From: an uncultured bacterium
Lineage (GTDB): Bacteria; Patescibacteriota; Gracilibacteria; Absconditabacterales; Absconditicoccaceae
Assembly (NCBI GenBank): GCA_937872535.1
Contig: CALMTC010000010.1
Coordinates: 1-46,810 of the forward strand
Direction: 5' to 3'
DNA length: 46,810 bases
Position numbers and translations under genes: made by a program. Below are positions 1 to 46,810 of the stretch, piece after piece (position 1 is the stretch's first letter; every line of letters begins with the position of its first letter). The notes below the pieces were generated by a model. It saw only the letters and a list, made by a program, of their open reading frames with translations, did not search any database and was not told where the DNA came from.

Positions 1-94
1 ATTTTTTCAAGGGAAACGAAGAAAAAATAAGAATGCGACCTTACTTACGAAGTGTTTGCATTTTTTTCGATTTCCAGTGTTTTCGACCCCGCAA

Positions 95-165
95 AAATAG
101 TAATAGAATTTTATGCGGGGTTTGTGGCAATGCCAAAAAAGTATGACCCACCCGGCGAGGGTTTA
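95..165. repeat. Intergenic repeat family A, copy 1
   Basis: This gene-free leader ends in the block CACCCGGCGAGGGTTT (149-164), which recurs at 24828-24843 and 29140-29155. Just before it, GTGGCAATGCCAAAAAAGTATG matches GTGGCAATGACAAAAAAGTATG in the copy at 24800. A short ORF at 52-240 runs through it but has no family features and is best seen as repeat sequence. Bases 1-94 hold nothing else I can name. Confidence 0.6.
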
Positions 166-210
166 AAAATAAGCAATAGTAAAAAACTTTACCAAAAGTA
201 TCGTTTCATA

Positions 211-238
211 TTGAACCAGATAAAAAAAATGATACAGT
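211..238 (+). promoter_or_regulatory. Possible uvrB promoter
   Basis: TTGAAC (211-216), a 16-base spacer and TACAGT (233-238) form a plausible sigma70-type promoter 44 bases before the uvrB start. The motif AACCAGAAAATTATTTTTT (245-263) follows between promoter and gene. Confidence 0.4.
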
Positions 239-281
239 AGAGAAAACCAGAAAATTATTTTTTATAGTTTTTCATCAAGTG

Positions 282-1844
282 ATGTTTCAGTTACAATCAG
301 CTTTTCAGCCAGCGGGGGACCAGCCAGCAGCGATAGATCATATTCTTAAGCAGTTTTCAGAGTGAGAAAATTGTGTTACACTTCTGTGAGCAACCGGTAC
401 AGGAAAAACATTTACGATGGCAAATATTATCCAAAAACTGCAAAAACCGACGCTTATTATCTCTCACAACAAAACTCTAGCTGCACAGCTTGCTACCGAG
501 TTCAAACATTTTTTTCCAAACAATGCGGTTCACTATTTCGTTTCGTACTTTGATTACTACCAGCCAGAATCCTACCTCCCTCAAAAAGACATCTACATCG
601 AGAAAGAAGCCACGATCAATAAAGAAATCGAAATGTACAGACTTTCAACCCTTGCTTCGCTCTTAAGTAGAGAAGATGTAATTGTCGTCGCCTCAGTTTC
701 AGCTCTGTACGGTCTTGGTCAAAAAGAATTTTTTGAAAAATATAGCCTTCAGCTAGAAATAGGTCAAGAGCGAGATCGTCTTGCTCTCAAAAAACAGCTT
801 CTAGCTATGCAGTATAAACAGGTTGCATCAAAAATTGAACAAGGTTCATTTGAATTTAAAGGTGAAATTCTGGATATTTATTCATCTACAGAAAAAATTC
901 TGTTTAGAGTAATTTTCAACGAAGATACTATTGAAACCATTCAGATCAAAGACGCAGATTCTTTTAGAGACAAAGGTCTCAAAGAAAAAATTATTATCTG
1001 GCCATCAAGCCAATATATACAAGATCTCACAGATCTCGACAGCATCCTCAGCTCTATCGAAAAAGAAATGGAAGCCAGAGTAGAAGAGTACACCAAAGCG
1101 GGAAGACTACTCGAAGCCAACAGAATCAAAAAGAAGGTGATGTTTGATACGAGAATGATCAAAGAAACTGGCTTCACTAACGGTATTGAAAATTATTCGA
1201 TCTATTTCGATCATAGAATGCCAGGTGAACCACCAAACACAATTTTCGATTACTTTCCAGACGATTTTCTCTGTATCATGGACGAGTCTCACATGAGTGT
1301 TCCTCAGCTCAAAGCCATGCCTCAGGCCGACAAATCCAGAAAAGAAAATCTCATCGAGCATGGATTTAGATTGCCATCAGCCATCGATCATCGTCCTCTT
1401 AATTTTGACGAACTCAAAAATCTTCTTCACCGACACTCTTCTGAAAAAACTTCAAAAAAATCATGAAAAGAATTTTCGCTTTCATCAGTTTGCGATCCCG
1501 ACCTGCCCTCGATGAAATATCGGGGTAAGACACATCAAAAGAGTCAATCGGGATCTGGCTCTAAAATAAAACAAGACTCCAAGACAATCTTCGTCTCAGC
1601 CACTCCTGCACCTTTTGAACTAGAAATCAATCCAGCCGTTGCTCAGCAAGTCATCAGACCAACTGGATTGCTCGATCCCATCACTTATATCTATCCAAAA
1701 TCTTGAGACTACGGACTCCTTCTTTCAAACTCCGAAAAAATAATCAAGAAAAAACCATACCTGACACCATTTCTTGAAAATTACGAATCATCTGAAATTC
1801 AAAAAGAAATTTTCAGCGATGAAGAAAAAAAAACAGCAGAATAA
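282..1844 (+). CDS. uvrB: Excinuclease ABC subunit B, C-terminally truncated
   Basis: UvrB is the damage-verifying helicase-like subunit of nucleotide excision repair. With TGA=Gly the ORF gives 520 residues, against about 660-670 normally. Visible features are the Walker A motif GATGTGKT (about 36-43), the beta-hairpin region with [16 protein letters not shown], the DESH box (about 334), FVSATP (about 437) and IRPTGLLDP (about 458). After that the expected second RecA-like domain (motifs V and VI) and C-terminal UVR domain are missing; the ORF stops at TAA eight bases before the convergent sua5 stop. Residues about 398-426, between the DHRPL region and the SATP motif, are extra and are encoded by a palindromic repeat also found at 30271. 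The family assignment is firm; loss of helicase function is inferred. It could be a pseudogene or a reduced damage-binding protein. Confidence 0.85.
1494..1555. repeat. Palindromic repeat family B inside uvrB
   Basis: Inverted arms GATCCCG (1494-1500) and CGGGATC (1549-1555) bound the segment; inside it ATCCCGA and TCGGGGT form a shorter palindrome. About 43 bases from 1495 match the intergenic copy at 30271 almost base for base, with one single-base length difference. Here it is translated in frame as part of uvrB. Confidence 0.75.
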
Positions 1845-1852
1845 TATTTTTT

Positions 1853-2821
1853 CTATAATCACATAGCTTTTTTTACTCTATTCATCAAAGCCAATCATAC
1901 TCACTGAGTATCGAATTTTTCTATCAAAAGTAAATCCAGTCAAAGTTTATCAGCCTCGTGAAAAGTCAAAAAAAGTTTTTGAGCTAGTCATAATAAATCA
2001 GATCTTATTCACCAGATAAAAAAACTTCAAAAAAAAGTTTTTTCAAGGCTATGAGCCATTTCTTGAGAACAGAGGAGTCAGATTTTTTTCCCAGCATATC
2101 AGCTCAAAAAATCTGAAGAACGAATATCCAACCACTCCAGCCCACAAGACGGAGCATAGTGCTTATATTTCATCCCTGGAGCAACTAAATCAGTCTTTGT
2201 TGCTACAGCACGAACCACCACAGTCCCACCAAGAGCATCTCTCATATCCTCAGCAGTAATCAATCAAGGCCTCATCACGACGACTTCACTACCATCTACA
2301 TAAACCACCGTCGATTCTATTCCTGTATGACAAGCTCCGCCATCTAGTATTTTAAGCTCAGGAAAATAAAAATGAGCCATCTCAGCACTCGTCGGACTAG
2401 GTTTACCCGATGGATTTGCACTAGGTGCAGCCAAAGGCACCCCCACTTTTTCTAACAACTGCTGAGCCAAAGGATGAGAGGGTACTCTCACAGCGACTAA
2501 GTCTGAACCAGCAGTCACCAAATCAGAAATAATTTCTTTCTTTTTAAGTAAAATAGTAAACGGTCCAGGCATCCATAGATCAATAAGTTTTCTCTCAAGC
2601 TCATTTTCTACTATTGCAATACTGTCTATTTGATCTCTATGACTTAAATGAACAATCAAGGGATTATCAGCTGGTCTTCTTTTTTTTTCAAAAATTTTTT
2701 TTACTGCATTATCATCAAAAACAGTAGCTGCTAAACCATAAACTGTCTCAGTTGGAATAACAGCTATGGTACCATTCTTCAGTACTTCAGCAACATCCTG
2801 AAGAGAATTATACTGCTTCAT
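1853..2821 (-). CDS. sua5: Threonylcarbamoyl-AMP synthase (Sua5/TsaC type)
   Basis: The enzyme makes threonylcarbamoyl-AMP from threonine, bicarbonate and ATP for the tRNA t6A37 modification. The 322-residue product has the YrdC core with PTETVYGL (about 23-30) and KRRPADNPL (about 45-54), the hinge MKYKHYAP (about 217-224), and a C-terminal Sua5 domain ending in a GVGLALMNR-like helix. Length and two-domain order fit long Sua5 rather than short TsaC. Six TGA codons in the last third must be Gly to read it. The ATG before KQYNS was chosen because the upstream extension is hydrophobic and not part of the family. It converges on uvrB with 8 bases between stops. Confidence 0.92.
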
Positions 2822-2913
2822 AGTCAGAAAAAAAATAAATAATTTTAAAATATAGCCAAAGTATAATAATCTAGTCAAAAAAATACAATCAAAATAAATA
2901 AAACAAAAGTTAA

Positions 2914-2942
2914 TTGACTTTTAAGGAAGAGATTTGTATAAA
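2914..2942 (+). promoter_or_regulatory. Sigma70-type promoter of the 59-residue gene
   Basis: TTGACT (2914-2919), 17-base spacer, TATAAA (2937-2942), 26 bases before the ATG at 2969. One of the best promoters in the window. The transcribed leader contains GTCAAAATAACGACA, nearly repeated before the next gene. Confidence 0.75.
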
Positions 2943-2968
2943 ATAGTGTCAAAATAACGACAGAAAAA

Positions 2969-3148
2969 ATGGCCTCAAAAAAAGAAAATACTGAAGAACT
3001 ACTATGCGAAAGATTAGAAAAAATTAATCAAATGATCAAAAAATATAAAAAAAAGATTTCAAAACTGGAAAAAATTGTTTCCCAAATGGCTAGTGAATTT
3101 GGCATCAAAACATCTCAAAAATCTAAATTCATCAGTAAAAAAGAGTAA
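2969..3148 (+). CDS. Small Lys/Glu-rich coiled-coil protein, 59 aa
   Basis: I recognise no family. The product is hydrophilic and very Lys-rich, with no signal peptide or membrane segment. Leu/Ile spacing across residues about 10-45 (ERLEKINQMIKKYKKKISKL) suggests an alpha-helical coiled coil. It has its own promoter and its own terminator, so it is a single-gene unit. The next gene (3251) has the same arrangement, a related leader and a coiled-coil N-terminus, so the two are probably functionally or evolutionarily linked. Real expression is supported by the promoter and terminator rather than by homology. Confidence 0.65.
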   Translation: MASKKENTEELLCERLEKINQMIKKYKKKISKLEKIVSQMASEFGIKTSQKSKFISKKE

Positions 3149-3159
3149 ATATATCAATA

Positions 3160-3184
3160 AATCACGCTTTTTAGCGTGATTTTC
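3160..3184 (+). terminator. Rho-independent terminator
   Basis: AATCACGC (3160-3167) pairs with GCGTGATT (3174-3181) and runs into T residues. The GCTTTTTAGC core is the same as in the next terminator at 3678. Confidence 0.8.
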
Positions 3185-3194
3185 AGAAAACAAT

Positions 3195-3222
3195 TTGATT
3201 TAGTTTGACTGATTATTATAAA
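3195..3222 (+). promoter_or_regulatory. Promoter of the 135-residue gene
   Basis: TTGATT (3195-3200), 16-base spacer, TATAAA (3217-3222). The downstream leader AGTCAAAATAACGGCACAG resembles the leader of the preceding gene. Confidence 0.6.
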
Positions 3223-3250
3223 CCAATAGTCAAAATAACGGCACAGGAAA

Positions 3251-3658
3251 ATGAACACTAAAATCAACGATCTTGAATCAAAGATTCAAAAGCTTGAAGA
3301 AACAATCTCCCAAATTATCAACAAAAACAGCTACCTCGGAAAAAGACTAGAAAATTTAGAAACCCTATCTAGACTTGGAAAAGGCATTAGTCGTAGTAGT
3401 CTCATCACTTCAAAATCAAGTATTCAAAAGGCAGAAAAAATAAGCACAAAATTTCTAGTTGAAATACTAGAAACATACAAAAAACACTTGGCAGAAAACT
3501 ACTGCAACGAAATAATAAATACAATAAACTCCAAAAAAAGAAGCAATATATTAGAGCTAATAGATCTCGATATGAACTCATGGTCTAAAGATTGCCAATC
3601 TTTTTTCATCTCACTATGTGAGACGATGAATATCTTTGAGAAAAGGGGAATTTCTTAG
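3251..3658 (+). CDS. Coiled-coil protein, 135 aa
   Basis: I recognise no family. Residues about 1-45 form a strong predicted coiled coil (LESKIQKLEETISQI), followed by a Ser-rich linker (about 48-60) and a mixed helical C-terminal half with two Cys. There is no signal peptide or membrane span, so it is probably cytoplasmic. It ends in a genuine TAG. GGAAAATG at the start contains a weak purine-rich box, one of few in this window. Promoter, leader and terminator mirror those of the 59-residue gene just upstream. Confidence 0.75.
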   Translation: MNTKINDLESKIQKLEETISQIINKNSYLGKRLENLETLSRLGKGISRSSLITSKSSIQKAEKISTKFLVEILETYKKHLAENYCNEIINTINSKKRSNILELIDLDMNSWSKDCQSFFISLCETMNIFEKRGIS

Positions 3659-3677
3659 AAGTAGCACTCAATTATTT

Positions 3678-3706
3678 TCCATGCTTTTTAGCATGGATTT
3701 TTTTAA
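3678..3706 (+). terminator. Rho-independent terminator
   Basis: TCCATGC (3678-3684) pairs with GCATGGA (3691-3697) followed by seven T. It sits between convergent genes and directly precedes the stop of the minus-strand dehydrogenase gene. Confidence 0.8.
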
Positions 3707-3708
3707 GC

Positions 3709-4885
3709 TTACCTCCAGATACGATAAATCTTATCATCTCCAGATCTAGGCTCTCATCTTCAATCTAAATTGCTCGTCGTGAAATAGAGAGATCCATCAG
3801 GAGCTTCAGAAATATCTCTTATTCTTCATAAAGCAGGAAGAGTCAGTTTTTCGTATCAGATAATTTTCGAAGGGTCTGATTTATTATTTGTAAATCTTAA
3901 GATTCATTCTCACTTAAGCATCGCTAAAAAAATACTGTCATATCGCTCTGGAAACATAGTTCATTTATAGACCAAAATGCCACTCGGTGCAATAGCTGGA
4001 GTGAAAATCTGCAAAGGATGATTGAAGCCAGAAAGAAAAATCTGATGATGTTCTTTTGGTCGACCATAATTTCCTCACTTTACGATCAAATTAAGCTCGT
4101 CTCAGCCTGGAGGGCCGTCAAAAACACTCGGACCATGCTCGGCAGAGTAGAGATTGCCTTGACTGTCTCGATCAATTCACTGAGGATTTCTATGTCCAAG
4201 CGACCAAATCGCCGATCAGCTAAACGGATTATCAACTGGAATACTACCATCATTATTGATTCTCAGGATTTTTCAATTATAAATTTCAGTATTTTGAGCT
4301 AGTTCTTTATCTATCGCATCTCAAAGCGTAATATATAATTTTCAATCTGGTCAAAATTTGATCTTGGAGCCAGCATGAAACTGCGCCGCTGGTAAAAAAT
4401 CTACTATTGTTTTTTCTTCTCATGCAAAACTTCCAAAATCTTTTAATCTGACTACTTTCAATGCTATATTTTTTTTATCCAAATAAGCATAACTCACATA
4501 AAAAAATTTGTTATTCTGATAATCTGGATCCAAAGCCAATCACATCAATCCTTGTTCACCGCCAACCGACACATCAGCGAATTTTTTATAGACTCAAGAC
4601 TGTACAACTCAACTATTTATCACTACAATTTCTCCATTTCTTTGCGTGACGATAATTCTCTCATTACTCGTAAAAACCATACTCCACGGCACAAAAAGAT
4701 TTTCTACTACTACAGAAATCTGAAATCCAGTCTTCTCTTGTCTTTGAATTTTCTGGTCAATTCCAGTAGAAATTTTATTGACAAAATCTAGCGAAAGATC
4801 ATTTGCTGGATTCAAATAATCTCGAACTCGATAAACTCCAAAAAACAGAAAAATAAGCGAAATAAATCAAATTAGTTTTTTCATA
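3709..4885 (-). CDS. Soluble PQQ-type glucose/sorbosone dehydrogenase homologue, start frameshifted
   Basis: This belongs to the glucose/sorbosone dehydrogenase beta-propeller family, membrane-anchored or exported enzymes oxidising sugars with PQQ. Family blocks appear in order: VPWSMVF near the N-terminus, GEQGLMGLALDPDYQNN, FGPDGKLYITLGD, GKILRINNDGSIPVDNPF, GHRNPQGID and a terminal YFTTSNLDGRG. The frame is open from 4872 down to the TAA at 3709. The only sensible ATG (4885) is one frame off: reading MKKLIGFI and then dropping one T of the ATTTTCG run near 4858 gives a normal hydrophobic signal anchor. So either one base was inserted, as mutation or assembly error, or an unusual start is used. 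Substrate and PQQ use are inferred from the family only. Confidence 0.8.
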
Positions 4886-4909
4886 AAAAATCAAAAAAAT
4901 AAATAATCA

Positions 4910-4943
4910 CTCGTCGTACCTCCTCGCAACGACGAGTTTTTTG
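4910..4943. terminator. Strong hairpin with T-run
   Basis: ACTCGTCGT (4910-4918) pairs with ACGACGAGT (4930-4938), then TTTTTT on the plus strand. It lies between the minus-strand ctp and dehydrogenase genes, so it may end ctp transcripts, although the T-run is on the plus side. Confidence 0.5.
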
Positions 4944-5010
4944 TTGCCGTTCCCTGGCTACCTGCCTCCCGGTCCCTGAGCTTGTCGAAGGGAAAGGGGA
5001 GACAGAAGAA
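4944..5010. repeat. Intergenic repeat family C, copy 1
   Basis: ACCTGCCTCCCGGTCCCTGAG followed by CTTGTCGAAGGGAAAGG is shared, with few changes, with 30388-30425. Its core TGAGCTTGTCGAAGGG also occurs at 16481-16496. The AACCAGAAAATTATTTTTT motif follows at 5021-5039. Confidence 0.65.
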
Positions 5011-5045
5011 AATGAGCAATAACCAGAAAATTATTTTTTCAAAAT

Positions 5046-6608
5046 TTATCTGATAGTTTTAGCATAATCAAGCTGCTCATCAGCTGTCGTTTTCAGATCT
5101 TCAGTAATCAAAATATCCGGCTTCAAACCCACATGATCTACAGTAGTTTGACTTTTTCCCGTAAACCATTTAGAAATAGTATATTTGATACTTGATCCAT
5201 CAATATATTCTTCCAGAATCTGTACAGAGCCTTTTCCAAAAGTTTTCTGACCTACGAGCACCAAACCAGCAACATAGTCTTTCATCGTTCCAGCCATAAT
5301 TTCAGAAGCGGAAGCACTTCACTCATTGATCAAAACTACAACTTTTTGTTGAGAAGAAAGCCTCAAATCTGAACCTTCTGAACTAATAATTTGGTCACCA
5401 GCTCTCGACTTAATAACGACACTAGGCTGTCATTTTGGCACAAAAAGATCAAGCATCTGAGACACTTCTTCAAGACTTCCACCAGGATTATTTCTCACAT
5501 CCAGAATGAGTTTATTTGCTCATACTTTTAGCATTTCAGCAATCGCTTTTTCAAATTCAGAATCTACTCAGTAACCAAAAGTATTGATCTTGATATAAAA
5601 ATCACCGTTATCCAATTTTTGAGATTCTACAAAGTTAATTTTAACCTTAGCTCTCACCACACTAATAATTATTTCTTGCGATCATCTCAGAATAGTCAAA
5701 ACAACAGTAGTATCAGCTGGTCCTTTTATTTTAGATACAGCATCTTCAAGTCTTGTCTTTTCATCAACCAAATAGTCTCCTATCTTTTTAATACGATCCC
5801 CTCATTTAATTCCAGCCTTTTCAGCTGGCCCTCCACTAATAGGAGATAAAACAACTAATTCACCAGGCTTTGACATATCCACATAAGCTCAAATTCATTC
5901 AAATTGTCCATTAAGATTATCAGTAAAATTTTTTGCCTCTGTTGGTGGAAAATAAGTCGTATAAGGATCTTTTGTAGCCTCAGTCAATCATTTTATAGCC
6001 CCTTGTACCAAAGTTTTATCATCAAAAGAAAGTGCATCATAGTGATTATTCTTTAATTTCTGATAGACATCATCAAAAACAGGAAAATTTCAAATAGTAT
6101 TTACCGAATAAGCTTGCCCATATCCTATTTTACCAGCCTGAAATTCAAAATAAGTTGGCACACTTCTCAATAAATTACTCATTCTGATTTTTGTCAAAGG
6201 CACATTTTTCTCAACAGAAAGCACTATTCCAAAGTTGCGTTTCACCAATGCAGCCATAATTCCTTCAGTTACAATAGAATTCCCATTAATATTTCCCGAA
6301 TTACTATCAAGCAATCCCATAAAAATACCTTTCTGCAGAGCTTCATAAAAATAAGTCCCACGAACAGCTCATTTAACATTGAGAGAAACAAAACGATAAG
6401 ACGAAGGCAAGTCTTGACCAATATAATTGAAATAAGTAATCAAAAATTGCTTCATAGTTAAGCCACTCTGAGAATTTCAGCTCTCAACCTGAGGCATCAA
6501 GATAACGCTCTGAGTATTTCAATCAATTTTTATATCAACTGATTGTTGAGCAAATCAACTCGTCAAAAAAAGTAAACCGAGAAAAACAGTACTTATTCGT
6601 ATTTTCAT
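5046..6608 (-). CDS. ctp: Carboxy-terminal processing protease, S41 family
   Basis: An exported Ser/Lys protease that trims C-termini of secreted or membrane proteins. The 520-residue product begins with a signal peptide (MKIRISTVFLGLLFLTSGFA). An N-terminal helical region of about 180 residues has no assignment, then a PDZ domain lies at about 240-320 (GGPAEKAGIKGGDRI). The S41 core shows DVRNNPGGSLEEV, the catalytic Ser in GSASASE (about 433) and the catalytic Lys in TFGKG (about 458), spaced as in E. coli Tsp. Ten or more TGA-Gly codons are needed. It is a single gene between the dehydrogenase and the giant-protein unit. Substrates are unknown; the secreted repeat proteins of this window are candidates only by proximity. 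Confidence 0.93.
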
Positions 6609-6801
6609 AAAAAAATTCTCAAGAAATAAATCTCAAGAATTTTAGTGAAAAAAAGATGGGAAATCAAGACAGAAACGAGAAAAAACGCACCAATCTCAAT
6701 AAAAATAAAGATAACTTTAATTCAAAAATTTTTATTCTGCTCAAATGAAAAACATATAATTCAACACCAAACAAAGGACAAAAAGCACCACTAAGTAAAA
6801 T
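6609..6801. other. Intergenic stretch upstream of ctp
   Basis: AT-rich and without an ORF. It holds one copy of the recurrent CAGAATAAAAATTTTT motif (minus strand, about 6724-6739). No convincing promoter or hairpin was seen. Confidence 0.4.
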
Positions 6802-7248
6802 TTAGTTAAAATGAGGTTTTTGTAGTGCAATAGAATCAGGAACATCCCCAAATCAACAAAGCGGAACCTCTTCTTCTAATGTAGTTAATAATCTCTCAAT
6901 AATTTCATTGGGTACGAATGGTAAGCCTAAATCCAATGGAATTGTATTAAAATTAGCATTCTTAATAACATTTTTTATCTTATTTTTATAATCAGCATTT
7001 TTTTCAATACGAGAAACATATTCAGCCAATGTTTCATAAGTACGATAAAAAATTTGTTCATTTTCTTGATTACTTCTACTACAATAAATAAGCAAACAAA
7101 AAATATCAGCAAGTTGAGAAGCAGCTAATTCTTCAACTACTTCTTTTTCTCATTTTTTCATCTTCATCAAGATTGTCAAATATTTTTGTTTTATAGAATC
7201 AACATATTCGGTATGATCAAAAGATTCTGGCGCATTAAATTTTTCCAT
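6802..7248 (-). CDS. Hypothetical protein, 148 aa, downstream of the giant gene
   Basis: I recognise no family. It is a soluble, predicted helical protein with an acidic and aromatic N-terminus (MEKFNAPESFDHTEY), a central helix-rich part and a Pro-containing segment (LDLGLPFVPNEIIERLL). Two TGA codons inside must be Gly, and the C-terminal 17 residues follow the second. It starts 30 bases after the giant gene on the same strand with no terminator between, so it is probably co-transcribed and may work with that protein. There is no signal peptide or membrane segment. Confidence 0.75.
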
Positions 7249-7278
7249 GTGAAATGAGTTATAAAATAATAATAAAAA

Positions 7279-10200
7279 TTATTTATTCTCGTTAATTTCA
7301 TTAGTAGTAGTGACAATAGTTTCTTTTTCCAAAGCATCCTTTCTTTCCAATCTAATATCTTTTGAATTTCAAAGTTTATCTCATTCTACAACTGGAATAT
7401 AAAGAGAAAATTTAGTTCATGTTGATCAATTGATAAGCTCAGCATTAGTAGCAGGGCTATCCTTTGTCCAAGATTCTAATTTAACCGTTCACCCAGCTTT
7501 TTCAAAGAATGTAGCTGATCATGATATTCCTATTCAGTTACTGGCTCTCTTAGCTCATTCACTATCAGTTTCAGATCTCACTGATCACTTCAAAACTCAA
7601 TCAACTTTATCTTTTGGTATTCATAAACCATTATCTTCAACAACAATAGAAACTACATCACCAATTTTTTTAATAGAGATAACTATCTTACCATTTTGAG
7701 GAGTAAATGAAAGAGAATTACTAATCATATTATTTAAGAATCAAACTAACGAAGCTTGGTTAAATGTTAAATTATCCACTTGAGAATCAAGCGTCAATGA
7801 AATTCCCTTTGCTGCAGCTCTTGAACTAAAATTATCAAGGACAAGATTTTCAAGAACCTTCTTAACACCAAAAGTGCTATAAGCTTCTTTTCCCTTATCC
7901 ATTCATCAAACATTCAAATAATTACTTTTAGAAAGATCTATAATAGCCTCCAGTTCAGATATAGTTTTTAGAAAAGCATCTCAAGTTGTATCTAGTGATG
8001 AAATACTAAAAGGACCAATTGGATTGAGCATATCATGTCAAACTTGCTTAGCCGACAAATCAGTCAACTTCATCATCTTTGATCCAATATCTTTTAGATT
8101 CAATAGTTCTTTTTTCAAAGCATCTACAGTAGCCTTATCAAAAGACTTTTTACTTGATTGAAGTAAGTCATAAATAGTTGAAAAAGAGGAATCTATACCA
8201 GTTTTATAAGAAGAAATAATATCGTCTTCAGAAAAAGAGTAGGTAGATTCAATTTGATCCAATGTCATATGTGAAAGTTTATCATAATCCATTTTTTCAC
8301 CCGATCAGAAAGTGAACTTATTAGGATCTTGAGATAAAGACAAAAATTTCATAACTCAAGGTTCTTTCAAAGCAGGTAGTTGTAAATTGTGAACATGACG
8401 ATAAAGAGTATCAAAATTAGCTTCCAAAATTAAATTCTTCAAAGACGCAAGATCTGATAAAGAAAAATCAGGATGAGATTCTTTAATAATAGATATTTTT
8501 CTTGGCACATCACCTAAAGAATCAGTAGAAATTCACCAAGTTTTATCCAAGTAATCTAATATTTGAGGTCTATCAACTTCTCCAATAGCAATACTATCTA
8601 AATCCAAAACTTTTTCTTTCTTCTTTAGGCCAAGAAAATCAAAAAAACCACAAATTCCATTTTCCATCAAAATTCTTATCTGGCTACTGTTCAATCCCGC
8701 CTGACTCAAAATTCTCACTTTCTGAGAAATTTCTTTTCGTGTATAGTTTCCAACTTGCGCTCATCTCTCACTTCCGACATTATGAGCATCTATAACTGCC
8801 TTTTTCTGAAGATCAGTCAACTCTCAAACCTTCACTTTTTCTCGTTTTGGTCAACCTTTAGTAGTAAACATTTCTTTAGTAAAAAGAAGTTCTTCTGCTT
8901 TAGTTAATCTCTGTTCATCACCAAGCATGGCATTTTCTCTAATAGTTTCATCAGAAATCTTATTTTTTGAGCTTTTATTAATATCAAGAACAATTTCTTG
9001 AGCCAAAGAGTCGATAATCGTTTCTTGAGTCAAAGCATCTACTTTTTGCAAGACAACATCTTTTTCTGTTCAAAGAACATCTGTTTTATTATTTTCAACG
9101 ACTTGATCAGTCTTTTCATTCAGCCCAAGTTTCTTTTCTAGTTTTAAATCCACAATCAACTCTTTAATAGTCTCCAGCTGAGAATCATTCTTAATATTTT
9201 GATATAGCCACTTAATATCATCAATATTGTTTTTTCGAGAATCATGATATTTTTTCTCAGCCAAGTCGATCATTTTCTCAAAAACCTGAGTTTGTTGTTC
9301 TCCTTCTGAGTTATCATAAATAACTTTACAATCATCAAAATTCTGAGCAAGATTCATAGACTCCTGTAAAATTTTTACTTTCTGCTCTCAGTGAGTATTT
9401 TCATAAATCCACTCCAAATGTTTTTTTAAATTTCCTCATCATTTTATTCCATTTTCCAGAATTTTTACTTTCATATCATCTGCAACAACCTTATGAAGCC
9501 AGTCTAAATCTTGTGCTCTAGCAGTAAGAGCAAGAATCTCATCAAAAATCCTAGCTTTTTGCTCTCATTGAGTTGTTTTATAAAGAGACTGCAATCTATC
9601 GACATCATTTGACATCGTATTATAAATAGCAATCAAATCATCCATATAAGCAAGTTCTAAGATACCATCTCAAGTTTTTTGTCAATCCCTATATTTAGAA
9701 AGCCAATTTATTTTCATATCATCAAAATTCTGAACAAAATCAAGTTTAACAGCTTCTTGAGGGATATTATTATCAGATTTAGCTTCTTGAGGCCCAGTTT
9801 GTTTAGTACTATTTTTTATATCATCAAGAGAATTTTTAGACAAAATAGCTTCTTTTTTTAAGAGTGTATCTTCTTTTGTTCAAAGTTTATCTCACATTTG
9901 AGGTCTATTAAGTTCTCCTATAAGAACCTCATCCAAAACTTTTTCTTTCTTCTTTAGTCCAAGAAAATCCAAAACTCAACAAATTCCATTTTCCATCAAA
10001 ATTCTTATCTGGCTACTGTTCAATCCCGCTTGACTCAAAATTCTCACTTTCTGAGAAATTTCTCTTTGAGTATACTCTCCAACCTGAGCTCATCTCTCAG
10101 TTCCGACATTATGGGCATCTGTAACTGCTTTCTTTTGTGCATCATTAAGATCTATACCAAGAAGCTCTTCTGCTTTCAGCAAATTTGCTGCGTCATCGAG

Positions 10201-13200
10201 CATAGCATTTTGTCTAATAATTTCATCAGGAACTTTATTCTTTGAGCTTTTATTAATACTACTAATAATTTCTTGGGTCAAAACATCTGCTTTTGAAGAA
10301 GCAGACTCAGAAACAGCAAATCAATCGAAAGAATTATCTCAACTTTGAGAACCTTCCACCATAGAAAAATCACCAGCATGTCCCCCACGAGAAACCAAAG
10401 ACTTAACATTTTTCATTAAAGATTTTCACTCCAAATAAGCTGTAATCGAAACAAAAGCAGTCGTTGTTAGCAATGGAGAAAGAGTAGTAACATAACCTGT
10501 TTCAATCGTTTCCTTTATTTGAGCATTAAGAAAAGCTTGAAGTTTAATCAGCTGTGAATCAAAAGCATTTACAGAAGATAAACTGTTTTCCACTTCAGAT
10601 TTCAGAGATTTAACAATAAGAGACAGTTTTTCCAAAATACCAGAAATTTTATTTTTCAAAAATTCTTTTTGAGAAAGATTTTTTTGATCATTATCCAGTT
10701 TTTGATAATCATTAACCAAAGATTCAGCTTCCTTCATTTGATCCATTCCTTCTTGCAAAGCCTGTTCATCAATCTTCAAAATTTCTTGTTCCTGCTTCTT
10801 TCCATCCATTTCTTGAAATTTCTTCTTATCGTCGAGAGCTTTTTTACGATTACCATACTCCGTCAATAAATTAGTAAGTCATTCTTTTACTTTCATTAAA
10901 CGGTTTTTTTCTGCAGGCGTTTTAGCATTTTTAATTTCAGATTCGACACTTTGGAGACGAGATTTGAGCAATAAATCCGGTGGTAATGAATCAGAGTTCA
11001 ATTTATTTACTTGTAAAAAAACCATCATTTGTCCTTCTGGATTATTTGGATCATTAAGTATTTTTGACATATCATTCTTAAAACTTTCAAGAGATTGAAT
11101 CTGCTCTTTAGCCAAATCAAGTCATTTTTGAACGATATTTTCCAAGGGTTTATAGCGAGGAGAATCAGGCATAACTTCTTTTTTTGTAGCCATATCTACA
11201 AAAACAAATTGTTTTTTAGCATTTTCTATAAGAGTAACCCCTAAAGCATTAATATTTCCTTTTATTTCTGCTAATGTATCAATAGATTTCAGTTCAAGTG
11301 CGTCATATCTAGCCTGAATTTGTCTCCCAGTAGAGCTTTTATCTAAGCCCCAATTCATTCAAGATTTTGAACCAGACATTGCGGTAGAGAAGGCGATACT
11401 TGATGCAAATAAATTCCCAAGATTTTGAGGATTAAGTTGTTGAGAAAAAGCATCTTTCATAGAATCCAAAACATCACCTACAGAACCTTTATCTTGAGAA
11501 GAAGCATCAGCAGATGTATTAAAAGACTGTCTTATTGGTTTCCAATTAGTAACTGGTCATTCAACTCAAAAATACGCACTCACTCAAGCATTTAAAGTTA
11601 CCATTCAAATATCTACTACATTTTCTAGAATCAGCTCATTAACAATAAGGTCTCAAGTAAATTTAAGAGTTTTAGAAGATGTTTCCTTTTTTGGAGATCC
11701 CCACCCCAATCAAGAAAGAGTATTTTTCCACATTTTATCTCAAAGTGGATTCATTTTCATAACTATTCCTGAAGTAGCTACATCAAAAACCAAATCAAGA
11801 GCAAATCTTCAATTTCCAATATAATTTCCCTGGTTATCTAAATATCAAAATCATTTTCCAAAACCCTCAACAGCAGCATCTGATATATCTTCCCCATCCC
11901 ACCAAGCGCCACCAGCTTGTCTCAATGAAGTAAGTACTCATGAAGCACCTCTATAAGTACCAGAAAATGCCATTCAAGCAAGCCAAGGATTTTGTGTACC
12001 TAAAGTAACTACAGTAGAGACAGCTCAAGCTGCCATCATAGATGTTAATGTAATCGTAGCTTTAAGAGGATCATTTTTTACATCTTCCCAAAATTGTTTC
12101 AATCCATCCGAAAAACCTTCAGAGAAAGAATCTCTCATAACATCTTCAAAATTATTATGAGAAAAATCAAGTTTTAACTCTATTCCAAGTTTTGCCAAGT
12201 GAGGAGCAGAAATAACAGTATTAAGTGGTTTAGGTTTTACAGCCAATAAAGCTTTTACATAGGCTTTATCTTGTTCCAGTGCCAAAGTATAAACCTTCTT
12301 CATGATCTCTTCTGTTTTGATTCTCAAAAGAGTGTAGCCCATTCTTGGAGCATTTTTCAAAGCTTCCCATCTTTCACGGCCAGCAGCAGTCAAAGTTTTA
12401 TAATTCATATTTAAATCTTCATATTCTGCTTGAGCCTTTGTTCTTTGCTGATAAATACTCAATTCATCAGATAATTTTTTAATCTGACTACCATAAGGTT
12501 CTATTTCAGTCGAATATTTTTGATAACTCTTAGCGTCCATTGTATTAAGATGCATATCTTGCAGATATTCATATTGAAGCGTAGCATCTTGAATTTTTTT
12601 TCAGTATTCAGTATTCAAAATTTGTCTTGCAGATTCAATATGAGGAATTTTTAAAGCAGAATCTTTTCAAGGAGTAAGTTTTTCAATTAAAGAGCTTCCT
12701 CAAGCCAATACAGCATTTCATTTCATAAATCCCTCAGAAACAGTAACCGTATAAGGTTTAAGTTTTTCATCAACATACAGCTCGACAATATTTTTGAGTT
12801 TAGAGTGTTTTTCAAATGCCAAAATACTTTTTTCAAGAGGAGACCCTGAAGGTATTTGAGAAAAAAGTTTTCTGGCTACTTGTTCTCCTTTAGAAAAGTA
12901 TTCAGACAATAAAAAAAGTCTTAGCTTATTTGCACCATCTTCTGTAGAAGGAAAAGCTATATTTCCAGCTTCAAATTGTTTTTTTTCACTTTCAGTCGAA
13001 AGTTTTTGAAGAAATTCCATAGTTTTCCAATAATAATTAACACTACCAATCATATTTTCCAAATTCATACCAGTTATGAATCATTCATCACGAAAAGGAT
13101 CCTTATAGCCAGGAAAAACAGTAAGATATTTTTTCATTAAATCAGTAAAATTTTTTGCCACATAAGGTAAATTTTCTGGTTTCACATTTTTACATCACAC

Positions 13201-13707
13201 AAAAGAAGAAATAGTTTCAGCAGTAATAACATGATCCACATCATCAGTAGTTTTTATTTTATTGACAAGACTCGTCCAAGCTGGAATAGAGTTAAAGTCA
13301 ACACCCAATTGCTTAAGTCATTCAGCAGAAGTAACAGGCTTATCAGCTTTTTGAGCTAAATAAAGCTGAGCTTCATAAAATCAGTTTACTTTAAGACTTT
13401 CTTCAGCAGTCAAAACTCCATCAATAACAACACCTGGTTCTTCTCTTACAAAAGCAATATAAGATTCTAATATTTTCACCTCTTGTTGGCTCATTGTTTC
13501 GACAGGTTTCCCTTTTATTTTTTCAAAAATCTGAGAAAATAAATTCTTAACATCACTTACAAATTCTTTATTTTCTGGCTTCTTCAAATCTTCAGCCAAA
13601 GTTTGCCAGTCAGCATGAGTAAATCCATCCAAAATCTTTTCTGTTTCATTAATTTTAAGCTGATCCTGAGATTTCAAAGTATCTATTTTCAATTTATCCA
13701 AGCTCAT
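7279..13707 (-). CDS. Giant 2142-aa multi-region protein with histidine-kinase-like C-terminus
   Basis: Triplets checked in this frame show no TAA/TAG from 13707 to the TAA at 7279, so with TGA=Gly it is one protein. Residues 1-780 are mostly helical and unassigned, with Gly/Ala-rich hydrophobic stretches near 560-700. About 786-1094 is charged and coiled-coil-like. A module with NAML, AHNVG and RILMENGICG occurs twice (about 1148-1271 and 1576-1716). Between them lie helical repeats built on GEQKVKILQESMNLA. The C-terminus resembles a sensor kinase: LSAKQVGHDMLNPIGPFS with His1891 as a possible phosphoacceptor, an N-box (NNMISNSLSF), VEDNGLGIP, NGIGISGSATFFEKAGG and GTKFSLYIPV. No signal peptide or receiver domain is seen. 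Kinase activity and purpose are inference; the upstream 94-aa and downstream 148-aa genes likely share its transcript. Confidence 0.88.
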
Positions 13708-13734
13708 AAGTTAATAATTTAAGTGATAAATTTT

Positions 13735-14019
13735 CTATATTGTCGACAGCATAGCATCTAATTCTTGATCTGCTTTCTCATGTTCCACTTGTTCTTTCTC
13801 TTTCATACTATGAACATATTCTACAGCACGCTGGAGAGCTAACTTAGCTTTTTCATCTTTAATCCCATGGATAGCCTTAGTTAAAACAGCTAAAAAACTA
13901 TCAACCATTGGTTCATCAACAAAATCTGTCTGCAAAAGCGAAACCATTCCTTCAGCCAACTCCCAAAAAGGTTTTATTTTCTCGAGAATTTTCAGTAAAA
14001 GTTGTTTTTTTTGAAGCAT
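13735..14019 (-). CDS. Small helical protein, 94 aa, upstream of the giant gene
   Basis: I recognise no family. The product is predicted all-alpha, with an amphipathic N-terminal half (LLKILEKIKPFWELAEGMV) and a charged C-terminal helix rich in Glu/Lys. It ends at a true TAG and contains no TGA. Only 27 bases separate it from the start of the 2142-codon gene, so it is the likely first gene of that unit. The divergent 14020-14221 region would carry its promoter; I could not pick one on this strand with confidence. Confidence 0.7.
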   Translation of the reverse strand: MLQKKQLLLKILEKIKPFWELAEGMVSLLQTDFVDEPMVDSFLAVLTKAIHGIKDEKAKLALQRAVEYVHSMKEKEQVEHEKADQELDAMLSTI

Positions 14020-14109
14020 CTCATAATCAAAAGGTTAAAAGTATCAGAATATTTTTAATAAAAAAGAAAAAAAATGTCAAAAAGCTCACTATCTAAAAAA
14101 CAATTACAA

Positions 14110-14137
14110 TTGACAACAATAAAAAAAGTTTTATAAT
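14110..14137 (+). promoter_or_regulatory. Strong promoter of the Cys-repeat protein
   Basis: TTGACA (14110-14115), 16-base spacer, TATAAT (14132-14137): consensus at both boxes, 85 bases before the ATG at 14222. The leader is AT-rich and includes CTAAGTAAGTAAATTAAAG. Confidence 0.85.
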
Positions 14138-14221
14138 TTGTTTTTCTCTTGCATTTTTCAAAAAAATTACTAAGTAAGTAAATTAAAGTAAAAGGTTTTT
14201 ATCTGGTTTTTGTAAAAAATA

Positions 14222-16003
14222 ATGATCAGAATTATAAGAGACGCCCTATCTCTCATTATAGCACTAGCAATAGTCGTTGCAATTTTATATTTCACAGACC
14301 TACCAGTTTGGATCAATAATAGACTGGCGATGAGAAGCTCAGCTACACAAGTTGTTGATTCAATCAGTGAAATAAGCCAAGAATCTGGAAGCTGTCTAGC
14401 TCCTTGGGGGACTCTTTTGCCAAATGGAGCATCAGTAATAGCTTATAGAGACATATCAGTCTCAGATATTTCTCAGTGTAAAAAAGAAGTCAGAAAATGT
14501 ATAGATGGAAATCTTATAGGAGATTATCAGTATAGAGTTTGTTCAGACAATAATGAATCAATAACAACACTGACAGAAAATGATATAGAAAGTTCAATTT
14601 CTGAAACAAATAATAGCAACGATTCTCTCTGAACTTCTTGTATAGCTCCTTGGGGAAGAATAGTCAGAAACAATGACTATCTTATTGCTTTTAAGTCATC
14701 AGTTTCTCAAAATGGCCAATGTACAAGCGAAAGAAGATACTGTACAAACTGATCTCTCTGATGATCATACCAATATAGCACTTGTACCATCAAATCAAAT
14801 AGTAGCACAAATTGATCAAATTCCAACAATAATTCTTCAAACAACTATTCTTGTACCACACCTCGAGGAACTAATGTAAAAAACGGTTCTTATGTACTAG
14901 CATACAAAACAGCGAATGCTTTTTTACCAAACAAATGCGAATACGAAAAAAGATCATGTGTCAATGGGTATCTAGCAGGAAAAAATTATAATCAATCATG
15001 TAAACAACGAAATATTTCTTATGCTGAATATCAAAATACTATCCTAAATAACAATAAAAAATCCTGCATGACTCCACGAGGTTCTATAGTCAATCACGGA
15101 GTTTCAGTGCTAGCTTATAAATTTGCAGCTTTGACTTGTAATCAAATTTCTCAAGGGATAGAAAACAACCCAAGTGAGTACAGAACATGTAACAATTGAA
15201 TTCTTAAAGGATCTTATAACTACGCTTATGCTTGATCAACACCGTCTTGCCAATTTACCTGTACAACTCCTCGAGGATCTGTTATTAATCACGGAGACAA
15301 TATCGTAGCCTTTGCTCAAAGCTCAGTACCTTACGGTCAGTCTTGCCAGAGCCAAGTCAGAACTTGTAGCTTTGGTCAATTGCTTGGTAGTTATCAAAAT
15401 AAATCATGCTCAGTAAGCAATACTCCAAGTCAGTCTTGTACTAATACAGCCCGAGGAACGATAGCAAATGGGCAATCAGTAACTGCTTACTCTGTTAGCT
15501 CAGTACCAAACGGTCAATCTTGTGAAAATTACAAAGAAACAAGAACTTGTTTTAATGGATATCTCAATTGATCAAATCCATACTCAACTTGTTCTAGTCA
15601 AAATAATCCGACTCCAAACCCTAATCCAAATAGCGATAGTTGTAAACTATCTTCTGATGGAGTAGTTGTAGCAAATTATTCTAATCTCCCAGCTTATAGA
15701 GATCCAAATAACTGTTCTGATTCTATCAAAAGATACTGTTATCATGGTTATTTAGGATGAGACTCGACCTACTCTTACGGTTCTTGTAAAAATTCACCAG
15801 CTCCAACTCAAAATTCAAATTCAAACCCAGTAGTTCCAAATTGAGATAGCTGTAAATTACCTTCTGATGGAGTAGTTGTAGCAAATTATTCTAATCACCC
15901 AGCTTATAAAGACCCAAATAACTGTTCTGATTCTATCAAAAGATACTGTTATCATGGTTATTTAGGATGAGACTCAACCTACTCTTATGGTTCTTGTAGA
16001 TAG
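14222..16003 (+). CDS. Membrane-anchored or secreted Cys-rich repeat protein, 593 aa
   Basis: I do not recognise a named family. Residues about 8-28 are a membrane segment (SLIIALAIVVAILYF), so the rest is probably outside the cell. The body is about eight imperfect repeats of 60-70 residues following SC-x-(T/A)PRG-x-NG-x-V-x-AY-x-C-x-R-x-C-x-NG-x-L-x-GSY-x-C, with about four Cys each, which suggests disulfide-linked modules. Linkers are rich in Asn, Ser and Pro (NPTPNPNPNSD). The last two repeats are nearly identical in DNA, 210 bp apart. Many Gly positions in the repeats are TGA. A consensus promoter precedes it, hinting at high expression. A surface adhesin or structural role is a guess. 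Confidence 0.85.
15635..16000 (+). repeat. Recent tandem duplication within the Cys-repeat gene
   Basis: Segments 15635-15790 and 15845-16000 (period 210 bp) are almost identical, including silent positions; each encodes the block from DSCKL through VVVANYSN to YSYGSC. The near identity points to recent duplication or gene conversion. Confidence 0.85.
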
Positions 16004-16032
16004 CACCCAAAAAACCTAGGTGATAAAAAATC

Positions 16033-16080
16033 TTGAAATCTAAACTTCGATAAGTATAAGATCGTCGTTTAGATTTTTTT
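16033..16080 (+). promoter_or_regulatory. groES promoter nested in an inverted repeat
   Basis: TTGAAA (16033-16038), 16-base spacer, TATAAG (16055-16060) lies 42 bases before groES. The perfect 10-bp inverted repeat AAATCTAAAC (16036-16045) / GTTTAGATTT (16067-16076) overlaps the -35 and flanks the -10, and is followed by T residues. It may terminate the upstream gene, act as an operator for the chaperonin operon, or both. It is not the CIRCE sequence. Confidence 0.5.
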
Positions 16081-16101
16081 TATCCGAATTCTACTACTAT
16101 C

Positions 16102-16404
16102 ATGACTAATCTCCAACCTATCGAAGATCACATTCTCGTAAAACCTATCGAGCAAGAGACCAAGACTGCTTCGGGAATAGTTCTCCCTGACACCAGTAAA
16201 GAAAAGCCTTCAAGAGGTGAAATTATAGCAGTTGGTCAATGAAAAATTTTGGAAAATGGTAATAGAGGACCAATAGATGTAAAACCAGGTCAAATTATTC
16301 ATTTCACAAAATATGCACCAGACGAGATCGAAATTACAGAATGAACTCAAAAAGTAAAATTTCTGGTAATCAAACACAGTTCAATACTAGCTGTAGAAAA
16401 ATAA
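16102..16404 (+). CDS. groES: Co-chaperonin GroES
   Basis: GroES caps the GroEL chamber during ATP-driven folding. The 100-residue product shows the family opening ([14 protein letters not shown]), the mobile-loop region with [10 protein letters not shown], the [11 protein letters not shown] strand, and [18 protein letters not shown] near the end, the usual VKVGDxVxFxKYxGxEV position. Two internal TGA codons replace expected Gly. The mobile-loop pattern G-I-V-L-P is intact. No Shine-Dalgarno precedes the ATG. groEL follows after 182 bases containing repeat DNA, wider than in most groESL operons. Confidence 0.95.
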
Positions 16405-16586
16405 TTTTTAATGACATTCGTCATTGCGAGGAGAGAAACGATGTGACAATCCATCTAAAAAAGTCGATCACTTTGGTTCCTGAGCTTGTCGAAGGGGGCC
16501 TTCCAAAAGAAAAATAACTTTTCAAAACTTACTTGAATAAAAAATAACCAGAATATAAATTTTTTAAATTATATATTTTCAGATAA
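16405..16586. repeat. Repeats between groES and groEL
   Basis: CATTCGTCATTGCGAGGAGAG and following bases resemble the ATTGCGAGG...CAATCC repeats known from many bacteria. GGTTCCTGAGCTTGTCGAAGGG (16475-16496) is a family C core. AATAACCAGAATATAAATTTTTT follows near 16544. No gene or terminator was seen. Confidence 0.6.
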
Positions 16587-18248
16587 ATGACAAAAATAAT
16601 TCACTATGGAGATGAAGGAAGAAGAAATATTTATGAAGGAATTAAAAAAGTAGCCGATGCTGTCAAAGTAACAATGGGCCCTAAAGGAAGAAATGTGATT
16701 CTCGAAAAAAGCTATGGAGCTCCAGTTGTCACAAATGACGGAGTCACAGTAGCCAAAGAAATCAACCTCGAAGATAAGTTTGAAAATATAGGAGCAGAGC
16801 TCGTCAAAGAAGCAGCTACCAAGACAAATGATGCAGCTGGAGATGGAACGACAACTACAGTAGTCCTAGTCGATGCTATTGCAAACGAAGGACTCAGATA
16901 CATCAGATCTGGAGTGAATCCTTTCGCACTCGGAAGAGGACTACACAAAGCTGTCGAAAAAATAATCACCGACCTTCAAGCAAAAAGTAAACCCATCGCT
17001 ACCAAAGAAGAAATCATGCAAGTAGCTACCATCTCAGCTCAAGATGAAGAAGTAGGGCAGCTCATTGCTGATATCATGGACGAAGTCTGAAAAGATTGAA
17101 TAATCACAGTAGAGGAAGGAAAATCTATGGGGTTGACCAAAGAAGTCGTCAAAGGAATGCAGTTTGATCAAGGATACGCTTCAGCATATTTTGTGACTGA
17201 CAGCGCTAGGATGGAAGCTATCCAAGAAAATCCAGCAGTGCTGATAACAGATAAAAAAATTTCATCACTGAAAGACATAGTTCATCTACTAGAACAGCTA
17301 GCTACTAAGGGAAAAAGAGAATTTGTCATCATAGCTGACGACATCGAAGGAGAAGCACTCGCTTCGCTCGTTCTCAATAAACTTAGAGGAGCTCTCAATA
17401 TTTTAGCTGTAAAAGCTCCGGGGTTTGGAGACAGAAAAAAAGAAATGCTCAAGGACATTGCGACAGTAACTGGAGCTACGATCATCACCGAAGAACTAGG
17501 AATTACCTTTGAAAATGCGACAGTAGAAATGTTTGGATCAGCAGATAAAATTATCAGCGATAAAGACAAGACCACTATCGTAGGAGGAAAATGACTCCAA
17601 AGCAGCATCGATGAAAGAGCTGAACAGATCAAATTCCAGATCAACAAATCCACTTCAGACTACGATAAAGAAAAACTCTATGAAAGACTTGCCAAACTTA
17701 TCAGCGGAGTAGCTGTGATCAAAGTATGAGCAGCCACAGAAATGGAGATGAAAAATAGAAAATACAAGATCGAAGACGCTCTCAATGCAACCAAAGCAGC
17801 AGTTGAAGAAGGAATTGTCCCTGGATGAGGAACTGTTCTAGTAAAACTTTCAAAAGAACTCAATAGTTTTACTCTTTCAGACAGCGACGAGCAAATCTGA
17901 GTAGAAATCATCAAAGAAGCAATCCAATATCCAGTTCGCCAGATTGCAAACAACGCTGGATACAGAGGAGATGCCATCATCGAAAAAGTCAAAGAACACA
18001 GCGACTTTGCTCATGGTTTTGATGCTAAACAGGGCCAATTTATCGATCTCATCAAACAAGGAGTCATCGATCCTGTAAAAGTCATCAGAGTCGCTCTCCA
18101 AAATGCTGCCTCTTCAGCAGCTATGGTTCTCACCACCGACGCCGTCATCACCGACGCTCCCAAAAAAGACTCCGCTCCTAGCGACGCATCTATGGGCTGA
18201 ATGGGTGGCATGGGCGGTATGTGATGAATGGGTTGAATGTGATTCTAA
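16587..18248 (+). CDS. groEL: Chaperonin GroEL
   Basis: The 553-residue chaperonin subunit has all expected blocks: [21 protein letters not shown] (first third begins), [10 protein letters not shown] (about 86-95, with the catalytic Asp52 region [10 protein letters not shown] before it), the apical-domain stretch with [15 protein letters not shown], and VPGGGTVLVKL near residue 415. The C-terminal GGM-type tail is read through five TGA codons, so the last 20 residues alone demonstrate TGA=Gly. Length fits the family. It follows groES and ends in a strong terminator. The normal tail and motifs indicate a functional protein. Confidence 0.97.
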
Positions 18249-18297
18249 AAAAACTTTTATTCTGATTGCTCCACAAAACCACAGAGATTTCTCAAAA

Positions 18298-18324
18298 AAA
18301 TCTGCCCAAAGGCAGATTTTTTTT
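18298..18324 (+). terminator. groEL terminator
   Basis: AAATCTGCC (18298-18306) pairs with GGCAGATTT (18311-18319), then a T-run. Confidence 0.9.
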
Positions 18325-18387
18325 CGCGCAAAAACTAACCTTGACAAAACAAAAAAATAAAATAAAAACAAGCATAAAATAAAAAAT

Positions 18388-18765
18388 ATGAAAAATAGAG
18401 CAAAATATGAAAAAGAATTACCACACAGTTTTGAAGATCTCATTCAGCAAGACCTTGACTATGCTCACCAATATCTCTTACTATTTTTAGAAGAAATATT
18501 CGATAATAATGAAATTGGTGAAATAACAGACCATATAATGGGAAAAAAACCTTTAGCAGAAAAAAATTCTAAAGCAAACTATCTAAAAGATCGCTGGAAA
18601 AGTATTCAGTCAATGATAGAAATGCAACAAAACAGTACCCATTCAGAATGGGGAAAACCAGCAAAAGATAAAACACTAAATATCTTAAAAGATCACGAAA
18701 CAAAAATAAAAAGTCACAGACTGATTATAAAAACGACAGTCCTCAGAATAAAAGATGGGAACTAA
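18388..18765 (+). CDS. Hypothetical protein, 125 aa
   Basis: I recognise no family. The product is soluble, Lys/Glu-rich and predicted helical. It has an N-terminal acidic stretch (DLIQQDLDYAHQYLLLFLEEI) and a basic C-terminal half with repeated His/Lys. No TGA codons occur inside, and it ends at TAA followed by a terminator. TTGACA at 18341 may belong to its promoter, but the -10 is unclear among A/T runs. It is a single-gene unit between groEL and aspS. Confidence 0.7.
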   Translation: MKNRAKYEKELPHSFEDLIQQDLDYAHQYLLLFLEEIFDNNEIGEITDHIMGKKPLAEKNSKANYLKDRWKSIQSMIEMQQNSTHSEWGKPAKDKTLNILKDHETKIKSHRLIIKTTVLRIKDGN

Positions 18766-18783
18766 TTTGATACATTATTTTGA

Positions 18784-18811
18784 AGGGGCTAAATTTTTGG
18801 CCTCTTTTTTT
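18784..18811 (+). terminator. Terminator after the 125-aa gene
   Basis: AGGGGCT (18784-18790) pairs, with G-T wobbles, with GGCCTCT (18799-18805), followed by T residues. Confidence 0.7.
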
Positions 18812-18924
18812 AATAAAATTTTTTTTCAGTACTTACTTAGAATTGAAACCCAGATCAGTTTCAGTATAAGCAAACAACGAATAAGTCCAAAAAATTATGA
18901 AAAAAATTAAAGAGAGAACACAAC

Positions 18925-18997
18925 TAAATGCTGAATGAGAAAAATAAAATTCTCTTAATATATGACTTTTATTAAAGATGACTTTTTCAGCATTTAC
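18925..18997 (+). promoter_or_regulatory. Long inverted repeat in the aspS leader region
   Basis: TAAATGCTGAA (18925-18935) is the exact reverse complement of TTCAGCATTTA (18987-18997), with 51 bases between, ending 34 bases before aspS. The arm sequence recurs in other intergenic spaces (41336-41345, 37859-37868 inverted). No T-box landmark is present. It could be a leader hairpin or paired protein-binding sites. Confidence 0.45.
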
Positions 18998-19031
18998 TTA
19001 AAAAAATATTTACTAAACTACCAAAAATCCG

Positions 19032-20849
19032 ATGCTTAGAACTCATAATTGCTGACAGCTTACTATCAATGACCTCAATACTGAAGTGACTCTTTGCTGA
19101 CGAGTAGACACAGTCAGAAAACTTGGCTGAATGACTTTTATCGACCTCCGCGACCGCTATGGAATCACTCAGATCAAAATCGATCCAGCTCAGTGCCACG
19201 CCGATCTCGACCAACTAGCTCAGTCTCTCAAAAATGAATTTGTCATCAAAATACAGTGACGAGTCATCAAAAGACCAGAAGGGATGGCAAATAACTCCAT
19301 GATCACTGGAGCTATCGAGGTTCAGCCTACGACTTTGACAGTTTTATCAACCTCCAAAGAGCTTCCGTTTCCGATCAATCAAGACCAAACTCAAGCCAAC
19401 GAAGATCTCAGACTAGAATACCGCTATCTCGATCTCAGACGCTCGGCTATGCAGCAAAATTTGATCACCAGACATAAAATTACGAAAGAAATTTTTTCAT
19501 TTTTTGACGCAGAAAATTTTTTGTACATCGAGACACCGACCTTCATCAAAAATACCCCTGAATGAGCCAGAGAATATGTCGTTCCAGTCAGAAATAAACC
19601 TTGAAATTTTTATGTTTTACCTCAGTCTCCTCAGCAGCTCAAGCAACTTTCTATGGTAGCCGGCCTCGATAAGTATTTTCAGCTAGCGAGATGTTACCGC
19701 GACGAGGATCTGAGGGGTGATCGTCAGCCAGAATTCACGCAGCTCGACTTAGAAATGTCTTTTGTAGAACAGGAGGATATCGTTTCATTACTCGAAAGAC
19801 ATTTTCTTCATCTTTCAAAAATTTTATTTCCTGCAAAAAAACTAACTTTTTCACCATTTCAGCGTATGACTTGGGATGAATCTATGGAAAAATATGGAAT
19901 CGATAAACCAGAACTCAGAACACAAGCTCTACAGCTCATAGAACTTACCGACCGAGCTCACAAGTCAGATTTTGCAGTTTTTAAAAATGCCAATTGTATC
20001 AAAGCAATCGTAGCAGACAAGATTTTCACCAGATCCGAGATCGATAATAAAATCACACCACCTCTTCTTCAAAAAGGTTCAAAAGGAGTAGCTTATCTAA
20101 TTTTCGACGGAGATGAAATCAAAGGACCAGTAAGTAAATTTTTCTCACCAGAACTTCTCAAAGAACTCCAAGAAAAAACTGGATTTTGACCAGGGAAAAC
20201 TATTTTTTTCCAAGCAGGAAACCGACAAGAAACTTGCTCTATGCTTTGATTTCTCAGAACCATGCTCATCAAAGAACTCAACCTTCTCGAATGAAAAGAG
20301 GACGAGCTAGCTTTTGCATTTGTCGTAGACTTTCCACTGTATGAGCTCGATGAAAACGGGAATCTCGATGCAGCTCATCAGCCATTCACCAAGCCAAAAG
20401 ATAAAGACCTAGAATTTGTAAAATCTATGGGGGAAAAGCTCCTCAGCGGTGAATCTCTCAGCGAAACAGACAAGCAAGCCATGATTCAGCTCAGAGCAGA
20501 CTGCTATGATCTCGTCCTCAATGGCTACGAACTTGGCTCAGGAAGTATCAGAATCACAGACCCAGAGCTTCAGAAATCTATCTTCGCTATCCTCGGACTT
20601 TCTGACGCTCAGATCCAAGAAAGATTTGGTCATATTTTGACTGCCTTTAGCTACGGAGTGCCTCCTCACGGTGGCTTTGCTTACGGTCTCGACAGAGTCG
20701 TGATGATCTACCAAAATCAGCCAAATATCCGTGAAATTATCGCCTATCCAAAAAATGGGAAAGGAGAAGATCTGATGCTTCACGCTCCTAGCACCATCGA
20801 CGAAAAAATTCTCAAAGATCTAGGAATTTCATTCACTGAATCAGCATAA
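19032..20849 (+). CDS. aspS: Aspartyl-tRNA synthetase
   Basis: A class IIb synthetase charging tRNA-Asp (possibly also tRNA-Asn). The 605-residue length fits the bacterial type. Seen in order: OB-fold anticodon domain (about 1-105), motif 2 region RCYRDEDLRGDRQPEFTQLD (about 215-235), a GAD insertion (about 285-410), FAFVVDFPLYE, and motif 3 GFAYGLDRV near 555. Several Gly are TGA, including the first repeatable one in HNCGQL. The ATG at 19032 gives the usual MLRTHNCG opening. A conserved-length gene follows with its ATG directly after this TAA. A long inverted repeat lies just upstream. Confidence 0.95.
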
Positions 20850-21320
20850 ATGCAGTTCGTCTATGTCCCAATCCTCGATGAAATGATCGCAGTGTACCAA
20901 AAACCAAGAACGCCAGAGGAGCGTTTTTTTGGTCATTATCTCAAACTTATTCAGACACCATCGAAAAAAGATCTCCAGCATCCACTACCATTTTTCAACC
21001 CTATGGCCAAAGATCATATTCTGGAAAAACTTCAAACTCTGAAAAAAAACTGATTTGAAGAAAAACTAGCTCTTGCTTGCCAAAAAAACTCCACCAGCTG
21101 ACCACTCTTTCAGACCTATTTCAATCTAGCCGACGACATTGGCTGAGGCTGGACCACCAAAGAATCAACCCACGAAATGAGTCTCTCGATCGCTCCTTTT
21201 TTCAAACGCAATTTCTGTGTCATCGTCTTCTACGCCTCAGAAACCATCACTGACGATCTCATCGCTGAAAAAGTGAAATTCTACACCGACCTCTACTCAA
21301 ACTATACACCCAAAAAATAA
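20850..21320 (+). CDS. Hypothetical protein, 156 aa, coupled to aspS
   Basis: Its ATG abuts the aspS stop codon (TAAATG), so translation is probably coupled and both share a transcript. I recognise no family. It is a soluble mixed alpha/beta protein with a Gly-rich central stretch (NLADDIGGGWTTKESTHEM) in which three Gly are TGA, then a hydrophobic strand (NFCVIVFYASETI). No signal peptide or membrane segment is present. Codon use matches aspS. Position suggests a translation-related or housekeeping role, but that is inference. Confidence 0.75.
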
Positions 21321-21460
21321 AAAAATTTCTGGCTACTAAAAAAAATCTATGTTATTTTTTCAAAAACATAGAACAAAAAAGAGAAATTAACATAGTTTAC
21401 AAAAAATTGGGTGAATTCTACTTTTATACTAACAAACTTAAAAATCAAGCATATTTTAGG

Positions 21461-21488
21461 TTGACTTTTTTCTTTTTAGAGTTATACG
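21461..21488 (+). promoter_or_regulatory. Promoter of the heptad-repeat secreted protein
   Basis: TTGACT (21461-21466), 16-base spacer, TATACG (21483-21488), 36 bases before the ATG at 21525. An inverted repeat CTATGTT/AACATAG lies upstream at 21347-21371. Confidence 0.6.
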
Positions 21489-21524
21489 GAAAGTGTAATT
21501 TTTTTTATATTTTTCTCACCATAA

Positions 21525-22352
21525 ATGAACCTCAAAAACGCCTTCTTGTCAACAATGATTGCTACAGGAATTAGTTTAGGAGAAGCAGATGCACAAACAG
21601 CCAACACAACTCAATTGGCAAAGACATCACAAAAAAACACAATACAAGTTATTGAGAATAATAATAAAAAACGAGATTCAAACTGTCTCAAAAAATATAT
21701 CATCAATCCAGCTCAGCTTGATACAGTTTACAACTATATGAGCGAACCTTACAAAATGAATGAAATAGATCCCACGTATCTAGACAAATTTGCAAAAGAT
21801 TTGGATGCTCTTCAATCATACTACGGTAATACAGAAAATTTCTGGAGAGCTCATGCTGGTCTAATTTGTTACTACTTTCACAATCCTATTCTAGGAAGAA
21901 AAATACTCAAAGGAGTTGAAGCAGATGGAGGTAACTTCATAGGAGAAAATCTACTCCCTATCGTAAAAACCAAGACAAGAACTGCTGAATTAAAATCACT
22001 TGCTGAGCTAAAAAATTCAAAAACTGAGCTAAAAAATTCAGAAACTGAACTAAAAAATTCAGAAACTGAACTAAAAAATGCAAAAATTGAACTAAAAAAT
22101 TCAGAAATTGAATTGGAACTTTCAAAAAAAAGCCTCAATGCGACCAAACTACTTAAAGAAGTAATAACTCTCATACCAAACTCTGAAAAAACAACGATAG
22201 AAGACGGAGAAAATCTAATGATAACTCTTTCTGAGAAATATAAACAACTACAACAAATGGAACAGTACTTAGATGCAGATGAAAAGAGAATCTACGCAAA
22301 AGTAGGACAAGTCATCGAAACACTAAAAAACCAAGTTAAAAAATCAAAATAA
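21525..22352 (+). CDS. Exported helical protein with heptad repeats, 275 aa
   Basis: I recognise no family. A signal peptide is likely (MNLKNAFLSTMIATGISLGEADAQ, with cleavage after ADA or AQ). The mature protein has an N-terminal domain of about 130 residues with two Cys that could form a disulfide, then an uninterrupted coiled coil. Residues about 161-195 are five exact-length heptads of the TELKNSE type encoded by 21-bp tandem repeats. The rest (to 275) continues as a charged helix. No TGA codon is used. Own promoter and terminator frame it. The following gene has the same kind of heptad repeat. Confidence 0.8.
   Translation: MNLKNAFLSTMIATGISLGEADAQTANTTQLAKTSQKNTIQVIENNNKKRDSNCLKKYIINPAQLDTVYNYMSEPYKMNEIDPTYLDKFAKDLDALQSYYGNTENFWRAHAGLICYYFHNPILGRKILKGVEADGGNFIGENLLPIVKTKTRTAELKSLAELKNSKTELKNSETELKNSETELKNAKIELKNSEIELELSKKSLNATKLLKEVITLIPNSEKTTIEDGENLMITLSEKYKQLQQMEQYLDADEKRIYAKVGQVIETLKNQVKKSK
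22005..22109 (+). repeat. Five tandem 21-bp repeats
   Basis: Units of the form GARCTAAAAAATTCAGAAACT repeat five times with few changes, each encoding one heptad. Copy number is likely variable between strains. Confidence 0.85.
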
Positions 22353-22362
22353 GACTATTTCA

Positions 22363-22392
22363 CCTATCAGCCTCAAACTGATAGGTTTTTTA
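22363..22392 (+). terminator. Rho-independent terminator
   Basis: CCTATCAG (22363-22370) pairs with CTGATAGG (22378-22385), then TTTTTT. Confidence 0.9.
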
Positions 22393-22470
22393 TAAAGTTC
22401 CAAAATTTGCTTTTTAAATAAATTTAATCATACTTTAAAAAATTTTATCTCTGCAAAAACCAATACAAAA

Positions 22471-24591
22471 ATGGTAGATATTTTAGAGCAGTATAACTCA
22501 AATAAAGAAATATCAAATTCTGTAAACGATTTTCTTGAAAATACGAAAACAATTTTTTCTACAGAAACCCAAAAACTCCTAAAAAATTCACCAGATTTCA
22601 CAAAACAATTTGAACAAATTTCAAATGAACACGGAGAAAATGGGAAAAAATTACTTATTCTCTCACTTTTCAATCAGCCTAAAGAAGCAATTTATAATCT
22701 CCTTTCCTCAAAACAACTTCCAGAAATAATAAAAAAGTATTTAAAGAACGATGATGATCTTCTTTTACCCGACGGAACCAATAGTTGAATTATAAGAAAT
22801 ACTTTAGAAAACAAAATACATAGCCAAGAAAATAAAATAAATAGCGAAAAAAACAAATTAAATAGCGAAGAAAACAAATTAAATACTTCAAAAAACAAGC
22901 TATATAATGAACAAAACATTTCTCAAAAACAAGAAAACTTTATCGAAAAAGTCGAGATAAAAAATGAGATCATACAAAAAGAAAAAATCAAGCTCGATAG
23001 CCATCTAGAAAAACACAAAGAGCTCGTAACAGAAAGTGAAATTGAAAAAACAGAAAAAGAATTTTCAACAGATCAGCAAGAAAAGATCAAACAATCTGGC
23101 TTATCATTAAAAGATTTTGCCACTTACCAACTTCTCTACGAAAAAAAAGACCAGATCAACGATTCTACAGAAAAAGAAGAAATAAGTAAAAGCTTTGAAT
23201 CAATCAAAAAAGAAATTTTTTGAAAAGAACAAAGTAATGAAAAAAATAAGTTGCCAATTCTACAAACAAATGAATCCTTAAAAAATCTTAACCAAAGCCC
23301 ATATCTTCAGTCTCTTAAAAAAGAGAACGAGAATATAAACAAGTATTTAAGCCAAGACCCTATACTACCAAATACCTTGCTAAAAAACTCAACTCTCAAG
23401 AATTTTTTGAGAAATGGACCAGAAGGGTCACTAGAAAACAAGCCAATCAATGAAAAAGATACCAATCCCGATAGTGTTTTTCTTTTAGGAATCCAAGAAA
23501 AGGTGACTGCCCAGCTCAATGAGCAAACCAAACTACTAGCACTAAGAAGCTTTCTGGAAAATATAACACATCAAATGGGTAGTAATAATGCTGAAACCAT
23601 CAAGCTAGACACCAAAACAATAAAAATAGATCCTAAAACAGGCCTCTTTTCTACTAATTTTGAGCTCAATGGAACTCAATGAAGAGTCAGTATTGATAAT
23701 AAATGATCTCTAACAATGAGTACTTTTGATGCCCAACCAGATAAAAAATTTTCAATTCCCATGCACAGCATAAAAAGTTTTGAAAATATACCTCTCAATC
23801 AAAAAGGCTGATTAATTCAAGAAACTTTAAAAGATTCTCAAGTTTTTCGAGAAAAAAATTTCGATGGAACACCAGATTATGAAACAATGGGGAAAAATAT
23901 AACAAGTTCAATAAAGGAAACTTTTGAAAATAAATTTCAGGATGAAGCCAAAAAATTGATGGAACTACCAGCTGAAAATTTTGGTACAAAAAAAGCTTCA
24001 GAACTTCTAGCTCATAATCTTGAAAAAATAAGTGCTGAAAAAATTATAACTGATCAATTTAAACCTCAGAGTGAGCTTCCAAACACAAATCCATTTTCTA
24101 CAAGTTTTTTGTATAAAAAAATGATGAGCAATACACTTGATTTCAATACTTCAAAAGAAAATCAGCAAATGGTCAATGCTTTTCAGAAATTACAGAAATT
24201 TACCAGCGAACAAAAAAATCTAGTTGAAGATCATCCAGCCAAAAATCTTCTGAAATCATTTGCCAACGATGAAAATTTACCATCATTTCCTCATCAAAAT
24301 AAGTTTATGGAATTTTTAAACCTTTTTACTACCAAAGATCCACTCAAACCCTCTGAAAAAATTATAGATACCTCTAAATTAGTAAGTTTTACAAATTCTC
24401 TGGAATGAGATAACCATAAATCTTTAGACAAATCATCTCTCAGTCCTGATTTACAAAAAAAAGAAAAAGAAATAAGAGGATCTCTAGCATATGCTTCATT
24501 AAAAACAAGAGAAATCAATGAACAAAGTACAAAACGAGGTCCAGCAAAAAACGAAGAGGAACGACTTGAAAAAAATCTCGCCACAGTATAG
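22471..24591 (+). CDS. Large helical/coiled-coil protein, 706 aa
   Basis: I recognise no family. No signal peptide or membrane span is seen. Residues about 114-148 are five heptads of the NKLNSEE type encoded by 21-bp repeats, inside a longer coiled coil (about 110-200). The centre includes a predicted beta-containing segment (TIKLDTKTIKIDPKTGLFSTNFELNG), and the C-terminal half is helical and charged. About six TGA codons encode Gly. Codon use matches its neighbours. It follows the exported heptad protein after that gene's terminator. The general build (long, helical, Asn/Lys/Ser-rich) recalls the giant protein at 7279-13707, but I see no shared motif. Confidence 0.82.
22810..22914 (+). repeat. 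Five tandem 21-bp repeats
   Basis: Units resembling AACAAATTAAATAGCGAAGAA repeat five times in frame. Period and copy number equal those in the gene just upstream, although the sequence differs. Confidence 0.75.
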
Positions 24592-24687
24592 ATTTAACAT
24601 TATTTTTTCAGAAAAAATCACTAGAAAACACTGCCAACGCAACCTTGTCTGAGGTCCAACCCCGTGATAGAAAAGATTGAACGAGAC

Positions 24688-24843
24688 GATCCTTTGATGG
24701 TGAGTCGGTAGAACCAAGAAAAAACATGGTGAGTAATCAAGGAAGAAGGAGGAAAGTAAAGACGAGATTTTGCGTTGGCTAGCGTTTTTTTGCATACTTT
24801 TTTGTGGCAATGACAAAAAAGTATGGCCACCCGGCGAGGGTTT
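24688..24843. repeat. Intergenic repeat family A, copy 2
   Basis: From GATCCTTTGATGGTGAG to CACCCGGCGAGGGTTT this parallels 29012-29155 block by block. It contains a hairpin CATACTTTTTTGT / ACAAAAAAGTATG (about 24793-24825). No coding function is assigned; ORFs here are repeat read-through. Confidence 0.7.
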
Positions 24844-24870
24844 TATATTATATAGATGATTTCTCTTAAT

Positions 24871-24953
24871 CACTTTCAAAGTGTGCCTAACCTGCCCTCG
24901 ATAAATAATTCTGACTATATAAAAAAAACTCACACCGGTTACGATGTGGGTTT
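24871..24953. repeat. Family B remnant and a hairpin
   Basis: CACTTTCAAAGTGTG (24871-24885, a self-palindrome) and CCTGCCCTCGATAAATA (24891-24907) recur together at 30249-30297. AAACTCAC (24926-24933) and GTGGGTTT (24946-24953) then form a terminator-like stem. Confidence 0.6.
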
Positions 24954-24959
24954 CTTTAT

Positions 24960-25440
24960 AGTATTTCTCATACTCTTATCACTGCGAGTCGGTCGTTTCA
25001 TGCTCATAACTGAGTCGAAGGTTGACCATTTTTAGAGCTCACAAGCGATCTGATTTTCTTAAGTTCACTAAGACTCTAGGTCTTAAGAGAAAAAAAGATA
25101 GTCAGCACAATAAGGTTAAATGTCACAACACAGTCTTCTTACAGTTCAGTAGATCAGTCCATCCTTTCAGAAAGCATCACTACGAAGCAAATAAGTTTTT
25201 TGAGTACTTTTTATCGAGCTTACAGCCGATATACCTCAAAGTTTCAGTGTCCGCTGAGTATAAGATAAACGAATCGTGAGATCCGAACCTTGTCAAAGCT
25301 AGGCATATGAAATACTTCCTAGATACATAAATCCTCTTAACCGCATCATGTTTCTTCCTTGATTGCGTATAAATATTATACACTTTTTTTCTTATTTGTC
25401 AAAAAATTACAGACTTTTTTTTCATGTTTTTTGATAACAA
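24960..25440. other. Gene-poor stretch of unlike composition
   Basis: GC content appears higher and codon use differs from neighbours. With TGA=Gly a plus-strand frame is open from 25022 to the TAA near 25330 but is AAG-rich, while genes here use AAA, and has no ATG start. A minus-strand frame (25180-25383) overlaps it. TGCTCATAACTGAGTCGAAGG near 25000 is a degenerate family C core. It may be a decayed foreign gene or a structured RNA; I found no tRNA, tmRNA, RNase P or SRP landmarks. Confidence 0.35.
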
Positions 25441-25454
25441 GCTCTTAGAGCCAA

Positions 25455-25853
25455 TTATTCAGCGATCAAATCATCAAAATCATCGACTTTTCCATCACCG
25501 ATCAGCTGGTGTAGTGCATTTCTGACAGCCAAAATAGCAATCACTGCAGCTCTTTTCCTTCTCGGTGATACCTCAAAACCCTGAGAACTCATCGTTTCAT
25601 AGTTTCGAGTCAAAACCTCATCAACAGATATCCCAATAATAATTTCCGACAAAAAACTCGCTGCAGCAGTCGTTATCATGCTACAATTCCCTATAAAACT
25701 ATAATCCTGGATAACCCCATCGTCCACTTGCAAAAAAACAGTGATATCATCACCACACAGCGAATTGCCCTGATGAGCAGAAACAGTCGCATCGACCATT
25801 TCATAATTCTTCAAAGGATTTTTATAATAAGATTGAACTATATCACTATTCAT
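25455..25853 (-). CDS. IscU/SufU-like Fe-S cluster scaffold
   Basis: The 132-residue protein matches the IscU/NifU-N fold that assembles Fe-S clusters from a cysteine desulfurase. Family blocks are NPLKNYEMVDATVSAHQGNS, LCGDDITVFLQVDDGVIQD and FIGNCSMITTAAASFLSE. The first two ligand Cys (CGD, GNC) are present. The third, expected where SPRRKRAAVIAIL stands, is replaced by Arg/Ala, so this is a variant scaffold. The acidic end (VDDFDDLIAE) is typical of SufU relatives. The ATG before NSDIVQ was chosen because upstream residues fall outside the family. No suf/isc partner gene is in the window. Confidence 0.85.
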   Translation of the reverse strand: MNSDIVQSYYKNPLKNYEMVDATVSAHQGNSLCGDDITVFLQVDDGVIQDYSFIGNCSMITTAAASFLSEIIIGISVDEVLTRNYETMSSQGFEVSPRRKRAAVIAILAVRNALHQLIGDGKVDDFDDLIAE

Positions 25854-25967
25854 AATCAAAAAAATTTTAAATCTGGTAAACTTAAAAGTAACAAAACAAT
25901 CCAAAAAATCAACTTGACTTTTTCAAAAAAACCAATAAACGACAAACACACCAAAAAAAAGAAAAAA

Positions 25968-26150
25968 ATGAGAAAATTAGTTATTTGCGGACTCGTAGCA
26001 ATTATTGTTACATTAGCTACATCTTGTACTACAAGTATGTCAGCTTTAGAAAAAGAGCACCCAAAAAAAGAAGAAGAAACAAAACAAAGAACCTGGGGCA
26101 ACCCTCGATTTGGATGATTAGTTTTCATCCCAGAAGCCGATTTTATATAA
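25968..26150 (+). CDS. Small lipoprotein, 60 aa
   Basis: An N-terminal lipoprotein signal (MRKLVICGLVAIIVTLATSC) places the acylated Cys at residue 20. The mature part is only about 40 residues, Lys/Glu-rich then aromatic (RTWGNPRFGGLVFIPEADFI). One TGA-Gly near the end extends the ORF beyond the standard-code stop. Small lipoproteins of this build are often envelope or entericidin-like, but no family is recognised. The terminator hairpin overlaps the last codons. Confidence 0.7.
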
Positions 26151-26167
26151 ATTGGCTTTTTTTTAAA
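26133..26167 (+). terminator. Terminator overlapping the lipoprotein stop
   Basis: AAGCCGAT and ATTGGCTT pair with one wobble and run into a long T tract. Confidence 0.75.
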
Positions 26168-26270
26168 AGAAAAAATTAATCATTCTCAGCGGTTAAGTAA
26201 AAAATAAACATTGCTATCATCAATATTTTAACTATGATTCAAAAAAATTTATTTTCTGCAAAAAAATTAA

Positions 26271-27404
26271 ATGAACATTTATGAAAAATCTCTAGAGTTA
26301 CACGAAAAATATGAAGGAAAACTAGCCGTAGTCTCCAAAGTACCACTTGAAACAGCTGACGACCTTTCTACTTACTACTCTCCAGGAGTTGCCGAGCCAT
26401 GTCGCCAAATAGCCTCTGATCCTAGCCTTGCATACAAGTATACTTGGAAAAAAAACACAGTAGCAGTAGTTTCAGACGGTACTGCAGTTTTAGGACTTTG
26501 AAATATTGGCTGACTAGCTAGCCTCCCAGTAATGGAGTGAAAAGCCATCTTGTTCAAAGAATTTGGTTGAATTGATGCTGTACCTATCGTTCTTTCTACC
26601 CAGGATCCTCAAAAAATTATCGAAGTAGTCGAAGCTATTGCTCCCACTTTTGGAGGTATCAATCTTGAAGATATTGGTGCACCACAGTGCTTCATGATCG
26701 AAGAAGAATTGAAAAAAAGACTCAATATTCCAGTATTTCACGACGATCAACACGGTACAGCAGTAGTAACTTTAGCTGGCCTCATAAATGCCCTCAAACT
26801 TGCAGAAAAAAAACTTTCAGAAGTAAAAATAGTAGTATCAGGAGCCGGAGCAGCAGGGCTCCCAGTCGTTAAACTGATAGCACTAGCTGGAGCGACGAAT
26901 ATTATCGTCTTTGACAGTAAAGGCTCTATCCATTCAGCAAGAACTGACCTCAACGACCACAAAAAAGAAATTCTCCACCTCAATAAAAATAATGAAACTG
27001 GCTCTCTCGCAGAAGTTTTAGTGGGTGCAGATATTTTTATTGGCCTCAGTGGTCAGCCAGACACAATCAAAGCCGAAGAAATCTCGAAAATGGCAGACAA
27101 GCCAATTATTTTTGCACTTTCTAACCCAGATCCAGAGGTTCATCCCCTTGAAGCAAAAAAAGGCTGAGCCTTTATCATAGCCACTGGAAGAAGCGACTTC
27201 CCAAATCAGCTTAACAATGTTCTTGTCTTCCCTGGAATTTTTAAAGGTGCATTTCAAAACCAACTCAAACAAATTACTGACGAACACAAAATAAAAGCAG
27301 CTTATGCACTAGCAAATTACACTACAAATCCCTCAATTGAAGCCATCCTTCCATCACCTCTCGACAAAAATGTAGCCACAATCATTGCAAACTCACTAAT
27401 ATAA
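26271..27404 (+). CDS. Malic enzyme, NAD(P)-dependent
   Basis: Oxidative decarboxylation of malate to pyruvate. The 377-residue length is that of the short bacterial form without a phosphotransacetylase domain. Seen are TYYSPGVAEPC with the catalytic Tyr (about 36), VVSDGTAVLGLGNIGGLASLPVMEGK with the catalytic Lys, the metal-binding region GGINLEDIGAPQCF and HDDQHGTAVV, and the Rossmann motif VSGAGAAGLPV. Six TGA codons encode invariant Gly, including GLGNIGG. In an organism with few biosynthetic genes visible it may supply pyruvate or NAD(P)H. It stands alone between a lipoprotein and a hydrolase gene. Cofactor preference cannot be read off. Confidence 0.93.
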
Positions 27405-27627
27405 AAATTTTTTATTCTGCTTCATCTCCTAGTCTCTTGGTGTCCCCGAGTTTAGCTACCAAAGGCAGATTTACCAAAGAGAATAGAGAAGCCAAGGAAT
27501 TCAATTTTGTACATTTATCAGAAAAATATTTTTTTAAGAATTGTCATTATATTTTATTTTTTTTCTTGATTTATGGTGTAAGAATTACTAGACTAGAGCT
27601 AGTTATTTTTACATTAAAAACTTCCAA
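27405..27627. other. Intergenic stretch upstream of the hydrolase
   Basis: Contains one ATTTTTTATTCTG motif directly after the malic enzyme stop (about 27408-27420), then AT-rich DNA. No clear promoter or terminator. Confidence 0.35.
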
Positions 27628-28827
27628 ATGAACTTTATAAACAAATTCAAAAATTTTGTCTCGAATAGAATACGCCTCACAGATAAAGAAATTAAAAAAC
27701 ACGCCGAAGAAACGATATTAGCATTAGATCAGCTAGGATCTTACAATCCAAGTATGCTTCACTGGCTCGAAAAAGAGATAAAAACACATCCAAATGAACG
27801 AGAACTATTCAAAGCATATATTGATATTATGCAAAATCATCAAGAAAATACAGAGAAATCTTCACCCACTCGAGAAGTATTGAAAAATAGCCATTCTTAT
27901 CCAGATGAAATAGCTAATAAAATCAGAAAAGATGCACTAGATATTTTAGCTCAAAGGCATTTTCACCCACAAAGACCATACCAAGAAGAGCTCGAAAGTA
28001 TCGATGGGGAAGTTTTCAGATATATCGAATCAGGAAACTCCAATAAACCTCTGATTCTAAACCTTCATGGTCTCGTTGGCCAGCCTTCCAATTTTTTATG
28101 ACAACACACAGATGAACATCTCAATGAGAATTTTCATCAGATTTCTCTATCATTATATAAACATTTTTATGACCAAGAAATTGAAAAAAATCAGAACTAT
28201 TACTCAAATGAGCTTTTTGTAAAATACATAAAAAATTTCTTAGACCAAAAAACTTCAGAGAAAATAATCCTGGAAGGTGTATCATTTGGTGGAGAAATAG
28301 CCTATAATTTCGCAGCTCAGCATCCAGAAAAAATAAGCTGACTCATTCTTTCATGAGCTTCAGGACTTCAGTCTGAAATGATAGCTGGAAATCTCTGACT
28401 CAAAGAAATCAAGAAAATAAAAAGCGGAGGAGCGACCATCGAAGAAATAAAGTGACTTATCGAAGACCAATTTGATGATACAGATACAATTCCTCACCAC
28501 CTTTATGAAGATGTATTAGAAATTATCACTGATCCATCAACACTCAAAAAATGGTTTGGAGAACTAACTCGTAGAGCTAAATCACCAGACATCGGAGCAA
28601 ATAGCCTGACCCTCAGTCAAATCAGAAATTCAAACTTGCCTGTCTATCTTCTCCGAGGAGACAAGGATAAAATCACTCCACCTTCACTACTAGAAAAATA
28701 TCAAACTATTCTCTGATTACCTTCATCACAAATAATTACCTTCCCGACAGGCCACACTCCAAATATCGAACAGCCACATCTTTACAATAAAAAAATTCTG
28801 GAAATTTTCTCAAAAAAACCTGAATAA
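27628..28827 (+). CDS. Alpha/beta hydrolase, 399 aa
   Basis: An alpha/beta hydrolase with an unassigned helical N-terminal region of about 130 residues before the fold. The oxyanion strand reads LILNLHGLVGQPSNFL, the nucleophile elbow is GVSFGG (Ser about 219), the acid is in LLRGDKDKITPP (Asp about 347) and the His in FPTGHTPNIEQ (about 376), so a full catalytic triad is present. Several TGA-Gly codons occur. No signal peptide, so probably cytoplasmic. Esterase, lipase or peptidase specificity cannot be told. The first third (KHAEETILALDQLG) may be a regulatory or targeting region. Confidence 0.9.
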
Positions 28828-29011
28828 TACTACATAAAGCACTGTAACTTATCAAAAGAAATTTCTGAAAATAGTATGTTCTCGATTTATAAAAACTAAT
28901 TTTCTGGCAAACTGATAAACTCGAGCTTCGCTAAAACTCGCTTGTCGAAAGTCGGCACCACAGCTTGACCGAAGCGACCAGAAGAGTGATGTAGTCAAGC
29001 AAAACAGAGCC

Positions 29012-29155
29012 GATTCTTTGATGATGAGGCGAGCTTCTAGAAAAAACAAGGGAGACAAGGCAAAGAAAAAAGAGCTAGATTGGTGACGACGAGGGGTTTT
29101 TTGGTTTCTTTTTTTTCCTGGGAGAAAAAAAGAAACGCCCACCCGGCGAGGGTTT
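29012..29155. repeat. Intergenic repeat family A, copy 3
   Basis: From GATTCTTTGATGATGAG to CACCCGGCGAGGGTTT, parallel to 24688-24843. The preceding bases 28870-29011 are GC-richer and may belong to the same unit. Stem pairs such as TTTCTTTTTTTTCC / GGAGAAAAAAAGAAA form a hairpin. Confidence 0.7.
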
Positions 29156-29202
29156 AAAAAATTACAAAGAATTGAAAAAAGTATAAAACCTGAATAAAAA
29201 TT

Positions 29203-29931
29203 TTACCAGAAAAAAAGCTTAACTCCATATAAATCAGCCATTTTAGTGACCACATCAGCCGTTGAATATCTCGGATCTTGCTGACTTTTATAATATCGTT
29301 TAGCAGGATCAATCATTTCAATGCGTTTCAAATTCTTCCAGTCCTGAAAGATTTGAGAATGAGTAGAAAACAAGGTACTCACCTTACCACTTTTTATTCA
29401 CCAGAAAGTTTTTTGTTTATAAGCATAACTTGTTGCTGAGTGTAAAACACAATAATTTTTTTCATCAAATCATGATTTTTCTAGAATTTGAACCATCGTC
29501 CACAAATCTGGAAAGACAAAAAGCTGCTGAGCTTGACCAAGATTTTCTTTGCTCTCTCTTATTCTTAGCTCAGCCTTCTCATAACTCAGTGGAGGAGTCT
29601 GATTTTCAAGTCATTTTTTCTTATATTTTAACAAACTCAAAAGGTCATTACCCAAAAAAAGTGGGATCACAGACTTATAAGAACTATACCACTCATAAAC
29701 CATCCAGTGAATTAAATCAATACTTTTAGCTGCCAAAAAACTTTTTTCTACTAGTTCTCAAAGAACAAGTGGCTCCTTATGAAGATAAAGCTCTGGAAAT
29801 GCAATAAAATCTCATAAGCATAAAAAAAAATTCTCTCCATTTCTCCAAAGCTCACCAGCCTTAGAACTGCCAAGAGTACTATAAATAACCATATCTCAGC
29901 CAACAAAGCGATCAAAACAGAAATAATACAT
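29203..29931 (-). CDS. PriA-like protein lacking ATPase motifs
   Basis: The 242-residue product aligns with the first helicase lobe of PriA, the replication-restart helicase. The C-terminal third reads VLHSATSYAYKQKTFWGIKSGKVSTLF, then STHSQIFQDWKNL, then a QQDPRYSTADVV block, matching the PriA pattern of LHSG, GTRSA, DEEH and PRYHARD. Where PriA has DEEH there is IDPAK, GTRSA is STHSQ, and no Walker A was found in front. The second helicase lobe, zinc region and C-terminal domain are absent; the ORF ends at TAA after GVKLFFW. It is therefore a PriA-derived protein without expected ATPase function or an eroding gene. The start ATG is the first after an in-frame TAG. Confidence 0.7.
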
Positions 29932-30004
29932 CAACAAATCATGAAAAATAATTTTCTATAGATCTCATAACGATAGCAGAGCAGTGTGAAAACAAAAATC
30001 CAAT

Positions 30005-30217
30005 TTAATGATTCTGTTTCAAAGCCTTCAAATCCTCATCATCGTCATCTCCTCCCGACACCACCACTTTTTTGATATACTGCAAAAGCTCAGCTTGTTC
30101 ATCTCCATCAATCCCTGCCAACAAGCCAGTCACTTTTTGAGCTCTCTCTTCTTTCTCTTTAATTCCCTGTAAATCTGCCTCACTCACCACCGAAAACTCT
30201 TGCTCTTTTTCTGTCAT
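30005..30217 (-). CDS. Small acidic protein, 70 aa
   Basis: I recognise no family. The product is strongly acidic with a GGDDDDED cluster near the end, a helical N-terminal half (ADLQGIKEKEERAQKV) and no membrane segment. It contains no TGA and ends at TAA. It lies 73 bases before the priA-like gene on the same strand and may be co-transcribed with it. Confidence 0.65.
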   Translation of the reverse strand: MTEKEQEFSVVSEADLQGIKEKEERAQKVTGLLAGIDGDEQAELLQYIKKVVVSGGDDDDEDLKALKQNH

Positions 30218-30248
30218 CTCAAATATCTCTAAAACATATAAAAATTTT

Positions 30249-30425
30249 CACTTTCAAAGTGTGTGTGACCATCCCGACCTGCCCTCGATAAATATCGGGA
30301 TAAGACATATCAATATAATCGATCATAGGGATTATTCTGGATTTTACTAAACCTCCTGATGCCTAAGTTTATCAAAGGGATAGCTAACCTACCTCCCGGT
30401 CCCTGAGCCCGTCGAAGGGAAAGGA
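30249..30425. repeat. Repeat cluster B + C
   Basis: CACTTTCAAAGTGTG (30249-30263) and the palindrome ATCCCGA...TCGGGAT (30271-30301) form family B; the same element lies inside uvrB. ACCTCCCGGTCCCTGAGCCC and GTCGAAGGGAAAGG (30391-30423) are family C. No gene is present. Confidence 0.75.
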
Positions 30426-30443
30426 AAAAAACTCCCACTTTAT

Positions 30444-31418
30444 TTAAAATCCAATTTTCTGGTAAACCTCAGTAATTTTTTTCTGAGCAATAGCTCACAT
30501 TTTTTCAGCTCACTCTTTCAGAACTTTTTCTACCTGCTCATCAGAAATAGTAGCATATTTTTGTTGGATAGGAGTCAAAAAAGCCCAGATTTTTTCAAAA
30601 GCATACTCCTTAGCCTCTTTATAAGAAAATCCACCAGCGAGATATTTTTGACGAAGAGCATTATCTTCTTCAGGAGAAATAAAATGTTTGACGATAGCAT
30701 AAATAGTGTCCTCATCAGGATTTTTTACCTCTTCCACAGATTTTGTATCAGTCGAAATAATTTTTATTTTTTTAAGGACAGTTTTTTCGTCATCGAGGAG
30801 TCAGATAAAATTATTGTAAGATTTAGACATTTTACGACCATCAAGTCAAAGAATAGTAGCCACATTTTCATCTACCAAAGGAGCCGGTAAGACAAAAGTT
30901 TCTCCAAAAAGACGATTAAATTTTTGAGCAATATCGCGAGAAAATTCGACATGCTGTTTTTGATCTTTTCCAATCGGCACAAGATCGACATCATAGAGAA
31001 CGATATCAGCAGCTTGTAAAATCGGATAACAAAAAGTACCAACAGAAACCTCATTAGCAGTCCCTTTAGCCAAAGAGTCCTTGTAAGCGTGCATGCGTTC
31101 CATGAAACCCATCGTAGTAATACAGCTCAAAACCCAATGAAGCTGAGCATGAGCAGCTATATCAGTTTGATTATAAATCACAGTTTTTTCAGGATCAACA
31201 CCACAAGCTATGTAAAGCTTCACCAGGTTTTTGAGATTTCTCCTGATAGCTTCTCAGTCATGAAGCTGAGTAAATGCATGCATCGTCGCCACAAAAAAAT
31301 AGATTTCATACTCTCAGCTATTCTGATAATCAATCATTGGCTTGATCGCTCCCAAATAATTTCCTAAATGAAGCTGATCAGCCGTCGGTTTTATACCCGT
31401 CAAAACTTTTTTTTTCAT
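30444..31418 (-). CDS. trpS: Tryptophanyl-tRNA synthetase
   Basis: Class I synthetase charging tRNA-Trp. The 324 residues carry the HIGH-type signature HLGNYLGA (about 16-23), the tryptophan-pocket region FCYPILQAADIVLYD, VPIGKDQKQHVEFSRD, and the KMSKS motif GLDGRKMSKSYNN (about 193-205). Length fits the family. Eight or so Gly are TGA. It lies 63 bases after alr on the same strand. An organism with TGA=Gly needs only UGG read as Trp, consistent with an ordinary TrpRS. Confidence 0.96.
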
Positions 31419-31481
31419 TTCAATCACTCAAAAAATAAACTTTTATCAAAATAGCCAAATCATTCTTCAAATACAAGTCTT

Positions 31482-32630
31482 TTAAGTAATAAGTCTTCTA
31501 ATTTTCTCATTAAACTTCACTAGCGTCTCATAAACAATCGTATCTTGAGCATAACTCAGACGACTCAGAGAGTTGATAGCATTAAGATCACTACTGACGA
31601 TTTTTATTTCATCTCAGACAGCAATATCGACATCACCAGCATCGACACTACATAAATTCATACAAATAGTCCCAACTTGCTGTAAATGAATGTTCTCCCA
31701 TCAGAAAAAAAGTTTTCCAGAATAATGCCTGCTCAATCACTCATAATAACCAAAAGGAATCGTAGCCACGAGTCCATCACTTTGAGCTTTCCAACGCTTA
31801 CCATAACTCACTCATTCTCCATCTTTAATTTTTTGAACAGCAACCACTGTAGAAAAAACTTCAAGGGCAGGCTTCAAAAGTTTTAATTTTTCAAAAAAAG
31901 GATCCTCACTCGTAAGTGGATTATAGCCATAAAGTGCAATCCCCGTTCTAGCCGTATCAAAAAAAGAATCTTCAAGCTTAGCAATTCCAGCACTAGCCGA
32001 AATATGTTTCATACGAGGTTGCCATCAGCGATCCAGAATTTCATAATACGCTTTCTTAAAAATTTTTACCTGCTCATCCAAACTACCCATATCATCAATA
32101 TCAGCATTGGCAAAATGACTCATAACTCAATCAACAATCAAATTTTTATCCTGGATCTCATCCAAAAAACTCGCTAAAACATCAAGTTGAATACCTTCTC
32201 TATTCATTCCTGTATTCAAAAACAAATGAACACGAATATTTTTTTTCAAAGAAATCAGAAAACGAGCAGTTTCCAGAGTATAAACAGCAGCTACCGTTCT
32301 ATTCCAGTCTACATTTTCATAGACCGATTGATGACATTCTCCTATCAACAATACCTGAAAACGAGAAAAATCTCTCACCATCTGGTACTCAGGAAAAGAG
32401 TCCACAGCCACCATCTCTACATCAGTTCCTTTTAAGATCTCACAAATCTGTTTAATACCATGCCCATAAGCATTTGCTTTCAAAACAGGAATAAGATTCT
32501 TTGAGACAGAAATTTTTTTCAACAGCTGATAATTATATAAAATCGCATCTCTAGAAATTTCAATACGATTCAGGGTAGGCACTTGACGACGAAACATATT
32601 TTTCAAACTTTTCCACCACATAACCTTCAC
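31482..32630 (-). CDS. alr: Alanine racemase
   Basis: PLP enzyme making D-alanine for peptidoglycan. The PLP lysine is in PVLKANAYGHG (Lys51), the barrel has RVHLFLNTGMNREG and ARTGIALYGYNP, and the C-terminal beta domain shows ATIPFGYYEGLSR and QQVGTICMNL. In most Alr the last reads GRICMDQ; here Asn replaces the usual Asp. 382 residues is normal. Two alternative starts (32621, 32597) are possible because residues 1-12 are outside the family. It implies a peptidoglycan wall. trpS follows on the same strand. Confidence 0.94.
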
Positions 32631-32660
32631 TCATAAAAAATAAAATTCTGGTGAAAGAAT

Positions 32661-32711
32661 AAAAAAAAAAGCCTTGATGTAAAGCCAAAAACATCAAAAG
32701 ACTTTTTTTCT
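32661..32711 (-). terminator. Terminator after the P-type ATPase
   Basis: TTGATGT (32674-32680) pairs with ACATCAA (32691-32697); on the minus strand it is followed by ten T. It ends the ATPase gene and separates it from alr. Confidence 0.7.
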
Positions 32712-32714
32712 AGA

Positions 32715-35327
<2,613 letters not shown>

Positions 35328-35487
35328 TTCAAATAATAAATACAGTAAATTTCTTTGATATATCGACACAAACCAATAGTAAAAAAGCCCACTACTTTTA
35401 CAAGGAAATACGACTAAAAAAAAATCATTGAGTAAATGCTAAAAAATCAACACCATTTTGCAATTTTTTTAATATTATAAATAAAAA

Positions 35488-35511
35488 GAGCTGAGGCAAA
35501 AACCACAGCTC
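35488..35511 (-). terminator. Terminator after the 184-aa lipoprotein gene
   Basis: GAGCTGAGG (35488-35496) and CCACAGCTC (35503-35511) pair with one mismatch; the minus strand then has CTTTTTATTT. Confidence 0.7.
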
Positions 35512-35538
35512 CCTTAGCAAACAAAAAACTACAAAAGT

Positions 35539-36093
35539 TTATCAAAAAGAAACTCCCACCATAAGAGAATTTAAATAAATATCATAAGGAAGAAGTGATT
35601 TTGTCTTTTCTTCAACTGCTTTAAGTTTATCAGATCTCTTAGTAAAAAACTTTACAAAAGCATCAAAAGTCCAAACACCATCAATAACATCTGAATATTC
35701 AGAAGTAGCATAAATACAACCAGTAACTTTTCTAAAAGTTTCAAGATCAGTAAAAGCTGAAAAAGAAATATTCAAAGTACCAGAAAGTAATTCTTTATTA
35801 AATTTTTCAGTAGTATAAAGAAAGCCAGCCTCATCAAACCCTATTGCAACATAAGGATTATCAGAAGAATTACCTATTTTTTTATCAAAAATAAGCTTTT
35901 GTAGTTCTTTCTCATCAGTCCAAAGCTTTCCAGCTTTTCTAAAATCATCAATAGTAATCCCCTCAGGAATACAATTCAGATTAGTTTCATTAAATGTCGT
36001 AATATTTTTTATATCTTCCTTTTTACAACTACTCAATAAAAAAGTAAGTAAAATACAAGAAAAATAAAAAATAAATTTTACTCTTTGTTTCAT
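35539..36093 (-). CDS. Predicted lipoprotein, 184 aa
   Basis: I recognise no family. The signal MKQRVKFIFYFSCILLTFLLSSC ends in a lipobox-like LSSC with the lipidated Cys at about 23. The mature domain is mixed alpha/beta (DNPYVAIGFDEAGFLY; GTLNISFSAFTDLETF) with two further Cys and no transmembrane helix. A longer ORF upstream exists but would bury the signal, so the start at 36093 is preferred. The last Gly is TGA, followed at once by TAA. Envelope location is inferred; function unknown. Confidence 0.78.
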
Positions 36094-36386
36094 TTTCGAG
36101 AAAACCCCAGATAAATAAAACAACAAACCTTGCTCTTGAGTCACACAGAGAGCTTTCTGCGTCTTAAACTTATCAAATTGAAAAGTTTCAGAATTTCGAT
36201 CTTTTAAAATCATCTTAAAAAATAAATTTACACCCAATAATTTCTTGTTGCAAAAAAAGAGTATAAGCATAAACAAAATCAAGAAAAAATTATTTCCTGT
36301 AAATCTAAAAAAACTTCTTTAGTTCTTTTACTCCCTCGCGAAGCCGTACAGAGAAATGACGCAAAGCCAAAAAAGGATCCAAAAAC
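36094..36386. other. Intergenic stretch with a GC-richer repeat
   Basis: TACTCCCTCGCGAAGCCGTAC and AGAGAAATGACGCAAAGCC (36330-36370) resemble the ATTGCGAGG-type repeats. A TTATACTC -10-like box on the minus strand near 36257 could serve the lipoprotein gene. No ORF. Confidence 0.4.
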
Positions 36387-37808
<1,422 letters not shown>

Positions 37809-37865
37809 TTTTTTTATTTTTATTAAGTAAATAATATATGATTGTCTTAAAAATTAATCCAGCAT

Positions 37866-38402
37866 TTAACTAACTATAAACTTCTCAATGAAACCAAAAA
37901 GGCGTTGTTGTTCAGCCTGAAAAGTTTGAAGTTCATCAGAATGAAAAGCAGATAAAACATAATCAGCAACAGAGTAGTGAGCATTTTCAGGTCTTCAAAC
38001 TCAGATTCTTAGCCTCCAAAAATCCTTAGTACCAAGATGAGCAATAATACTTTTTAGTCCATTATGACCAGCATGAGATCAGCCAAATTTCAGCTCATTT
38101 CTAGCAAAATCAAAGTCAATCTCATCATGAATCACCAAAATATCCGCTGGGGCGATCTTAAAAAAATGAGCAACAACACTAACCGACTCTCCTGATAGAT
38201 TCATATAAGTTTGTGGTTTCAAAACAATAACTTTTTGATCACGAAAAACTCATTCCGTTCGCTCAGCCTTATAAGTTTTTGATCACGAAAAAAGTTTAAA
38301 ATTTTGCTGATCCACCCACTGATCCACAAGAAGAAATCCAGCATTGTGTCTCGTCTTTTCATACTGTTTTCCAGGATTTCCAAGTCAAACAATCAGTTTC
38401 AT
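37866..38402 (-). CDS. pth: Peptidyl-tRNA hydrolase
   Basis: Releases peptides from stalled peptidyl-tRNA. The 178 residues show [21 protein letters not shown] with catalytic His19, [35 protein letters not shown] and GHNGLKSI. The gene is complete and ends at TAA. A 17-base direct repeat (TTTTTGATCACGAAAAA at 38232 and 38276) lies in a variable loop region. Ten bases separate it from the MscL-like gene upstream, so the two are probably one transcript with pepA. Confidence 0.95.
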
Positions 38403-38412
38403 GGTAATTTTT

Positions 38413-38712
38413 TTACGAAGATAATGAAATTCCACTAGCTTTCACGACAATAAAAACAAATAAAGCAATCACAATAAAATCTACAAATCTAGCCAAAAAA
38501 CGCCCATAAAGAACTCCTCAATAAGAAAGATCTTCAAGTTTTTCAACACGCATCTTTCTCATCAAAGGACTAAAAAGTAAAGGCATAAGCAAATCTTCTA
38601 TAAGCGATTTACCCAAATCAGCTACCTTAGTAGCAATCAAAAGTCCAATACAAATTCAAATCACATTATACTGCTGCAAAAATGCAACAAATTCAGCAAA
38701 AAAAGAACTCAT
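38413..38712 (-). CDS. MscL-family mechanosensitive channel, 99 aa
   Basis: A small membrane protein with two hydrophobic helices: an N-terminal one (YNVIGICIGLLIATKVADLG) followed by KSLIEDLLMPLL, and a C-terminal one (FVDFIVIALFVFIVV). The first helix and the DLLMPLL boundary match MscL, which opens under membrane tension. It is shorter than typical MscL (130-150) and lacks the cytoplasmic C-terminal helix; such short forms are common in annotation of related bacteria. It abuts pth (10 bases) and follows infB (50 bases) on the same strand. Confidence 0.72.
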
Positions 38713-38761
38713 AAGAAAACAAACAAAAAAGGTAAAAATTTTTATTCTGAAAAAAACTTAA

Positions 38762-41185
38762 CTATTCCATCGTAAAAAACTCAAGTTCATCTCACTCCAA
38801 AATTTTCTTCCCAACCTTAACTTTCATACCACATTCATGACCTTGAGAAACTTCATCAACATTCTCTGTTTCTTTTTTCAATGAAAGAACTCTACCTGTT
38901 GCTACCATTTCTTCACCACGGTGAACTCTAAATTGAGCTCCATTAGTAACTTTGCCATCAAGAACCTTACCTCCAATAATCATCTCCTTCTCTCTTTTGA
39001 AAAAGATACCAAGCACTGAAAGTCTTCATACATAAACCTCTTTCGCTTCAACCTTTATCATTCCAGTCACCACACTTTCAATATAGTCAATCAGCTCATA
39101 GATAATGTCAAAATTTTTGATAGTAATTTTAAGTTGTTCGGCCTTTTTTTTCAAAGATGAGTTAATAGAAACTCCAAATCACAAAAGAATCGCTCCAGCT
39201 GCCTGCCCAAGAGATAAGTCAGATTCAGTAAAACTACCAACATCACTATGAATAATTTTAATTTCAATGTTTTCAGGCGGTACAATATTTGTCACAGCTT
39301 GCTTCAGAGCTTCCAAACTACCTCGTAAATCAGCTCTCAAAACAAGCTTCAGCTGAGCCACATCTCACTGATTAGCTCTAGCCAAAAAGTTCATCAAAGC
39401 ATTTTCTGAATTATTTGTAGCTGTTTGTTGTTTTATTTCTTGCACTCTAGCAGAAGCAATTTTCTCATGAGAAACGACCTCTCAGACTCTTCAAGGCTCT
39501 ACCACATTTGGAATTCAAAGAATCATAACTGGTTCTCATCCAGTAGCTTCTCTTACCTCTTTCCCTTTCCAATCCAAAATTCTTCTCACTTTACCATAAG
39601 TATCGTGAATCACCAAAATATCTCAAATTTTCAAAGTACCAGTCATCACTACCAAACTAGTAGTCACTCATTGTTTAGTATCTCTATTGGATTCCAAAAC
39701 AACACAAACAGCTTCTCTCGAAGGATTATATCTCAGCTTCAAGTCATGAGCCTTGAGTAAAATAGTATCAAGCAAAAGATCAACTCACTGACCAGTCATA
39801 GAAGACAAAGGAACAATAGGTACATCTCCTCATCGTTCTTCAGGAATCAAACCTTGTTCAGTAATCTGAGTTTTTATTCTCTCAATATCAATAGCTGGTT
39901 TATCAATTTTCGTAATAGCAACAATAATTGAGACTCCAGCTTCTTTAGCATGATTGATAGCTTCAATAGTTTGCTGTTTGATACCATCATCGGCAGCGAT
40001 AACGATCACCACAATATTTGTTACTTTAGCTCATCTAGCTCTGATAGCCGTAAAAAGTTCATGTCCTGGAGTGTCAATAAAAGTTATTTTTTTTCCATCA
40101 TGAACGATAGCTGACGCTCAAATCGACTGAGTAATACCTCAGACCTCTCACTTTGCCACGACAGTTTTTCTCATATAGTCCAGCAAAGAAGTTTTTCAGT
40201 GATCGACATGTCCCATAATAGTAACAATTGGAGCTCTCTCTTGAAGATTATCAGCATCTTTATCAATATCAAGAATCGACTGCAAATTACCACCAGCCAA
40301 ATCATCAAATGAAACTTTCGTACTTTCTTTTTTCACTGCAATATCAAACTCCAATGCAATCAAAGCTGCAGTATCATAATCGATAGAAGTATTAACTCAA
40401 GCCACTATTTTGTTAGCCAACAATTTTTTAATCAAATCAGCAATTGGAACTCACATTTTTTCAGAAAGTTCTTTGACATTAATAGTTGCTCCCATCATAA
40501 TCTCACTTTTTTTCACAAGAGTACTCGATGTTTTAGCTTCTTTAGCTTCCTTTTCCTGTTTCACCACAGGAGCTTTTTGAACAGCAGCACGAGATTGAGA
40601 ATGACCTTTTGCAGCGAATGAACTTTTTGATTGAAGAGTATCAAAATATCTAATTCCCTGAGAATTTTTTTGGTCAGATGACTCTGAAACTTTATTTTCT
40701 GGCGAATATTTTTTAAAAACAAATTTTTTCTCTGGAGTTTGAGTAGGAATAGTAGCTGTAGCTTTTGTCACTATAGGTTCACTTTTTTTAATCACAACAG
40801 CCTCTCTTCCATCATCTTTTTGAATCTCTACTAATGGAGTTTCTTCAACAATTTCTATTTTCTTTTTAGATGAAACAGCGACTTTTTTAACAACTTCACG
40901 ACTATCTTCTTCAGTTTCTTCCTTCACATGAGAAAATCATAGTCCAGATAGAAAAGAATCACTACTAAGCTCATCAGCTTTGATAGCTTTGTTATTAGCT
41001 TGAGAAGTAGTTTTTTTAGCAGTTACACTTTGAGAAGGATTCGCAGAAAAATGATCTTGAAGAGTTTTCATATTTGCTTGAGAAACTTGACCAGTAAGTT
41101 TTTTCCCAAAAAGTGTCATATAAGTATCAGAAAGTTGTTGTTTATCAACACCGAGAATCACTAAAGCATCAGAAATTTTTGGCAT
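38762..41185 (-). CDS. infB: Translation initiation factor IF-2
   Basis: GTPase bringing initiator tRNA to the ribosome. The 807-residue protein has a long charged N-terminal part (about 1-240), an IF2-N domain, then the G domain with GHVDHGKT (about 324-331), the switch [10 protein letters not shown] and TKIDKP for NKxD. Domain II and the C-terminal IF2 domains follow. Lengths and order are normal. Ten or more TGA codons encode Gly in conserved places. The N-terminal region is Ser/Lys/Glu-rich and variable, as usual. Confidence 0.96.
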
Positions 41186-41402
41186 AAAAAAAAGAAAAAC
41201 GATTAAAACATGAAAACTTTATACGAATTCAAAAACAAAAAACAAACAAAAATCAGGCATTCCAAAACTATAAAAAATTTTTTCCATCCAATGCGAAAGG
41301 TCACATAAGTATTTTCTCTTTGACTGAAAAAACACTAAATGCTGATTAGTAAATAATGTACACAAAAATTCTTTTAAGAAAAAAAGACAAAAAATATCCC
41401 TT
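41186..41402. other. infB leader region
   Basis: On the minus strand TTGTTT (41245-41240), 16 bases and TATAAA (41223-41218) form a possible infB promoter, 33 bases before its ATG. TAAATGCTGA (41336-41345) is a copy of the motif seen upstream of aspS. No gene. Confidence 0.45.
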
Positions 41403-41837
41403 TTAAGAAGTTTTTTTGAGTATTTCCTTAATTTTTTTCTCCAATGCTATATCCTCAAAATATTCAGTATAAAGAGCTCTTTTGACAGCCACAATATCTT
41501 TTTTTGTTAATCACATAACTAAAAAAACATCATCAATATTCTTATAACTCCCAACGATAACAAACGATTCCAAGTAATGAACCAATTGTTTTAAAAATTC
41601 TTTTCAACGAAGATGATAAAGGCGTTCTTTATAAAAATAATGCATTTCTCTAAAAAATTGTTGCTGTTGAAGTTTTTTTTTCTGATAAAAGCGAACCAAA
41701 TGCACCAAACGCAAAAGAAAAAAAATTCCACAAAATAAAGCAACAAAAAAACCCAAAATCACCAAAAAAAATTCGGCTTGAAACCAAGCAAACAAAGAAA
41801 TTACATCAGACTGAACATTAGCATATATTTTTTGCAT
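41403..41837 (-). CDS. Membrane protein, 144 aa, downstream of the VWA gene
   Basis: I recognise no family. One strong membrane helix (FFLVILGFFVALFCGIFFLL, about 21-40) is followed by a basic Gln/Lys-rich helix and a soluble C-terminal domain. Its ATG lies 5 bases after the VWA stop, so they are translationally linked. A longer start at 41870 would overlap the VWA gene and is less likely. Such VWA plus small membrane partner pairs recall Bat-type operons, but no MoxR ATPase is in view. Confidence 0.72.
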
Positions 41838-41842
41838 TTTGT

Positions 41843-42574
41843 TTAGAGGAAAAAAAACAATAAAATTCAAACCAAAGCAGTAAAAATCATCAAATCATCT
41901 TTCTGAGCCAGAATTTTATGAGAGAAATCAAGATCATTACCATCAAAAATCTGATAATCCGCACCGAGCAAATCAGCCATTCACTGAAGCATTTTTTTCT
42001 GAAGAGGAAACTGAGCAGAAGAAGCTGAGCCCAAACCAACCAAATCTCGAGAAAAAGAACTATCATAGGCCTGAGATGGAAGCTCATCAAATTGAAAATC
42101 AGAAAACATAACAATATGATCAGCTGGTTGAGCCATTTTTTGTAAAAAATCAGCGAAATGAAGAACTGTAGTACGATCTCAACTCAAAAGAGTAGTGTGA
42201 ATAGCCAAAATATACTCTTTCAATATCCTTTTATCTCTTGTCGGGACCACATAAATCGATCCAGTTTTTTTCATCAAGATCACACCAACCTCCCTTTCAG
42301 AAGTTTTATCAATCAAATCTAAAGCAAGCCTTTGAGCAGCGGCCAATCTCGTCACTTTCTCACTACTTCAATGAAATAAAACATCCTTAGTATTCATAGA
42401 ATCATTCAAATCAAAAACCAAAAAAATTGCTCATAGATCAGGATAAAAATTTTTCACGTTATCATGAGATCGGATCGAGCTATTCTGCACACCTAATATC
42501 AAAAAAATTCCAAGTACAAAAAAACAGAAAAAGAGTCTGATTATCTTAAAATATTTCCAAAAAACAAAATACAT
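41843..42574 (-). CDS. VWA-domain membrane protein (BatA/BatB-like)
   Basis: An N-terminal membrane helix (RLFFCFFVLGIFLILGV), a von Willebrand A domain with a MIDAS-type start FLVFDLNDSMNT (DxNxS, close to DxSxS), and a C-terminal hydrophobic end (LVGILLFFFL). The fold between (LALDLIDKTSEREVGVILM; ADHIVMFSDFQFDE) follows the VWA pattern. The two hydrophobic ends flanking a VWA domain are typical of BatA/BatB. Substitution of Asn for the first MIDAS Ser is unusual and may weaken metal binding. Function in the family is envelope or stress related; here unproven. Confidence 0.78.
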
Positions 42575-42734
42575 ATCGCAGACCTATCAGAATAAAAAGA
42601 AGTTCAAATCATCTGATACTATTTTTTCTATCAAACAAAATCAAGATCAACCCAAAAAAGCACCAGATTTTTTGACAAAAAAGAGTTTATGAATACACTA
42701 AAAGAGTTTTATGACCTCAAAAAAATATATATCA

Positions 42735-44519
42735 ATGAAAAAAAGAAAAATACGGCTAACAATTATACTTGCGACCATTACTACAGTAAGTTTTTTCGTA
42801 AAAAATTCAGCACAAAACCTAGTTTTTGCAGAAGAAAACTGAAACGACATTCGAGAAGTAAAAAACAGCCAAACGAGTCCAAAAATCTGAGAAACAATAT
42901 CAATTTCTATCAAAAATACTGGAGACATAATATCTGGAACTATTTCTTTAATTACTCCAGACAGCTTTGATTTTATTATAACTCCAAACTCAGGCAGCCA
43001 TTTACCTCAGTCAATTATTTACTCTGGAACTAACCAAGTAGTCTACACTTGGACATTTTCTGGGCAACAAACAGGTATTCAGTTATCTCGATCTGGACTT
43101 CTCAAAAAATCAGCAGAAACAAATTTCTCAATAAACATAGAAACCAGACGAAATTCAGGAAAACAACGAACAAAAACAATTCCCTTTACGATAAAAGACA
43201 GCATCATAAAGCCATTTGTAATCTACGAAACAAGCACTTGAGACAAAGCAGAAACTAAAGCAATACTAAGCTGATATGATCCAGAAACACAAACTATTTT
43301 CAACAATAATCACTCTCCGATCAAAGTCATAGAAAACGAAAAAATTTTTTTCTTCCAACTTCTTGATCAATCAGGAAAACTATCGCTCATTCCAGTACAA
43401 AACAAGCAAATGAGTGAAAATAGCATTCCGACAACACCAGAAAAATGAGTCATTAGTTATTCCATAAGCAAACCAACAAATCAACCTGTAAAAGTCGAAT
43501 TTTCACTCACTGGTGCGACAATCATCAATAATAGTGGCTCATTTTTTTACACCTTCAAAGAAAACGGCATCTTTACATTCATCTACAAAGACCAATATAA
43601 CAATACAGGCTCAGAAATAGCAAAAGTATCTCGAATCGACACCAGACCAATAAAAGCAAGAGTCATACAAAATCAAACCAAACGAACAACCAGTCCTGTA
43701 TCAATAAGAATAGTCCTCTCAAAACCATGAACTCTTTATTATAAAAAAAATTTTTATTCTGGTTCATTCATAAATTTGCCTCCTATCACCGAGAACGAAA
43801 TCTCAAACATCAGTTTCTTTGATGAGGCGGGGAATTCAGGAAAAGTTGAAATAATAGTAGGAAATATTGTTCCTCCAGCAAAAAAATCAATTGGTTTCCC
43901 AGAATCAGTTATTTGAGCAGAAAATATACTTCCTAAAGAATCTCCAAAAAGAGAAGAAATCGTGGAAGAAAAAAAAGATACAGAAAAAGAAATGACACCG
44001 ATTATACAAACAAACAGCGGTAAAGTTGAAAAAACTCCCACACCAGAAATAGCAAAAATACTTCGTCTTTGCGATCGTTCATTTGAAGACATAGAAAATA
44101 GCTTTTACAAGAGACAAATCAGAATATTAGCTCAGTACTGTATCGTTCAAGGTCGATCAGAAAAAAGCTACAAACCAAATAATTTCGTAAAAACACAAGA
44201 TTTCATAAAAATAATAACCAATACTGAAATTGTAAAAAAAATAGGATATTTACCAGAAAAAATAGATTATAGTAAAAGTGCATTAAATCAGTTATTTCAA
44301 CAACAAGTCACAAAAGAGCTAGGATTAAAATTAACAAGTGAAATAAGTGTAGATCAAGCAAAACAGATAATAAACATCTTCAAAAAAGTTCAGCCTGAAA
44401 GCAATATCATAGAACTACCAATGTGAACCATTTGATCACCTCGTCTTACCAAAGCTCAAGCTGCCGACCTTATAGTTCGTGCCTTCCAGTTAGAAGAACC
44501 CGATTTATCTCTCGAATAA
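42735..44519 (+). CDS. Secreted protein with SLH-like C-terminus, 594 aa
   Basis: Signal peptide at the start (MKKRKIRLTIILATITTVSFF, with further VKNSAQ). The body is beta-rich with several Ig-like or bacterial surface-domain-like stretches (NTGDIISGTISLITPDS). The C-terminal third is Glu/Lys-rich (about 395-440), then SLH-like: FEDIENSFYKRQIRILAQYCIVQGRSEKSYKPNNFVKTQDF and a shorter TKAQAADLIVRAF. SLH domains attach proteins to cell-wall polymers. Many Gly are TGA. Seven bases later pilB starts, so an operon is likely and the protein may belong to the pilus or surface machinery. SLH assignment is by pattern only. Confidence 0.78.
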
Positions 44520-44526
44520 AAGTGAT

Positions 44527-46107
44527 ATGCTAAACAATCTGAGCAAAACAATACTCGAAAGACAAGATATCGAGTCTATAAAACCAGATTTTGAGAAAGT
44601 AAAAATTCTCAATCGCTCAGCTGCCGAAAAAATTCAGGCAATCATTTTTGATAGTGAAAAAAATACATTTCACATACTCACAACAAATAATTTTCCAGAT
44701 CATCTTCAAAAACTTATCAAAAACTTAGAAGAAAAAGGAGCAAAAACAAAGATTTTTTATACAGATTTCGACTCATTCAATCAAATAGCTCTAGATTGGT
44801 ATAATCAGATAGAAAAACAAGAAGAAAAAAAAGCAGAAGAAAAAGCAACAAATCAAAATGCAGAAGGAAACAATGCAGAACAACTTATCCAGCAATTTTT
44901 CAACGAAAGAGAAAAAAAAGATGATGGAGATTTCATCTTAGAAATCATAAGATTAGCTTTTCAAGCATGATCTTCAGATCTCCACTTCCAATCAGAAGAA
45001 AAAGGAATTTTCATGAAAATGAGAAAAGATGGTATTCTAAAAACAGTATTAGAATTTTCTCATGAAGAATTTCCAAAATATTTGCAGAAAATAAAATTTA
45101 TTTCTGGTGTCAGAATGAATATCGACTATCTTCCACAAGACGGAAGATTTGATTTCATGGTAAACATCAATGGTATTCAGAAAAAAATTGATGTCAGAGT
45201 AAATACTATGCCAGGATTAAGATCAGAAAGCATCGTAATGAGATTTCTTGACAGTACCAATTCAATTCACTCTTTCACAGAGATCGGCTTTGGAGGTGAA
45301 AACCTTAAATCTATTCAAGAAAATCTCGTAAAAAATACTGGAATGATCTTAGTAACCGGACCAACAGGAGCTTGAAAAACAACTACAATATACAGCATGA
45401 TAGATACGCTCAACAACGGTAGAAAAAAAATTATTACTCTGGAAGATCCGATAGAATATGAAGTTCCATGACTCCAGCAATCACAAATCAATTACAAAAA
45501 AGGCTATGATTATGAACAATGACTCAAAGCAGTCCTTAGACACGATCCAGAAGTTATTTTAGTATGAGAAATAAGAACACTAGAAACAGCAGACATAGCA
45601 ATCAATGCAGCACTAACTGGACATCTCGTTTTCTCGACTCTCCATACAAACAGTGCCATTGAGACAGTCTCCAGACTTCTCAATATGTGAGTTCAAACTT
45701 ATATGTTAGCTCCAGCTATCAATCTAATCGTCGGTCAAAGACTAGTAAGAAAACTATGTCACTGTGCTATCAAAAGAGAATCAAATTTCGCAGAGTCTGA
45801 AGAAATTAAAAAAGTCCTCGAAAAAATCCATGACATCAAACCGACCAAAATCATAGAATTTGATGGACAAATTTACCATCCAGTAGGTTGTCCAGATTGT
45901 AACGGAGAAGGTTACAAAGGAAGAATTGCGATCGTAGAAACACTAGAAATTACCGAAGACATAAAACAAACCATCGTAGAAAGCTGAAAAATCATAGATA
46001 TCTTCGCAAAAGCTCGTGAAAACTGATTCCTCACTCTCAAAGAAGAAGGCTTCATCAAAATGATAGACTGACAAACCACTCTCGAAGAACTCAGAAGAGT
46101 AATATAA
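44527..46107 (+). CDS. pilB: Type IV pilus / type II secretion ATPase (PilB/GspE family)
   Basis: Hexameric ATPase that drives pilus assembly or secretion. 526 residues: N-terminal region about 1-150 (degenerate PilB-N), then the ATPase with [15 protein letters not shown], Walker A GPTGAGKTTT (about 279-288), the Asp box [11 protein letters not shown], Walker B with VGEIR (about 346), and the His box STLHTNSA. Tetracysteine zinc site CHC and CPDC at about 410-458. PilB rather than PilT because of the zinc motif and N-terminal domain. Six TGA-Gly codons, one in Walker A itself. Downstream of the SLH-like protein; no pilin or PilC is in the window. Confidence 0.92.
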
Positions 46108-46171
46108 AAAATAATCAATTACTATAAAAACATAATAAAAATTATTTTCTGACTACACCAAACCGCAAAAA

Positions 46172-46810
46172 CTATCTAGAAATTGTAGTACCAAAAACTA
46201 CTTCAAGCAAATCAAACCAGTCATCTTGATTGTTAGCTGGAGTTTTTCAGTGTCATTGTCAAAAGAGAGCAGTAGCTACTGCTATCCAAGCATTGCCAAG
46301 TATTTTGATTTTTTGTCTCTGAGAACTAGTATAGTTTTTAAGCTCATCAAGATTTCCAAGTTTTTTGATCTCTTCGATAACTTGTTCTTTGGTGAGCAGT
46401 ACTTTTTCTACTTTCTCTTTTCTTTCTATAGTAGTATCAAAAACCACTTCGAGTAAATCAAACCAGTCATCTTGATTCTTAGCTGGATTTTTTCAGTGTG
46501 ATTGTCAAAAGAGAGCAGTAGCTACTGCTTTCCAAGCATTCCCAAGTATTTTAATTTGATTCTTCTGTCTATAAGTATAGTTTTTAAGAGCATCTAAAGT
46601 ACCAAGTTTCTTGATCTCTTGGATAGCTTGTTCTTTGGTAAGTAGTACTTTCTCTATTCTTTCTATGGCAGTATCAAAAACTACTTCAAGAATATCGAAC
46701 CAGTCATCTTGATTGTTCTCTGGAGTTTTTCAGTGTGATTGTCAAAAGAGAACATTAGCTACTGCTTTCCAAGCATTCCCAAGTATTTTAATTTGATTCT
46801 TCTGTCTATA
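46172..46810 (-). CDS. Repeat protein, C-terminal part, cut by window end
   Basis: The reading frame enters from beyond 46810 and ends at TAG 46172. It holds nearly three copies of a unit of 79-82 residues: QIKILGNAWKAVATALFGQ, then SHGKTPENNQDDWFDLLEVVF, then a helix with LLTKEQVIEEIKKLG and LDELKNYT. Copies differ by few residues and also match in DNA (spacing 246 and 237 bp). The unit is predicted helical and contains a conserved Trp and NQDDWFD. I recognise no family. No signal or TM is visible in this part. The frame continues with TGA as Gly. Confidence 0.8.
46212..46810. repeat. Tandem repeat of about 240 bp
   Basis: AACCAGTCATCTTGATT starts at 46215, 46461 and 46698. The blocks are nearly identical, including silent bases, which suggests recent expansion or conversion. 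The array continues past the window end. Confidence 0.88.

Follow-up and report, generated by a model that had tools for sequence, protein, structure and literature searches.

A giant patescibacterial protein with a histidine-kinase tip and an undescribed joint module: a candidate polymorphic effector

What is the function of a protein of more than two thousand residues that ends in a histidine-kinase-like ATPase, encoded by an uncultured patescibacterium with a genome of 1.25 Mb? The window analysed here, all 46,810 nucleotides of the stretch, is one entire contig (C10) of the 23 that make up this genome. An earlier note, made from the letters alone, had read the locus as a single open reading frame if TGA is taken as glycine, and this reading holds. 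The frame opens with ATG, closes with TAA and contains no internal TAA or TAG; it lies on the minus strand, running from 13707 to 7279, a strand that the earlier note had left unnamed. In 50 shuffles of the window, the longest frame stopped by TAA and TAG only reached 270 codons, against 2143 for the giant, which is thus not a product of chance. The expectation that the standard code would shatter the giant into small frames is also borne out, since under table 11 no minus-strand frame of the window exceeds 258 codons. The features of the locus are collected in Table 1. Within the trunk, the hydrophobic stretch is a possible membrane-active segment, and the helical-repeat region between the two modules is perhaps an older, displaced tip. 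No known defence model in PADLOC matched the giant, the partner gene or the 3' gene.

Table 1. Features of the giant and of the two genes that flank it (window positions).
Feature	Position	Strand	Description
148-aa gene	6802..7248	-	directly 3' of the giant; weak Tim44-like match
Giant ORF	7279..13707	-	2142 aa; table 25 (TGA=Gly); 60 in-frame TGA
C-terminal tip	7282..8610	-	aa 1700-2142; helical linker and histidine-kinase core
HATPase_c domain	7390..7749	-	aa 1987-2106, with N, G1 and G2 boxes; Pfam
H-box-like motif	8008..8052	-	around H1891 (VGHDMLNPIGPF); HDMLNP; seen in the sequence
Module copy 2	8611..8985	-	aa 1575-1699; core 1628-1687
Helical-repeat region between the modules	8986..9939	-	aa 1257-1574; from sequence, no Pfam match
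Module copy 1	9940..10260	-	aa 1150-1256; core 1185-1244
Trunk	10261..13707	-	aa 1-1149; no signal peptide; trunk of giant G016:C100 (L038) aligned over aa 131-1027
Hydrophobic Gly/Ala-rich trunk stretch	11563..12075	-	aa 545-715; hydropathy maxima at aa 552 and 687
Small helical partner gene	13735..14019	-	94 aa; immediately upstream of the giant; proposed role in export or assembly

The earlier note had placed a sensor-kinase core at the C-terminus, and several searches agree with it. The HATPase_c domain scores 50.2 bits against a Pfam cut-off of 26.4 and is recovered independently by a six-frame search of the whole genome; NCBIfam sensor-kinase models span residues ~1918-2083, and sensor kinases were matched in the PDB too. 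The H-box-like motif and the three boxes that had been picked out are likewise present, as HDMLNP (H1891), N1993 and N1997 in the N box, DNGLGI at 2025 in G1 and GIGI at 2058 in G2, together with a GSTGTKF motif. Of the two profiles suggested for checking the core, HATPase_c was thus found, while Pfam gave no match for HisKA. Since HisKA went undetected, and a model of the tip's structure built from one sequence had a pLDDT of 44 and was set aside, the DHp assignment rests on the HDMLNP motif and on the NCBIfam models, which reach to about residue 1918.

It was also correctly noted that the giant has no receiver domain, none being found by Pfam. The genome holds four HATPase_c loci, namely the giant, a membrane-type histidine kinase on contig C15, and a GyrB-like (C12) and a MutL-like (C4) locus, the last two assigned by eye. 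The C15 kinase is the only HisKA-positive kinase of the genome, and the sole receiver domain starts right behind it. No cognate response regulator for the giant's kinase was therefore found in the genome, which makes the giant an orphan kinase.

The module that had been described as used twice is indeed present in two copies, which share 79% amino-acid identity and, over 198 bp, 90% DNA identity, pointing to a recent duplication or conversion. Its core is ~60 residues long, or ~110 if the flank is counted, and has almost invariant positions (A-H, R, L and G); AlphaFold2 predicts from 14 sequences a compact five-helix domain (mean pLDDT 82.6, core 95-98). The possibility that it is a known domain was rejected: searches with the giant protein returned nothing for the module in Pfam, NCBIfam, PHROGs or PADLOC, PDB sequences gave no match below E 0.09, and Foldseek gave no PDB structure at E <= 0.001. 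The plasmid and phage collections searched do not contain it, and no description of the module or of partner-giant operons was found in the limited open-access literature.

Within its own genome, the module is confined to the giant. A single-sequence query found it in 46 of 353 genomes of the class, on giants of 560-3559 aa, and a phylum-wide sample found it in 8 of 380 genomes, 7 of these 8 belonging to the class, to which it is thus nearly confined in that sample. Outside the phylum, 63 of 192 Bdellovibrionota genomes matched the module in a profile search. When 84,980 species were scanned with sequence patterns, 12 loci were confirmed, all in Patescibacteria, two Bdellovibrionota orders and one Woesearchaeon; as these patterns were derived from patescibacterial sequences, more distant carriers are still possible. 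Some of the module-bearing proteins are not giant. In the Woesearchaeota contig (L110, NZBB01000010.1), putatively assigned by binning to a DPANN archaeon, the module occupies aa 2010-2078 of a giant repetitive ORF of 3040 aa. A Bdellovibrionota ORF (L135, G791:C95, 1-2427) has the complete module twice, along with several partial segments that match it weakly. Behind the module, small beta domains with weak SH3/Tudor/KIF2A-like matches are frequent (just after it in L088 and L041; also L139, L143); they are possibly a second recurrent element.

The place of the module within the proteins is best appreciated from eight pairs of giants, each from different genomes, that share a trunk through the module and lose homology there. 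The overrun past the module is 0-1 residues in five pairs and 14-41 in three, and a further 240-1300 residues follow. The tips beyond it include, by Pfam, a Zeta_toxin (over the cut-off in L084, below it in L078), PP2C phosphatases (L088, L089; Stp1-like PP2C also by NCBIfam), a calpain of the Peptidase_C2 family (L076), a calcineurin-like phosphatase (Metallophos, just under the cut-off, in L040, with a homologous tip in L094), 2H-SAK with FHA (L041) and cNMP_binding (in the tip of L078), and two Bdellovibrionota module proteins carry Fic tips. Conversely, one type of tip can sit on different trunks, as PP2C does in L088 and L089 and the phosphatase in L040 and L094. ART-like tips in L039 and L109 and a protease-like tip in L038, noticed by eye, were unsupported by searches and are not counted. 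The trunk of the window giant aligns with that of the G016 giant (L038) at E 1.6e-33, and no closer relative was found among the 353 genomes; this second giant also has two modules and carries no HATPase_c in its tip.

The eight pairs and their differing Pfam tips thus reveal N-terminal parts that are conserved and C-terminal domains that vary and are exchanged at a fixed joint, and the case for an architecture of trunk, joint and exchangeable tip is strong. On the evidence of these sequences, the kinase is an exchangeable C-terminal tip, and the defining features of the system are the module, where trunk homology ends, and the small gene upstream. The kinase-centred reading of the earlier note therefore survives for the kinase core and gives way as a definition. 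Its proposal that the same architecture be sought in other table-25 genomes turned out well in part: the architecture is there, with other tips, and occurs also in standard-code relatives and in Bdellovibrionota. The suggestion that the giant is a candidate for an undescribed system is upheld.

The small gene upstream has relatives in the same position. Homologues of the partner, at E 1e-19 to 1e-9, are found immediately upstream of the giants L085, L086, L042, L084 and L038, which have other trunks and unrelated tips. By profile search, 40 of the bacterial family's 49 genomes encode members of the partner family, frequently more than one. Where the gene next to a partner copy lies on the same strand (n=17), it is an ORF of at least 900 aa in 10 cases, compared with 2 of 86 background genes (p=5e-8), a background that is local because the loci were chosen around partners. 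Standard-code relatives have a gene of similar size upstream of their giants, its sequence mostly unrecognisable. By analogy with the LXG targeting factors (PMC9600955), we infer that the partner may be an export or assembly factor. On a set of giants that lie behind partner genes and are mostly module-less, a Pfam scan identified no tips. At four loci (L187, L188, L189, L191), a module-less giant of ~1000-1100 aa with a similar C-terminus lies directly 3' of the partner gene, and these giants recur in several genomes of the window's family. Divergent from the partner gene of the window is a 593-aa ORF (14222-16003, plus strand) that has no match in Pfam or NCBIfam.

With regard to export, a simple hydropathy rule calls signal-peptide-like N-termini in 18 of 20 Bdellovibrionota module proteins and in 0 of 24 patescibacterial giants, so that the proteins bearing the module are exported in the first phylum and lack a Sec signal in the second. 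At many patescibacterial N-termini, a short EF-hand-like acidic stretch (e.g. DKNNNRNISAEEL), seen by eye in L038, L039, L040, L042, L085 and L086, stands in place of the signal peptide. A T4SS has been described in Patescibacteria (PMC12102498). As for immunity, a linked small gene is present 3' of the giant, and no conserved association of it with giants was found. It has no convincing relatives and was rejected as a conserved immunity protein; inspection by eye of the flanking genes recognised no shared immunity family. A weak case can be made for it as a possible tip-specific accessory or immunity gene. As no immunity gene was recognised, we do not class the giant among the classical polymorphic toxins; the survey of these toxins states that organisms deploying polymorphic toxins on other kinds of hosts often do so without immunity genes (PMC3482391).

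With a trunk, a joint, a swappable enzymatic tip and a dedicated small partner, the giant has the architecture of a polymorphic effector and would work like one. We lean, by somewhat more than an even judgement, towards the view that a predatory or episymbiotic patescibacterium uses the giant as a polymorphic effector, with a dedicated export or assembly partner and a histidine-kinase payload. What we infer of its delivery, processing and target runs as follows. The ~95-aa upstream helical protein would bind the trunk as a dedicated targeting or assembly factor, as conservation of the operon suggests, and the trunk, with its hydrophobic Gly-rich stretch and no signal peptide, would leave the cell by some non-Sec route, through export or through delivery on contact with a host. 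The five-helix module is the joint between trunk and payload and, as the end of homology there shows, the point of payload exchange; it may also be the site of payload cleavage. The kinase may phosphorylate response regulators, and those of the partner cell are the most plausible targets, given that the producer's one receiver domain sits beside its own kinase. The near-identical second module suggests that recent recombination may have placed the kinase tip behind an older helical-repeat tip.

Several points speak against an effector. By the hydropathy rule, none of the 24 patescibacterial members has a signal peptide, and no immunity gene is recognisable. As a payload, a histidine kinase is out of the ordinary, and its targets could lie within the producing cell; the FHA and cNMP-binding tips, scaffold-like or regulatory, fit internal signalling too. 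In addition, some of the Bdellovibrionota members are not confirmed predators, and some module-bearing proteins are not giant. A broader reading, in which one undescribed platform with a single helical joint crosses Patescibacteria, Bdellovibrionota and Woesearchaeota, delivers enzymatic tips into prey or host and, with the kinase of the window, rewires the two-component signalling of the host, is tentative, and we doubt it more than we credit it.

The main rival is a cytoplasmic orphan sensor, whose trunk and helical repeats would sense a host-derived or internal signal and whose kinase would phosphorylate the single response regulator of the genome. The intact kinase motifs and the missing signal peptide are consistent with it, and the one receiver domain is a possible partner; that receiver, however, directly follows the sole HisKA-positive kinase, which is of the membrane type, and the trunk is common to a giant with no kinase, while relatives carry proteases, phosphatases or a Zeta toxin in that position. 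A plain orphan sensor kinase, with which the trunk of a kinase-less giant and the swap joint sit poorly, was demoted accordingly to a rival that we regard as unlikely. Lower still we rate a giant surface or attachment protein with an accessory enzymatic tip: the hydrophobic stretches of the trunk and the giant predicted membrane proteins reported for Vampirococcus lugosii (PMC8080830) recommend it, but the signal peptide is absent, Pfam finds no adhesion domain, and an ATP-dependent kinase would have no substrate outside the cell. We hold to be just as improbable a classical polymorphic toxin that serves in competition among kin and whose cognate immunity protein is encoded at 6802-7248. The trunk-joint-tip architecture, the small same-strand gene directly 3' and the Zeta and Fic tips, which are known toxin types, would suit such a toxin; the 3' gene lacks a conserved association, though, the flanking genes show by eye no shared immunity family, and neither histidine kinase nor calpain is mentioned in the survey text searched (PMC3482391).

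Judged against known systems, the proposed effector resembles polymorphic toxin systems in its conserved N-terminal region, joint module, variable C-termini and some tip types, Fic/Doc among them (Zhang et al., 2012, PMC3482391). The giants differ in that no immunity gene was recognised, known trafficking domains were not found in the window protein, their tips are rich in signalling enzymes, and their joint module is new and concentrated in predatory or episymbiotic lineages. LXG effectors with Lap1/Lap2 of T7SSb (PMC9600955) similarly pair a small protein gene with an effector of polymorphic C-termini, whereas the giant has one partner and not two, and the sequence of this partner gives no match; no LXG or WXG domain was matched in the giant in Pfam or NCBIfam. 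HisKA-type sensor kinases (WalK/YycG, PDB 3sl2) share HATPase_c, the N, G1 and G2 boxes and an H-box-like HDxxNP. Unlike them, the giant lacks a transmembrane sensor architecture and a detectable Pfam HisKA, is an orphan, and bears its kinase at the end of 2142 residues on a trunk common to a non-kinase giant. Giant proteins are also found in small-celled predators, in the available text on predatory Omnitrophota (the lipocone paper, PMC12419801), where they combine peptidase and histidine-kinase-relay domains, and on Vampirococcus (PMC8080830); these have transmembrane segments and extracellular domains, unlike the window giant, and that text does not describe the module or the partner gene.

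The same joint in exported Bdellovibrionota proteins ties together two unrelated predatory lineages. To our knowledge, little is known of the effects that ultra-small patescibacteria have on the cells on which they live, and the module and the partner gene, which mark candidate effector operons by sequence, offer a direct handle on these effects: the tips point to likely activities and the partner to a likely targeting factor. If the reading as an effector is true, an exchangeable histidine-kinase payload would amount to a novel means of disturbing the signalling of another bacterium.
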